Assembly (NCBI GenBank): GCA_012103255.1
Contig: WLXD01000002.1
Span: 558,001 to 622,000, forward strand
Length of the DNA: 64,000 bases
Source: Acidobacteriota bacterium
GTDB taxonomy: Bacteria > Acidobacteriota > UBA890 > WLXD01
Direction of reading: 5' to 3'
Shown: piece after piece, positions 1 through 64,000 of the stretch
Position numbering within the stretch: position 1 is the first letter of the stretch
How the letters are laid out: every line of letters begins with the position of its first letter
The notes under the pieces: model-generated
The model's database searches: none
The model's input: the letters and a program-made list of their open reading frames with translations, nothing else
Told to the model about the DNA's origin: nothing
Position numbers and translations under genes: made by a program

Positions 1-969
1 AACCGGACCGAGAGCCTGCAGGCGGCCGCGCACGACCTCTCTGCCGGCCTCGTCCGCGCTCCAGTCACGACGGATCGATCGCGGTGGAGCCTCGATCACG
101 GGATCCATCTGAACGGTGAGCTCGGCCTGACCGGCAATTGCCTGCAGAAGCGGCAGGCGCTCGGCCGCGACCCACATCTCTGCACCCGCAAGCCGCATGC
201 ACGTGGCACGTCCCGCCTCCGCAAGCTCGTTCGTGAGAGCGCTCCAAGCGACGCCATCGGCAGAGCTACCCGTATCGACCTCTGCCGCCGTCAAGAACCC
301 ATGCAGGAGCAGCGCGTCATGCAACTCGTCAGCGTCGGCAGCATCCGGCCATGACTCGTTGCGCACGCGATCGATGGCCGACTGATCGAGCGCGCCAAGG
401 TCATCGGCTGTCTGAGGGTCCACTCGGCGACGCGTCTGCACCGCCAGGGTGCGACGTTCTTCGGCAGGAGCGTCATCAAGAAACGCATAGGGACGCGCGC
501 TCAGGATCTCGTGTGCAAGCGGCGAGGGCTCTCGCACGTCCAGGGCGACCAATTCCTTGGCTCCACTTGTCACGGCATGCAGCAGCTCGATGAACTCATC
601 GAAGTCCATCGCTTCTTCGAGGCAGTCCGCGATCGTCTGATCCACCAGCGGATGATCCGGCACTTCTCTGGCGCCCTCGATGTTCTCGAAGCAGGCCAAC
701 GAATCGGGAAAGATCACGGCCAGAAGATCTTCGGCATCCATGCGCTGCAGATGCGGAGCCAACCGTTTCCCCGACACCCATCGGCGCACGGCCAACGATC
801 GGGTGGCGTTCCAGCGCCAGCGCACCGGGAACATCGGCGCGTCAAGAAACGCCTGGACGAGTTTGTCGCGCACTGTCTCCGGGTGCAGGTAGCCGAACAC
901 CTCGTCCAGAGGGAAACTATGTGTGGGGCCGAGTGAAAGGACCAACGCGTCGTCGGTGGCTGCGGCCTG
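1..969 (-). CDS. lhr: Lhr-like helicase, C-terminal continuation in shifted frame (runs off window)
   Basis: Reading the minus strand from 969 down to base 1 gives 323 codons with no stop. They begin [20 protein letters not shown], the standard continuation of the Lhr core after FNFEL. Later segments such as [20 protein letters not shown] and [14 protein letters not shown] also match the Lhr winged-helix and C-terminal region by pattern. The piece has no start of its own and joins the 917-3049 frame if one base is removed near 970. It continues past the left edge, as expected for a protein of 1400 or more residues. There is no sign of decay such as extra stops, which favours a recent or artefactual indel. 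Confidence 0.85.
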
Positions 970-3049
970 TTAGTTCGAAGTTGAAGGTCCGGCAGAACAC
1001 CTTACGAAGCGCCAGGCCCCAGGCGCGGTTCACTCGAGTACCGAACGGCGAGTGCAGCACGAGGTGCATGTCGCCCGCCTCGTCGAAGAAGCGCTCCATG
1101 ACGATCGTCTCGCGTGTCGGCATGGCCCCAAGGCTCAAGCGAGCGGCGGCCAGATAGTCGACCGTCTCCCGTGCGGCTACGGAATCGATAGCGGCCGTCT
1201 GCTCAAGCCATGCCGCGGTGGCCTCGATCGCGTCGGACGCGATCGGGCCGCCGGTAGCGCAGAGGTGCCGATCGACTTCAGCGCGCAGCGTCGAAACGGC
1301 CTCCGACAACTCACGCGTCCGTCCGGGAGCCTCGCCGAACCAGAACGGAATCGTGGGCGGCAACCCCTGCGCATCTTCAACACGTACGACGCCGGTCTCG
1401 ACCCTCAGGATCCGCCAGGAGCTATTGCCGAGCTGGAAGATGTCTCCGGGCAGGCTCTCGATCGAGAAATCCTCATCGAGCGTGCCCACCTGTAGCCCCT
1501 CCGGTTCGAGCAGCACCTTGAATTCGAAGTTGTCTGGAATCGCGCCGCCGCAGGTCACGGCGGTGAGGCGCGCTCCGCGGCGTCCCTTGATGCGACCGTT
1601 GACTGAATCCAGGTGCAGATAACGGCCGCGCTGGCCGCGTCGCGTCGAAAACCCGTCGGCCAGCATGTCGACGGTCGAGTCGAAATCCTCCCGCGACAAA
1701 TGGCGAAATGGATACGCGCTGACGCACAGATCGAAGAGTTCGTCCTCGCTCCACTCGCGAGACGCTGCGCATGCGACGATCTGCTGCGCCAGGATGTCGG
1801 TGGGTTTCTCCGGCATGATCAGCCGGTCGAGCTCACCCGATCGCGCCGCTCGGATCGCGGCCACTGACTCCACGAGATCGTCGCGCGACAACGGAAGCAC
1901 GCGCCCCTTCGGCACACCGCCCACGTGGTGACTGGCGCGTCCGACGCGCTGCATCAAGGCGTTGATCGATCGGGGCGAGCCTAGCTGGACCACGAGGTCG
2001 ATCGCGCCGATATCGATGCCCAGCTCAAGCGACGCCGTGGCTACGAGTGCGCGCAGCTCCCCCGACTTGAGCCTCGTTTCTGCCTCCAGCCGCTGCTCCT
2101 TCGACAGCGAGCCATGGTGTGACGTCACCGCCTCGTCGCCGAGCCGAGAGGCCAGGTGGTGCGCAAGGCGCTCCGCGAGGCGGCGTGTATTGACGAACAA
2201 CAGCGTCGTGCGGTGCTCCTCGATCATAGCGGCAAGCTTGTCGTAGACCTCGTCCCAGACCTCGCCGGCCATCAGCGCTTCGAGTGGCGAGTCGGGCATC
2301 ATGATGTCGAGGTCGATTGCGCGATCTCCCACGGCGTCCACGATGGCGCAATCCGGCCGGCCACCAGGATCGAGATTCGACCCGCCTACCAGATATCGGG
2401 CCACGTCCTCGAGGGGCTTCTGAGTAGCGGAGAGGCCGATCCGCAACAATCGACGCTCGGGGTCTTCCTCGCGGACGAGCGAGTCGAGTCGCTCCATGGT
2501 CAGGGCGAGGTGCGATCCGCGCTTGTCGGCGGCCACTGCGTGGATCTCGTCGACGATCAGCGTCCGCGTATCGCGCAACATGCTGCGGCCGCCGTCGCTC
2601 GTGAGCAGTATGTACAGCGACTCCGGCGTCGTCACAAGAATGTGCGGCGGATTCGCCACCATGCGCCGGCGCTCGGCCGGCGGCGTGTCCCCGGTACGTA
2701 CCTGCACACGGATGCCCGCCGCCGCACCACCGGACTGTTGCAGCTCGTAAGCGATTCCCTCGAGCGGGAGCCGAAGGTTCTTCCGGATGTCGTTGGAGAG
2801 TGCCTTCAGCGGCGAGACGTAAACGATCTGGGTGCTCGCCGGAAGAGCGCCGACCTGTGCCTGTCGGGTCAGATCGTCGATGGCTGATAGAAATGCCGCG
2901 AGAGTCTTGCCCGAGCCGGTCGGTGCGGCGATCAGCGTGTGGTGGCGGGCGCGAATCGCGGGCCAGGCCCGTTCCTGGGGCGGCGTGGGCGCGTCGAAAC
3001 AGCGCTGGAACCAGGCAGCGACGGCCGGGTGGAAGTTCTGTAAGGGCAT
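917..3049 (-). CDS. lhr: Lhr-like large DEAD/DEAH-box helicase, N-terminal part (frameshifted)
   Basis: Superfamily 2 helicase of the large Lhr family, an ATP-dependent nucleic-acid translocase linked to DNA repair. The N-terminus has the Q-motif region, Walker A APTGSGKT at residues 42-49, a DEIH Walker B box, motif III SAT, then a helicase C domain with [11 protein letters not shown] and QRVGRASH. Homology runs cleanly to FNFEL near position 974, after which the frame adds about 18 unrelated residues and stops. The family continuation is in the next frame (separate entry), so a one-base insertion near position 970 splits one gene. The ATG at 3049 faces the acyl-CoA ligase gene across 55 bases. 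Identity is confident; whether the break is biological is not. Confidence 0.9.
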
Positions 3050-3104
3050 GCCTGAGTATATGCTGGCGCCCGCTCGCCCCTATCGACGCCAGGAGCCCCG
3101 ATCG

Positions 3105-4736
<1,632 letters not shown>

Positions 4737-4738
4737 CC

Positions 4739-5665
4739 ATGCGCGACTTCGCCCCGGCGACGAGCCTTGTCGACCTCCGCTTCCAGGGTCACCCGGAGTA
4801 CATTGCGTGCTACGTGCTCCACACGAGTCGTGGCATCGCGCTCATAGATCCAGGGCCGTCCTCGACGCTCTCGGCCCTCGAAGAGAGCCTCCGCCTGGCG
4901 GGTTTCTCGTTCGAGGCCGTCACCGACGTATTGCTGACGCACATCCATCTCGACCACGCCGGCGCCACGGGTTCGATCGTCCGCGATCACCCCGACGTCC
5001 GTGTTCACGTGCACGCGCGCGGCGCGCGCCACATGGTCGACCCCACCCGACTCCTGGCCTCGGCTTCGAGGCTCTACGGCGATCGCATGGACACCCTGTG
5101 GGGCGAGTTCATTGCAGTACCCACCGACCGGGTCAACGTTCTGGAGGGCGGCGAAACCCTGGCCCTCGGCGGACGTGAACTGGAGGTCGCCTACACGCCC
5201 GGGCATGCCTCGCACCACGTCAGCTACTTCGACCCGGACGGCGGCCTCGCGTTTGTGGGCGACACCCTCGGCATCCGGATCGACAACCGCCCGTACGTGA
5301 TGCCCGTGACACCGCCACCCGACATCGATCCAGCCCGATGGACCGAAAGTCACCGCAAGATCCGCGCCTGGGCCCCCGACACGCTGTGTCCCACCCACTT
5401 CGGACCGGCCCGGCCTGCGGAGGCGCATATCGACGAGCACGAGCAACGCCTTGCCGGATGGGCGGCGGGCGTTGAAGAGGCGGTAGCGACGGGAGCCGAC
5501 GCACAGGAGCGGGCCCGGCAGTTCGCCTTGCAGGTACAGCGAGATATCGAGGGCGTCCTCGGCAAAGAGCAAGCGGCCGGTTATGCGGCAGGAGGCGGGC
5601 TGACCGATTCCTGGCACGGACTGGCGCGCTACTTCACGAAGCGAGCGACCAAGGAGCAGCAGTGA
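4739..5665 (+). CDS. MBL-fold metallo-hydrolase
   Basis: Metallo-beta-lactamase-fold hydrolase of about 308 residues with the signature THIHLDHAG near residues 67-75, a later PGHASHH histidine and VGDTLG supplying the bridging aspartate; all zinc ligands appear intact. No signal peptide, so probably cytosolic. The substrate is unknown; family members of this length include thioesterase-like and lactonase-like enzymes, and a position directly after an acyl-CoA ligase makes a thioester or lipid-derived ester plausible (inference). ATG 4739 is used. A TTG at 4733 in the same frame would overlap the upstream stop and is closer to GGAG at 4724-4727. The stop overlaps the next gene by four bases. 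Confidence 0.88.
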   Translation: MRDFAPATSLVDLRFQGHPEYIACYVLHTSRGIALIDPGPSSTLSALEESLRLAGFSFEAVTDVLLTHIHLDHAGATGSIVRDHPDVRVHVHARGARHMVDPTRLLASASRLYGDRMDTLWGEFIAVPTDRVNVLEGGETLALGGRELEVAYTPGHASHHVSYFDPDGGLAFVGDTLGIRIDNRPYVMPVTPPPDIDPARWTESHRKIRAWAPDTLCPTHFGPARPAEAHIDEHEQRLAGWAAGVEEAVATGADAQERARQFALQVQRDIEGVLGKEQAAGYAAGGGLTDSWHGLARYFTKRATKEQQ

Positions 5666-7425
5666 ACAAAGCACTACTCGCGACGATCGGCATCGCCGGC
5701 GCCCTGACCGCTGGCGTCGCAGCGCAGGAAAACGAGGCAGCGACGGAGCTCGCCGCGATTATGGAAGCCCTCACCGAGATCCGCTGGGCCGATCACACGT
5801 TGCCGGTTCCCGAAGGTGTCGATTCGAGGTACTCGGATCGGCTCGACGCGGTGAGCATCGACCGGTCCCTGGCAGAACTCGAAGAGCTGGATGCGCTCGG
5901 CGCTCGCATCACGCAGCTCGATCGCGACGCTCTCACTGCAGACGAATCGACCGACGCCGAGATCCTGCGACTTCAGCTTCGCGATCGCATCAACGAGCTC
6001 CGCTATGACGGCTACCTGCTACCGATCGGGTCGCGCTACGGCTTCCATTTCGGGTTCGCCAGCATGCCGGAGAGCCGCGTCTTCCGGACCATCTCCGACT
6101 ACGACTCCTACATCGCGCGCCTGCAGTCATTCCCCGCACACTCCGGGCAACAGATTGCGATCATGCGTCACGCACTCGGCCAGGGCTGGGTGCTGCCCGC
6201 CGCGGTAATGGTGGGCTACGAAGAAACCGCCGGACAGCACGTTGTTGAACGCACCGAAGACAGTGGTTTCTGGGCTCCATTCACGCGGCTACCGGACTCC
6301 ATACCCGACGCGGATCGCGAGCGAATCCTCGCCGACGGGCATGCCGCCGTCGAGGCGACCGTCGAGGCGTACCGCGTGCTCTACGAGTTCTTCCGCGATG
6401 AGTACGTCCCGGCTGGTCGTCCGACGCTCGGAGTGGTCGACCTTCCCGGCAATGGTCGCGACTTCTACGAGCACCGCGTTCGCCGATACACCACGCTCGA
6501 CATCACGCCCGAAGAGGTCCACGAGGTCGGCCTCGAACAGGTCTCGGCAATCCGCGCCGCAATGGAAGCGATCCGTGAGGAAGTGGGCTTCGAGGGCGAC
6601 TGGGATGCTTTCCTGGAGTTCCTGCGCACGGATCCACGTTTCTACGTCGACACCCCGGTGGAATACCTCGCGCACGTGTCGCTCGCGGCCAAGCAGATGG
6701 AAGGACATCTGCCGGAGCTGTTCCAGACCCTCCCGCGCACGCCCTACGGCGTCCGGGCGATCCCCGACCACGTAGCGCCACGCCAGTCAGCGGGCTACTA
6801 CGACCGCGGCAACGCCGACGGCACACGCGGCGGCTGGGTCAACATCAACACGTCACAGCTGGACCAGCGGCCGTTGTGGGTCGCGCGAGCGCTTGCCTAC
6901 CACGAGGGCGTTCCCGGACATCACCTGCAGATCATGCTCCTGCAGGAAAACGACGCCCTGTCGGGTTTCCGAAAACGCTCCGGCACGACGGTCTTCACCG
7001 AAGGCTGGGGGCTCTACACCGAAAAGCTCGGCATGGACGTGGGGCTCATGGACGACCCCTACGACCGATTCGGCATGTGGAGCTACCAGATCTGGCGCGC
7101 GTGTCGCCTCGTCGTCGACACGGGAATGCACGCCCTCGGCTGGAGTCGTGAGCGCGCGATCGAGTTCATGGCCGACAACACCGGCATGGGGATCGGCCCG
7201 GTAACCGCCGAGATCGATCGCCACATCACCGAGCCAGGCCAGGGCCTCGCCTACACGATGGGCGAGCTCGAAATCAGCGCGCTGCGGGTGCAAGGAGAGC
7301 AACGACTCGGTGACAACTTCGACCTGCGGGAGTTCCACGACGTGGTGCTCGGCGGCGGCTCGCTGCCCCTTTCCGTACTGCGCACGCGCGTAACAACGTG
7401 GATCGACGAGAAAGCTGCGGAATAG
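5662..7425 (+). CDS. Exported DUF885 family protein (putative metallopeptidase-like)
   Basis: 587-residue protein of the DUF885 family with an N-terminal signal peptide (MNKALLATIGIAGALTAG, cleavage likely after AAQ). The family hallmark YHEGVPGHHLQ is near residues 413-423. It resembles a zinc-binding HExxH-type site, and the family is often annotated as putative peptidase, but the reaction is not established. GTG at 5662 overlaps the preceding TGA in GTGA, so it is translationally coupled to the MBL hydrolase. Co-operon location with lipid-activating and MBL enzymes is unusual for a peptidase. Periplasmic location is inferred from the signal sequence. Confidence 0.88.
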   Translation: MNKALLATIGIAGALTAGVAAQENEAATELAAIMEALTEIRWADHTLPVPEGVDSRYSDRLDAVSIDRSLAELEELDALGARITQLDRDALTADESTDAEILRLQLRDRINELRYDGYLLPIGSRYGFHFGFASMPESRVFRTISDYDSYIARLQSFPAHSGQQIAIMRHALGQGWVLPAAVMVGYEETAGQHVVERTEDSGFWAPFTRLPDSIPDADRERILADGHAAVEATVEAYRVLYEFFRDEYVPAGRPTLGVVDLPGNGRDFYEHRVRRYTTLDITPEEVHEVGLEQVSAIRAAMEAIREEVGFEGDWDAFLEFLRTDPRFYVDTPVEYLAHVSLAAKQMEGHLPELFQTLPRTPYGVRAIPDHVAPRQSAGYYDRGNADGTRGGWVNINTSQLDQRPLWVARALAYHEGVPGHHLQIMLLQENDALSGFRKRSGTTVFTEGWGLYTEKLGMDVGLMDDPYDRFGMWSYQIWRACRLVVDTGMHALGWSRERAIEFMADNTGMGIGPVTAEIDRHITEPGQGLAYTMGELEISALRVQGEQRLGDNFDLREFHDVVLGGGSLPLSVLRTRVTTWIDEKAAE

Positions 7426-7473
7426 TCGGCCGGCCGGCGGCACATATGGGCTGTAACCAACGTTCCCTCGCGA

Positions 7474-7490
7474 CGGGGCTCGGCGCCCCG
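7474..7490. other. GC-rich hairpin between operons
   Basis: CGGGGC at 7474-7479 and GCCCCG at 7485-7490 form a perfect six-pair stem with a five-base loop, 49 bases after the DUF885 stop and 25 bases before the small membrane protein. There is no U-tract, so it is not a classical intrinsic terminator. It may be a processing or attenuation structure. Confidence 0.3.
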
Positions 7491-7515
7491 AAGCACTGAG
7501 CGGGAGACGCACACA

Positions 7516-7740
7516 GTGCGAGGTCTGCAGCTAGCTGGACTCATGCTCTGGCGTGGCGGGCTGATGCTTGTCGGCGGCTGGTCGCTGTACGAGTCATGGG
7601 GCTGGGTGCTCCGCTACCTCGACCTCCCGCTGCAGCTGGAGGTCGGGTTCGGCATTGCGCTCACGGGCGCAGGCTTCGTGCTGGGGTCCCTTCTGCTCGA
7701 ACGCATCCAGGACGACCAGCAGGAGCGAGCACGCCAATGA
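7516..7740 (+). CDS. Small two-helix membrane protein
   Basis: 74-residue protein from a GTG start with two hydrophobic segments (about residues 8-28 and 41-61) and a charged C-terminus rich in Glu, Gln and Arg. No family recognised. Its stop overlaps the next ATG in ATGA, so the two small membrane proteins are translationally coupled. They resemble each other in layout: two helices followed by an acidic tail after an LxxER motif (LLLERIQDD here, ILWERFDNY in the next), which suggests an ancient duplication. The first gene of a set that also contains YbjQ and the CDGSH fusion. Confidence 0.75.
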   Translation: MRGLQLAGLMLWRGGLMLVGGWSLYESWGWVLRYLDLPLQLEVGFGIALTGAGFVLGSLLLERIQDDQQERARQ

Positions 7741-7970
7741 TCCGTCTGCTGCGCATCACCGGGTTCCTGCTGATCGGCATCGGCGCTGCCATCGTGGCCA
7801 GCTACTTGATCAAGCCACTGCGGCTCCTGTGGCCCTGGTTGCTCGCGCTGCCGCTACCGATTCAGATCGGTGGATTGATCGCCGGCTTCGGCATCACACT
7901 GCTGTGCGGAACGATCCTGTGGGAACGATTCGACAACTACGAGTCAGACCGCTCACTGCGCGACGAGTGA
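7737..7970 (+). CDS. Small two-helix membrane protein, coupled partner
   Basis: 77-residue hydrophobic protein with two predicted transmembrane helices (about 5-25 and 42-63), the second followed by WERFDNYESDRSLRDE. The ATG lies inside the upstream stop (ATGA). The similar architecture and shared position suggest it forms a hetero-oligomer with its neighbour (inference). Sixteen bases separate it from the YbjQ-family gene, so co-transcription is very likely. No database family can be named from sequence alone. Confidence 0.75.
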   Translation: MIRLLRITGFLLIGIGAAIVASYLIKPLRLLWPWLLALPLPIQIGGLIAGFGITLLCGTILWERFDNYESDRSLRDE

Positions 7971-7986
7971 GCACCGGAGAAGACGC

Positions 7987-8325
7987 ATGATCGTCCTGAA
8001 CACAGACCACGTTCCCGGCCGCGAAGTGGGAGAGGCTCTCGGCCTCGTCCGCGGCAGCACGATTCGCGCCAAGCACCTCGGCAAAGACCTCATGGCCGGC
8101 CTCCGCACGATCTTCGGAGGCGAAGTGAAGGAGTACACCGAGATGCTCGTCGAAGCCCGCGCCGAGAGCGTCCGCCGCATGAAAGCCCAAGCGGCAGAAC
8201 TCGACGCGGATGCGATCATCAACGTCCGCTTCATGACCTCCCAGGTCATGTCCGGCGCCGCCGAAATGCTCGCCTACGGCACGGCGGTAAAACTGAAGGA
8301 CAAGGAGTCCTTCCTCGGTCCGTGA
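7987..8325 (+). CDS. YbjQ/UPF0145 family heavy-metal-binding-domain protein
   Basis: 112-residue member of the YbjQ (UPF0145) family. The family pattern is clear: an N-terminal beta strand (MIVLNTDHVPGREV), GLVRGSTIRAKH, a KEYTEML helix, then ARAESVRRMKAQAAELDADAIINVRF and a glycine-rich end AYGTAVKL. Relatives form ring-like oligomers; the old heavy-metal name is by analogy and no function is established. Cytosolic, no signal. It follows the two small membrane proteins by 16 bases and may be recruited to them (inference). Confidence 0.87.
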   Translation: MIVLNTDHVPGREVGEALGLVRGSTIRAKHLGKDLMAGLRTIFGGEVKEYTEMLVEARAESVRRMKAQAAELDADAIINVRFMTSQVMSGAAEMLAYGTAVKLKDKESFLGP

Positions 8326-8394
8326 CAAACTTGGTCCCACGGCCGGCCGCGACTCGTGTCGGCAGAAAGGACATCTCGAACCGATGAGGACTTG

Positions 8395-9924
8395 ATGAGC
8401 GACACTCCCATTCTGGCCGCCAAGTCACCTACCGGCGTCGACCTCGAAGAAGGCAAGACCTACTACTGGTGCCGTTGCGGGCGATCGAAGAACCAGCCGT
8501 TTTGCGACGGGTCACACGCAGGAACGGATCTGTCGCCGATGGAGTTCACCGCCGAGGCCACGGCGACCGCGCATCTGTGCCGCTGCAAGGCCACCTCGAA
8601 TCCGCCGTTCTGTGACGGCACTCACGCCCGACTCGGTGACGTGCACGTCGGCGACCCCCTGCCAGACGCCGATGCTGGCGATGGTCCTCCCATAGCCCAG
8701 CCAACGCCCGAAGAGCCTACGGTCGCGCGCATCCACGATCTCGCGCCCAACGGACTGTCCGGCCATCACGGCGAAATGGGCGCCATGGGAGTTCCTCGAA
8801 AGGACCTGCCGCATTGGGACGACATGCAAATCCTGACGGCCCAGCTCGCCACGAAACCGCTCGGCGAGGACGCTCCCGTGGACACCGAGTTGGTGATCGG
8901 TCCAAACGCCGGCAAGCCGCTCCGGCTCGAGATCCCGCTGTTCGTGTCGGATATGAGCTTCGGCGCGCTTTCAGAAGAATCGAAGGTGAGCCTGGCGCGT
9001 GGCGCCGAGATGGCCGGCACTGGCATCTGTTCCGGCGAAGGCGGCTCGCTCACCGAGGAACGCGAAGCTAACAGTCGTTACCTGTACGAGCTCGCCTCCG
9101 CCAAGTTCGGCTGGACGGAAGACCTCCTCGAGGACGTCCAGGCATTCCACTTCAAGGGCGGCCAGGGCGCGAAGACCGGTACGGGCGGGCACCTGCCGGG
9201 AGCAAAGGTCACGGAGAAGATCGCGGAGACGCGCGGCCTCGAACCAGGCCAGGATGCCATTTCGCCGCCGACGTTCGACAGCCCTTCGACCGTTGAGGAG
9301 TTCAAGGTGTTCGGCGAGCGCGTGCGGGAACGCAGCGGCGGGATCCCGATCGGCTTCAAGCTCTCGGCCAACCACATCGAAGCGGACATCGACTTCGCCC
9401 TGGAAGCCGGCGCCGACTACATCATCCTGGATGGCCGCGGCGGGGGTACGGGCGCCGCGCCGTTGCTATTCCGCGACCACATCAGCGTGCCGACGATTCC
9501 CGCGCTGGCGCGGGCACGAGCCCATCTCGATCGAACCGTGGGGCGCGACGTAACGCTGATCATCACCGGCGGGCTCCGGATGCCCGAGGACTTCATCAAG
9601 GCGATGGCGCTCGGCGCCGACGGCGTGGCGCTTTCGAACGCCGCGATTCAGGCCATCGGCTGCATCGGCGCGCGCATCTGCAACACCAACAACTGCCCGA
9701 CGGGCATCGCCACGCAGAAACCCGAGCTAAGGCGTCGTCTTGATGTCGATGCCGGCGCGCAACGCCTCGCCACATTCTTCGGCGCAGCAACCCAGCTGAT
9801 GCAGGTGATGGCGCGGGCTTGTGGGCACACGCGGCTTGGTGACTTCCGTGCGCGCGACCTGACCACATGGAAGCGCGAGATGGCTGATCTCACCGGAGTG
9901 CAATTCGGCGGCACTAGCGGATAG
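8395..9924 (+). CDS. Double CDGSH iron-sulfur domain fused to FMN-binding glutamate-synthase domain
   Basis: 509-residue fusion. Residues 1-80 contain two CDGSH [2Fe-2S] sites: CRCGRSKNQPFCDGSH (C26, C28, C37, H41) and CRCKATSNPPFCDGTH (C62, C64, C73, H77). From about residue 150 the protein is a GltB-type FMN domain, with GGRGGGTGAAP in the barrel and an intact [3Fe-4S] motif CIGARICNTNNCPTG. It lacks the glutaminase domain of true GltB, as in archaeal-type and GltS-related proteins whose substrate is often unclear. ATG 8395 follows AGGA at 8387-8390 closely; GTG 8356 is an alternative. The 3' end overlaps the convergent sulfatase gene by 11 bases. Confidence 0.9.
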   Translation: MSDTPILAAKSPTGVDLEEGKTYYWCRCGRSKNQPFCDGSHAGTDLSPMEFTAEATATAHLCRCKATSNPPFCDGTHARLGDVHVGDPLPDADAGDGPPIAQPTPEEPTVARIHDLAPNGLSGHHGEMGAMGVPRKDLPHWDDMQILTAQLATKPLGEDAPVDTELVIGPNAGKPLRLEIPLFVSDMSFGALSEESKVSLARGAEMAGTGICSGEGGSLTEEREANSRYLYELASAKFGWTEDLLEDVQAFHFKGGQGAKTGTGGHLPGAKVTEKIAETRGLEPGQDAISPPTFDSPSTVEEFKVFGERVRERSGGIPIGFKLSANHIEADIDFALEAGADYIILDGRGGGTGAAPLLFRDHISVPTIPALARARAHLDRTVGRDVTLIITGGLRMPEDFIKAMALGADGVALSNAAIQAIGCIGARICNTNNCPTGIATQKPELRRRLDVDAGAQRLATFFGAATQLMQVMARACGHTRLGDFRARDLTTWKREMADLTGVQFGGTSG

Positions 9925-11506
9925 ACGCTCCTTCGCTGTCGAAGCGCTTCATCCACTCGCGCCGCTCGTCGCTGAAGAAGTACTCACGCGACCGGAAGGG
10001 CGGCACGTGGTGCTCCGCGAGCTCGAGTAGCGACTCCTCCGGCAGATCGATGACGTCGGTCGGAACGAAGCCTTCGAGTTGTGCGCGCGTGGCGGCGTGC
10101 TCTGGATCATCCGCCAGGTTGTGCCACTCCTCGGGGTCAGTCTCGAGGTCGTAGAGCTCCTCGGAGTCGTCGATGTAGCGGATGTAGTGCCAGTTCTCGT
10201 AGCGGACCGAGTAGCTGCCGTAGTCGTAGGTGGTGATCACGGGCCGCGCTACAGGCGCGGACGGATCCATCAGCATCGATCGCAGACTCACGCCGTCGAA
10301 GTCATCGCGCGGAGTGAGGTTGGCCAGGTCGGCAAGCGTGGGGTAGATGTCCAGCAGCGACGTCAAGTTGTCGGTTGCGGCGCCACGCGCCGAACCGTCG
10401 GGCATCCTCTCGATTCCCTCGGGCACCCGCATCATCATCACGGTGCGGATCACGTTCTCCCACAAGGCGAACTTGCGCCAGTGCTGCTTCTCGCCCAGTT
10501 GCCACCCGTGGTCAGACCAGATCACCACGATCGTGTTGTCCGCGTAGGGACTTGCTTCGAGGGCGTCGAGCAACCGTCCGACCATCGCGTCGGCATACGC
10601 GATCGACGCGAGGTACCCCTGCACGCCGCGCTCCCACTCCCCTGCCTCGACGACGTGGCTGTGGTAGTTGCCGCCCCGCGATATCAGCTCGCGGGCGACA
10701 GGGCCCAGATCTTCGAGATCCCCCTCGAGAACCTCGGGTTTGCGTATCTGGTCGAGCGGGAATCGGTCGAAGTACTCCTGCGGCACATACCAGGGCAGGT
10801 GCGGGCGGTAGATCCCTGCTGCCAGGAAGAACGGTTTGTCGTGGTCGCGATCCAGTTGATCGGAGATGTACTCGACGGTCTCGTAGTCGGCCGTCTCTTC
10901 GTCGCGCAGATCGAGCGGCGCCCAATCAAACATGCCGTACATGTACTGAAACGGCGTCATGTTTACCGGGCGCTCCTCCGGCAGGTGCTCCCGCGGCATC
11001 GGCTGCTCGATGCTCGGGTAATACGCGTCCCAGCCCGTGGCGTCGACCTGCGCATAGTGGAAGATCTTGCCGGCCCCAGCGGTGTAGTACCCGCTGCCGC
11101 GGAAGTGCTGGCCGATGGTCTGCACCTGTTGCAGCTGCGGCACGTTACGCCAGTCCTGGTAGTTGGAATACATCCCGGAACTGATCGTGTGCAGGCCCGT
11201 GAGCGTGGCCGACCGTGCCGGATTGCACCCGGGACTCGGCGTGTAATCGCGGCGAAACGTCACGCCGCTCTGCGCGAAGCGATCGAGATTCGGCGTGAGC
11301 GCCTGTGCGTTGCCGGCAAGCGGCTCCACCCAGTCGTTCATGTCGTCGAGCGAGATGAACAGCACGTTCGGGTGCCGCACCAGCTCCGGCTCCCCCGGCA
11401 CCGCACAACCCGCAGCGAAGATCGCTGTGACAAGCCCGCCAACGACGAGTCGCGTTCTGGAGTCCATCATCCTGTTCCACGGCACCGCTGCCATGCCTGC
11501 GCTCAC
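9914..11506 (-). CDS. Sulfatase lipoprotein (iduronate-2-sulfatase-like)
   Basis: 530-residue type I sulfatase. The N-terminus carries a hydrophobic signal and lipobox IFAAGC (lipidated C34), so it is probably membrane anchored in the periplasm or at the surface. Metal ligands sit in ISLDDMNDW. The formylglycine site is the Cys-type CNPAR at residues 94-98, compatible with aerobic FGE maturation; no FGE gene is in the window. The overall pattern (KIFH, then LPWYVPQEYFDRF) resembles iduronate-2-sulfatase-like and choline-sulfatase-like families; the substrate is unknown. The GTG at 11506 is five bases after the POT gene stop; ATGs at 11494 and 11470 are alternatives. Confidence 0.9.
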   Translation of the reverse strand: MSAGMAAVPWNRMMDSRTRLVVGGLVTAIFAAGCAVPGEPELVRHPNVLFISLDDMNDWVEPLAGNAQALTPNLDRFAQSGVTFRRDYTPSPGCNPARSATLTGLHTISSGMYSNYQDWRNVPQLQQVQTIGQHFRGSGYYTAGAGKIFHYAQVDATGWDAYYPSIEQPMPREHLPEERPVNMTPFQYMYGMFDWAPLDLRDEETADYETVEYISDQLDRDHDKPFFLAAGIYRPHLPWYVPQEYFDRFPLDQIRKPEVLEGDLEDLGPVARELISRGGNYHSHVVEAGEWERGVQGYLASIAYADAMVGRLLDALEASPYADNTIVVIWSDHGWQLGEKQHWRKFALWENVIRTVMMMRVPEGIERMPDGSARGAATDNLTSLLDIYPTLADLANLTPRDDFDGVSLRSMLMDPSAPVARPVITTYDYGSYSVRYENWHYIRYIDDSEELYDLETDPEEWHNLADDPEHAATRAQLEGFVPTDVIDLPEESLLELAEHHVPPFRSREYFFSDERREWMKRFDSEGASIR

Positions 11507-11511
11507 GCGCC

Positions 11512-12981
<1,470 letters not shown>

Positions 12982-13261
12982 ATCCTGCCTCCAAACACGC
13001 CTCAGGGCGTTGAGCTAGGGGACCCCGGTGATGCGCGCGGGACCTGGCAGTCCACAGCGCGCGTCGGCGCCAGACCTTACCACCTGGGCACTCGGCTTTG
13101 GTAATCGACGGCCGCTCGTTGGGATATCAATCCAATCAATTGGACGGCCAGGACTATCGCTCGGAGACCGATGGTTTGATCGCCGCCCGTGCCACTAGAC
13201 TCATCGCAAGGGATGGGGCCCGTGCTCGTCCTCTCACCGCCCCTGACCGGCGAGTCTCCCC
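12982..13261. other. Divergent intergenic region between POT transporter and secreted-protein gene
   Basis: A 280-base non-coding region carrying the divergent upstream regions of both flanking genes. Apart from the SD of the POT gene and one short inverted repeat (separate entry), no ORF, RNA gene or repeat could be supported. Confidence 0.5.
13131..13144. promoter_or_regulatory. Candidate operator, 6-2-6 inverted repeat
   Basis: TCCAAT and ATTGGA separated by CA form a perfect inverted repeat in an AT-richer patch 117 bases upstream of the secreted-protein ATG. Two half-sites at operator-like spacing suggest a dimeric regulator, but nothing identifies which one. Confidence 0.3.
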
Positions 13262-13843
13262 ATGAAGAACCTTCGGATCACGCTGGCGCTTGGTTGTTGC
13301 CTCTTCGCGCTGCCGCTGGCGGCGACGCAAGATCAGAGTCCCCTCGCAGTCGAGATCGAGGTGACCGGTCCCGGCTCCGAGGAACGCCTCGACGAGGCCC
13401 GCGTTGCCCTCATCGATTTCATCAACGGCCGCGAAGACCTCACCTACGGCTCGGACGCGCCCAACCCTCACCGGCTCGTTCTCCGCTATGTATGCACAGG
13501 AGACATGCCGCCGCGGCGGGACGGTTCGTTCAAAACCGCGTGCCATACACGGCTGGTTCTCGTTAAGGCGCTCAACGACGAAGCCGCGCGCTCGCTCGAC
13601 GGCGCGGAGGTTGTGTACGCCGAAGAATCCATGTGGGTCACGGTTATCGCCGACAGGCACCGGGTGCACATCACCAGGCGGGTTGGTCCGGGCCGAGACC
13701 CGGAACCTGACCTGGACCTGCCCGCGATGCAGGAACGCACTCGGCAGGAGCTGGTCGCCACCATGCTCCGCGACGCCGTCAGCCGCCTGGGTGGCCGGAT
13801 CGATGCTGATACGACTCGCAGGTTGAGCGCCGAGGCACACTAA
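13262..13843 (+). CDS. Secreted protein of unknown function
   Basis: 193-residue protein with a clear signal peptide (MKNLRITLALGCCLFALPLA, cleavage near AAT). The mature part is acidic with two cysteines (YVCTGD and KTACHT) that could form a disulfide, and a beta-rich middle followed by a C-terminal helix with RTRQELVATMLRDAVSRL. No family recognised. It stands alone: 280 bases upstream is the divergent POT gene, and 29 bases downstream the hydroxyacyl-CoA dehydrogenase begins, so read-through into the latter is possible. Confidence 0.7.
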   Translation: MKNLRITLALGCCLFALPLAATQDQSPLAVEIEVTGPGSEERLDEARVALIDFINGREDLTYGSDAPNPHRLVLRYVCTGDMPPRRDGSFKTACHTRLVLVKALNDEAARSLDGAEVVYAEESMWVTVIADRHRVHITRRVGPGRDPEPDLDLPAMQERTRQELVATMLRDAVSRLGGRIDADTTRRLSAEAH

Positions 13844-13872
13844 GGCGTCTCACACCGGGCTACCATGGCGGT

Positions 13873-14730
13873 ATGGATATTCAACGCATCAGCGTTCTCG
13901 GTGCCGGCACGATGGGTCACGGCATCGCTCAGGTCGCAGCCCAGGCGGGCTACCGGACCACGCTGTACGACATCGAAGCGACCCTCACGCAGGCAGGCCT
14001 CGACCGCATCACGGCGAACCTCGACAAGGGTGTAGCCCGCGGCAAGGTCACGGAAGATCAGCGTCTCAATACGCTGGGGAACCTCTCCGCGACCACCGAC
14101 CTCGAGGACGCCGCCCAGGCTGAACTCGTGATCGAGGCCATCCCCGAGCGGCTAGACCTCAAGCGTGAGGTGTTCGGGACGCTCGACGCGCATGCGCCCG
14201 ACGATTGCATCCTGGCGTCGAACACGAGTTCGCTGAGCATCGCCGAGATCGCCGCCGCAACGCGGCGCCCCGCTCAGATACTCGGCATGCACTTCTTCAA
14301 CCCCGTGCACATCATGGCGCTCCTCGAGATCGTGGTGCACGAGGGCACAGCAGACGCGACTCTCGCGGCAGCACGCGACGTGGCTGAGAAGATGAATAAG
14401 ACGTCGATCGTCGTCCGCGACGTGCCCGGGTTCGCCACCTCACGCCTCGGCATCGTGCTCGGTCTCGAGGCCATGCGCATGGTCGAACAGGGTGTGGCGT
14501 CCGCCGAAGACATCGACACGGCCATGGAGCTCGGATATCGGCACCCCATGGGGCCGCTCAAGCTGACCGACCTCGTTGGTCTCGACGTCAGGCTCGGCAT
14601 CGCCGAGTACTTGCATGAGCAGCTCGGCAGCGACGCCTTCGAGCCGCCGACCCTGCTCCGCAAGATGGTCGAAGACGGCAAGCTGGGCAAGAAGTCCGGA
14701 CGGGGTTTTTACGACTGGTCCGAGGACTAG
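13873..14730 (+). CDS. 3-hydroxybutyryl-CoA / 3-hydroxyacyl-CoA dehydrogenase
   Basis: 285-residue NAD(P)-dependent 3-hydroxyacyl-CoA dehydrogenase that interconverts 3-hydroxyacyl-CoA and 3-ketoacyl-CoA. The Rossmann motif GAGTMG is at residues 10-15, the catalytic-histidine segment GMHFFNPVH at about 138-146, and the C-terminal dimer region contains GYRHPMGPLKLTDLVGLDV. The length is right for the single-domain Hbd/PaaH type. Cytosolic. It probably works with the acyl-CoA ligase elsewhere in the window, in beta-oxidation, butyrate or phenylacetate use. Its stop is three bases from the stop of the convergent methyltransferase gene. Confidence 0.93.
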   Translation: MDIQRISVLGAGTMGHGIAQVAAQAGYRTTLYDIEATLTQAGLDRITANLDKGVARGKVTEDQRLNTLGNLSATTDLEDAAQAELVIEAIPERLDLKREVFGTLDAHAPDDCILASNTSSLSIAEIAAATRRPAQILGMHFFNPVHIMALLEIVVHEGTADATLAAARDVAEKMNKTSIVVRDVPGFATSRLGIVLGLEAMRMVEQGVASAEDIDTAMELGYRHPMGPLKLTDLVGLDVRLGIAEYLHEQLGSDAFEPPTLLRKMVEDGKLGKKSGRGFYDWSED

Positions 14731-14733
14731 CCG

Positions 14734-15351
14734 TTACTCGCCGCGGAAGGCGGCGTGCGAGCGCCAAATCTCGTAGTCACCCTGCTGGAACCCGCGGCCT
14801 ACCGTCACGCGCGCGAGACAGTCGGAACTCTCGAGCAAGTGCCGCGCCTGAGGGTTGTAGTAGAGCAGCCACAGATCGCGCGGCACATGCTGCAGCGATC
14901 GTCTGATCTGCCTTAGCAGGCGCGACATGGCCCGCTCCCTGAAGGGGTTGAACAGATAGACGACGCAGGGGCCGGGCGGGATATCCGCACCAGCAGCGTC
15001 CTCACTGCGCAGATCGATGTGGCGCGTACCGTGCCCGGCCTGTGCCCACACCCGCAGATTCGTGCAAGCCGTGTGGTGGAGAAGCGGCGAGGCCTCGATG
15101 CCGACGACCCGCCCGAAGCCCGCCTGGGCAGCGAGCAACACGACTCGTCCCTTGCCGGAACCAAGATCGAGGAATGTGTAGTCCTCGCGCGCGATCGCTA
15201 GTTCCCGCACCATCACACGGAAGGCGTCCGGGTCCGTCGGCTCGTAAGACACCGCCTGCCCAGCGATCGCCGCATCGTGCTCGAGCAACTCGATCGGAAT
15301 CTCGCCGTCGGTGTCGGTTCCCCAGCGATTGTCGAAGTCGTTGCTTGCCAT
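14734..15351 (-). CDS. Class I SAM-dependent methyltransferase
   Basis: About 205 residues with the Rossmann SAM motif I FLDLGSGKGRVVLLAA, an acidic ribose-binding VGIEASPLL and motif IV-like VVYLFNPF. The NPF in place of a DPPY-type catalytic motif means the target cannot be inferred. ATG 15351 (MASNDFDNRWG) is preferred; an in-frame GTG at 15435 would add 28 low-complexity residues and run into the divergent padR promoter. No signal peptide. No operon partner on this strand. Confidence 0.82.
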   Translation of the reverse strand: MASNDFDNRWGTDTDGEIPIELLEHDAAIAGQAVSYEPTDPDAFRVMVRELAIAREDYTFLDLGSGKGRVVLLAAQAGFGRVVGIEASPLLHHTACTNLRVWAQAGHGTRHIDLRSEDAAGADIPPGPCVVYLFNPFRERAMSRLLRQIRRSLQHVPRDLWLLYYNPQARHLLESSDCLARVTVGRGFQQGDYEIWRSHAAFRGE

Positions 15352-15454
15352 TCTCGCCGCCGCATCCAGATTGTCCAGCGCCCACCCTACCGCACGCCAA
15401 CGGCCCGCTAGCCCACCAAATCCATGTCCTTGCACACACCTATATTAGTTTGTA

Positions 15455-15462
15455 AGGTACCT
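15455..15462. promoter_or_regulatory. Candidate PadR operator palindrome
   Basis: AGGTACCT is a perfect eight-base palindrome 28 bases upstream of the padR-family ATG, in an AT-rich stretch that also contains TATATTAG at 15441-15448. PadR-family repressors commonly bind palindromes in their own promoters, so autoregulation of the PadR/permease operon is likely; the exact box is inferred. Confidence 0.4.
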
Positions 15463-15489
15463 ATCATCGAAACCGACCGGGAGACGCTG

Positions 15490-15795
15490 ATGGCACGACG
15501 ACTCGGATACGCCACCGCTGCGATCCTGCGAGCAATCGCCCAGGAACGTAACTACGGCCTGGACATCATTGCCGCCACCGGTCTCCCGACAGGCACCGTG
15601 TACGTGACGCTGGGCAGGCTACAGAAGCGCGGCTTCGTGTCCACCATCTGGGAAGACGACGCCACTGCGGAGGCCGACGGGCGGCCCCGTCGGCGTTACT
15701 ACGCGCTCACACGCGCCGGCCACGACGCGCTCGAGCAAACGCTCGCCGCCTTCGACGCCCTGACTCTTCCCGATCAAGTAGAGCGTCGCGGTTGA
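15490..15795 (+). CDS. PadR family transcriptional regulator
   Basis: 101-residue winged-helix regulator. PadR hallmarks are YGLDIIAATGLPTGTVYVTLGRL for the DNA-binding helices, then the wing residues GRPRRRYYALTRAG. ATG 15490 is chosen because GGAG sits about eight bases upstream; longer in-frame starts lie inside the promoter. Its TGA overlaps the TTG of the permease (TTGA), the standard genetic arrangement of PadR with ADOP permeases. It likely represses this operon; the inducer is unknown. Confidence 0.9.
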   Translation: MARRLGYATAAILRAIAQERNYGLDIIAATGLPTGTVYVTLGRLQKRGFVSTIWEDDATAEADGRPRRRYYALTRAGHDALEQTLAAFDALTLPDQVERRG

Positions 15796-18461
15796 TCAGC
15801 AACGAGAGTCGATTCGCGAGCCGGATACTCCACTTCGCAAGCCTCCTGGTGCCGTCCGGCGACCGGCGGGGGTGGCGCGAGGAATGGGACGCCGAGCTCC
15901 ACTACCTTCACCAGGCGCGGCGCGAGAGCGCGGACGCCGGCATGCCGAGCCCGGTTCGCCTGGCTCTCGGCGCTCTTCCCCACTCGCTCTGGGAGCGAAA
16001 GGAGTGGACCGTGGCCGTTCTTCTTCAAGACGTCCGATTCGCGGCACGCGTTCTGCGTCACAACGTCACTTTCACCGCCATGGCCGTGATCACGTTGGCC
16101 CTGGGAATCGGTGCGAACACGACGATCTTCTCGATGACCAACGCGATGCTCCTGCGTTCTCCCGACGCGATCGGCGATGCCGCGCGCGTGGTGCAGATCG
16201 GCCGGGACCGCCCTGATCAGAACTTCGACAGTCTCGCCTACCCCTACTACCGACTGTTCCGCGACAACTCGACATCGCTCGAGGCGGTGTCCGCCTGGAC
16301 CTCCCGCAACGTATTCGCGGGCGAAACGGGCGAGATGACCCGGGTGAACGCACATCTCGTCACCGGCGAGTACTTCGAAGTGCTCGGCATGCAGCCAATC
16401 GACGGCCGCTTACTGAGCAGCGCTGATGACCAGGTACCCGGCGGGCATCCGGTCGTGGTTGTCAGCTATTCGGCCTGGCAGCGTGTGCTGGGCGGTGACC
16501 CGTCCGTCGTCGGGTCCGAGATCAAGCTCAACAACTACCCGTACACCGTTGCGGGCATCGCACCTGAAGGGTTCGGTGGAACCAACGTTATCGGCAACCC
16601 TGCGGACGTCTGGGTACCGATGATGATGTCCGGCGTACTCCTCGGCGATCGCTATCAGTTCGCCTCCATCGACGACCCCGGGATGTCGTGGCTCTGGCTC
16701 GTCGGACGACTGGCCGAAGACGTCTCTCCTGCCGCGGCGCGTGATGAACTCGACGCGCTGTACCAACAACAGATGCTCGAGACGTGGGGTGAAGCGGCAC
16801 AGTCACCTCTCGGGGTGATCGCGGGAGTCGGTCTACGACCCGATGAACGGCAGGCGATCCAGACGATCCTCGCGATACTCAGCGCGATCGTCGGCATCGT
16901 GCTGGCCGTTGCCTGCGCCAATCTCGCTAACCTCTTGCTCGCCCGTGGCGTGTCTCGCTCGAGAGAGATCGGCGTTCGGGTGGCACTCGGGGCTGGACGC
17001 GTGCGCGTGGTCAGGCAACTCCTGACCGAGAGTGTGCTGCTCGCGCTCGGCGGCGGCCTGGTAGCTGTAGTCGTCACCTTCTGGACGGCGCGCCTGTTGC
17101 CGGCCTTGTTGCCCATCACCACGACAGTGAGTTTCCGGCCGGACCTACGCGTACTCTTCTTCGCCACGTGCGTCAGCACGGTCGCCGGAATCGTGTTCGG
17201 TGTCGTGCCCGCGATCAGAGCATCACGGCCCGATATCGTCGACACGCTCAAGACCGGCACCGCGGGCGCCGGCACGGGAGGCGGCTGGCTCCGGAGTGGC
17301 CTGGTCGTGGGCCAGTTGGCATTGTCTTTCGTGCTGCTTGCCAGCACCGCGTTTCTGGTGCGTAGTCTCTGGGCAGCCCAGGGCGCCGAGCCCGGCTTCG
17401 CCACCCGGACCGTCAGCACGGTCACCTTCAGCACGGGGCTCGCAGGTCTCGACGACCAGGAGGCCGCGCAGCTATACAACCGGTTGGCTCGTGACGTCGC
17501 CGCGCTGCCCGGCGTCGAATCCGCAGGATTGGGATCCAACCTTCCCTTCGGGGGCTGGAGCAGGCGGAGCGTCATGTGGCCAGAGCCGCGACCCGAAGCC
17601 CCACGCCCGTTCATCGAACTGGACTGGACGATGGTGACGCCGGGCTTCCACGAGACTTTGCAACTTCCTCTTCTCGCCGGTGAACCGATCTCGGCACTCA
17701 ATAGCGCGGCCGACATGCCGCGCGTGATGTTGCTGTCGCAGTCGGCCGCCGAGCTGTTGTTCGACGACGCAGATCCGCTCGGACGTCTCGTGCCAACCAC
17801 CGAGGATCGCGCACCCGAGAGCTCGTACCGCGTGATCGGTGTGGTCGCCGATGCGCAGATGCGTTCGCTGCAGCAAGCTCCACGCCCCAACGTCTACACC
17901 CCGGTGAGTCAGGACCGGGCGAGCTTCATGACGATCTACGCGCGGGCTGCGAACGAGTCTATCGACCTCGCCGGCCCGCTCCGCGAAGCGCTCGCCACGG
18001 CGGCGCCCGAGATCGGTGTGCTAATTCAAGGCTCGCTGCACCAGCGCATGGCCGAGTCACTCGGCCAGACAACTCTCGTGGCACGACTCGCCGGGATCTT
18101 CGGGGTTCTGGCAGCCATGCTGGCGGCGTCAGGCCTCTACGGAGTGATGGCGTTCATAGCGTCGAGCCGGCGTCGCGAGGTCGGCGTGCGCATGGCACTC
18201 GGAGCCGAACGAGGGTCGGTGCTGCGCATGTTCGTTCGCCAGGCGGTGATACTCGCAACCCTTGGAGTCGCACTGGGCACAGCGTTGACGCTCGCCCTTG
18301 GAGGGACGATCTCGAACCTGCTCTATGGAGTCGCACCAGGTGACCCCGTCACCCTGCTCGCCATCGCGCTGGCCGTCATCGCGCTCGCCGTGATCGCGGC
18401 ATTCACCCCCGCCTACCGCGCCACGCGCGTCGCACCGGTAGCCGCCCTGAGACAGGACTGA
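15792..18461 (+). CDS. ADOP-type (acidobacterial duplicated orphan permease) MacB/FtsX-like permease
   Basis: 889-residue permease without its own ATPase. The first 80 or so residues hold the ADOP N-terminal helical region (WREEWDAELHYLHQAR). Then come a transmembrane helix, a MacB-like periplasmic domain (about 110-340), an FtsX domain with the typical CANLANLLLARGVSRSREIG, a second periplasmic domain and a C-terminal FtsX half ending ATRVAPVAALRQD. The duplicated 4+4 helix layout fits MacB-like efflux or mechanotransmission permeases. TTG 15792 is coupled to padR. The gene ends flush against the convergent lipoprotein: the two stop codons together make TGATCA. Confidence 0.9.
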   Translation: MISNESRFASRILHFASLLVPSGDRRGWREEWDAELHYLHQARRESADAGMPSPVRLALGALPHSLWERKEWTVAVLLQDVRFAARVLRHNVTFTAMAVITLALGIGANTTIFSMTNAMLLRSPDAIGDAARVVQIGRDRPDQNFDSLAYPYYRLFRDNSTSLEAVSAWTSRNVFAGETGEMTRVNAHLVTGEYFEVLGMQPIDGRLLSSADDQVPGGHPVVVVSYSAWQRVLGGDPSVVGSEIKLNNYPYTVAGIAPEGFGGTNVIGNPADVWVPMMMSGVLLGDRYQFASIDDPGMSWLWLVGRLAEDVSPAAARDELDALYQQQMLETWGEAAQSPLGVIAGVGLRPDERQAIQTILAILSAIVGIVLAVACANLANLLLARGVSRSREIGVRVALGAGRVRVVRQLLTESVLLALGGGLVAVVVTFWTARLLPALLPITTTVSFRPDLRVLFFATCVSTVAGIVFGVVPAIRASRPDIVDTLKTGTAGAGTGGGWLRSGLVVGQLALSFVLLASTAFLVRSLWAAQGAEPGFATRTVSTVTFSTGLAGLDDQEAAQLYNRLARDVAALPGVESAGLGSNLPFGGWSRRSVMWPEPRPEAPRPFIELDWTMVTPGFHETLQLPLLAGEPISALNSAADMPRVMLLSQSAAELLFDDADPLGRLVPTTEDRAPESSYRVIGVVADAQMRSLQQAPRPNVYTPVSQDRASFMTIYARAANESIDLAGPLREALATAAPEIGVLIQGSLHQRMAESLGQTTLVARLAGIFGVLAAMLAASGLYGVMAFIASSRRREVGVRMALGAERGSVLRMFVRQAVILATLGVALGTALTLALGGTISNLLYGVAPGDPVTLLAIALAVIALAVIAAFTPAYRATRVAPVAALRQD

Positions 18462-19565
18462 TCAGTCGATGATTCGCCACACCGCCACGCGGTGGTGCCC
18501 GTCGGCATCGATGTAGCTACCGGCGAGTAGGTCACGGCGGATCGTGGTGGTCGGCCAGTTGCCTGTGAGTGCAACGGGCACCTCGACGCTGCCGACGAAC
18601 TCGTGCTGCTCATCGAACACGTCGAATGTGGTCGTCGTACGCTCGTCGCCTGCCCCGGACCACCGCAGCGTCTGAACCCAGAGACGTCCAGCGTCGTCGA
18701 AATGGAACCCGCTGTTGACGAAGTGTGGATTGCGGCTCTTGAGCTCGTCGGTCACGGCGAGATTACGGCGCCATTCTTCGTAGCGGCGCTGTTCCATGGG
18801 CGGCACGGACGGCGGTTGACGCTCCAGAACGACCCGGTCCAGGAGCGCGCCCTCGCGGTCGTACCAGAAGATCACATAGTCAATCGGGTCACCCAGAACG
18901 ATGTCCCCGGCCGGAGAAATACCGATCGTCGAGACCAACGTCCGGTCCCCGCTGTCGTCTGCGTAGGGCAGCGCATCAGCAGGCACCAGAACATGCGGAC
19001 CGAAGTCGTCTGCGCCCGGCCGATACTCAATGACTTCCACATCGCGGCGATCGCGTCTCGCGTATGGCGGCGGCGCCGAGATCACCGCAAGCCGACCCGC
19101 AGTGTCGAAGTAGTGCCCGATCGGCAGGCGCATTGGCCAATCGAACGCGGCGAGGTGCTCCCCGGCACTCGAGTACTCGTGCATGGCTTCCAGCTCGTAA
19201 GCGAACAGGCGCGCATCGGAAGTGGCGAAGATCGGGAGTTCGATCGGACCGAACTCGCCCGGGCCTTCGCCGAGCACGCCGAAAGTCTGGGGCGCGCCCC
19301 CGCCAAGATCGAAGATCCTGACGAGCGGCTCGTATTTGTCACGCACCACCACTCGTTCCTGGTAGACCTCGACGCTCACGACCGCAAGAGCATCGGGGCC
19401 GTCACAATCGCCACAGCCGAGAGTTGCGATCCGGGTGAGTGTCGGGATCAGGTCAACTACATCCGAAATCGGCGCTTCGGAGGGACCGCAACCGGTAGCG
19501 ATCGCCATCGTTGCCACGAGCACCGCCCCCCGGCCGGCCACTCTGCGTCTCGACATGGCCCGCAT
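18462..19565 (-). CDS. 6-bladed beta-propeller lipoprotein (second of tandem pair)
   Basis: 367-residue lipoprotein with signal and lipobox IATGC near the N-terminus. The mature part is an NHL/6-bladed beta-propeller-like chain with repeats such as VRIFDLGG, GEGPGEFGPI and DAGRLWVQTLRWSG. It shares with its upstream neighbour an early cysteine pair (LGCGDC) and DKYEPLVRIFDL, so the two are clearly paralogues. ATG 19565 is chosen because it overlaps the upstream stop in ATGA; a longer start exists inside that gene. Probably anchored in a membrane and facing the periplasm or outside. Function unknown; this family is abundant in Bacteroidota, Gemmatimonadota and relatives. Confidence 0.85.
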   Translation of the reverse strand: MRAMSRRRVAGRGAVLVATMAIATGCGPSEAPISDVVDLIPTLTRIATLGCGDCDGPDALAVVSVEVYQERVVVRDKYEPLVRIFDLGGGAPQTFGVLGEGPGEFGPIELPIFATSDARLFAYELEAMHEYSSAGEHLAAFDWPMRLPIGHYFDTAGRLAVISAPPPYARRDRRDVEVIEYRPGADDFGPHVLVPADALPYADDSGDRTLVSTIGISPAGDIVLGDPIDYVIFWYDREGALLDRVVLERQPPSVPPMEQRRYEEWRRNLAVTDELKSRNPHFVNSGFHFDDAGRLWVQTLRWSGAGDERTTTTFDVFDEQHEFVGSVEVPVALTGNWPTTTIRRDLLAGSYIDADGHHRVAVWRIID

Positions 19566-20647
19566 CAGCCGACGATTCGCCAGATGCCGACGGTCCATTC
19601 GAGCGCGTCATCGAGGTAACCACCGACCATCGTGTCACCGCGAACGGTCAGGACAGGATATCGCGTGGAGCTCAGGGGCACGGGTACCAGAACTTCGCCT
19701 AGATAGGCTCCCTCAGGGTCGAATACATCGAAGATCGTCTCGGTTCGATCCATCCCCTCGCCCGACCAGCGTCGCGTTTGTACCCACAGCCGGTCCGCGC
19801 CGTCGAAGAACAACCCGGCGCCGCCGAAGTGCGGAGCGGCCTCCAGGAGCGGCTGGGTCGATCCGGTGCTCACACGGATCTCCTCATCCCGCTCGATCTC
19901 CCGCGGCGTCAGCGACGGCCGTGGCAGGTCGCGCCCGAACTCGCCCGCGGGCTCGCCATCCGGCGTGTACCAGTACATGCGGTAGTTCTCGTCATCGGCA
20001 AGAACGATCTGACCGTCGCCGCGCACAGCCATCGCGCCCACCAACGGCCGGCGCCCGTCCTCGGTGTCTGCCATTGGAATCCCAGCGCCCGGAACGACGA
20101 CGTGGGGGCCGAACTCAGCGGCGCCGGGGTTGTAGGCGACGACTTCCATCGCTTCGAGATCTATACCCGACGCGCCCATCGGCGCCGTCAGCACGAAGAG
20201 TCTATTGAGTCCGGCGTTGTACTGGTGCGCCATCGGGATGCGGGGTGGCCAGTCGTAGGCTTCTACGTACTGCCCCTCCTGATCGAACAGCTGCAGTTTG
20301 GTGAGACCGTAGGCCAGCAGCTGCCCGTCGGCGGTGGAAAACACCGGAGTGGCAAAGGGACTGAGTTCGCCCGGCCCCTCACCGAACTTGCCGAAGGTGA
20401 ATTGGAGATTCCCCGCCAGGTTGAAGACGCGGATCAACGGTTCGTACTCGTCACGAAGGAAGACCCGGTCCCCAACGACGTCGAGCGCCACCGGCACGAT
20501 CGATTCGACGTCCTCACACGCAACGCAGCCAATGGTGCCGATTCGCTCGACGGCTGGGATGGCCGGCGTGGGGTCAGCTTCCGGAGCGACCGCTTGGCCG
20601 CAACTCGTGACGGCAACGCACAGCAGCACCAGGGGAATTCTGCGCAT
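19565..20647 (-). CDS. 6-bladed beta-propeller lipoprotein (first of tandem pair)
   Basis: 360-residue lipoprotein with a short signal and lipobox AVTSC (lipidated C16). Propeller-type repeats include VRVFNLAGNLQFTFGKFGEGPGE-like, QLFDQEGQYVEAYDWPPRIP and GADRLWVQTRRWSGEG. The mature N-terminus contains IGCVACED, a CxxC matching LGCGDC of the paralogue downstream. Translationally coupled to that paralogue. The CxxC could be a redox or metal site, or a structural disulfide; this is unresolved. Confidence 0.85.
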   Translation of the reverse strand: MRRIPLVLLCVAVTSCGQAVAPEADPTPAIPAVERIGTIGCVACEDVESIVPVALDVVGDRVFLRDEYEPLIRVFNLAGNLQFTFGKFGEGPGELSPFATPVFSTADGQLLAYGLTKLQLFDQEGQYVEAYDWPPRIPMAHQYNAGLNRLFVLTAPMGASGIDLEAMEVVAYNPGAAEFGPHVVVPGAGIPMADTEDGRRPLVGAMAVRGDGQIVLADDENYRMYWYTPDGEPAGEFGRDLPRPSLTPREIERDEEIRVSTGSTQPLLEAAPHFGGAGLFFDGADRLWVQTRRWSGEGMDRTETIFDVFDPEGAYLGEVLVPVPLSSTRYPVLTVRGDTMVGGYLDDALEWTVGIWRIVG

Positions 20648-20715
20648 TCATGCTCCATCGCGGCGGCCGGGCCCGAGGCGGCCTATCGGGTTATAGAACC
20701 ACCGAAGCCCGTTTC

Positions 20716-22644
20716 TTACGAGGGGGACGGCGACTCGTCCGGCAAGTCATCGCCCAGCGGCGGAGCTACACGACGCCAGCCGCGCCCCTGAAGCAGGAGT
20801 ACCGCGGCTTCGCGGCGGTTCCCGTCGAGTGCGAACCAGGCACGATCGCCATCGATGTACTCGGTCGTTTCGTCAACGGGTAGCGCCTCGGTGCCGTGCT
20901 GCACGACAAGCGGCAGCAGCGGTTCACGGGCGGGCTGCTTGGCTCGTAGCGGCGCCTCGATCTTGTCCTCAAGTTCCACCTCGAGCGGCTCGGGCACGTC
21001 ACCTCTCTCCCAGAGCTCAACCACTGCGCGGCCTCGCTCGAGCCACAGGGACCACACCGTGAGATCGCGACGATGAGCAAACAGCACGCCCACCTGGGCC
21101 TCGCGGACAACGTCGAGGCTCAGGTGTCCGTTCACCCGATCGAGGGCAACCCACGCGCGTGGGCAGTCGTACTCCTCCTCCATTCGCCGCGCGAACAGAA
21201 GATTCGCTTCTTCGTTGGGCGTCATGGCGACGGCGCCTGCGCGCTGTTCCGGCTGCGTACGCAACGCGATCCGCTCCGCCAGTCCATTGCCGAAGATCAC
21301 CTGGAACCCCTCTGCGAGCGCTCGATTGGCCCGATCGGCGTTGGACTCGATGATGATCGTTGCGCTACCGGCATCGCGAAACGCCTCTGCCACGGCGAGG
21401 GCCAATCCGTTCGCTCCCAGCACCACATAGCCGTTGTCGCCAGGTCGCCGGACGCCGAGGGCGTCGGCTATTGGTCCCATGGTCAGCCCCTGGATCACCA
21501 CGGTGCCGGCAATCACGAGGAACACGAGCGCGCTCAGCTCGGCTCCGCCTGCGATTCCGGCTCGATCGAGAGAAGTGGCGAACAATGAGGCCACGGCCGC
21601 GGCCACGATGCCGCGCGGTGCCACCCAACCAATAAACGCCTTCTCCTGAAGCGTCAGCCCACTCCCGTAGCTGCAGACCGCCACCTGAATCGGCCGCACT
21701 ACGAACATGAGAACCGCGACGACGCCAACTCCGGCGAGTCCGAGTCCCATCACGTCGTCGAGTCGCACCGATGCGGCCAGCAAGACGAAGAGCAGGCCGA
21801 TGAATAACACCGTCAGCTGTTCCTTGAACTCGGACAGCTCACGCGTAATCCGGCTGTTCATATTGCCCACGATGAGCCCGGCCGCGGTGACGGTAACGAT
21901 TCCGGTTTCTTCCATCATCGCGTCAGCGACCTGGTACAACGCCAGCACCATCGCGAGGGTGAAGATGTTTTCGAGCCCGTCTGGAACCAGTCGGTGGACA
22001 CGCAGCGCTCGCGCAATGAGCAGGCCACCGATGATGCCGAGCGGGAGTCCGATAGCGAACCGGAGAGCGAAGTGGGAGATGCCTTCCGCTGTAGAGGCTA
22101 GCGAGGTGGGCTGGATCAGAACTTCCAGCGCGACGACAGCGGTAATCGCGCCCACCGCGTCGATCAGGACTCCCTCGGCTTCGAGGATCGTTTGCGCAGC
22201 GCGCGTCACCCGGACCCGCCGCAGCAAAGGGGTGACTACGGTCGGCCCGGTGACGATCACCAACGCGCCAAACAACAGTGCCAGTCTCCAGTCCCACCCG
22301 AGAAGAAACCGGGCAGCCAGCGCCCCGCCGATCATCGTGATGAGAGCGCCGAGAGTCAGGAGACTGCGCACGACCCGGCCCTGAGCTCGCAACCGCGCCA
22401 GTTCGAGATTGAGACCACCTTCGAAGAGGATGATCGCAACCGCGAACCCGATGATCGCACTCAGTCCCTCGCCGAGGCTGTCGGGTTGAACCAGGCCGAG
22501 TCCCTCGGGTCCGAGGAACACTCCAACGGCCAGCAACACCACGATGCCGGGCACGCGCACGTGTCGTGCCAGGCCCTGGGCGAGTACGCCGGCCGCGAGG
22601 GCAATTCCGACTGTGAAGGCGGGGTTGGTAGCGGCGTGTTCCAT
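20716..22644 (-). CDS. CPA1/NhaP-type cation:proton antiporter with C-terminal TrkA-N domain
   Basis: 642 residues. The first 400 or so form a Na+/H+ exchanger domain with about 12 transmembrane segments, with TGPTVVTPLLRR and EAEGVLIDAVGA in the expected core helices. Residues around 405-530 form a TrkA-N NAD(H)-binding domain (VVLGANGLALAVAEAF, acidic IIESN). The tail is hydrophilic. It exchanges Na+ or K+ for protons with nucleotide gating, giving pH and salt homeostasis. It stands alone, divergent from chaN-pdz across 35 bases, so the two probably share a promoter region. Confidence 0.9.
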   Translation of the reverse strand: MEHAATNPAFTVGIALAAGVLAQGLARHVRVPGIVVLLAVGVFLGPEGLGLVQPDSLGEGLSAIIGFAVAIILFEGGLNLELARLRAQGRVVRSLLTLGALITMIGGALAARFLLGWDWRLALLFGALVIVTGPTVVTPLLRRVRVTRAAQTILEAEGVLIDAVGAITAVVALEVLIQPTSLASTAEGISHFALRFAIGLPLGIIGGLLIARALRVHRLVPDGLENIFTLAMVLALYQVADAMMEETGIVTVTAAGLIVGNMNSRITRELSEFKEQLTVLFIGLLFVLLAASVRLDDVMGLGLAGVGVVAVLMFVVRPIQVAVCSYGSGLTLQEKAFIGWVAPRGIVAAAVASLFATSLDRAGIAGGAELSALVFLVIAGTVVIQGLTMGPIADALGVRRPGDNGYVVLGANGLALAVAEAFRDAGSATIIIESNADRANRALAEGFQVIFGNGLAERIALRTQPEQRAGAVAMTPNEEANLLFARRMEEEYDCPRAWVALDRVNGHLSLDVVREAQVGVLFAHRRDLTVWSLWLERGRAVVELWERGDVPEPLEVELEDKIEAPLRAKQPAREPLLPLVVQHGTEALPVDETTEYIDGDRAWFALDGNRREAAVLLLQGRGWRRVAPPLGDDLPDESPSPS

Positions 22645-22679
22645 GGTCGGCGAGTATACAGAGACACCAGAAGGAGTCT

Positions 22680-23897
22680 GTGGTCTTGAAGAATCTCGCT
22701 ATTGCCGTGACGTTGGGAAGCATGCTCGCGGTGGCCTCGCCGGCGCTCGGGCAGGACGTGTTTGACCTGGAGATCGGCGACGTCGCTCGACGAGCCTCCA
22801 CTTTCACACCGCAGACCGACGTGATTGTCGCCACCGCCGACGGGGCCGAACTGTCGCCCGAAGAGATCGCAGCGCGACTCGCCGACACGCGATTGCTCCT
22901 GATCGGCGAGTCGCATACGACGATGGATTTCCATCGGATTCAAGCGCGGGTGCTCCGCGCCCTGCAGGCCACCGGGCGTAGCGTCCTGATTGGCCTGGAG
23001 ATGTTCCCGGTGACGGAGCAGCCGAGCCTCGACCGATGGAACGCCGGCGATTGGACCGACGACGAGTTCGTGACGAACTCCGAGTGGTACCAACATTGGG
23101 GCTACAACTGGCTGTACTACCGCGAGATCTTCGAGGTCGCCCGATCTGGCGGGTCGCACATGTTTGCCATCAACGCGCCGCGGGCCAGTGTCACCGCCGT
23201 GCGCCAGAAGGGACTCGACGGCCTCACAGCTGAGGAGCAGGTGGGTATCCCGCCGCGCATCGATACCGACGACGCCGACCACCTTCACTTGTTCAAGTCC
23301 TACTTCGCCGACGACACCGGTGGCACACATGGCGGCATGACGGACGAGATGTGGCAGTCCATGTTCGCGGCCCAGTGCACCTGGGACGGCGCCATGGCGT
23401 GGAACGCCGTACAGGCCCTGGAGTCGGCTGGCGATCCCGACGCGATCATGGTGGTCATAGTGGGCTCCGGCCACGTCGCCTACGGACTCGGCATCGCGCG
23501 CCAGGCGGCGGACTACTTCGAAGGGGAGATCGCGACCCTGATACCCGTCCCTGTGTCCGATTCAGACGGCGAGCCCACCGGCGTGGTGCGGGGCTCCTAC
23601 GCGGACTTCGTCTGGGGAATTCCGGGCGAGGCGCAGCCGCTGTATCCGAGCCTGGGCCTGTCGGTCACCGACTCCGACGAAGGACTGAGTGTCCTGTTCG
23701 GCGATCCCGAGAGCCTCGGTGGCAAGGCTGGGATCGCGGCGGGCGACAAGATCCTCACGATCGACGGCTGGACCGTGCCGAACAAGCTCACGTACAACCG
23801 CATCATGGCCGACAAGCGGTGGGGTGATCACGTGGAACTGGTAGTCGAGCGCGCGGGCGCACGCCAGGAATTCCCGATCGCGCTGCGACGCAACTGA
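22680..23897 (+). CDS. Exported ChaN-like (haem-uptake-type) protein with C-terminal PDZ domain
   Basis: 405 residues: signal peptide to about ALG|QD, a ChaN domain (about 50-290) with LLIGESHTTMDFHRIQ and VLIGLEMFPVTEQP plus a late GSGHVAYG, and a PDZ-like domain at the end (LGGKAGIAAGDKILTIDG). ChaN-domain proteins are reported to bind haem; enzymatic activity is unproven. AAGGAG at 22671-22676 lies three bases from GTG 22680 and nine from TTG 22686, so the latter may be the real start (giving the cleaner signal MKNLAIAVTLG). The PDZ suggests assembly with another periplasmic or membrane partner. The stop is three bases from the convergent gene. Confidence 0.87.
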   Translation: MVLKNLAIAVTLGSMLAVASPALGQDVFDLEIGDVARRASTFTPQTDVIVATADGAELSPEEIAARLADTRLLLIGESHTTMDFHRIQARVLRALQATGRSVLIGLEMFPVTEQPSLDRWNAGDWTDDEFVTNSEWYQHWGYNWLYYREIFEVARSGGSHMFAINAPRASVTAVRQKGLDGLTAEEQVGIPPRIDTDDADHLHLFKSYFADDTGGTHGGMTDEMWQSMFAAQCTWDGAMAWNAVQALESAGDPDAIMVVIVGSGHVAYGLGIARQAADYFEGEIATLIPVPVSDSDGEPTGVVRGSYADFVWGIPGEAQPLYPSLGLSVTDSDEGLSVLFGDPESLGGKAGIAAGDKILTIDGWTVPNKLTYNRIMADKRWGDHVELVVERAGARQEFPIALRRN

Positions 23898-23900
23898 ACG

Positions 23901-26423
23901 CTACTTCTTCAACTGCACTTTCCACGCACTGCGACCGTGCGTGAACGCGTAGAGATACCGTTTGGCTCCGACACGCTGCAGCTGAAGTGACTCCGTGACG
24001 TAATTACCGAACCCGGTGTTTTCCTGTGCCCAGGTGTCGCCGCGATCCGTCGAGACGAACACACCGAGATCGGTGCCGACGAACAGGCGATCGGTGTTCT
24101 CGGGGTCGACCACGATCACGTGGACAGGGATGTCGGGCAGGCCGGTGGCGCCCTTCCCGTCGATGGCCGTCCACCGCTTGCCGCCGTTGACACTGCGAAA
24201 CACATGCTTGCCACCGAATCCACCGTAAGTGACGTAGATCACGTCCGGTGCGTCCGGATCGAACGCCACCCAGGTGGCCCACGCCTGGCGCGCTCGCTTG
24301 GATGGCCATGTCGTGGCGGCGCCCGCTGTGGCCGCCGCATCCGTTACGTGAATGAAGCCAGTCTCGGTGGCCGCAACGACGCGATCCGAATCCAGCGGAT
24401 GCACCGCGATCGCTGTCGCTCGCCCCTTCAGTGGCGCACTCGCCGCCACCCAGAGTTCCGCACCGTTGTTCGTGCGGAACACGCTTCGGGACCCGAGGTA
24501 GAGCCGTTCCGGGCCCTGCGGATCCATCGTGAGGGGGGGGATGAACACGAAACTCCCGCCCGGATCGAGAAAGCGACCGTCTACCGGAGGTAAGCCGTTG
24601 CGCACTCCAGTGAGTGTTGTGCCGCCGTCGACCGTCTTCACGACATTGCCGCTCTGTGACTGCACATAGAAGATGTTCGGATCGGTCGGATCGATCGCCA
24701 CGTAGCCGCCGTCGCCGCCGAACACGCGCGTCCAACGGGACGCTGAGCCGCGCGAGCGACGCATCTGCGTGCCGTTGTCTTGGGTGCCCCCGATAAACGA
24801 CTTCCCGTCCGGGAACGCCATGCCCTGATAGAACTGCGTGATCGGCAGGTCGTCGCCGAGATGCGTGAACTTGATCGCGCTGTTGGCAGGACTGCAGAGT
24901 GCCGCCGGGCCCACGCTGACCGGGGCGCGGGCGTTGTCGCTCCACCAGAAGCCACCGTCGTTGCCGATGTACACCGTCTGATTCTGCGCACCGTCGTAGC
25001 CCGGATCAAAGACCAAGACGTGCTGATCGGCATGGATGCGTGAGTCGGTATCGTTGGCCGCCCAGTAGTAAGACGCCGGCCCCCAATTCTGGCCGCCGTC
25101 CGAGGAACGGAACCAATCAACCCCGCCGGCCCAGACCGTGTCCGGATCCGTGGGATCCACGGCGATGGCGTTCACGTACCACCCCATCGGGAGCACGGTG
25201 TTCGCCGTGTCGAAGCCACATACCTCCAGGGACATCAGCACCGGATTGTGGAGCAGGAACGTGTTGTGCTCAGCGGCCGAGTTGTTGCGCACTGTTGCCT
25301 GCCAACTCCCCTTGCTACCACCGCTGTCGGAGCGAAATACGGCATGCAGCGCCTGCTGGTAGATCCCCGGACGATTGCTCGCCGCCAGCGCGTAGATCAC
25401 GTTCTGATCAGACGGCGCCAAGGCCAATGACGTGCGCCCCATGCCCGGATCCTTCAGCACGCGCTTGGCCCGGGCTCGCTTCGCTGAGGCGTCGCCAAAG
25501 CGGTACACCGATGCCTGCACGAAGGTTCCGCAGCTGGCGAACAAGACGTCCTCAGCGCGATCGGTGCGGATCGCCAGATCGAGGCAGCCACCTTTCTCCT
25601 TGGCTCGGAGGATGCGCGTCCAGGTGGTGCCGCCGTCGGCACTTCGATGCACGCCGGTGCGCGTAGCAGCGTAGATCCGTGCTCCATCCGGTGAGAACAC
25701 CAACTCGTTGACGAACCAGAAGTCCTCGCCGTCGGTTCCCGGCAGCTGAGTCCACGTCCCACCCGCGTTACTGGTCCGGAAAATACCGCCGCCGCGCAGC
25801 GGAAGGCCGGTTCCGCGCACGTCCTCGCGGAAGTACCCCTCGCCCGTCCCTGCCAGCAGCGTCCGCGAATCGGTCGGATGCATCGCCATCGAATTCACCG
25901 CCACGTTGTCGAGCCCCTCGCCGGCGAACTTCCATGGCCCGTCCGGACCCCGATTCGTCTTCCAGACGCCACCAGAAACGGCGCCAAGGTAGAGCGTGCC
26001 GGCGTTGCCGGGGTCCACGACGATGACTCGCGCGCGGCCGCCGACATTGGTCGGACCGATGGCCTCCCAGCCGCCCTTGAAATCGCCGTCTCGTGCCCGG
26101 CGCGCGGTTCGGGCCTCGGAATCCGAGAGCAGACGATCCGCTGCCAGTGAGTACATCGGCATACGCGCGGCCTGCTGCTCGGCCTGCGCATAAGCGGAAC
26201 GGGTGTCGATCTGCTGATCGAGAGGAAGGCGCTTTGCGTTGTGGAACTGCTGCGCGAGCTGGGGTGCGCCGTAGGGAACCGGTAGGCGCTGCTCGACCGC
26301 CTCGAGTTTCGCCGCAACCCCGTCGGGCATTCGCGCTGCGGGCGGCGTGGATTCCTGCCCAACATGCAGAACCATCATCAACCCAATGGCGGCCAGGCCC
26401 ATCGCCTGCCAACTGCTGCGCAT
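23901..26423 (-). CDS. Large exported BNR/sortilin-like beta-propeller protein
   Basis: 840-residue exported protein. After a signal anchor (MRSSWQAMGLAAIGLMMVLH) and a Gln/Ala-rich helical stretch come many BNR or Asp-box repeats (for example SNAGGTW, SADGGTTW, SSDGGQNW, SVNGGKRW, STDRGDTW), typical of 10-bladed VPS10/sortilin-like or photosystem-stability-like propellers. No sialidase or protease catalytic residues are evident, so it is most likely a binding or surface protein. ATG 26423 follows GGGAG; a longer start at 26498 is unlikely. A run of eight G (plus strand 24533-24540) lies in codons for FIPPLTM. Divergent from the NUDIX gene. Confidence 0.85.
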   Translation of the reverse strand: MRSSWQAMGLAAIGLMMVLHVGQESTPPAARMPDGVAAKLEAVEQRLPVPYGAPQLAQQFHNAKRLPLDQQIDTRSAYAQAEQQAARMPMYSLAADRLLSDSEARTARRARDGDFKGGWEAIGPTNVGGRARVIVVDPGNAGTLYLGAVSGGVWKTNRGPDGPWKFAGEGLDNVAVNSMAMHPTDSRTLLAGTGEGYFREDVRGTGLPLRGGGIFRTSNAGGTWTQLPGTDGEDFWFVNELVFSPDGARIYAATRTGVHRSADGGTTWTRILRAKEKGGCLDLAIRTDRAEDVLFASCGTFVQASVYRFGDASAKRARAKRVLKDPGMGRTSLALAPSDQNVIYALAASNRPGIYQQALHAVFRSDSGGSKGSWQATVRNNSAAEHNTFLLHNPVLMSLEVCGFDTANTVLPMGWYVNAIAVDPTDPDTVWAGGVDWFRSSDGGQNWGPASYYWAANDTDSRIHADQHVLVFDPGYDGAQNQTVYIGNDGGFWWSDNARAPVSVGPAALCSPANSAIKFTHLGDDLPITQFYQGMAFPDGKSFIGGTQDNGTQMRRSRGSASRWTRVFGGDGGYVAIDPTDPNIFYVQSQSGNVVKTVDGGTTLTGVRNGLPPVDGRFLDPGGSFVFIPPLTMDPQGPERLYLGSRSVFRTNNGAELWVAASAPLKGRATAIAVHPLDSDRVVAATETGFIHVTDAAATAGAATTWPSKRARQAWATWVAFDPDAPDVIYVTYGGFGGKHVFRSVNGGKRWTAIDGKGATGLPDIPVHVIVVDPENTDRLFVGTDLGVFVSTDRGDTWAQENTGFGNYVTESLQLQRVGAKRYLYAFTHGRSAWKVQLKK

Positions 26424-26532
26424 AGATCTTCTCCCAGGCTTCGCGGCGGCGGGCAAAACGGGGACTCCCGACAACCGTATTCTAGAGAGCGAATTCATCG
26501 CGTTACAGTCCGGTCACTCTGAAGTCTCTCCC

Positions 26533-27204
26533 ATGTCCGACCTCCTCGAATCGATCGACGCGCTCGCTGGCCACTTGAAGGCTGCCCTGGCGGCACCGCT
26601 CCCGGGCGTCGAGGCCCAGCTGCTCATGTCGCCCGCACCCCGGCGCGGCTGGAAGCCGAACCTGTTCCCCGACGATTGCCGGCAGGCTGCAGTGCTGCTC
26701 GTGACGTACGCGTCGTCCGATGGCCCACGGCTGGTGCTCACGCAACGCCGCGAGGACCTCCCCGATCACCCCGGCCAGGTGTCGTTTCCCGGCGGCGAGA
26801 TCGAGGGTGACGAGACACACGTGGAGGCCGCACTGCGCGAGGCCAACGAAGAGGTCGGCCTCGATCCGGAAGTCGTCGAAATCGTGGGAAGGCTGACCTC
26901 GCTGCATGTGCCCGTGAGCAACTTCGTGCTCCACCCCGTGGTGGGGATCGCTCGGAGCCATCCGCACCTGGCCCCCGAGGACGCCGAGGTCGCCCAGATC
27001 CTCGAACCGCGGCTCACCTCACTCGCCTCGCACGACGAACAAGGATTGGAGCGGTGGCAACGCCCGAACAGCGAGCCCTGGGTGCCGTTCTTCCACGTCG
27101 GAGGCCTGAAGGTTTGGGGGGCGACTGCGATGGTCCTTGCCGAATTTCTCGCCGCGCTGGGCGCCCCGCCCGCCGCCTGGACGCCCGGCCAGACATCCGA
27201 TTGA
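26533..27204 (+). CDS. nudL: NUDIX hydrolase, CoA pyrophosphatase-like
   Basis: 223-residue NUDIX hydrolase. The Nudix box is complete (GGEIEGDETHVEAALREAN, then EEVGL), preceded by the CoA-type UPF0035 segment LTQRREDLPDHPGQVSFP. This signature marks the NudL/YeaB/PCD1 group that cleaves CoA or acyl-CoA to phosphopantetheine and 3',5'-ADP. Cytosolic. ATG 26533 fits the family start; the frame is open upstream but overlaps the divergent gene's leader. Stand-alone gene 67 bases before the TRAP binding protein. Confidence 0.88.
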   Translation: MSDLLESIDALAGHLKAALAAPLPGVEAQLLMSPAPRRGWKPNLFPDDCRQAAVLLVTYASSDGPRLVLTQRREDLPDHPGQVSFPGGEIEGDETHVEAALREANEEVGLDPEVVEIVGRLTSLHVPVSNFVLHPVVGIARSHPHLAPEDAEVAQILEPRLTSLASHDEQGLERWQRPNSEPWVPFFHVGGLKVWGATAMVLAEFLAALGAPPAAWTPGQTSD

Positions 27205-27271
27205 GCCCCGCTCGGGTGTTACTCTCGGACGCAACTGACTACGGATGCGTCGCACCCAAGGAACAACACCA

Positions 27272-28396
27272 ATGACTGATCGCAAGCCTGTTGACCGCCG
27301 TAGTTTCGTCAAGCGCGCCACGGGCGTAGCCGCCGGCGCAGTGGCCGTCGGTGCGTGCGGTGGCGCTGGAGGAGAGGCGCCCGCGGTTCAGACGAACCCT
27401 CGCATCCGCTGGCGACTCACGTCGTCGTTCCCCCGCAGCATCGACACTTTGTTCGGTTCCACCGAATACCTGGCGCAGCGCGTAGAGGCGATGAGCGACG
27501 GGAGGTTCTCGATTCGCTCGTATCCGGCAGGCGAGATCGTTCCGCCATTCCAGGTTCTCGATGCCGTGCAGCAGGGCACGGTTCAGCTCGGCCATGCAGC
27601 CAGCTACTACTTCACCGGCAAGAACCCGGCGCTCGCCTTCGATGCCGGGGTGCCATTCGGGCTATCGGCACGCCAGCAGCACTCGTGGATCTACGAAGGC
27701 GGAGGCGAAGCGCTGGTCAACGAGCTCTTCGCCGACTTCAACGTCATGTCGTTTCCCGCGGGCTCTACCGGCACTCAGATGGGTGGCTGGTTCCGCGATG
27801 AACTGAGCGGCCTGGCCGATCTCGGTGGTCTCAAGATGCGGATACCGGGCCTTGGCGGCGAGGTCATGAGTCGCCTGGGCGTGGCCGTTCAGGTGCTCGC
27901 CGGCGGTGAGATCCAGCAGGCGCTGGAGCGCGGGGCGATCGATGCAACCGAGTGGGTCGGCCCCTACGACGACGAGAAGATGGGCCTCAACGACGTGGCC
28001 AACTACTACTACTACCCGGGATGGTGGGAGCCGGGCCCAACGCTGTCGTTCTACGTGAATCGCGACGCCTTCGCCGAGCTCCCCGCCAGCTATCAAGAGA
28101 TGCTGCGAAGCGCCACGATCGAGACGGCTCAGATCCTGACCGCCCGCTACGACAACGTGAATCCCCCGGCGCTCGACCGACTCGTCGCTGGTGGAACGCA
28201 GCTCCGGCCATTCCCGCAGGACGTGATGGAAGCGGCCTACCGCGAGTCCTTCGACCTGTACGAGACGCAGGCGTCGGCGGATCCCGCGTACCGCAAGCTG
28301 TTCGAGGCCTGGAAGCAGTTCCGATCTGTCTCGGACCGTTGGTTCGGCACGGCCGAGTGGGAGTACGCGCGGTTCGCCCATGGCCGCGAGGCCTAG
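27272..28396 (+). CDS. TRAP transporter solute-binding lipoprotein (TakP/DctP-like, Tat signal)
   Basis: 374-residue periplasmic binding protein. The N-terminus has a twin-arginine motif DRRSFVKRA (R9-R10), then a lipobox VGAC, so it is probably Tat-exported and lipidated. The body matches the TakP group that binds 2-oxoacids such as pyruvate: WRLTSSFPRSIDT, GVQMGGWF-like QMGGWFRDE, DATEWVGPYDDEK and YYYYPGWWEPGPT. ATG 27272 follows AAGGA by eight bases. Its membrane partners are on the other strand (31667 to 29785). The substrate assignment is by family resemblance; the binding residues themselves were not aligned. Confidence 0.92.
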   Translation: MTDRKPVDRRSFVKRATGVAAGAVAVGACGGAGGEAPAVQTNPRIRWRLTSSFPRSIDTLFGSTEYLAQRVEAMSDGRFSIRSYPAGEIVPPFQVLDAVQQGTVQLGHAASYYFTGKNPALAFDAGVPFGLSARQQHSWIYEGGGEALVNELFADFNVMSFPAGSTGTQMGGWFRDELSGLADLGGLKMRIPGLGGEVMSRLGVAVQVLAGGEIQQALERGAIDATEWVGPYDDEKMGLNDVANYYYYPGWWEPGPTLSFYVNRDAFAELPASYQEMLRSATIETAQILTARYDNVNPPALDRLVAGGTQLRPFPQDVMEAAYRESFDLYETQASADPAYRKLFEAWKQFRSVSDRWFGTAEWEYARFAHGREA

Positions 28397-28488
28397 CGGC
28401 CGCATCACATCTCGGACTCTTTTGACCCGACGGGTGGCACCGACTCACTGCTAGACTGGCCTGGTCCCCTCCGAACTTGAGGCAAAGC

Positions 28489-29775
28489 ATGCTCCGTCAT
28501 CGAGCATTTGTCGTATTCGCGCTCGGACTCACGGCTGCGTCGGTGAGCACTCCCGCCGCACTGAGGGCCGCCGCCAGCGAACGCTTCCCCCAGCTCCCGT
28601 CCAATCCATACTGCCTCCGTGCAGCGTGCGGGTATGGCCGGGATGGCATCGACGCACCGTATCCCGGTGGTGGCCTTCGCGGCGAGGCCGCGCGCACCAT
28701 GGCTGCAGCCGACTCGATATTCCAGTCGTCGAACGCCTCTTTGCGATCGTGGGTCACGAGCCGGGAGATGAGTGGCGCTCCAGCGAACGCCAACGACATT
28801 TGGGGCTACGTCGCACCGTCGGGCCGCGAATACGCCATCGTCGGATTGCTCACCGGCACTGCCTTCGTCGAGGTCACCGACACGTCATCGCCGGTAGTGG
28901 TCGGATTCATTCCAGGTGCCGCCTCGAGCTGGCGGGACATGGCCGTCTACGGCGAGTACGCATACTCGGTGAATGAGACTCATGGCGGTGTCCAGATCAT
29001 CGACTTGCGTCGGATCGATCGCGGCAAGGTAAAGCTACTGGGCTCGTTCGACGGGGGCGGGCTACGCACGGCTCACAACATCGCCGTCAACCCGGACTCC
29101 GGCTACGCCTACCTGTTGGGAGCAAACATCGCCCGTGGCGGACTCGTCGCGCTCGACTTGTCGAACCCCGCCGCACCTCAGCTCGAACCCGTGGCCTGGG
29201 AAACGGCCTATGTGCACGACGTCATCGTCGTCACATACGACCGGTGCCCCTATCGCGGCCGCGAAATCGCGTTCGCGTTTACCGGTTCGCTCGGACTGCA
29301 CATCGTCGACGTCACCGACAAAGCCGCCCCGGAAACGCTCTCGCACCTGCGCTACGAGGGCGCCACCTACAGCCATAGCGGAGCCCTGAGCAGCAATGGA
29401 CGGGTGCTCTACCTCAACGACGAACTCGATGAGCGCGCGAGCGGCGGCGAAAAGGCACTCACGACGTACGTGATCCGCGTTGCCAACCCGGCCAAGCCTC
29501 GCCTCATCAGGCAGATCAACCCGGGCACCGAGGCCATCGACCACAACTCGATGGTGCAGAACGGGCGGCTGTTCATCTCCAGCTACACGGGCGGCCTGCG
29601 GATTCTCGATCTGCGCAATCGCACGAGTCCACGCGCGTACGGGCACTTCGACACCTACCCGGAGTCGGATGAGGCGAAGTTCCAGGGAGCCTGGGGCGTG
29701 TTTGCCGACTTCCCAAGCGGAACCGTCATCGTGTCGGACATCGCGCGCGGGCTGTTCGTTATCGAACCGCAGTAG
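28489..29775 (+). CDS. Exported LVIVD-repeat, choice-of-anchor B-type beta-propeller protein
   Basis: 428 residues with a signal peptide (MLRHRAFVVFALGLTAASVS). It then has LVIVD-type repeats (FVEVTDTSSPVVVGFIPG, VQIIDLRRI, LHIVDVTDK, LRILDLRN) and the choice-of-anchor B hallmarks NDIWGYV, HNIAVN and YSHSGALS. No C-terminal anchor is visible: the protein ends in FVIEPQ, so it may be soluble or fixed by a partner. ATG 28489 follows GAGG at 28479-28482. It lies between the TRAP binding protein (93 bases upstream, same strand) and the convergent TRAP permease genes. Function unknown. Confidence 0.85.
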   Translation: MLRHRAFVVFALGLTAASVSTPAALRAAASERFPQLPSNPYCLRAACGYGRDGIDAPYPGGGLRGEAARTMAAADSIFQSSNASLRSWVTSREMSGAPANANDIWGYVAPSGREYAIVGLLTGTAFVEVTDTSSPVVVGFIPGAASSWRDMAVYGEYAYSVNETHGGVQIIDLRRIDRGKVKLLGSFDGGGLRTAHNIAVNPDSGYAYLLGANIARGGLVALDLSNPAAPQLEPVAWETAYVHDVIVVTYDRCPYRGREIAFAFTGSLGLHIVDVTDKAAPETLSHLRYEGATYSHSGALSSNGRVLYLNDELDERASGGEKALTTYVIRVANPAKPRLIRQINPGTEAIDHNSMVQNGRLFISSYTGGLRILDLRNRTSPRAYGHFDTYPESDEAKFQGAWGVFADFPSGTVIVSDIARGLFVIEPQ

Positions 29776-29784
29776 CGCCGCGAC

Positions 29785-31103
<1,319 letters not shown>

Positions 31104-31107
<4 letters not shown>

Positions 31108-31667
31108 AGTTCCTCCCCCGAGGCGTCGAGTTCACCGGATCGCAAGAGCTGCACGCCGCGGATCAGCTCTGCTACGCCCTGCAGCGCAAGCAGCACGAAG
31201 GCGACGATGATCATCGTCTTGATCGGGTAGCGCGGCAGCCCCCCAGGATCAGGCGATCCCTCCAACACTGCCCAGGAATTTCTCACTGACGGCCATGACA
31301 CCCAGATCGAGAAGATCGAAAAGGGCAACAAGAACAGCGCCGTGCCGATCAAGTTGATGATCGTCTTGCCGCGACGCGACAGGCGGCCGTACAGCACATC
31401 CACCCGCACGTGGTTGTCATGCTTGAACGTGTAGGCAGCGCCGAGCAGAAACACGAGACTGAACAGGTACCACTGTGCTTCGAGGTACGCGTTCGAACTC
31501 AGGTTGATGCCGATGCCGCGCCCCAGATAGCGTGCCACCGCGTTGTACGCACCGATGAGCACCATCGCAAGCACCAACCATGACACCGCGCGGCCGGTCC
31601 GCTCCGTGAGCCGGTCGACCGTGCGCACGAAGAGGCTCGGATGTTCGACTTCAGTCGGCTCGGTCAC
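31104..31667 (-). CDS. TRAP transporter small permease (DctQ-like)
   Basis: 187-residue DctQ-type subunit with four transmembrane helices; the family motif VARYLGRGIGI and the DNHVRVDVLYGRLSRRG loop between helices 2 and 3 are visible. At 187 residues it is at the long end of the family, as expected for TakQ-type partners. Translationally coupled to the large permease. It starts 34 bases after the stop of the M24 peptidase-like gene, so the M24 gene may be part of the same transcript. Confidence 0.92.
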
Positions 31668-31701
31668 ATGCCCTCGCTAGATGCTGGCGGAAGCGGCGAG
31701 T

Positions 31702-33051
31702 TTACCGGATTCGAAGAATCTTCTCGTTGACCGGGTAGAGCCACTCGACACCCCGTTCGGTAACGATGGCATCGTCCTCCAGTGGGATCCGAACCTTCGC
31801 GCCGCCCCAGTCGGGATTCGCGGTGTAGGCGAACAGTTCGATCGAGAACATGTTGGACGGCTTGATCTCGAAGGTCATCCGCAGCGGATTGAACCAGGCA
31901 ATCGAGGGCCCGATGCCGTGGCCGAGATTGCCAACCGAGTGACACCCGATGATCACCTCGGTCTTGTCGGAGCCAGAAGTCACGTTGAACTGCTCCATGA
32001 TTTCGAACCCGACTTCCTCGAGAGCCGCGTTCACCCGCTCCATCATCTCGCCCGCAGTCGGGCCCGGCTTGATCGTCTGTCGGATGATTTCCCGGACCCG
32101 AATCCCCTGATCGAACGCGTTCTGAAGCCCGGCTGGCACCTCCGTCTCGCCCTCACGCAGCACGTAGGCGATTCGCTTCATGTCCGTGTACATGTTCAGG
32201 AAGCCGACACCCCAGTCGATCATCAGCAGGTCGCCGCGCTGGATGATGCGCTCGTTGGAGGTGGCTTCGATGCCATCCGGGCCGGTGATGTAGATCGACG
32301 GCATTCCGAAGGAGTTGTCGAGGCCACGGTCGTGAAGTCGCTCCATGATCCACCAGGAGACGTCCTCGAGCGCGGTGATCCCCGGAGTGATGACCTCGTT
32401 GGAAAACGCCCGCTCGGCGATCTCGCGTGATATCTCGCCTGCTTCTGCGAACGCTGCGATCTCTGTGGCAACACGCCGCGACCGGAAGTCAGAAACAAGC
32501 TTCTCGGCCGATACGAAACGGTCCGCGTACGTGGCCCCCAGCGTCTCCACGAGAAGCTCATGCGACGTGTGTGTGAGCCCGTCCGCGCCGCCGATCGCAT
32601 GCGACATATTCAGCCCGATGCGTTGCGGGTCACGCTCGGCGACGAACTCCCGGAGGTCGAACGATCCGGTCACGATGTCGTAGGCGCCGTTGCGCTCGAG
32701 GAGATAGCCGCCGATTCCCAGCGCTGCGCGCTCGATCCGATCCTCGCCCCGGTCGGTGAAGATGTAGTAGCCGACTCCGCCGACGTAGCCTTGCCCCAGA
32801 TCGATCCACAACGGGTCGCGGTAGCCTTCCTTGACCACCGTGATCCACATGTCGATGTCGTTCTCGCGCATGGCCTCAGGGAGTACATGATCGAACTTGT
32901 CGCGTCGGATCTGCGCCAGACGCTCCCAACGGCGTTTGGCCTCCTGGCCTTCGACTGGTGGGGCACTCACCCAGAGCAAGCTGGCAACAATGGCGGCGGT
33001 CAGGAAGCGTCGGCTCACGTTCGACTCCATTCGCGAAACCCGACGCGGCAT
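31702..33051 (-). CDS. Exported M24 family (Xaa-Pro peptidase-like) protein
   Basis: 449 residues with a signal peptide (RRFLTAAIVASLLWVSA) and the pita-bread fold of M24 peptidases. Candidate metal ligands are present: Asp in MIDWGVG and the second Asp in MYTDM (about residues 275-287), His in LGHGIG, Glu in FSIELFAY and Glu in VTERGVEWL. The site therefore seems able to bind two metals. Relatives are prolidases or creatinase-like enzymes; here export suggests scavenging of Xaa-Pro dipeptides. Start at 33051 or ATG 33030. Lies 34 bases ahead of the TRAP membrane genes, possibly co-transcribed. Confidence 0.88.
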   Translation of the reverse strand: MPRRVSRMESNVSRRFLTAAIVASLLWVSAPPVEGQEAKRRWERLAQIRRDKFDHVLPEAMRENDIDMWITVVKEGYRDPLWIDLGQGYVGGVGYYIFTDRGEDRIERAALGIGGYLLERNGAYDIVTGSFDLREFVAERDPQRIGLNMSHAIGGADGLTHTSHELLVETLGATYADRFVSAEKLVSDFRSRRVATEIAAFAEAGEISREIAERAFSNEVITPGITALEDVSWWIMERLHDRGLDNSFGMPSIYITGPDGIEATSNERIIQRGDLLMIDWGVGFLNMYTDMKRIAYVLREGETEVPAGLQNAFDQGIRVREIIRQTIKPGPTAGEMMERVNAALEEVGFEIMEQFNVTSGSDKTEVIIGCHSVGNLGHGIGPSIAWFNPLRMTFEIKPSNMFSIELFAYTANPDWGGAKVRIPLEDDAIVTERGVEWLYPVNEKILRIR

Positions 33052-33099
33052 TTGTCCGTCTTAAAGAGAGACTGAACTCTGCACGGAGCACCGGGAACT

Positions 33100-33300
33100 A
33101 TGTGGACTTTTCTGCTGTGGATGCTTTTGTTCGTGATCTGCTGGCCAGTGGCAGTACTGGCCCTGATCGCCTACCCGTTCGTCTGGCTCGTGCTGCTCCC
33201 GTTCCGATTGATCGGGATCGGGGTAGACGCTGTATTCCAGACACTACGCGCCATGCTCCTGCTACCCGCACGGATGATGCGCGGACCGGCCGGCGCGTGA
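33100..33300 (+). CDS. Small membrane protein
   Basis: 66 residues, almost wholly hydrophobic with two helices (about 2-25 and 24-45) and a short basic tail (LLPARMMRGPAGA). No family recognised. It is divergent from the M24 gene across 48 bases. Coding is supported by position, ATG, length and composition, but expression is unproven. An eight-base inverted repeat follows its stop. Confidence 0.6.
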   Translation: MWTFLLWMLLFVICWPVAVLALIAYPFVWLVLLPFRLIGIGVDAVFQTLRAMLLLPARMMRGPAGA

Positions 33301-33319
33301 CACGAAAGTAGTCGCCTGC

Positions 33320-33356
33320 GGCCGCTGGATCTTAGCGGAGGCGAAGCTCAGCGGCC
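33320..33356. terminator. Inverted repeat between convergent genes, possible bidirectional terminator
   Basis: GGCCGCTG at 33320-33327 and CAGCGGCC at 33349-33356 are perfect 8-base inverted arms with a 21-base loop that itself contains AGC/GCT complementary ends. It sits in the one roomy convergent gap of the window (small membrane protein and GGDEF/EAL gene). No U-tract is present, so function as an intrinsic terminator is uncertain. Confidence 0.4.
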
Positions 33357-33372
33357 AGGAGCCGCCGGGTGC

Positions 33373-35133
33373 TTACTGAGCGGCGTGGCGCCGAAACGCG
33401 ATGACCTTGCGGCCCGAGCCGTCGAGACTGCCTCTCAGCTGAGCCTCGATCTCGGGCACCGGTACCGGACGGCCTAGCAGGAATCCCTGAATCTGCTCGC
33501 AGTCGAGCGCTCTCAGGAACCGCAACTGCGCCTCCGTCTCGACACCCTCGGCAACCACGGACAGACGCAGTTTGTGCGCCATCGCGACGATCGCCGCCAC
33601 GAGGCTGCAGTTCTCCTGATCCTCGGGGATGCCGGCCACGAAGCTGCGGTCGATCTTCAGAACATCGGCCGGGAAGTCGCGCAAGTAGTTCAATGACGAG
33701 TAGCCGGTCCCGAAGTCGTCCACGGCAAGACCAAAGCCGCGCTCCTTGAGAGCGGCCGTGGTGGCCTTCGCTGCTTCACCGCCGTCCATGAAGACGCGTT
33801 CGGTGAGCTCGAATTGGATGAATCCGGGGTCCACGCCGTGCAGCTCAACCGCGTCGTCGATCTTGCCGAGGAATCCGGGATCGTGGAACTGGCGCGGAGA
33901 CACATTCACGGAGATTCGAACGGGCCCCACGCCCGAGTCCAACCAGTCACGCCACTGCGCGCAGGCCTTGTCGATCACCCAGTGGCCCAGCGGCAGGATC
34001 AGGCCGGTTTCCTCGGCGACCGGTACGAACGTCCCGGGCAGAACGAGTCCTTCCTGCGGATGCTGCCACCGCAGCAGTGCCTCGACGCTCCGGATCTCGC
34101 GCCCCTCGCTGTCATAGATCGGCTGGTAGACGAGCTCGAATTCATCCTCAGCCAGGCCACGATGAATCTGGGTCGCCAGATCGAGACGGGCGGCGGCGTC
34201 AGCGTTCATGCGCGCGCTGTAGAACATGTACGCGTTGCCGCCCTCGTTCTTGGCGTGATGGGCTGCCGTCTGACCGCATTCGATGAGATCGGCCACCGTG
34301 CGCGCATCGTCCGGGCTCACCGCAATCCCGACGCTGGCGGTCACAAAGATCTCGGTGTCGTCGATATCAAACGGTTCGCGTAGCGCGGCGGTTACCCGCG
34401 ACGCCACAACGCTCGGATCGAGGCTGCTGTCGATATACGGCAGCGCCAACATGAACTCGTCGCCACCGAACCGAGAGACATCGTCAGCAGCCTCCCCGCG
34501 TGCCAGCGTATCGCCCTCGCGCAGGCAAGCGGCCAGGCGCTCGCCGACGGAGCGCAGCAAGTTGTCGCCCACGCTGCGCCCCAGCGATTCGTTGATGGCC
34601 CCAAAACGATCGATGTCTACGTGGAGAACGGCAAAACGCTCGTTGCGGCGTGAAGCCTGGGCACGCGTGGCCTCGAGATGGTCCACGAACTGAGCTCGCG
34701 TCGCCAACCCCGTCAACCGGTCCCGATGCGCGGGTACCGAAGTTTCGGGGCGCTGGATCTTCGAGCACGTTCGGAGAAAGCACCGGACGCGCTGCCGCAG
34801 GCCGACATCGTCGGCGGTGTCCGAGATAAAGTCGTTGGCGCCCACGGCGAGAGCGATCTCCACGACCGCCGGGTCCGTGGCCACAACAAGCCAGGGAACC
34901 GATCCTGCTGTCGCGTCACCTTGTCGGGAATCTACCCAGCGTTGGACGTCGTTGACGTCGGAGGTAGCGACGACGAATCCGCGAACTGTGGCCTCGAGCG
35001 GCGTCGGGAATTCAGCGTGCGGCGACTCGATCGATGTCTCGCCAAGCGCACGCACTGCCGCCGACACCCGAGCTCGGGTCTCTTCGTCCCTGCCACAAAT
35101 CTGCAGCACAGGTCTTGCGTTGGCGTCGCTCAT
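33373..35133 (-). CDS. GGDEF/EAL cyclic-di-GMP protein with degenerate receiver-like N-terminus
   Basis: 586 residues. Residues 1-130 resemble a receiver fold (VLQICGRDEETRARV, WLVVATDPAVVEIALAVGANDFI) but the acidic pocket and the phosphoacceptor context are not convincing. The GGDEF domain (about 150-310) retains FGGDEF and RLTGLATRAQF, and contains a short insertion GEAADDVS just before it. The EAL domain (about 325-575) keeps SVEALLRWQHP, DDFGTGYSSLNYL and VVAEGVETEAQL. Both cyclase and phosphodiesterase may be active. ATG 35133 is preferred over the longer frame. Its 5' region is unusually AT-rich and contains a seven-base inverted repeat. Confidence 0.9.
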   Translation of the reverse strand: MSDANARPVLQICGRDEETRARVSAAVRALGETSIESPHAEFPTPLEATVRGFVVATSDVNDVQRWVDSRQGDATAGSVPWLVVATDPAVVEIALAVGANDFISDTADDVGLRQRVRCFLRTCSKIQRPETSVPAHRDRLTGLATRAQFVDHLEATRAQASRRNERFAVLHVDIDRFGAINESLGRSVGDNLLRSVGERLAACLREGDTLARGEAADDVSRFGGDEFMLALPYIDSSLDPSVVASRVTAALREPFDIDDTEIFVTASVGIAVSPDDARTVADLIECGQTAAHHAKNEGGNAYMFYSARMNADAAARLDLATQIHRGLAEDEFELVYQPIYDSEGREIRSVEALLRWQHPQEGLVLPGTFVPVAEETGLILPLGHWVIDKACAQWRDWLDSGVGPVRISVNVSPRQFHDPGFLGKIDDAVELHGVDPGFIQFELTERVFMDGGEAAKATTAALKERGFGLAVDDFGTGYSSLNYLRDFPADVLKIDRSFVAGIPEDQENCSLVAAIVAMAHKLRLSVVAEGVETEAQLRFLRALDCEQIQGFLLGRPVPVPEIEAQLRGSLDGSGRKVIAFRRHAAQ

Positions 35134-35383
35134 GAGAGGCCCTTGAACCGCGCTTGTACGCAACTCTGCGTACCGAAAACAAGGTTTCAATACAGTTAAG
35201 CATCACTTACGGCGTTCAAATAACAAAAAGAACGAAATCGCAATCAAAACTAGGCAACGATGATCGTGGATGACCAAAACAGCGCGATAGAGGTACTTTC
35301 TACGTAGCTTGCACCTAACCCGCGGTCCCGTGCGGCAAGGTCAGGGAGCGCGCCTGGCGTGCGTCGATGGGCTGCCTCGAGTC
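35134..35383. other. AT-rich intergenic region
   Basis: 250 bases between the GGDEF/EAL start and the DUF1254 stop (both genes on minus). The stretch 35190-35300 is far more AT-rich than the window. On the minus strand TTGATT (plus 35242-35247) and TTATTT (plus 35218-35223) are 18 bases apart and could be a weak sigma-70 promoter. No ORF or RNA gene recognised. Confidence 0.4.
35156..35173. promoter_or_regulatory. Perfect 7-4-7 inverted repeat upstream of the GGDEF/EAL gene
   Basis: GTACGCA and TGCGTAC flank ACTC, only 22 bases upstream of the ATG at 35133. It could be an operator overlapping the transcript start, or a leader hairpin just ahead of the ribosome site. The perfect arms in an AT-rich region make it unlikely to be chance alone. 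Confidence 0.4.
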
Positions 35384-36400
35384 TCAGCTCACCGTCTTTT
35401 CGGGCGTGACGTCGCCGTCGACCACGCTCTGACTGACACCGTAGTAGCGCATCGTGAAGGAGAAGTCCTGCCCCTGGGTATCGATGTTGTTCGGTGCTTC
35501 GTCGCCACAGTTAAACGACACGGTGATCATGCCGTCGCCGTTGGTCGCCCAGGAGTGCGAATTCACGTTGCTCGTCCCATCGATCAGGTAGCGATCCGCG
35601 TCGTAGGCGGTGATCGAAGTGAAGTAGGTCGACTGCGGATCGGTGAACGTGGTGCTCAGGCATTCCGCCGCACTCTGGAATGTCGAGTTCGTGTAGAGGT
35701 TCGACACGCCTACCTCGGGTGATGACCCGCCCCAACCGTTGGCGTTCTCCAGATTCCACTGATGGAGATCGGTGATCTCGCCCGCGGTGCGCGGGAAGGT
35801 GTATGCGAAGGGAGTCCCCTGAGTCTCGGCGGTGAGCCGCGCGGTCCAGGCTTCGACTTCCTCGAAGTCGTAGTTGGGCAACGCGTACTCGCCGAAGTTC
35901 AGGAGGTCAGTGGAGATCTGATCCTGCGCCGCGCGCGCGGCCTCGAGCCCCCGTTCCGTACCTGTGCGGTAGATCAGGAAGGCAAATGCTGTCTCCACAG
36001 GCAACTCGTAGTCACCGGGCTCTACGACATAGTGCGGCCCGTGCCCGCCCTCGGTCTGGACCTGCACGGCCATATAGACGTCGACCTGCGGTAGCGAAAA
36101 GGCAACGTTTCCATCGACGGCCTCGACGATCGCGATCGAATAGAGCGTGTCATCGTTCATCTGCACCGTCGGAGCAGCGTGCCCGCGGGGCGGCAGGTCC
36201 CGCATGTGAGTGATCTCTGTATCTGCTCCTAGCCGTGCCCAGTTGCGGAAGTTGCGCGCGGTCTCGGCGTGGGAGTAATTCTCCTCGGTGACCGTAAGAA
36301 ACTCGGGCTCCGCCGCAGCCGGGGCTTCGGTTCCCGGATCCGCGGGGCCGCACGCGACAGCAAAGGCGAGCAGCGCGATGGCGCAAGTCGAACGATTCAT
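35384..36400 (-). CDS. DUF1254/DUF1214 family lipoprotein
   Basis: 338-residue lipoprotein: signal MNRSTCAIALLAFAVAC with lipobox FAVAC. A DUF1254-like region (about 40-165) has VTEENYSHAETARNF, VQMNDDTLYSIAIV and VDVYMAVQV; the C-terminal part ends in DFSFTMRYYGVSQSVVDG, which matches the DUF1214 end. The two domains form a double-barrel fold of unknown function, common in secreted proteins. ATG 36400 is preceded by GAGG. It may be co-expressed with the MFS gene 62 bases upstream on the same strand. Confidence 0.83.
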   Translation of the reverse strand: MNRSTCAIALLAFAVACGPADPGTEAPAAAEPEFLTVTEENYSHAETARNFRNWARLGADTEITHMRDLPPRGHAAPTVQMNDDTLYSIAIVEAVDGNVAFSLPQVDVYMAVQVQTEGGHGPHYVVEPGDYELPVETAFAFLIYRTGTERGLEAARAAQDQISTDLLNFGEYALPNYDFEEVEAWTARLTAETQGTPFAYTFPRTAGEITDLHQWNLENANGWGGSSPEVGVSNLYTNSTFQSAAECLSTTFTDPQSTYFTSITAYDADRYLIDGTSNVNSHSWATNGDGMITVSFNCGDEAPNNIDTQGQDFSFTMRYYGVSQSVVDGDVTPEKTVS

Positions 36401-36462
36401 CTGAGGACCTCGATAGGAAGTTGTGTGGTGAACATCGCGGGGTGAACGGTGACAGGCGCCGC

Positions 36463-37716
36463 CTAGCCGCGGCCACCAGCGAGCTTGCTGGCTTCCGGCA
36501 TCTGACGCAACTGCCACATGCTCACGATTCCTACGATGGGTCCGAGGGCCAGGATGGCAAAGGCTGCGCCCCAACCGAATCGCGAACTCGCCCAGGGCAT
36601 GAGACGAATCGTTGCGGTCAGCAAGAACCCCAGCGCCGTCTGCATCGTGAGCGCCGTCCCGACATACGCAGGATCACTCAACTCGCTGATGGCGGCGCTG
36701 AACTGAGCACTGTCTGCGACAACCGCGAATCCCCACACCAGGCATACGGCGGTGAGAAGCAGCGTGCTCCCTCCCAACCAGCCCGCCACGAGCGCGCAGA
36801 TCCCCGAAACCGCCAGGCTCGCGATGGCCACGGTGGTCCGGCCACGGCGGTCGGCCGCTATACCAGCGACCAAGCATCCCGCCCCACCGATGGCGATCGT
36901 GAGGAATCCGGCGAAGCGTCCCGCAGTCTCCCCCGCCCCCGCTGCCTCGTAGCTCTGCAGAAGGAAGATCGGTGCCCACGCCCACATCGCGTACAGTTCC
37001 CACATGTGGCCCAGGTAGCCCAGGTTGGCTCGCCGCATCGCGGGGTCCGTGAACGTGCGCGTGGCCTGGCGCCAGTCGAACGGGGCGGAGGCCGGCAGGT
37101 CGGGGCCCGGCCTGATCGCGATTCCCACGAGCAAAGCCCCGGCAAGGGCGGACATCGAGGCCGCGAGAATCACTGCGCGCCACGGCGCACCCGTAGCATC
37201 GGAAGCCAGCGGCAGCACGTTGAACAAATGCGGCATCGCGGACCCGACCGCGGCTGCGGCCACCAGGGTGCCGATGGCCATGCCTCGCCGATCCGCGAAC
37301 CAGCTGACCATCAGCTTCATTGCGGGCGGATATACACCCGCAAGGCAAACACCGGTGAGAAATCGCATGGCGATGACGCCGCCGAAGGAGAGGTCCATGA
37401 ACGCTATTGCCGCATTCGTGGCCGCGCCGCACACCGCAGCCAGCTGAAACAGAACATGCGCGGGCATTCGATCGGCCAAGTTACTCACAGCTGCGAGCAC
37501 AGCGCCCACGGCGAACCCTATCTGGACGCTCAGGGTGAGCCACGACTGCTGGCTGCCGTCGAGATTCCACTCAGCAGTCAACTGCGGCACGACCGCGGAG
37601 GCCGAGAACCAGAGCGACATGCCGAGCACTTCGGCCAGGGCCAGTAGGATCAGGACTCGATGTCGTGGGCGCACCGGCGCATCATAGCGGAGACCTGGAG
37701 TCGCACCGCTACCCAC
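36463..37716 (-). CDS. MFS transporter
   Basis: 417-residue major facilitator with 12 helices. Near the N-terminus is LGMSLWFSASAVVPQLTAEW, and the cytoplasmic loop 2-3 reads LADRMPAHV in place of the canonical GxLaDrxGrr. The second half carries ADRRGRTTVAIASL. This sequence style is common among cyanate/nitrate-type or drug-type MFS proteins of unknown substrate. GTG 37716 or GTG 37674 could be the start. Divergent from gloA across 17 bases, so their promoters overlap each other's 5' ends. Confidence 0.85.
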   Translation of the reverse strand: MGSGATPGLRYDAPVRPRHRVLILLALAEVLGMSLWFSASAVVPQLTAEWNLDGSQQSWLTLSVQIGFAVGAVLAAVSNLADRMPAHVLFQLAAVCGAATNAAIAFMDLSFGGVIAMRFLTGVCLAGVYPPAMKLMVSWFADRRGMAIGTLVAAAAVGSAMPHLFNVLPLASDATGAPWRAVILAASMSALAGALLVGIAIRPGPDLPASAPFDWRQATRTFTDPAMRRANLGYLGHMWELYAMWAWAPIFLLQSYEAAGAGETAGRFAGFLTIAIGGAGCLVAGIAADRRGRTTVAIASLAVSGICALVAGWLGGSTLLLTAVCLVWGFAVVADSAQFSAAISELSDPAYVGTALTMQTALGFLLTATIRLMPWASSRFGWGAAFAILALGPIVGIVSMWQLRQMPEASKLAGGRG

Positions 37717-37733
37717 TGCATCCCGGAGTTACC

Positions 37734-38090
37734 GTGAAGCTCGGCCATACGATGATCCGCGTCCGTGACCTCGACCGTTCGATCGAGTTCTATTCAGGGT
37801 TCCTTGGTCTGCACGAGACGCGCCGTAAGGATCTCGGCGATGCCATCCTGGTGTTCCTGGGTGACGGCGAGTCTGACTACCGCATCGAGTTGACGTTCAA
37901 CAAGGACGGGCGCGACTACGAACTGGGTTCCCAGTTCGGTCACCTTGCCGTGCACGCCGACGACCTCGACGCGGTGGTCGCGCAGGTTGAAGCCGCGGGC
38001 TGGTGGTATCGGAAGTCTCCCGTGCCCGGCCGCTACATCTTCGTGAAAGACCCGGACGGCTACGACATCGAAATTCTGCAGAAGCGCTAA
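37734..38090 (+). CDS. gloA: Glyoxalase I (lactoylglutathione lyase)
   Basis: 118-residue VOC-fold enzyme. The metal ligands fit GloA: H5 (KLGHTMIRV), E52 (YRIELTFN), H70 (QFGHLAVHA) and E113 (YDIEILQK). It converts the hemithioacetal of methylglyoxal and glutathione to S-lactoylglutathione. GTG 37734 follows GGAG by six bases. At 118 residues it is slightly short but complete. No GloB is recognised here, though the MBL protein at 4739 is of a related fold. The last four bases overlap the convergent AttH-like gene. Confidence 0.92.
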   Translation: MKLGHTMIRVRDLDRSIEFYSGFLGLHETRRKDLGDAILVFLGDGESDYRIELTFNKDGRDYELGSQFGHLAVHADDLDAVVAQVEAAGWWYRKSPVPGRYIFVKDPDGYDIEILQKR

Positions 38091-39220
38091 TCGGGCCGTC
38101 CGTAGCCCGTGAGTTCTACGAACCCGCGACCGCCTACCGACATTCCTCCCAGCGAGCCTGTGGCCACCACCGCGCCTTCCCAGTAGCGAAAGCTCAGCCT
38201 CATCTCCTGGTTGGGAATTCGCGGAGCGACTTCGAGCTCGAGACCTGCCCCGGGTACGCGCAGTGTCCACGCGGCCGGATACTCGATCCCGTCGTCCGTT
38301 GTCCAGGTTCCGCGCGGTTCGATGCTGAAGTCATCGCGCTGAAGCGGTTGGACCGTACCGTCGGCGGCCACGTAAGTACCGCTGCTGTACTCGTCCGTCG
38401 TGCCGTCGTCGCGGCGCATGGCGTACAGCATCAGATCCGAACCATCGTCGAGCTGCAAAGAGAACCAGTCCCACCCCGCCTGACCTGGTTCGAGCACGCT
38501 CGTACTCCATTCCCGGTCGAGCCAGGCCGTGCCGGAAACCTCGAAGTCGCCCGCCGGTACGCGCACACTTCCCGCCGCCCGCCAGCGGGGCATGCTGTAG
38601 TAGTATGAGGCGCTCCCGGGCTCTGCGCCCTTTTGGCTCAGTCCATTGACGCCTTGAAGCACGGGAGGGCGCTCAGGTACGAGGCGCAGACGCAATGCCA
38701 CGTCGCCGGCTTCAGCCGACAGGACGACCGGGGAGTCCGCCTGTTCGGTGTCCTCGGCGACGATGCGCCAGTTCTCGAGCCACGCATCGAAACCTGTCTC
38801 GCTAGCTCCCGCGAGTCCGAGCGCGCCGCGGGCGAAGCGCTCAAACGGCCAGAAGTCGCCTCGCCGGAAATCGCCCACAGCGAAGTGACCCATCCAGAGG
38901 TCGCGCGCACGCCACCCTCCACCCTGACCCGGCGTCCGTCGTGGCAATCCCGATCGGAACAGCGTGAACTGGAAGCCGAACGCCTCGTCGTCGGCTCCGG
39001 ACAGATGGCCCGTGAAGTACCACCATTCGGTGCGATAGTCCGGATGGCTGCCGTGGTCCCGGGGAAAGCCGAACTCACGGGGTTCGAGCGCGCGGGCGAA
39101 ACCGTCGCTCTCCCCGCCCAGGACCTCTGCAAGATCGGCGGCCTGCGAAGGCACCGGCCCCGACGGCGCAGAGCAGCCGGCCAACGCTGCCAGAACAGCC
39201 AGAACCAGTCCGCGGGTCAT
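38087..39220 (-). CDS. AttH/CrtC-like lipocalin-domain lipoprotein
   Basis: 377-residue lipoprotein (signal MTRGLVLAVLAALAGC, lipobox LAGC). The mature chain has the AttH/carotenoid-hydratase-like double lipocalin pattern: YRTEWWYFTGHL, EAFGFQFTLFRSG, a middle YYSMPRW and GTAWLDREWST. Such proteins accompany FtsX-type ABC exporters (AttEFGH arrangement) and may accept or modify a lipid substrate; hydratase activity is not implied. Its ATG shares one base with the permease stop (TGATG). The last gene of the operon. Confidence 0.87.
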   Translation of the reverse strand: MTRGLVLAVLAALAGCSAPSGPVPSQAADLAEVLGGESDGFARALEPREFGFPRDHGSHPDYRTEWWYFTGHLSGADDEAFGFQFTLFRSGLPRRTPGQGGGWRARDLWMGHFAVGDFRRGDFWPFERFARGALGLAGASETGFDAWLENWRIVAEDTEQADSPVVLSAEAGDVALRLRLVPERPPVLQGVNGLSQKGAEPGSASYYYSMPRWRAAGSVRVPAGDFEVSGTAWLDREWSTSVLEPGQAGWDWFSLQLDDGSDLMLYAMRRDDGTTDEYSSGTYVAADGTVQPLQRDDFSIEPRGTWTTDDGIEYPAAWTLRVPGAGLELEVAPRIPNQEMRLSFRYWEGAVVATGSLGGMSVGGRGFVELTGYGRPD

Positions 39221-41739
39221 CACTCCTCCCGCAGCGCTGCGCCCGGCGGCGCGATGGTGGCGCGAACCGCGGGGTAGATCGCTGCCAATAGCGCCGCGAC
39301 CAGTGCCACCGCGGCGGCCTGACCTAGCACTCCCGGCGGCACGGTCATCTGCAGCGTCCATCCAAACGATCGCTTGTTGATCACGTGGATCATCAACCAC
39401 GCCAACACCCAACCAACGGGCAAGGCCAGTGCAATGGAGGCGACACTCATCAATCCCGCCTGTGCTCCGATCAGCGCTCTCAGCTGTCCCGGCGTAAAAC
39501 CGGTAAGCCGCAAGAGGGCGTACTCACGCGCGCGTTCCAGTTGTTGCGCGAGAACAGCGCCGAAGACCCCGAATGCGGCCACCAGAGTGACGAGAGTCTG
39601 GAGCACCGCGGTGATCCGAAAGGTCCGGTCGAAAATCACGAGCGATTGGGCGCGCAGCTCGGAGTTCGACACGACAACCACTTGAAGCGGTTGCAGAATT
39701 TCCCGAAGTTGACGCGCCACGCCGTCGCGGGTGGCGCCGTCGGCCAGGTGCAGCGCGAGTCCACTGATCAAGGGGTCGCGCCACAGGCTCGCGTACACGG
39801 AACGACGCATCATCACTTCGCCACGATCACTCGCATAGCTCACGTAGACTCCGGCAACGCGAAGCTCGAGGGCTCCTGAAGGGCTCGGCAGCGTGACCAC
39901 ATCCCCGACGGCAACCCCGCGCCTCTCCGCCAGCGGCTCGGACACCAGCACCTCTCCGCCCTCGAAGCGCATCCAGGCGTCCTCCATCGCCTGATTGCCG
40001 GATGGCTCGAGCAAACGGTAGGACTCTCGATCCTCGACCGCATGGCTTGGCGCGAGCACCGCGGTGGGCTCGGGTGACGTTTCCACGCTGATCGTTCGGA
40101 TGGTGGCGAGCCGGTCGACGCCTGTGAGGTTCGCGATCTCGGAGAGTTGTTCATTACTCAGTCGCAGCGTGGCACTCTGCCCCCGCGCCGACACCGGCGA
40201 CACGTACAGATCGGCCTGGAGCGTGTATCCCAGCCAGTCGATCAGCGTGGTGCGGAAACTCGTAACCATCACGCCGACGCCCACCACCACCGCAACCGCC
40301 AGAGCCAGCGCCGCCACGGCCACAGAGACACGGCCAAGGCCGACCGTGAGAGCACGCGCGGCCATTCTCCCTGGAGTACCCACAATGGCCCCGAGCAGTG
40401 CCGCTCCGCCCTTCGCGACAGCGCGGACGACGGTGGGTGCGAGGAGCGAAGCACCGAGAACGACCATGAGCAGGCCCCCGAAGGCGGCCACCAGATCCCC
40501 GCCACGCCAGGTTGCGAGCGCGAACCCCGCGAGACCAGCCAACACGCCGGCGCCTGCCAGGCCCGGATGGTTCACCCAGCCCGAATCGTCTTCAGCTGAA
40601 CGCATCATCGCAACACGGGGAGCGACGCCAGCGGCCTGCCGGGCCGGTGCAATCGCCGACACCAACGTCGCGAGAATCCCAAGGGCTGCCGCGCCAGCAA
40701 GCACGCGCGGCTCCAGCGCTACCTGTTCAACCGCCACGGCAAAGTAGAGATCGTTGATCGTTCGCGTGACCAGCCGGACCAGCCTGCTTGCCAGTGCAAT
40801 CCCGCCAGCCAATCCGAGCAGCGTACCCACTGTGCCAACCGCGACCGCCTCCGCCAGCACGAGTCTGAGAATCTCCCGCCGGGTAACACCCACCGCCCGT
40901 AGCGCACCAAACAACTCGCGCCGCTGCACCACGGAAAACGCCATGGTGTTGTAGATCAGGAACATTCCGCACAAGACGGCCAGCAGACTCATTGCTCGCA
41001 GGTTGAGTTCGAATGCCGCGGTCATCTGCACAGTGGTGTCTGCACGAGCTGCAGCTTCAACGAGACGAGCGCCGGATGGAAGTTCGGCCTGTACGCGGTC
41101 TCCCAGATCGGTGGCGTCTAGTTGTAGGTCGATACGACTGAGGCGCCCGCTCAGCTCCAGGAGTTCCTGAGCGGTCGCGATGTCGGCCACCACGGTGTCG
41201 GCCAGGGCGCTGCCGTCTCCTGGCACACGCCCAACCACAGCCAGACGAATCAGGCGCCCATCTACCGTGGCCTCGACAACGTCGCCGACGCTCCCCAGTG
41301 CCTCCGGCGCCAGCACGGCTCCCGGTTCGGTCAGAAACGCGTCGAGCGGATAGGCGTCTGTACCAAGCACCATCCCGAGATCGCCGCGGAACGACTCCGC
41401 CAGAGGGTCGATTCCGATAATCCGCAGTGTTCCGGAGGCCGCATCTTCACTGCGCGCGAAGCCTTCAACGATGGGCGCCGACTTCCTGATCCCGAGATCC
41501 ACCCGGAGGCGTCGGTAGAGTTCGTCCGGAAGGCCTGCGGTGCCAGCAACCACCTGATGCGTCGCGGTGCCCACCAGGCGATCGTTGGACAGCTTGAAGG
41601 CGCGCTGCGCCGACTCGGTGGCCAGAGCAACCGCCACGGCCACGGCAACCCCTAGTCCGACCCCCCCGAGCGCCAGCACCAACTGCCAAGGGTGTCGCGT
41701 GAGGTACCTGGCGCTCGTTCGGTTCAGGGTTCGAGACAC
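39220..41739 (-). CDS. ABC transporter permease with two FtsX domains (AttF/LolCE-like)
   Basis: 839-residue permease containing two FtsX modules in one chain. The first helix (PWQLVLALGGVGLGVAVAVAV) precedes a periplasmic domain, then an FtsX module with VQRRELFGALRAVGVTRREI. The second periplasmic region and C-terminal FtsX module contain RAREYALLRLTGFTPGQL and end IYPAVRATIAPPGAALREE. This arrangement fits AttF/G or ABC exporters acting on lipids and lipoproteins. GTG 41739 is one base beyond the ATPase stop. Co-operonic ATPase and lipocalin-domain lipoprotein support an outward lipid-transfer machine (inference). Confidence 0.9.
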   Translation of the reverse strand: MSRTLNRTSARYLTRHPWQLVLALGGVGLGVAVAVAVALATESAQRAFKLSNDRLVGTATHQVVAGTAGLPDELYRRLRVDLGIRKSAPIVEGFARSEDAASGTLRIIGIDPLAESFRGDLGMVLGTDAYPLDAFLTEPGAVLAPEALGSVGDVVEATVDGRLIRLAVVGRVPGDGSALADTVVADIATAQELLELSGRLSRIDLQLDATDLGDRVQAELPSGARLVEAAARADTTVQMTAAFELNLRAMSLLAVLCGMFLIYNTMAFSVVQRRELFGALRAVGVTRREILRLVLAEAVAVGTVGTLLGLAGGIALASRLVRLVTRTINDLYFAVAVEQVALEPRVLAGAAALGILATLVSAIAPARQAAGVAPRVAMMRSAEDDSGWVNHPGLAGAGVLAGLAGFALATWRGGDLVAAFGGLLMVVLGASLLAPTVVRAVAKGGAALLGAIVGTPGRMAARALTVGLGRVSVAVAALALAVAVVVGVGVMVTSFRTTLIDWLGYTLQADLYVSPVSARGQSATLRLSNEQLSEIANLTGVDRLATIRTISVETSPEPTAVLAPSHAVEDRESYRLLEPSGNQAMEDAWMRFEGGEVLVSEPLAERRGVAVGDVVTLPSPSGALELRVAGVYVSYASDRGEVMMRRSVYASLWRDPLISGLALHLADGATRDGVARQLREILQPLQVVVVSNSELRAQSLVIFDRTFRITAVLQTLVTLVAAFGVFGAVLAQQLERAREYALLRLTGFTPGQLRALIGAQAGLMSVASIALALPVGWVLAWLMIHVINKRSFGWTLQMTVPPGVLGQAAAVALVAALLAAIYPAVRATIAPPGAALREE

Positions 41740-41740
41740 G

Positions 41741-42415
41741 CTAGCTAGGCTCGTTCTCGAGGCGACCGTCCACGATTCGCCACCGCCGGTCGGCGCGCGC
41801 AGCAACATCATGACTGTGCGTCGCCATGAGCAATATTGCGCCGCGCGACGAGACAAGGCGCGTGAAGAGGTCGAGAACCGCCTCACCGGTCTCGATGTCG
41901 AGATTCCCGGTCGGCTCGTCAGCGATTACCAGCTCTGGTTCATGCGCCAGCGCCCGAGCGATGGCAACGCGCTGCTGCTCGCCGCCCGAGAGCCGATCAG
42001 GGAACGCAGTGGCGCGATCGGCAAGGCCCGTCTGCGTGAGAAGTTCCTCGGCGACGGCGCGGGCCTTTGCCGGGCCGTAACCATTCAGCTCGAGAGGAAG
42101 CAGGAGGTTCTCTTGCACCGATAGCGTGTCGATGAGATTGAAGAACTGGAAAACGAACCCGACTCGCCGACGCCGGAACAGCGTTCGATCATGCTCGCTG
42201 AGCACGTCGAGTCGCTGGTCGTTGAACCACACCTCTCCCGCGTCAGGCCGATCCACACCAGCGAGTAGATTGAGCAGGGTCGACTTGCCGGAGCCGCTGC
42301 GGCCGAGCAGTGCCACGAACTCACCGGCCTCGAGTGCGCCCGTCGCGTCCGAAAGGATGGCGTGGTCAACGCCCGCCTCGCGGTACGATTTGCGTAGGCC
42401 CTTGAAGCGGACCAC
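41741..42415 (-). CDS. ABC transporter ATP-binding protein (LolD/MacB-type)
   Basis: 224-residue ATPase with Walker [10 protein letters not shown] (about 38-46), Q-loop [12 protein letters not shown], signature [15 protein letters not shown], Walker [13 protein letters not shown] and H-loop THS. The sequence style is LolD/MacB (mechanotransmission type VII exporters). GTG 42415 lies two bases after the stop of the preceding gene; a start further 5' would be inside it. Powers the permease directly downstream. Confidence 0.93.
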
Positions 42416-42417
42416 GG

Positions 42418-43605
42418 CTATCTGGCCGCGGCGAGAACGTGTTCTATCAGCTCGTTCTGGTTCTCCGGCGCAAGCCATCGGACTACGACCACGATCTCGC
42501 GCGATGGGTCGATCCAGAGGAAATTCTCACCGAACCCGAACGTGCCAAACGATTCAGCAGGAGCCGCTGGCCATAGTGCGCTCTCGGTGTTGACTCGCCA
42601 AAGAAATCCCTGCGTCTTCTCGATCTCCGATGGGATGAGAGAAGCGGCGAGGTATTCGCTGGAGATCAGTTGATCCTCTCGCCACAACCCACCACGCTGA
42701 TACAACAGGCCGAAACGAGCGAGGTCGCGACTGCTGATCCATAGGCCCCCACCCCATCGGCCCGAGACAGCCACAGTCTCTATGTCCTGGTCGGCGATCT
42801 CGACTCCGCTGTCGCGGTAGCCCTGCCAACGCCAGGACCGGCTAGCGCCCAGCGGGGTCAGAACCTCGCGATCGATCACATCACCGAGGAACTCGCCCCA
42901 CACCAAAGTTGCCGACAGGCCCAGACGATCGAGTCGCGCTTCGTTCGGTTCCCAGACTGAGCCCGGAGCTTGTGGCTCGCGCTCCTCGATGCGGCCGGCG
43001 ATGTCCGGCCGGGCGAAGACCTCGCCCACCCATTCGCTGGTTTGCTGGAGCCCCTGGCGCCACGTGATGGGCGTGTTGTGCATCGACGCGTAGCCGTTGT
43101 CCGACACATAGCCCGCGACGGGGTCGTCGACAGACTGGATCATCCCGCGATCGACGGCCAGACCGATTGCCGTGGACAGCAGGGCACTCGCAACGTCGAA
43201 CACCATGTCGGACCGGGCCGTGTCACCCCACTCGGCAAGAATGTACCCGCGGTGGAGGATGATTCCGTTCGGGCCGCCGCGCTCCTTGAGCGGGCCGGTG
43301 AGCTCGAACTCGCCGTTCTGCGCTTGCAATGCGGCTGCCAACTCACCCGTGGGCGTGGCATTGGCTACCGCGAACTGAACGGCCTCGTCGAGGGAAGCGG
43401 CGTCCCAGCCGGCCTCCACCGCGGTCCGGATATCCCAGTTCGTGTTGCGGCCCGGGTAGTACGTCCCGAAATCGGCCGGATCCTCGATCTCCTCGGGCGC
43501 CACGATGTCGTTTTCCATGCAAGCCGCGCACAACAGGGTGAGCGTCACAGCCAACATGGGAAAGCGGCGCCCGCTACGACTCAGTGACCTCTCGCGCGAT
43601 GCCAC
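42418..43605 (-). CDS. Serine-hydrolase (beta-lactamase family) lipoprotein lacking the catalytic residues
   Basis: 395-residue lipoprotein (lipobox LLCAAC, C29). The rest follows the class C beta-lactamase/serine hydrolase subfamily ([56 protein letters not shown]). But the SxxK motif, normally in a context like FSVTKSFLST, reads [10 protein letters not shown]: no lysine follows any serine at the right spacing. The second motif, normally YND, is PNE (about 220-222). It should be catalytically dead and may act as a binding subunit. GTG 43605 overlaps the csaA-like stop by one base (TAGTG). First of the coupled export genes. Confidence 0.85.
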
Positions 43606-43955
43606 TAGCCCGCCCGCGTGCCGTTCGGCACATCTGCTTCAGGCACGGCCAGGCACGGCGTAATGCCGTCTTCGTAGCCGAGATCGAACAGCATGCCCTC
43701 TGAAAGCTCGCCCGCCATCTTGCGTGGAGCAAGATTCACCACGAAGAGCGCCTGCCGACCTTGAATCTCGGCAGGATCGTCGCGCTCCTGTTTGATGCCG
43801 GCAAGGATCGTGCGCTGGTGGTCGCCGAAGTCCACGCGCAGACGCATCAGCTTGTTGGACGCTTCGACCTCACTCACCTCGACGATCTGGCCGACGCGCA
43901 CGTCGAGCTTGGCAAAATCAGCGAATTCGATCTCAGGCTTGATCGGTGCGGTCAT
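43605..43955 (-). CDS. csaA: CsaA-like tRNA-binding domain protein
   Basis: 116-residue OB-fold protein of the CsaA/MetRS-C/Arc1p tRNA-binding group: LDVRVGQIVEVSEV, LMRLRVDFGD, RTILAGIKQE, ALFVVNLAPRKMAG and EGMLFDLGYED are canonical. CsaA in Bacillus is a chaperone-like secretion factor; tRNA binding is the basal property of the fold. At 116 residues the length matches CsaA. It heads the operon and is one-base coupled to a dead hydrolase lipoprotein, an unexpected position for a housekeeping chaperone. ATG 43955. Confidence 0.88.
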   Translation of the reverse strand: MTAPIKPEIEFADFAKLDVRVGQIVEVSEVEASNKLMRLRVDFGDHQRTILAGIKQERDDPAEIQGRQALFVVNLAPRKMAGELSEGMLFDLGYEDGITPCLAVPEADVPNGTRAG

Positions 43956-44107
43956 GACATCTCGCTCTTGGGCCCGGCGTCTCGTTGGAATAGGTGCATC
44001 GGCGTACTCCGCTCGAGGCTAGTTCTTACCTACCTAGCATACGGTGCCACGCGTCTGCCGTTGAGAGGCGACCTCAGTGGTGGCAAGCTAGGGGCACGAT
44101 TTCGAAA

Positions 44108-44124
44108 CACGGTCCAGAACCGTG
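44108..44124. other. Hairpin in the leader of the Ig/LVIVD operon
   Basis: CACGGT and ACCGTG form a perfect six-pair stem with loop CCAGA, 59 bases upstream of the ATG at 44183. The surrounding 43956-44182 region is a divergent promoter region with no other recognised feature. The hairpin may stabilise or regulate the leader. Confidence 0.3.
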
Positions 44125-44182
44125 CATCCTGCCGCGAGCACGTTTAGGCGAGCCTGCCCCGGCACAACGAGGTGATCTTCGT

Positions 44183-46240
44183 ATGAAGCGGTGGGTCCAT
44201 TCTCTGAGCATCCTTCTCCTGCTGGCACTGGCCGTGCCCGCGATCTCACAAGAACAGGCCGAAGGCCCGGTCGCTGCCGCGATCAAAATCGAGCCGACCG
44301 AAATCACTCTCGAGGTGGGCGAAACCTTCACGCTCGAGCCGGTGATCACGGACGCTGACGGCGCCGTCATCGAAGCGCCGGTTATCTACTTCTCGATGTC
44401 GCGTCGCCGCGTCGGCGTGAACACCGCCACGGGTATCGTCGAGGCGTATCGTCCCGGCATGGTTCAGGTGATGGCGCTGGTGCCAAAGCCCGGCGAAGCG
44501 TTCAGCCGGCGCAACGCCGCGAACATGGTTCGGACCACGCTGACGGTGCATGTTCCGGAGCCGCCCCTCGCGAGCGTCGAAGCCCAGCCGCTTCCGGCCA
44601 ACGTATACACCGGAACTCGTCTGCGCCTGCAGCCCATGGTGACGGACACCTCGGGCGCCGATCGCTCCGACTCGATGATCGCGTACTCGAGCAGCGATGC
44701 ATCCGTAGCGACGGTCAACGCAATGGGTACGATGACCACCCACGATGCCGGCTCGGCCACGATCACCATTCGCGCCAACGACGAAGTCGAATCGACGCTT
44801 GCCGTAATGGTGCAGCCCAACCCGACGGCTTCGCTCGAGGTCACACCGAGTCGTGAGTCGGCCCGCACAGGCGACGTCATTCACTTCGACGTCATGGCGC
44901 GCGACGCCTCCGGCAACGCGGTCCCAGATCTCCCGATCCAGTACGCGTTCCAGGGCCGCAACGTCAACCATGAGCTCGGCGACCCCGGTTCGGGATTGAT
45001 CACTGAGGACGGTCGCTTTGTGGCCGACCTGCCCGGCGAGTACACCATCGTTGTCGCCGCTGGGGCCCACACCGCCTCATCCGTCGTGGCGATCGAAGCC
45101 CGCGACGCGGGTCGCACGATCGAGGTACTCGGGCAGGGGCGCGTTTCCGACCGCGCCACCTCCGACCTCTGGGTCTGGGAAGGCCCTGACGGGCGCGATT
45201 ACGCCATGACGGGCACGCACAGCGCTGATGGCCACGCCTACTTCTGGGACGTTACCGACCCGGGCAACATGCAGATCATCGATACGATCCGCGTCGACGC
45301 TCGGACCGTTAACGACGTGAAAGTGTCGGAAGACGGAACGATCGCTGTGCTGAGCCGTGAAGGTGCGTCGAACCGCCGCAACGGCCTCGTGATCATGGAT
45401 GTCTCGGATCTGAACAACCAGGGCGCGCGTGTACTGGCGCGCTACGACGATCAGCTGACCGGTGGCGTGCATAACGTCTTCATCTTCCAGGATCACGTGT
45501 ACGCACTGTCCGCAGGCCAGCGCTACGACGTGATCAACATCGAGGACCCGGAGAACCCGCACCGCGTGGGCAACTTCGAGCTCGACACGCCCGGCCACTC
45601 GATCCATGACGTCTGGGTTACCGACGGCATCGCCTACTCCTCCAACTGGTCGGACGGCGTGGTTGCCGTTGACGTTGGCGGCGGCGGCATGGGTGGTAGC
45701 CCACGTAACCCCGTGGAACTCGGACGCACGAAGTACCCGAACGGCTGGAACCACGCGGCGTTCCCGTTCCGCAGCAAGTCCACCGGCAAGATGTACATGA
45801 TCGGTGGCGACGAGGCCGGTCGGAGCGGCGGGACGCCCGGATACGAAGGCGAACCTGACCGCATGAACGGCTGGATTCACATCTTCGAATGGGACGAGTG
45901 GGAGAACCCGATCGAGATCGCTCGCTACGAGGTGCCGGAAGCAGGAACGCACAACCTGTGGGTCGACGAGGAGAACGAAGTTCTCTACATCGGCTACTAC
46001 CAGGGCGGCTTGCGCGTGGTCGACATCTCCGGCGAGCTCCTGGGCGACCTCTATCGCCAGGGTCGCGAGATCGCCTACTTCCTGCCGTTCGACCCCGAGG
46101 GCTTCGTTCCCAACGCGCCCTTCGTCTGGGGACCGCAGCCCTACAAGGGCAACATCTTCTTCTCTGACTACAACTCGGGCCTGTGGGCTGTGCGCCTCGA
46201 CCCGCCGCTCGGCGACACCACCGCCGAGAGTCAGGAATAG
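44183..46240 (+). CDS. Exported protein with Ig-like (Big_2-type) domains and LVIVD-repeat propeller
   Basis: 685 residues: signal MKRWVHSLSILLLLALAVPA, then Ig-like repeats (about 30-120, 130-215 and 215-305) with Big_2-type wording such as SSSDASVATVNAMGTMTTHD. From about residue 310 there is an LVIVD propeller (AYFWDVTDPG, LVIMDVSDL, YDVINIEDP, LRVVDISG) with HNVF and HSIHDVW histidines. ATG 44183 follows GAGGTGATC; longer frames are leader. It is 30 bases ahead of the His/Met-rich YVTN gene, so the two are co-transcribed. A surface or periplasmic adhesion or binding role is plausible; no enzyme motif was seen. Confidence 0.87.
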   Translation: MKRWVHSLSILLLLALAVPAISQEQAEGPVAAAIKIEPTEITLEVGETFTLEPVITDADGAVIEAPVIYFSMSRRRVGVNTATGIVEAYRPGMVQVMALVPKPGEAFSRRNAANMVRTTLTVHVPEPPLASVEAQPLPANVYTGTRLRLQPMVTDTSGADRSDSMIAYSSSDASVATVNAMGTMTTHDAGSATITIRANDEVESTLAVMVQPNPTASLEVTPSRESARTGDVIHFDVMARDASGNAVPDLPIQYAFQGRNVNHELGDPGSGLITEDGRFVADLPGEYTIVVAAGAHTASSVVAIEARDAGRTIEVLGQGRVSDRATSDLWVWEGPDGRDYAMTGTHSADGHAYFWDVTDPGNMQIIDTIRVDARTVNDVKVSEDGTIAVLSREGASNRRNGLVIMDVSDLNNQGARVLARYDDQLTGGVHNVFIFQDHVYALSAGQRYDVINIEDPENPHRVGNFELDTPGHSIHDVWVTDGIAYSSNWSDGVVAVDVGGGGMGGSPRNPVELGRTKYPNGWNHAAFPFRSKSTGKMYMIGGDEAGRSGGTPGYEGEPDRMNGWIHIFEWDEWENPIEIARYEVPEAGTHNLWVDEENEVLYIGYYQGGLRVVDISGELLGDLYRQGREIAYFLPFDPEGFVPNAPFVWGPQPYKGNIFFSDYNSGLWAVRLDPPLGDTTAESQE

Positions 46241-46270
46241 GGCACCAATCTCCAACCGCCTGGACGACCG

Positions 46271-47485
46271 ATGACCAAGCAACGCTATCGACCGAGGGTT
46301 CTCGAACCCGGCGTGATCATCGCCGCACTTGCCACACTGGCGCTTATCGTCACGACCGCCGTTGCGGTCGTGACGCCGCGCCAGGCCTCGGCGCAGAACG
46401 GCACGTACTGGCTCTACGTCGCAGCGGAGTCTGACGACGTCGTCGAGAAGTTGGCGTTCACGCCTGGGGGCGGGTTCCGGCTCGACAAGAGCATCCCCGT
46501 CGGCATCTGGCCGACGGAGACGGAGGGCCCTCACGGTCTCGCGATCTCGCCGGACGGCGAGCACTGGTACGTCACCATCGCGCACGGCAACCCGTTCGGA
46601 CTGCTGTTCAAGTACGAGACCGCCGACGACCTGTACGTCGCCGACACGACGCTTGGGCTCTTTCCTGCCACGATGACGATCTCGCCGAGCACGGGACTCC
46701 TGTTCGCGGCGAACTTCAACCTGCACGGCGACCACGTCCCGAGCACGATCTCCGTCGTCGAGACGGAATCGATGACCGAGGTGGCGCAGATTCCTACCGG
46801 CGTCATGCCACACGGATCGCGGATGAATCCGCAGGGCAGCAGGCAGTACAGCGTCGCGATGATGAACGACGAACTGCGCGAGATCGACGCCTACAAACTC
46901 ACCACAAGCCGTGTGCTCCCTCTGTCGGAGAACGCTCCGTCGTGGCAGCACTACCAGGAAACTGGAAACGGTCTGATGGATGATTCGCATGCCATGGGCG
47001 ATCACCAGATGGCCGGCATGGAAGGTCACCACGAGATGCAGCCGCCGCTGGTGAAGCCCACCTGGGCCACGCCGGTGACGCCGCAGGGCAAGGTATACGT
47101 CGCCGGCAACGGCAACGCGACGATCTATGAGATCGATGTCGAAGAGTGGGCGGTCTCGCGCACGTTCGACGACACCGGCAAGGGCGTTTACAACCTCGAC
47201 GTAACCCCAGACGGCAAGATCCTCGTCGGCACATACAAGAGCGACCGAGGCGTTGGCATCTGGAGCACGGAGACGGGCGAAGAGCTCGCGCGCATCCCGA
47301 CGATTCGGCCGATCCCGCACGGCGTGGTGATCTCCCCGGATGGGAAGTTCGCCTTCGTATCCATCGAGGGTATCGGCGGCGAACCCGGCTCGGTCGAGGC
47401 CTACTCGCTGGAATCCTTCGAACGTGTCGCCAACATCGACATCGCCAAGCAGGCCGGCGGAATCGTCTTCTGGAAGGCCGAGTAG
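46271..47485 (+). CDS. YVTN/YncE-like beta-propeller with His/Met-rich insert
   Basis: 404 residues with an N-terminal membrane anchor or signal (about 12-38). It is a YVTN-type seven-bladed propeller with PHGLAISPDGEHWYV, PHGSRMNPQGSR, PHGVVISPDGKFAFV repeats. Between blades, at about residues 238-257, is an insert with several His and Met (SHAMGDHQMAGMEGHHEM), the kind of sequence that binds Cu(I/II) or other soft metals. The conserved PHG triad in successive blades resembles nitrous-oxide-reductase-like and copper-associated propellers. No PQQ or haem motif is seen. Co-operonic with the LVIVD protein. Confidence 0.85.
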   Translation: MTKQRYRPRVLEPGVIIAALATLALIVTTAVAVVTPRQASAQNGTYWLYVAAESDDVVEKLAFTPGGGFRLDKSIPVGIWPTETEGPHGLAISPDGEHWYVTIAHGNPFGLLFKYETADDLYVADTTLGLFPATMTISPSTGLLFAANFNLHGDHVPSTISVVETESMTEVAQIPTGVMPHGSRMNPQGSRQYSVAMMNDELREIDAYKLTTSRVLPLSENAPSWQHYQETGNGLMDDSHAMGDHQMAGMEGHHEMQPPLVKPTWATPVTPQGKVYVAGNGNATIYEIDVEEWAVSRTFDDTGKGVYNLDVTPDGKILVGTYKSDRGVGIWSTETGEELARIPTIRPIPHGVVISPDGKFAFVSIEGIGGEPGSVEAYSLESFERVANIDIAKQAGGIVFWKAE

Positions 47486-47518
47486 GCGATCGGTAGGCAA
47501 AGTCGAGATCGTGTTCGA

Positions 47519-48337
47519 GTGATCGTGCCACTGCTGATCGCGATCGTCGCCGTGCCGACGGCGTACTGGACGTTGATCTGGGCGGTGCAGAGGAATCTGT
47601 TGTTCCCTGCACCACCCGCATCCGTGGGCCGCAGAGCCCCCCACGACTCGGTTCGCGTGGAACTGTCCACGCCAGCGGGCCCCATGGAAGCCTGGTTTCT
47701 ACCAGCCGACGGCGATCCGACGGTTCCAGGGCCGGCAATTCTGTTCGCCCACGGCAACGGCGAGATCATCGACTATCTCCCCGACACATTCGACGGGGCG
47801 CGCAGCGCAGGGTTCGGCGTCCTCCTCATCGAATACCCGGGATATGGACGCAATCCAGGCCGACCGACGGAGGCGTCCGTTCGCCGCGTGATGACCGAGG
47901 GATTCGACTGGCTCGCAACACAGCCGGAAGTCGACCCTGAGCGCATCATCGCCTACGGGCGATCTCTGGGCGGTGGCGCGGTGGGCGCGCTCCTGACGCA
48001 GCGCCGACCGGCTGCCGTGATCCTCCAATCGACGTTCCGCAGCATCCGCCACATGGCCCGCCGGCTCCTCGTCCCCGGCTTCCTGGTGCGCGACCCCTTC
48101 GACACGATCCATTCGCTGACCCAGCACGCCGGCCCGCTGCTGCTGATCCACGGCGATCGTGATGACGTGGTGCCGATCGGCGAATCGGAAGCGCTTCACG
48201 CGGCGTTTCCCGACTCGGAGTACGTAGTCCTTCCCTGCGGCCACAACGACTGCCCGACCTCATGGCCCGAGCACTGGGAAATGGTTCTCGGATTCCTCGC
48301 CAGGCACGGCGTGCAGGCACAGGCCGACGTCCGCTAG
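47519..48337 (+). CDS. Alpha/beta hydrolase (BEM46/YqiA-like), membrane-anchored
   Basis: 272 residues: an N-terminal hydrophobic helix (about 2-22), then an alpha/beta-hydrolase fold. Oxyanion region AHGNGE (77-82), nucleophile elbow GRSLGG with S149, acid in HGDRDDVVP (D215 or D216), and H242 in GHNDCP complete a catalytic triad. The BEM46/ABHD13-type sequence suggests an esterase or thioesterase; substrate unknown. GTG 47519 starts 33 bases after the YVTN gene stop, so it may belong to that operon. No SD-like motif is obvious. Confidence 0.87.
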   Translation: MIVPLLIAIVAVPTAYWTLIWAVQRNLLFPAPPASVGRRAPHDSVRVELSTPAGPMEAWFLPADGDPTVPGPAILFAHGNGEIIDYLPDTFDGARSAGFGVLLIEYPGYGRNPGRPTEASVRRVMTEGFDWLATQPEVDPERIIAYGRSLGGGAVGALLTQRRPAAVILQSTFRSIRHMARRLLVPGFLVRDPFDTIHSLTQHAGPLLLIHGDRDDVVPIGESEALHAAFPDSEYVVLPCGHNDCPTSWPEHWEMVLGFLARHGVQAQADVR

Positions 48338-48354
48338 AGGGCCGAAGCTCGGAA

Positions 48355-49322
48355 CTAGCCCTCCGCCGGGGGCGGGGCCGGTAGTTCTACTGGCGCCTCG
48401 GGCGCCATCTCGCCCGCTTCGATCGCGATGGGAAGGCGATTCTGCATGGGCGGCAGCGGGCAGGTGGCGAAGGGGCTCAGGGCGCATGGCGGGTTGTAGG
48501 CGCGATTGAAGTCGACCACCGTGCGACCGAACTCGTCCGGGGCATCCACCCAGACGAACCGACCGGCGCCGTAGCTGGAGAAGCCGTTGCTCGCGTCGCC
48601 GAACGCAGTGAAGAAGTTATCCGGATCGCCGGAGTCCTTCCACATATCGATTCGGTATTCGGTGCCGTCGTGCTCGAAAACCACGGCCCCAGGCGACTCC
48701 TCGTCGCCCAGCGTGCCGAACACATTGGGCACCTTGATGATCCTGGGTGGATCGTAGGCTTCGAACGTGGCGTCGAAACGCCAGTCGGCCGCGAGCTCGA
48801 AATTCGGCATGCCGGCGAAGTCAACAACGCGAGGCGAGATCGCATCCTTCACTCGCAGCGCGAGATGGTCCTCGCGCACGATCACGTACCAGCGCAGCTC
48901 CTCGAGGACCAGTTCAGGAACGCTGACGCCCTCCTGATCACGCCAGGCCGAATCGAAGATCAGCGTCTCCGCTAGCGGCGCATCGCCCACCATGATCTCC
49001 AGGCTCTCGTCAGGCTCGAAGGTCACGCGTTCCGTCGTCACCTCGAATGTTCCGAGGTGCGCGGGTACACCATCGCGGGTGTACACCAGGTCGCTCTCTT
49101 GATCCGAGCCAAACCGATACGTGCCCGGTGGCAACCAGTACAGCCCCGACAGGGAGAGCCACCCATCGGGTTTGGTCAGCTCCGCATGGCGCCACTGCCG
49201 CCACGCCTCGACATCTTCCGCGTGAGCCGCGGCATCGTAAGCAAGCAGGGGCGGTGACGCGGGCGCACAAGTCGCCGCGAGCGCAGCCAGCGCCAACGTC
49301 GCAACTCGATTCGCAGCTGTTC

Positions 49323-49326
<4 letters not shown>
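48355..49326 (-). CDS. DUF1684 family lipoprotein
   Basis: 323-residue protein with a signal and lipobox LAATC. The family signature is clear: GWLSLSGLYWLPPGTYRFGSD near residues 55-75, and the C-terminal FNRAYNPPCALSPFATCPLPP with two or three cysteines. DUF1684 is widely secreted and structurally characterised only as a beta-rich fold of unknown function. ATG 49326 overlaps the S9 peptidase stop (ATGA), so it is translated together with that enzyme. An acidic proline-rich tail (APEAPVELPAPPPAEG) ends it. Confidence 0.85.
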
Positions 49327-52250
<2,924 letters not shown>

Positions 52251-52266
52251 GTGCATCTGCTCCGGG

Positions 52267-52905
52267 TCAGGACGCGGCAGCGACGGCGGCAATGCATTGC
52301 CGCGCACGTAGCTCGATCGCGTCATAGCGTCGTTCGGAAAGATCGTCGGGGTCAAAGAGGGGGGTCACGAAGCCAACGGCAAATACGCCTGCATCGAGCC
52401 AGTCCGCAGCGTTGTCGGGAGTCACACCGCTCGTCGGCACCAGGTTCAGGAAGGGCAGCGGGCCGAGCACCATACGGGCGTAGGCCGGGCCCAGGGCTGG
52501 AGCCGGAAAGAGCTTCTGCAGCTGCGCGCCGGCTCGATGTGCCGCGTGGAGCTCAGTGGCCGTGTAGCCGCCAGGCACCGAAACCGCACCGGCTTCGACG
52601 GTGGCTCGAATCACGGATTCGTCGGTGTTGGGTGAGACGATGAACTCTGCGCCGGCCGCCAGGGCCAGCTCCACCTCGGATGTTTCCAACACGGTGCCGA
52701 CGCCGACCAGCAGGGCTTCGTCGCGGCTGGCGAAGTCGCGCACGAGTTCGTAGGCGCCGGGACAACCCAGGGTGAACTCGATGACGCGAAACCCTCCGCG
52801 CACCGCGGCGGCCATCGCGGCGGCCGCTACTTCCTGGGAATCCGTACGGATAATCGCAACGGCCCGCTCGTTCCGCAGGCGCGCCAGGCCAGGGTGATCG
52901 GTCAT
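52267..52905 (-). CDS. eda: 2-dehydro-3-deoxyphosphogluconate aldolase / 4-hydroxy-2-oxoglutarate aldolase
   Basis: 212-residue class I aldolase of the KDPG/KHG family. Schiff-base lysine is K131 in LQKLFPAP, the general base E43 in VIEFTLGCPG, and VGVGTVLE is the conserved loop. It cleaves KDPG to pyruvate and glyceraldehyde-3-phosphate (Entner-Doudoroff) or KHG to pyruvate and glyoxylate. No edd or kinase is in the window. ATG 52905; an upstream extension would overlap the 5' region of the divergent DUF6503 gene. Pyruvate produced here links with 2-oxoacid uptake by the TakP-like system only loosely. Confidence 0.9.
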   Translation of the reverse strand: MTDHPGLARLRNERAVAIIRTDSQEVAAAAMAAAVRGGFRVIEFTLGCPGAYELVRDFASRDEALLVGVGTVLETSEVELALAAGAEFIVSPNTDESVIRATVEAGAVSVPGGYTATELHAAHRAGAQLQKLFPAPALGPAYARMVLGPLPFLNLVPTSGVTPDNAADWLDAGVFAVGFVTPLFDPDDLSERRYDAIELRARQCIAAVAAAS

Positions 52906-53050
52906 CAAAAAGCAGCCTCGCCATCGTGACAGCCGTCGGGGCCATCGAGGCCGCGAGGGTAATCCGTTACATGGGGCGCCGACAAGGCGTTGTCGCGGCA
53001 CGGCGGATGCGATTGACTTGCTGTGTCCGCTCCGCACGATCGAGGTAAGC

Positions 53051-53797
53051 ATGCGCACGATGTTCCGTACCCTGTCTGCAGTCTCCATGGCAGCTCTGGT
53101 GGCCTTTGCCTTTCCGCTGACCGGCCAGGAGATGTCCGCGACCGATGTTCTCGACCGGAGCATTGAATTCCACGATCCGGACGGACTGTGGAGCTCGGGC
53201 AGCTTCAGCTTCAATCTCGTCCAGACCTTGCCGATCATGGGCACCCGCACCACGGAACTCATCATCGACAACGGCGCCAGCAAATTCTGGATGAAGATGG
53301 AGCGTTTCGGTCGGGTTACCGAGACCACGGTGACCGGCGATGAGTGCTGGACCACCTTCAACGGTTCGAGCGAATTCACCGAGCAGGAGACGGAGCGCTT
53401 CCAGCTGAGCTGTGACCGGATGTTGCGCTGGCGCGACTACTACACATACCTCTACGGACTGCCGATGAAGCTCCGTGACGAGGGCACCATCGTCGACCCG
53501 CTGGCGGTACGCACCGAATTCGAAGGCGAAGAGGTATGGCAGGTCCGGGTCACCTACGATCCGGAAGTGGGCACCGACACCTGGTACTTCTATTTCAGCC
53601 CCGAGGACTACTCGTTGACCGGCTATCGCTTCTATCACGACGAGTCGGCCAACGATGGTGAGTACATCATCCTGGACCGTATCCAGGATGGCGATATGCG
53701 TATCCCGAAGGTGCGGTCGTGGTTCCGCAACAACGACGACGAACTGCTCGGCACGGACAAGCTGATGGGAATGGAACGGATCAGCCGTGACCGCTGA
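53051..53797 (+). CDS. Exported DUF6503-like protein (LolA-type fold)
   Basis: 248 residues with a signal peptide (MRTMFRTLSAVSMAALVAFAFPL, cleavage near TGQ). The mature part shows alternating beta strands with TTELIIDNGASKFWMKMERF and WQVRVTYDPEVGTDTWYFYFSPEDYSLTGY-like (shortened) segments, typical of LolA/LppX-like or DUF6503 proteins that may cradle lipids. Two cysteines (DECW, LSCDRM) may pair. ATG 53051 follows GAGGT. It overlaps the M20 peptidase start by 11 bases, so the two are coupled. Confidence 0.78.
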   Translation: MRTMFRTLSAVSMAALVAFAFPLTGQEMSATDVLDRSIEFHDPDGLWSSGSFSFNLVQTLPIMGTRTTELIIDNGASKFWMKMERFGRVTETTVTGDECWTTFNGSSEFTEQETERFQLSCDRMLRWRDYYTYLYGLPMKLRDEGTIVDPLAVRTEFEGEEVWQVRVTYDPEVGTDTWYFYFSPEDYSLTGYRFYHDESANDGEYIILDRIQDGDMRIPKVRSWFRNNDDELLGTDKLMGMERISRDR

Positions 53798-54953
53798 CCT
53801 CGATCGCTGCGTCGACTTCGCCCAACGTCTCATCCGTACTGAAGGGCTACCGGGCGACGAACAGTCCACCGCGGAGCTCGTGCGCGACGAGATGACGGCG
53901 CTGGGCTATTCGGACGTTGAAATCGACGGAGCTGGCAACGTGCTCGGCCGGATTCCCGGCGGAGACCGCACCCCGATGATGTTCAACACCCACCTCGATC
54001 ATGTCGACGTGGGAGATCACGCACAGTGGCCACACCCTCCCTTCGGTGGCGAGATCCACGATGACTGCCTCTGGGGTCGTGGTGCGGTCGACATCAAGGG
54101 CCCGCTCGCAGCGCAGGTCTACGGTGTCGCTCGGCTGCTCGAGGATTCCCAATCGCCGGCCGGGGACGTATGGGTGAGCGCAGTAGTCCAGGAGGAGATC
54201 GGTGGCGTCGGTGCGCGCTTCATGGCGGAGTCACGCCACTTCCCGGTTGTCATCATTGGCGAGCCCAGCCGCAACCAGCTACGCCGCGGTCACCGCGGGC
54301 GGTCGCTTCTCACGGTGCACATCACAGGTCGCAGTGTGCACGCGAGCGTGCCGGAACTGGGTGTGAGCCCGTACGACGTGCTGGCCAAGGTCCTATCGCG
54401 TTTGCCGGAGCTCGAGATGGCTCAGCAAGACGATCTCGGTGCAAGCTCGGTAGCGCCGACTCTGATCCGGACCGACCAGACGAGCAGCAACGTCATTCCG
54501 GCGGAGATCTGGCTGGACTGCGACTGGCGTCATGTTCCGGGCGAGACCGGATTCGACGCCCAGACCAAGCTCCAGGAGCTACTCGATGAATGCCTCGTCG
54601 AGGGCGCAACGGCCGAGGCGGTGCTGCCCATCAAAGAGCTAGCAACCTGGACCGGCCATACGGCGCGCATGCAGGGCAACAATCCTGCCTACATCCTGCC
54701 AGAGGATCACGCCGCGCTGAACGTTGCCCGTTCGGCCCTCGAGCCCATCATCGGCCCGACCGACTCTGTTGGGACATGGAACTTCGCCACGGACGGCGGC
54801 CACTTCTCGGCGGCAGGCATGGTCTGCATCGGTTTCGGCCCGGGCGACGAAGGACTCGCGCACACCGTGAAGGAGCATGTACCGATCGAGCAACTCGAAA
54901 CGGCTCTGGATGGCAACGCCGCGCTGGCCAGGGCGCTGGCCGGAGCAGACTGA
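53787..54953 (+). CDS. M20 family metallopeptidase (ArgE/DapE/YgeY-like)
   Basis: 388 residues. Metal ligands and catalytic residues are in order: NTHLDHVD (H69), GRGAVDIKGP (D102), QEEIGGVGA (E136 and E137), GEPS, and a late His in EGLAHTVKEHV. It probably hydrolyses an N-acyl-amino-acid or peptide in the cytoplasm; DapE versus ArgE versus YgeY cannot be separated. GTG 53787 overlaps the preceding gene by 11 bases. The DUF6116 gene starts one base after its stop. Confidence 0.92.
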   Translation: MTADLDRCVDFAQRLIRTEGLPGDEQSTAELVRDEMTALGYSDVEIDGAGNVLGRIPGGDRTPMMFNTHLDHVDVGDHAQWPHPPFGGEIHDDCLWGRGAVDIKGPLAAQVYGVARLLEDSQSPAGDVWVSAVVQEEIGGVGARFMAESRHFPVVIIGEPSRNQLRRGHRGRSLLTVHITGRSVHASVPELGVSPYDVLAKVLSRLPELEMAQQDDLGASSVAPTLIRTDQTSSNVIPAEIWLDCDWRHVPGETGFDAQTKLQELLDECLVEGATAEAVLPIKELATWTGHTARMQGNNPAYILPEDHAALNVARSALEPIIGPTDSVGTWNFATDGGHFSAAGMVCIGFGPGDEGLAHTVKEHVPIEQLETALDGNAALARALAGAD

Positions 54954-54954
54954 C

Positions 54955-55188
54955 GTGCGTTCACCGCTAATCGCACTACTCATGCAGTTCTTCGGGCGAC
55001 TGCGCTACCCCTGGCTGTTCGCGATCGCCGCCACGCTCTTTCTGTTCGACCTGGTGATCCCGGACCTGCTGCCATTGGCCGACGAGATCCTGCTCGCCGT
55101 CGTCACCGTGCTGCTCGCGAGCCGCAAGAACGAACGCGCCGACGAGCCGGAATCTGGCGACGTGATCGACATCACTCCCGAAGACTAG
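54955..55188 (+). CDS. DUF6116 family small membrane protein
   Basis: 77 residues from GTG 54955. One or two helices spanning LRYPWLFAIAATLFLFDLVIPDLLPLADEILL-type residues (about 15-45), then ASRKNERADEPESGD. The motif FDLVIPDLLPLADEI is a good match for DUF6116, a family of unknown function known from Gammaproteobacteria. It is in the same transcript as the M20 peptidase. Its last four bases overlap the convergent DUF6768 gene. Confidence 0.78.
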   Translation: MRSPLIALLMQFFGRLRYPWLFAIAATLFLFDLVIPDLLPLADEILLAVVTVLLASRKNERADEPESGDVIDITPED

Positions 55189-55589
55189 GACGGTTCGCCC
55201 TCCCCCACCGTGGCGTCAATGCGCGTGCTCAGGTGCACGACCTGAAGCTCCAGCCGTTTGAGTTCGCGCGTGAGGGCGTAGCGCTGCATCTGCAGCCACG
55301 ACCACATCTTGATGGCCCAGAGGGCCCAGGCACAGCCTACGAACGCGAGCCCCCACCGGAGCGCGGTGAGCGCCTCGTCCGCGGCCAGGAACTTCGACAG
55401 CGTCCACACGCCGAGCCCCAGGGCCACCAGCGCCTCGATGGCCGCCACGACGTGGAACCAACGGAGTCGGCTCCGGAACAGATCGCCGGCCATCTGCAGC
55501 GGCGTGGGATCTACCAGTTCGTCCCACACCTTGCGTTCCTCGTCACCTAGCGCTTCGCGCAGCGCATCATCGAATTTGTCCATCTTCAT
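55185..55589 (-). CDS. DUF6768 family membrane protein
   Basis: 134 residues. An N-terminal MDKFDDALREAL segment precedes two hydrophobic helices (VVAAIEALVALGLGVW and WGLAFVGCAWALWAIKMW), then a C-terminal coiled-coil-like stretch (LTRELKRLELQVVHL). The DUF6768 family is usually found next to an ECF sigma factor, as here (ATGA overlap with the sigma stop). An anti-sigma or signal-transducing role is likely from context but not shown. Confidence 0.82.
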   Translation of the reverse strand: MKMDKFDDALREALGDEERKVWDELVDPTPLQMAGDLFRSRLRWFHVVAAIEALVALGLGVWTLSKFLAADEALTALRWGLAFVGCAWALWAIKMWSWLQMQRYALTRELKRLELQVVHLSTRIDATVGEGEPS

Positions 55590-55906
55590 TCCTCCATCGT
55601 CTTCCGCAGGCGTGCTCGGAGATGAAACAGCCTGGATTTCACGGTTCCAGCGGGTATGTCCATGGCCTCGGCGATTGCGGTCACGCCGAGGCCGTCGAAG
55701 TAAAAGAGAGTCAACAGAGTTCGTTGCTCAGGCGGCAGCGCACGAACGGCCTTTCGCAACTGGGCAACGAGGCTTGCGCGATCACCGGAATCTGCGTCGT
55801 CGGGGCCGCTTTCGGTCGCAGTCTCCGTAAGTGCGCCGTCGAACGGAACGTCGCGCCTGCGATCGCGCTGAGCGCGTCGGATACGGTCCGCGCACTTGTT
55901 GCGCAC
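55586..55906 (-). CDS. ECF sigma-70 factor, C-terminal (region 4) part
   Basis: Continuation of the sigma factor in the correct frame: RNKCADRIRRAQRDRRRD (end of region 2.4), a Glu/Asp-rich linker, and region 4 with RALPPEQRTLLTLFYFDGLG and AEAMDIPAGTVKSRLFH. The sequence is intact to its stop, which overlaps DUF6768 (ATGA). If the indel is real the sigma factor is dead, since a fragment starting at GTG 55906 lacks region 2. If it is an assembly error this is a working ECF system with DUF6768. Confidence 0.83.
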   Translation of the reverse strand: MRNKCADRIRRAQRDRRRDVPFDGALTETATESGPDDADSGDRASLVAQLRKAVRALPPEQRTLLTLFYFDGLGVTAIAEAMDIPAGTVKSRLFHLRARLRKTMEE

Positions 55907-56145
55907 AATCCGATACGCCCAGCAAACCGGTTGGGATCATCGAGACGGCGGAGTCCCCTGGCGATCGCCACCCAAGAATCCTGCACCGCGTCGGTGGCGG
56001 CCGTGGCGTCGCCCAGCAGGCGCGCCGCATGTGCCAGCAGACGACGCTGCCAGCGTCCCGCGAGCGTTTCGAACGCCCCGGAGTCGCCCGACTGACACCG
56101 CAGCACCAGGATCGCGTCGATGACCTGATCTTGTGACCGCGTCAT
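55711..56145 (-). CDS. ECF sigma-70 factor, N-terminal (region 2) part, frameshifted
   Basis: From ATG 56145 (AAGGA at a good spacing) the protein reads as sigma-70 region 2: CQSGDSGAFETLAGRWQRRL and DAVQDSWVAIARGLRRLDDP. After NRFAG near position 55920 the frame degenerates and reads on to an unrelated stop at 55711. The expected WAYRIVRNKC is in the next frame. Adding one base between positions 55920 and 55921 (gct-tgg-gcg) restores an ordinary ECF sigma factor of about 185 residues. Confidence 0.83.
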   Translation of the reverse strand: MTRSQDQVIDAILVLRCQSGDSGAFETLAGRWQRRLLAHAARLLGDATAATDAVQDSWVAIARGLRRLDDPNRFAGRIGLCATSARTVSDALSAIAGATFRSTAHLRRLRPKAAPTTQIPVIAQASLPSCERPFVRCRLSNELC

Positions 56146-56220
56146 GGGGTTCCTTCGATCTCGTGATCTTCTACCCACTCAGTCGTCGGACAGCGTCGGC
56201 GGTTCAACGCAATCGGCGAC

Positions 56221-57687
56221 TCAGTCCACGACGAACTGCGCCACGTGGCCTTCATCCATCGGCCGGGTCGCGAGCGACACCGTGATGAGCACCACCAGGT
56301 TCACGAGGAGCCCGAAGATACCGGGCTGGATCTGCTGCCACTGCAACGCCGGGAACCACTGGAAGATGATCACGGTGCCGCAGCCGGCGACGAGACCAGC
56401 GAGGATCCCCTGGGGGGTGGAGCGCGCCCAGTACAGCGTCGACAACATCACCGGAGCGATCTGCACCAGGAAGCCGTACGACATGAGCAACAGCGCCACC
56501 AGTGAGACTTCGGAGACGATCGCGAAGTAGTAGGCCAGCAACGAGATCAGAATCAGAAGAATGCGGATCAGGCGCGTCTGCTCGCCGTCCGTGAGTTTGC
56601 GCGGATACAGCACGCAGCAGAAGTCGCGCACCATGATCGAGCCTGCCGCATGGAGCAGCGCGTCACCGGTGGACATCGAGGCCGCCAGAGCACCGGCGCA
56701 AAAAAGGCCGACGACGACAGCCGGCAGGTCCATCGACATGAGGATCGTGGGCAGGATCGCCTCATTCGGCGTGACGCCCGGGTAGCGCAGAATCCCGGCG
56801 AAGCCGATGAAGAGAATCGGAATCAGGAAGATCTGGAAGGTCGGATAGAAGATCACCGTCTTCTTCAGGACGTCGTCACTGCGCGCCGTATAGATCTTCA
56901 TGAAGTAGTGCGGCCAGAGCGAGAACCCGATCGCCGAAACCGCAATGGCGCTCCCGTATCCACCCCAGGTCCACGCCGCACCAGCTGCGTCCAGGCCGGG
57001 GGGCGCGAGCATCTCGGGCACGGCCGCCGCCAGTTCGGTGAACATGGCCCCTACGCCACCGTAGAGCTTGTATGGCAGATACAGCCCGAGGCCCCAGGCG
57101 AGGACCATCATGAAGATGCCCTGGAATGTGTTCGTCCAGCCCACGCCCATCACGCCCGAGGCCAGCACGTAGATCACGACAACGCCGTAGGCAATGGCGG
57201 CGCCAAGCCACTCGGGCACGCGTCCCTCGGTCACCACATTGAAGACGTAGCCCGCTCCGCGCATCTGCAGCGTGAGGTAAGGCACGAAGGCGGCGAGGCT
57301 GATGATCGCCAGAATTGCCGAGAGCCACCGCGATTGAAAACGGTGCGCGAACAGCTCGGCCTGGGTCACGTAACCGAACTGGCGACCGAGCGCGGCGACC
57401 CGTGGCCCGAAGGCGTACCAGGGAATCAAGCCGACGGTTCCGTAGGCCAGGATGTAGAAGGCCGCGGCGCCACGTGAGTACGCCCATCCGGGCCCGCCCA
57501 GGAAAGCGAACGCAGAGAAGATCGACGCGCCCATGACGAAGTAGAGGATCAGAAACCCGAGCGTGCGATCGCCGGCAATGTAACCCTCGGGCCCCTTCGA
57601 TGCGTTGCGGCCCGACAACAGCCCGACTCCGAGCGAGACCAGCAGATATCCAACTGCCACGCTCGTGACGATGACCCAGGCGGGCAT
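56221..57687 (-). CDS. Sodium:solute symporter (SSS family)
   Basis: 488-residue SSS carrier with about 13 helices. Conserved features: GYIAGDRTLGF early, GGPGWAYSRGAAAFYI, LTLQMRGAGYVF and the helix-8 Na-site segment CAGALAASMSTGDALLHAAGSI. ATG 57687 overlaps the DUF3311 stop by one base (TGATG) with GGGAG upstream; ATG 57705 is an alternative. The substrate is not known; DUF3311-paired symporters are annotated as pantothenate- or acetate-like, with no direct evidence here. It lies 75 bases before the sigma factor start, on the same strand. Confidence 0.9.
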   Translation of the reverse strand: MPAWVIVTSVAVGYLLVSLGVGLLSGRNASKGPEGYIAGDRTLGFLILYFVMGASIFSAFAFLGGPGWAYSRGAAAFYILAYGTVGLIPWYAFGPRVAALGRQFGYVTQAELFAHRFQSRWLSAILAIISLAAFVPYLTLQMRGAGYVFNVVTEGRVPEWLGAAIAYGVVVIYVLASGVMGVGWTNTFQGIFMMVLAWGLGLYLPYKLYGGVGAMFTELAAAVPEMLAPPGLDAAGAAWTWGGYGSAIAVSAIGFSLWPHYFMKIYTARSDDVLKKTVIFYPTFQIFLIPILFIGFAGILRYPGVTPNEAILPTILMSMDLPAVVVGLFCAGALAASMSTGDALLHAAGSIMVRDFCCVLYPRKLTDGEQTRLIRILLILISLLAYYFAIVSEVSLVALLLMSYGFLVQIAPVMLSTLYWARSTPQGILAGLVAGCGTVIIFQWFPALQWQQIQPGIFGLLVNLVVLITVSLATRPMDEGHVAQFVVD

Positions 57688-57929
57688 CAGCTGCGCGACT
57701 CCCATCGATACATGGCGAACGCCACGCCGAACGACGCGACGAGCAAGAATGCCAGCCAGAAGAGAGAGAACGGCATTCCCAGGACGAGCGGGCGAACGCG
57801 GGCGAACGGCGTGTACAGCGGCCACAGCATCGCGGCAGCAACGAACACGAACCATCCGGTTACGGCGCGGTACACGCGGCGCTGCGTGGCGCTCAGTTTG
57901 CTGGAGAAGAATCGCGGGGAGAGGCGCAA
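57687..57929 (-). CDS. DUF3311 family small membrane subunit
   Basis: 80 residues with two hydrophobic helices (FVFVAAAMLWPLYTPF and PFSLFWLAFLLVASFGVAF) joined by a short loop with Arg. It is the standard small partner found directly upstream of SSS symporters. One-base coupling (TGATG) supports a joint complex. Start TTG 57929 is likely from length, though the SD is poor. Confidence 0.8.
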   Translation of the reverse strand: MRLSPRFFSSKLSATQRRVYRAVTGWFVFVAAAMLWPLYTPFARVRPLVLGMPFSLFWLAFLLVASFGVAFAMYRWESRS

Positions 57930-57996
57930 CGGTCATCCCGGGTTGGCGGAAACCGCGCCTAGCCTACTCAGGCGGCTGCCGCGACGCCAACCGGGA

Positions 57997-58175
57997 CTAG
58001 CTGCGCAGAGCCTCCACCGGTGCGATTCGCGAAGCACGAGCGGCCGGGATCACGCAGGCAAGAAGCCCGGTGGTCCCGAGCGCCGTCAGAACGAGTCCGT
58101 AGACACCGAGATCACGCGGGTCCACCTGGAACAGCACGAGCTCCAGACCGCCGGCCGCCAGAATCGCCAGCCCCA
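57997..58175 (-). CDS. ADOP-type permease, C-terminal continuation
   Basis: Reading frame with GLAILAAGGLELVLFQVDP, a helix with LGTTGLLACVIPAARA and the ending SRIAPVEALRS, which is the standard ADOP/FtsX C-terminus (compare APVAALRQD in the other ADOP). It fits after VLGG when one G is removed in the GGTGGGG run (plus strand 58171-58180). The full protein would be about 806 residues. Confidence 0.8.
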
Positions 58176-60418
58176 CCGCCAAGCACGAGGCCCGCAGCGA
58201 CCTGCCACAGGCCCTGCCGCACGACGAGGCGGAGCACATCTGCAGCCTGTGCACCGAGTGCCATGCGAATGCCAACCTCCTGCTCGCGGCGGCCGACGGC
58301 GAACGACATCACGCCGTAGAGCCCGATCGCGGCGAGGAACAGGGCGACTCCGCCGAACACCATGAACAGCATCCCGAAGACGTTGAAGAACCATGTGTTC
58401 TGATCGATCTCGGTCTGCAGCGTCTGCACCCAGTAGAGCGGGATGTTGGCGTCCAGACCGACCACGGTCTGTCGTACCCGATCCGACAGCTGCATGGACT
58501 CGCTGGTGCCCCGCACAACGATGCTCATGAAGCGACGATCGGCCTGCTCCAGCGGAACGTAGAACCCTTGCGGCGGCTGCTGACCCGGATTGCCTACACC
58601 CTCCATGTACATGTCCGGCGCTACGCCGACGATGGTCAGCCAGGCGTTGCCGTCGCCGTCCTCAGTGCCTTCTTTGAACCGACGGCCGACGGGATCCACA
58701 CCGGGGAAGAACCGCTCGACGAAGCTTGTGTTCACAATGGCCACAGGTAGCCCGTCCGCCGTGTCCTCGGGGTTGAAGTCACGCCCCTGCAGAAGATCCG
58801 TTTCGAACGTGTCGAAGTATCCCGGGGCAGTCACCGCAACGTTGGCAAGCGGGTGATCTTCGCGTGCCGCGTAAGCCTCGCCCTCCACCGAGAGCCGGCT
58901 CATACCGCCCCGGAAGGTCCCGGGCATGGCATCAACAAGAGTCGCAGCCTCGACTCCCGGCTGATCGTTCAGTTGGCGCGTCAATTCACTGAAGAACTCT
59001 CGGCGCTGTTCGACCTCGGGGTAGTCCGCCTCGAACAGGCCCAGCCGCGCCGAGTACACGTCGGTCCGGAAGCCCGGATCGAGTGTGCGGAGCTGCGTGA
59101 CGCTCTTGATCATCAAACCGGCGCCCACGAGGAGGCCACACGACAGCGCCACCTCGGCGACCACCAGTCCACGGCTGATGCGGCCCATGCGGAAGCTGGA
59201 GGAGCCGCGCGTCTCGTCCTTCAAAATGTCGTTGAGGTTCGCGCCCGTGATCTGCCAGGCAGGCACGACGCCGGCCATCACAGCCGCAACCCCGACCGTC
59301 GCCGCGGCAAACGCCATGACCTGCCAGTCGAGAGCTACTGTGATCCAGAAGGGAACCTGGATCGTGGCGAGATGCCCGTTGAACCACTGCACGCCGTAGT
59401 AGGCGATCGCCATGCCGAGCGCGCCACCGATCGCGGACAGCACCAACGCTTCGGTAAGCATCTGCCCGATGACGCGACGGCGACTGGCTCCGAGAGCAGC
59501 GCGCACCGCGACCTCGCGTGATCGATCCAGCGCTCGCGAGAGCAGCAAGTTCGCGACGTTGGCGCACGCGATGAGCAACACCATGAACACGGCGCCCTGC
59601 ATTGTCCAGAGCATCGCGATCGTCTGCGGGTCAATGAACTCGCGGACATACGGAACCACGCCCGCACGCACACCTTCGTTGCTCTCGGGATACTCCGACT
59701 CGAGTCTTTCGGCGATGCCGTTGAGCTCGGCCAGCGCCGTTTCGATCTCGACCCCATCTCGAAGCCGGCCCAGCGCGTTGAGCTGCCGGTTCTGGCCGCG
59801 GTCGGCCGTGGTCGTATCGATCGCCAGTGCGGTCCACGCCTCCTCGGCCATCGGGAAGGCGAACCCTTCGGGCATCACGCCCACGATGGTCCCTGGACGC
59901 CCATTGATGCGAATCTGCTCCCCGACCACGCTCGGATCGCCGTCGTAGTGGTTCTGCCACATCGTGTAGCCGAGCAGCAGCACCGCATCCGCACCCGGCC
60001 GCGCATCGTCGGCTGTGAAGAGACGGCCAACGTGCGGCTGCGCGCCGAGCAATTCGAATACTTCCGGCATCATGAAGGCGCCTTCGTAGCGCACCGGACG
60101 TTCGCTCCCACTGATATTGATCGTGCCCTGGTAGTAGGCGGCGATGTCCTCGAACGTCGTCTGCTGCGAGCGCCAGTCCTGATACTCGTAGTGGTCGATG
60201 CCCATCCCGTTGATGCCGAGCGACGGATTCGTCTGATCCAGATGCACGAGCTCGGCGGGCTCTTCAAACGGCAGGTCGCCCAAGGCGCCGTGGACGATCG
60301 AGTACATCGTCGTGGTCAGCCCGATGCCCAGCGCCAGGGCCAGAATCGCGATGATCGAAACCGTCGGCTGCTTCACGACCATGCGGAGGCCGTAGCGAAT
60401 ATCGTTAGCGAAGTTCAT
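58112..60418 (-). CDS. ADOP-type MacB/FtsX permease, main part (frameshifted near the end)
   Basis: 768 residues from ATG 60418. N-terminal helix MNFANDIRYGLRMVVKQP, periplasmic MacB-like domain (about 50-270), FtsX half with CANVANLLLSRALDRSREVAVR, a second periplasmic domain with GVEAATLVDAMPGTFRGG and PVAIVNTSFVERFFP, then the last FtsX half up to REQEVGIRMALGAQAAD. After VAAGLVLGG (position about 58175) the frame becomes unrelated and stops at 58112. The true ending is in the next frame (separate entry). No PadR or ATPase is next to it. It is 67 bases upstream of DUF3311 on the same strand. Confidence 0.87.
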   Translation of the reverse strand: MNFANDIRYGLRMVVKQPTVSIIAILALALGIGLTTTMYSIVHGALGDLPFEEPAELVHLDQTNPSLGINGMGIDHYEYQDWRSQQTTFEDIAAYYQGTINISGSERPVRYEGAFMMPEVFELLGAQPHVGRLFTADDARPGADAVLLLGYTMWQNHYDGDPSVVGEQIRINGRPGTIVGVMPEGFAFPMAEEAWTALAIDTTTADRGQNRQLNALGRLRDGVEIETALAELNGIAERLESEYPESNEGVRAGVVPYVREFIDPQTIAMLWTMQGAVFMVLLIACANVANLLLSRALDRSREVAVRAALGASRRRVIGQMLTEALVLSAIGGALGMAIAYYGVQWFNGHLATIQVPFWITVALDWQVMAFAAATVGVAAVMAGVVPAWQITGANLNDILKDETRGSSSFRMGRISRGLVVAEVALSCGLLVGAGLMIKSVTQLRTLDPGFRTDVYSARLGLFEADYPEVEQRREFFSELTRQLNDQPGVEAATLVDAMPGTFRGGMSRLSVEGEAYAAREDHPLANVAVTAPGYFDTFETDLLQGRDFNPEDTADGLPVAIVNTSFVERFFPGVDPVGRRFKEGTEDGDGNAWLTIVGVAPDMYMEGVGNPGQQPPQGFYVPLEQADRRFMSIVVRGTSESMQLSDRVRQTVVGLDANIPLYWVQTLQTEIDQNTWFFNVFGMLFMVFGGVALFLAAIGLYGVMSFAVGRREQEVGIRMALGAQAADVLRLVVRQGLWQVAAGLVLGGGAGDSGGRRSGARAVPGGPA

Positions 60419-60499
60419 GGTGCGCCAGGGTCAGGGTAGAGGTTCGTTTTCCTCTCCCTTTAACGCCGACCGCAACCATCAGGTTTCGTTATTTCGTGC

Positions 60500-60925
60500 C
60501 TACCCGTCGTCTCTTCGTACTTTCCCGCGGGTGCGCTTCACATCCGCCCGGCGTTTCTTTGCCTGGACCCTGCGTTCCTTGGAGCCGCGCGTGGGTCTGG
60601 TCTTCCGCCGGGTCTCGCGAGGCCGCAAGGCGTCGCGGATCAGCGTCGCGAAACGTTCCGTCAGAGCCGCGCGATTGGCGGCCTGAGAGCGCGACTCGTG
60701 CGACGACAACAACAGCTCGCCATCGCGAGTGAGCCTACTGGCAAGAACCTCGCGAATCCGGGCGCGCTGATAGTCCGATAGCACTCGCGACGCGGCAACG
60801 TCGAATCGCAGCGTGACCCGGCTCGCCACCTTGTTCACGTGCTGACCACCAGGCCCACCACCGCGCGACGCTGTGAAGCGCAGTTCGTCAGACGGAATGC
60901 TGAGTTGGTCGTTGATACGGATCAT
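60500..60925 (-). CDS. arfB: Alternative ribosome-rescue factor ArfB (YaeJ)
   Basis: 141 residues with the class-I release-factor GGQ motif (SRGGGPGGQHVNKV, GGQ at 26-28), a helical region and the long basic C-terminal tail (RRVQAKKRRADVKRTRGKVRRD) that threads into the mRNA channel. It hydrolyses peptidyl-tRNA on stalled ribosomes. ATG 60925; the open frame further 5' is only antisense to dgcN. Divergent from dgcN across 51 bases. Confidence 0.93.
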   Translation of the reverse strand: MIRINDQLSIPSDELRFTASRGGGPGGQHVNKVASRVTLRFDVAASRVLSDYQRARIREVLASRLTRDGELLLSSHESRSQAANRAALTERFATLIRDALRPRETRRKTRPTRGSKERRVQAKKRRADVKRTRGKVRRDDG

Positions 60926-60976
60926 GCCCACAGCGTACTCCCCGAGTATCATCGCGGCACCAACACGGAGTGCGAG

Positions 60977-62062
60977 ATGTACCGAATTGACAAGCCCGAC
61001 GGCGTGGCCGTGATCTACTGCGAGGGCTGTTACGGCAACACCTACGGCAAGACGGCTCACGGCCTCGTGCGCAGCACCTCCCGCTACGACGTCGCTGCGG
61101 TACTCGACTCCAGCTGGCTCTGCCAGGATGCTGGCCAGGTTCTGGATGGAACGCCCCGCGGCATTCCGCTCGTCGGCGATCTGTCGGCGGGGCTCGAAGC
61201 CACCGAACTCACAGGCAAACGCGCCACGCACCTCGTTATCGGCATGGCACCGGATGGCGGTCAACTGGACGACCGCGCGCGGAGCACGGTGCTCGAGGCG
61301 ATCGACTCCGGGCTCAACGTCGATTGCGGCCTCCACACGTTCCTCAACGAGGACGTCGAGATTAGCGAGGCCGCTTTCGACGCCGGCGTGCGTCTGCGCG
61401 ACGTGCGCATGCCGCCGCCCCGCAAGAAGCTGCACTTCTTCAGCGGCAAGATCGATGAGGTCGGCGCCACCGTAGTGGCGCTTCTCGGAACCGATTCGGC
61501 GGTCGGCAAGCGCACCACTGCTGTCCTGCTTGCCGAGGCACTCCTGGCCGCTGGCATCTCGACCAGCGTGGTAGGTACCGGACAGACCGCCTGGCTACAG
61601 GGGTTCCGTCACACGATCGTGCTCGACTCTCTGGTCAACGATTTCGTGGCCGGGGAACTCGAGCATGCGGTCTGGAACGCATGGCAGGACGGCAACCCCG
61701 ACATCATCCTGGTAGAGGGCCAGGGCAGCTTGATGCATCCCGCCTACCCCGGAGGCTTCGAGATCCTGGCCGCAACGCGCCCCACTGCAACGATTCTCCA
61801 GCATGCCCCAGCGCGCCTCGAGTACGACGGTTTCCCGGGTCATCCGATTCCCGCGGTGTCCCGACACGTCGCCGCCATTGAACTGATCGCGCCGACACGC
61901 GTCGTCGCTGTGACGCTCAACGCCGAATCTCTCGACACCACTCAGGCTACGGAGGCGAGCGCGAGGCTGGCCACCGAAACCGGGCTACCCGTGGTCAATC
62001 CGCTGGGAGACGAGATTCATCGGCTGGTTGAAGTCTTGGCGGACCTGCATCCCAAGCGATGA
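60977..62062 (+). CDS. dgcN: DUF1611 protein, D-glutamate N-acetyltransferase DgcN-like
   Basis: 361 residues. An N-terminal Rossmann-like domain (AVIYCEGCYGNTYGKTAHGL) is followed by a P-loop domain with LLGTDSAVGKRTTAV (about 169-182) and an HPAY-containing loop (GSLMHPAYPGG). This is the DUF1611 architecture; members paired with an enolase-superfamily enzyme have been described as D-Glu N-acetyltransferases (DgcN). ATG 60977 follows GGAG by six bases. Overlaps dgcA by four bases, a coupled two-gene pathway. Confidence 0.88.
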   Translation: MYRIDKPDGVAVIYCEGCYGNTYGKTAHGLVRSTSRYDVAAVLDSSWLCQDAGQVLDGTPRGIPLVGDLSAGLEATELTGKRATHLVIGMAPDGGQLDDRARSTVLEAIDSGLNVDCGLHTFLNEDVEISEAAFDAGVRLRDVRMPPPRKKLHFFSGKIDEVGATVVALLGTDSAVGKRTTAVLLAEALLAAGISTSVVGTGQTAWLQGFRHTIVLDSLVNDFVAGELEHAVWNAWQDGNPDIILVEGQGSLMHPAYPGGFEILAATRPTATILQHAPARLEYDGFPGHPIPAVSRHVAAIELIAPTRVVAVTLNAESLDTTQATEASARLATETGLPVVNPLGDEIHRLVEVLADLHPKR

Positions 62063-63129
62063 GAATCGCCGATGCCGAGTTCTGGTCGCACGACTTCGAA
62101 CTCGCCGAGCCCTACACAATCGCGTACCAGACGTACGATCGCGCCACCAACTACTTCGTCCAGCTGACCGACACGTCTGGCCTCTCGGGCTACGGCTGCG
62201 CGAGCCCCGCGGAGGAAGTCACGGGCGAGTCCTTCAGCGACTGCGCGAGCGCTCTCGACGACGCTTGCCTCGTGCTCCCCGGAATCACATCGCTCGAGCA
62301 ACTTCGGGGTGCCGACGACCTTGAGTCGCCCCCCGCGGCCACAGCCGCTATCGAGATGGCCTGGCTTGATCTCGCTGCTCGGCAACAGCGAATCCCCCTC
62401 CACGCGTTCCTCGGCGCAGAGGCCAAACCGATGCCCACCTCGATCACGATCGGAATCTCCGGTCTGGCCGAGACCCGCGCACGCGGTGCCGACTTCGTGA
62501 AGCGGGGATTTCGGGCACTCAAGGTCAAAGGAGGACGCGATGTCGAACTGGACGTGGCGCGCATGCTGGCGCTTCGAGAAGACCTCGGCGTTGCCATCGA
62601 TCTGCGCTTCGACGCCAACGAAGGCTACGACCTGCCTGCGGCGATCCGGTTCCTCGACGCCACTCGCGTGGCCGCGTTGTCGGTGGTCGAACAACCGCTG
62701 AGCCGCGATCGGGTTGCTGAAATGGCCGAACTACGGGCTCGAGCGTCTCGCGCCAAGGGTCCACGCCCAGCCCTGATCGCAGACGAGGCGGTGCTCGAGG
62801 AGGACGACGCGCGGCCCCTCGTGGACGCAGCCGCGATCGACGGTGCCGTCATCAAGCTGATGAAGTGCGGCGGCATTCGGGCCGCCCAGCAGATCGACTC
62901 ACTGGCGTCGGAACGCGGGCTCCGGTGCATGGTGAGCTGCATGGACGAGGCGGCGCTGGCCATCGCTGCGGCGTTGAGCTTCGCCCTGGCAGCGAAGTGC
63001 TGCGTGTGGATCGACCTCGACGGTCATCTGGATCTGCTGAACGATCCGACGACGGGCGCCCTCGCGCTCTCGGAGGGTTTCCTGAGCCCCGCTGATGGGC
63101 ACGGCCTCGGCGTCACCCCGAAGCGCTAA
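62059..63129 (+). CDS. dgcA: Enolase-superfamily N-acetyl-D-Glu racemase / dipeptide epimerase (DgcA-like)
   Basis: 356 residues of the muconate-lactonizing subgroup: KVK catalytic pair (K155, K157), metal ligands D185 (RFDANEGY), E211 (VEQPL) and D242 (ADEAV), and K266 in IKLMKCGG. These match the dipeptide epimerase/DgcA type. With DgcN it would convert D-Glu to N-acetyl-L-Glu, giving a D-amino-acid catabolic route. The assignment relies on gene pairing; an L-Ala-D/L-Glu epimerase remains possible. Confidence 0.88.
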   Translation: MRIADAEFWSHDFELAEPYTIAYQTYDRATNYFVQLTDTSGLSGYGCASPAEEVTGESFSDCASALDDACLVLPGITSLEQLRGADDLESPPAATAAIEMAWLDLAARQQRIPLHAFLGAEAKPMPTSITIGISGLAETRARGADFVKRGFRALKVKGGRDVELDVARMLALREDLGVAIDLRFDANEGYDLPAAIRFLDATRVAALSVVEQPLSRDRVAEMAELRARASRAKGPRPALIADEAVLEEDDARPLVDAAAIDGAVIKLMKCGGIRAAQQIDSLASERGLRCMVSCMDEAALAIAAALSFALAAKCCVWIDLDGHLDLLNDPTTGALALSEGFLSPADGHGLGVTPKR

Positions 63130-63182
63130 GACCACCCGACAGCGCCGACCAGAAGGAGCTTTCATTTTGTTCTTCTGACTTA

Positions 63183-63208
63183 TGGTGCTCTTTAATACAC
63201 TTTGGTGC
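63183..63208. promoter_or_regulatory. Direct repeats TGGTGC spaced 20 bases in an AT-rich upstream region
   Basis: TGGTGC at 63183-63188 and 63203-63208, exactly two helical turns apart, flank TTTAATACAC. This lies 34-59 bases upstream of the sensor ATG, so it may be an operator or activator site. No known regulator fits. Confidence 0.3.
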
Positions 63209-63241
63209 ATCTGTTCTGATCTACGGAGTTTCTCTGTCCCA

Positions 63242-64000
63242 ATGAGTCTGAGTATCGACCGCCAGCGCCGCATCGTGACCCTCATTCGGTGGGTCATGTT
63301 CGTTGCTCTCGCATACCTGACGACTGCCGCCACAGCGTCGGTGGGCCAACTTGGTCTGCTCGCTGTCGTTGCGGCGTCGAACGTGGCGCTCGCGCGAATC
63401 TCAGACTCCCGATGGGAGCACCAGGCCCTTCTGCCGACGATCGCCGGACTTGATGCCGTTGTGCTCGTCGGTGCGATGTGGCTCGGCCAGGGTTTCGCTC
63501 GCGACTTCTTCTTTGCATATTTCGCGCTCCTCGCGGTCGTCGCGCTCGCCGGCCAGTTGCGCCGCGCAGTAGCCGGCACCGCGCTTGTCGTGGGCTGCTA
63601 CGGCGCGTTCATGGCGCTCGAACACGGCATGCATCTGCTCCAGTCTCCCGAACTCATTGGGCGACTGGGCTTTTTGTTCAGCGTTGGCGTCGGTTATGGC
63701 GGACTACTCGACGCCAGTCGCAGCCGCATGCGCGAGGCCGCGCTGCAGGGCCAACTGGTGGGCTGGGTCTCCAAGCTATCGGTGGCGTTCTCTGAAGACT
63801 TCGACGCCGTGGACGTCATCCGGCAGGTTCTCGTCGACACGCAGAACGCCTATCCGGGCAGCAGCCGCGCGTCGCTTGTGCAGATCGAAGGGCATGAGGT
63901 TCGTGTTATCGGCAGCAGCGACGATGACGACAACGGCACGTTCGAGCTCACACCGGAACGCTACCCGGAACTCGTCGCCGTGATCGACAAAGGCGAGCCG
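63242..64000 (+). CDS. Membrane sensor protein, N-terminal part (continues beyond window)
   Basis: 253 residues to the window edge with no stop, from ATG 63242. About 6 hydrophobic segments cover residues 12-145 (VMFVALAYLTTAATA, LLAVVAASNVAL, AVVLVGAMWLG, FFFAYFALLAVVALAG, AVAGTALVVGCYGAFMAL, LGFLFSVGVGYGGLL). A short linker with QLVGWVSKLSVAFSEDFDAVDVIRQVLV then leads into a GAF-like or sensor domain start. This layout is typical of histidine kinases or GGDEF proteins; the output domain is beyond the window. Confidence 0.75.
   Translation, partial: MSLSIDRQRRIVTLIRWVMFVALAYLTTAATASVGQLGLLAVVAASNVALARISDSRWEHQALLPTIAGLDAVVLVGAMWLGQGFARDFFFAYFALLAVVALAGQLRRAVAGTALVVGCYGAFMALEHGMHLLQSPELIGRLGFLFSVGVGYGGLLDASRSRMREAALQGQLVGWVSKLSVAFSEDFDAVDVIRQVLVDTQNAYPGSSRASLVQIEGHEVRVIGSSDDDDNGTFELTPERYPELVAVIDKGEP

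Follow-up and report, generated by a model that had tools for sequence, protein, structure and literature searches.

CrtC/AttH-type lipocalin proteins are reported to have a predicted association with LolD-type ABC proteins and lipoproteins, known from genome context (NE1406; PMC2954199). The locus described below joins genes of this kind to a protein of the PF00144 superfamily, which holds the class C beta-lactamases and the family VIII esterases. Among the papers listed on pseudoenzymes of that superfamily, none described a dead member of the subfamily, which does not prove that none is in print. The protein studied here is predicted to have the fold of these enzymes and lacks their catalytic residues, and its orthologues in the same operon retain them.

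Organization of the Operon

The window, i.e., the whole analyzed stretch of 64,000 nucleotides from an Acidobacteriota bacterium (contig WLXD01000002.1; genome G000, 95% complete), contains a five-gene minus-strand operon in the order CsaA-like, hydrolase, ABC, FtsX, and CrtC/AttH, with the hydrolase-fold gene in second place (Table 1). PF00144 was the sole Pfam match of the 395-residue protein (40.2 bits, against a gathering cut-off of 27), placing it in this fold family.

Table 1. Features of the hydrolase-containing operon and codons at the catalytic positions. Coordinates are those of the window.
Feature	Position	Strand	Remarks
CsaA/MetG-C-terminal-like tRNA-binding domain protein, 116 aa, operon gene 1	43605..43955	(-)	PF01588; 87% identical in G002
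PF00144 serine-hydrolase-fold protein without Ser/Lys/Tyr	42418..43605	(-)	395 aa, no internal stop
LolD/MacB-type ABC ATPase	41741..42415	(-)	PF00005; LolD-like, below equivalog cut-off
Duplicated FtsX-type permease with MacB-like periplasmic domain, 839 aa from coupled GTG	39220..41739	(-)	PF02687, PF12704
CrtC/AttH-like two-domain lipocalin-type protein	38087..39220	(-)	PF07143 and PF17186
Codon GAC (D137) at catalytic Ser position	43195..43197	(-)	AGC/AGT in G002/G003
Codon AGT (S140) at catalytic Lys position	43186..43188	(-)	AAG in G002/G003
Codon CCG (P220) at catalytic Tyr position	42946..42948	(-)	TAC in G002/G003

As the original prediction had noted, the gene is tightly joined to its neighbors, and all junctions of the operon are one-base overlaps or gaps of one or two bases: the stop of the CsaA-like gene overlaps the hydrolase start by one base (TAGTG), two bases lie between the hydrolase stop and the GTG start of the ABC gene, one base separates the ABC stop from the GTG start of the FtsX gene, and the FtsX stop overlaps the CrtC start by one base (TGATG). 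Two divergently transcribed neighbors, 43994-46240(+), whose product carries a Big_2 domain, and 46271-47485(+), are 76% and 79% identical to their counterparts in G002, a genome of the same genus, where their order is conserved.

The N-terminus (43519-43605(-)) consists of a hydrophobic stretch followed by a Cys residue, in ACMEN, that is common to G002. The Cys stands in the context LLCAAC in the window protein and HVAC in G002, and the 14 protein letters that follow are common to both. It is plausible from these features that the protein is a lipoprotein, although the lipobox departs from the canonical form at the third position before the Cys.

Loss of the Catalytic Residues

In an alignment with 37 homologues, D137, S140, and P220 align with the catalytic Ser, Lys, and Tyr, in agreement with the original prediction that SxxK and YND are replaced. 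Ser and Lys are kept in 37/37 other homologues of the subfamily, and Tyr in all 35 that cover the site, as two fragments (L058 and L059, also left out of the tree) end before it. These counts leave out L029 and L031, whose contigs are identical to L015 and L016, and the distant, partial matches L022 and L023, which read SMGK and YSD. A search of 396 genomes of the phylum, with motifs checked in 30 of the 54 matched places, gave 27 further rows other than G000, G002, and G003, and all 27 keep the three residues (3 of these 27 genomes repeat the 37-homologue alignment). SxxK is also kept in the 15 other PF00144 proteins of the window genome. The protein therefore has neither the SxxK (D137, S140) nor the catalytic Tyr (P220; YND in the subfamily) of active serine hydrolases of the class C beta-lactamase or family VIII esterase type. 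The dead motifs, whose conservation among the closest homologues had been proposed as a check, were present in one genome only, and the aligned homologues are intact.

Several sources of error were considered. A misalignment concealing an SxxK was rejected: the flanks align without gaps, no SxxK lies in register, and the codons can be read directly. Frameshift or assembly damage is unlikely, as the frame is open throughout and the catalytic codons are each off by two or three bases. Relative to AGC/AGT, AAG, and TAC in the relatives, the Ser, Lys, and Tyr codons differ by 2, 2, and 3 bases, respectively, so that a single recent event probably does not account for the loss. Nor was there support for an intact copy at another locus having taken over, since the 95% complete genome contains no second close homologue, the next best match scoring 35 bits.

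The view that the whole subfamily framework is kept was roughly right, but erosion extends beyond the catalytic residues. Four further invariant positions are altered (D222E, N226D, G280V, and G281S), and of the 94 columns conserved at ≥90%, the window protein keeps 70, whereas every other sequence keeps 91-100% of them. Judged from these alignments, the loss of Ser, Lys, and Tyr is real and unique to the branch of the window species among the genomes that could be seen. Catalysis of the usual kind is very probably absent from the protein, and with these residues lost, no acyl-enzyme chemistry would be expected of it.

Orthologues in the Same Operon and Spread of the Exporter Unit

The whole operon is carried by G002 (L015; matching Acidobacteriota MAG OFTM26, JAJCXT010000006.1), with identities to the window of 87% for CsaA, 57-58% for the hydrolase, 68% for ABC, 59% for FtsX, and 54% for CrtC. 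In G003, of the same family (L016; matching JACZXM010000102.1), the hydrolase, 50% identical to the window protein, adjoins ABC-FtsX-CrtC on a contig that breaks off within the hydrolase gene. The sequences FSVTKSFLAT and WEYNDVRVN occur in both hydrolases, with SVTK and YND intact. Such same-operon homologues with intact SxxK and Tyr are what the original prediction had named as refuting it, being the sign of a lineage-specific loss.

Between G002 and G003, the hydrolase is 77% identical, compared with 60% for ABC, 57% for FtsX, and 50% for CrtC, at similar silent-site divergence. The hydrolase is thus far better conserved than the three genes that follow it, and the intact enzyme seems to be of importance to these bacteria. 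There was no sign that gene transfer accounts for this likeness, four-fold site identity being 0.44 for the hydrolase and 0.38-0.44 for the other operon genes.

The exporter unit also occurs without the hydrolase. In G007, of the same order, the ORF that precedes the ABC gene of ABC-FtsX-CrtC is unrelated, and the hydrolase is thus not present wherever the unit is. G008 has ABC-FtsX-CrtC on a contig in which 352 bases precede the ABC match, and a gene other than the hydrolase stands after its CsaA-like gene; a search of this genome (81% complete) detected no hydrolase homologue at E<=1e-10. In the scan of named genomes, an ABC gene was adjacent in only 2 of 32 loci, a lower bound because several contigs are short, and these two loci, L029 and L031, are G002 and G003 again. 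When the scan was queried with the window protein alone, 0 of 36 stretches encoded a relative. Neither a hydrolase nor an FtsX homologue was detected in G001 (same genus, 92% complete) at the thresholds used, and the operon may be dispensable there or lie in an assembly gap. G001 (L073) keeps a 55% identical homologue of the 43994-46240 gene.

Accelerated Evolution and Remaining Constraint

In a tree of 36 proteins, the window protein was sister to that of G002 (support 100/98); this placement is less sure because the program marked the G000 branch as long, but it is supported by gene order. The end branch of G000 was 1.19, about 33-fold longer than that of G002 (0.036), with a median of 0.22. 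With G003 as the outgroup, 79 lineage-specific amino acid changes were assigned to G000 and 7 to G002, and three farther outgroups gave 76:17, 63:21, and 60:17.

Fast evolution of the whole genome was not supported by the controls, as the G000:G002 ratios were 37:34, 39:31, and 43:32 for CrtC, and 23:20 and 16:14 for two flanking genes outside the operon. A mild operon-wide effect does exist. The FtsX permease evolved about two-fold faster in G000 (115:58, 103:50, and 93:54 with three outgroups), its extra changes being distributed over the length of the permease and most pronounced at residues 351-400 (17:5); CsaA gave 5:0 (p 0.025) and ABC 16:14, 23:11, and 23:10 (p 0.04 and 0.02 for the latter two outgroups).

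Silent sites are saturated (four-fold site identity 0.30-0.52). G002 and G003 nevertheless share 77% of hydrolase residues at a four-fold identity of 0.44, compared with 58% between G000 and G002, which points to strong constraint on the intact enzyme, largely lifted in G000. The branch omegas, which this saturation makes rough, were 0.112 for G000, where omega = 1 was rejected (2dL 39.9), and 0.026 for G002, a difference that reached only p 0.083. The mean BLOSUM62 score of the 79 changes in G000 was +0.03, compared with -0.48 to -1.00 in neutral sets, and was reached in 0-3 of 1000 neutral samples under eight settings; like omega, this measure of conservatism averages the whole G000 branch, part of which predates the loss. 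The hydrophobic columns are kept at 84 of 88 positions, and 25 of the 29 altered ones are still hydrophobic, compared with an expected fraction of 0.47 (p 1.7e-5). By conservation class, from most to least conserved, 12/64, 18/60, 26/78, and 22/75 positions changed, which is a weak gradient. The codon-position GC of the gene resembles that of its neighbors. With 72 neutral missense changes, about three nonsense changes would be expected in the 395 codons and none was found (P(0) 0.045); by itself, the absence of stops lends weak support to function.

The gene had been said not to be decaying on account of its tight junctions. It is indeed not an obvious pseudogene, with an open frame, a kept core, and an omega below 1, but the junctions are no proof, since close spacing is also found in the G002 operon with its intact hydrolase and may be inherited.

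Predicted Fold

An AlphaFold model built on 33 sequences had a mean pLDDT of 85.5 and predicted a confident beta-lactamase fold, guided by intact homologues; 33 of 38 rows of the alignment were used (L020, L052, L058, L059, and L060 were left out), and a 3-row alignment gave a pLDDT of 30.9. On this predicted model, the protein belongs to PF00144 by three-dimensional fold as well. The best solved match with VIA-align was Lsa45 (8dc1; Z 29.7, rmsd 2.5 Å over 285 residues), followed by PIB-1 (8rlj; Z 29.2), EstG (7u1c; Z 29.1), and then family VIII esterases and NylB-type hydrolases. Foldseek returned the same group, and sequence profiles matched Lsa45, 8rlj, and NylB-type hydrolases. The fold of a pseudoenzyme is thus retained by prediction, with the catalytic residues lost.

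Discussion

Taken together, these data suggest that the window protein is probably a lineage-specific pseudoenzyme, in which Ser, Lys, and Tyr were lost on the branch of the window species and the protein would stay folded and be used without catalysis. The best reading is a folded pseudoenzyme under relaxed selection with a putative non-catalytic use. An envelope serine hydrolase with the class C beta-lactamase/family VIII esterase fold would have joined the CsaA-like/ABC-FtsX-CrtC operon in the ancestor of the bacterial family. It stayed intact and under strong constraint in G002 and G003, and on the lineage leading to the window species the three residues were lost as each of their codons changed at two or three bases. 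The dead protein may still be made and folded and, with less certainty, exported; its non-catalytic use would most likely be the binding of the old pocket ligand in the envelope.

Alternatively, the enzyme may have become useless in this species and, with its active site lost, may be drifting slowly toward a pseudogene, the frame staying open by chance or for the sake of the coupled ABC gene. The length of the end branch, the weak gradient across conservation classes, and the many conserved columns lost are all consistent with such a decay, and the coupled ABC junction offers a reason for an open frame in a protein without function. From the one genome that carries the dead form, we nevertheless consider it rather unlikely, given the kept hydrophobic core, the conservative substitutions, and the omega below 1, together with the lack of stops and a codon-position GC like that of the neighbors. 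It is also conceivable that catalysis now proceeds by another arrangement, for instance through D137 and S140, since two of the catalytic positions still hold polar residues; the change of the catalytic Tyr to Pro and the alteration of other invariant positions make this highly improbable.

The original prediction took the dead fold for a subunit of the adjoining ABC exporter, serving in binding or as a chaperone. The position in the operon with its short junctions fits this idea, and co-adaptation could explain why FtsX is also faster in this lineage. However, the orthologues of G002 and G003 have intact catalytic motifs in the same operon, and the exporter unit occurs without the gene in G007 and probably in G008. 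Catalysis was thus lost on the branch of the window species, and the data do not point to an exporter subunit; the rarity of an adjacent ABC gene in the scanned loci and the diffuse distribution of the extra FtsX changes also argue against it, and we regard it as improbable. A related possibility, which we also hold to be improbable, is that after the loss the fold was retained for ligand binding in an envelope lipoprotein. This lipoprotein would pass the former substrate on to the ABC-FtsX-CrtC exporter or regulate it, and the permease would have co-adapted. From the comparison of genomes, the locus looks like a case in which an enzyme was lost locally, rather than a new and conserved component of an exporter.

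The pseudoenzyme reading makes this a clean natural case of the passage from enzyme to pseudoenzyme, with the same operon and position, the motifs intact in the sister genome and dead here. The rate jump is far larger in the hydrolase gene than in its neighbors, which offers a practical way to study why an enzyme is retained once its catalysis is gone. Present evidence does not make it a new exporter component; it is a tidy but modest case in a known superfamily.

Comparison with Known Systems

Lsa45 (8dc1), PIB-1 (8rlj), EstG (7u1c), and the NylB-type hydrolase (1wyb) are alike in fold to the predicted model of the window protein over residues ~52-395 (Z 26-30) but only 17-20% identical to it. 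The window protein differs from the PF00144 class C beta-lactamase/family VIII esterase superfamily in being without the catalytic Ser, Lys, and Tyr. The operon orthologues of G002 and G003 occupy the same position beside ABC-FtsX-CrtC and, unlike the window protein, both keep SVTK and YND. The three genes downstream of the hydrolase are of the same kind as the CrtC/AttH and LolD-like ABC system of the NE1406 context (PMC2954199), whereas here a PF00144 protein was detected in the operon only in family f1.
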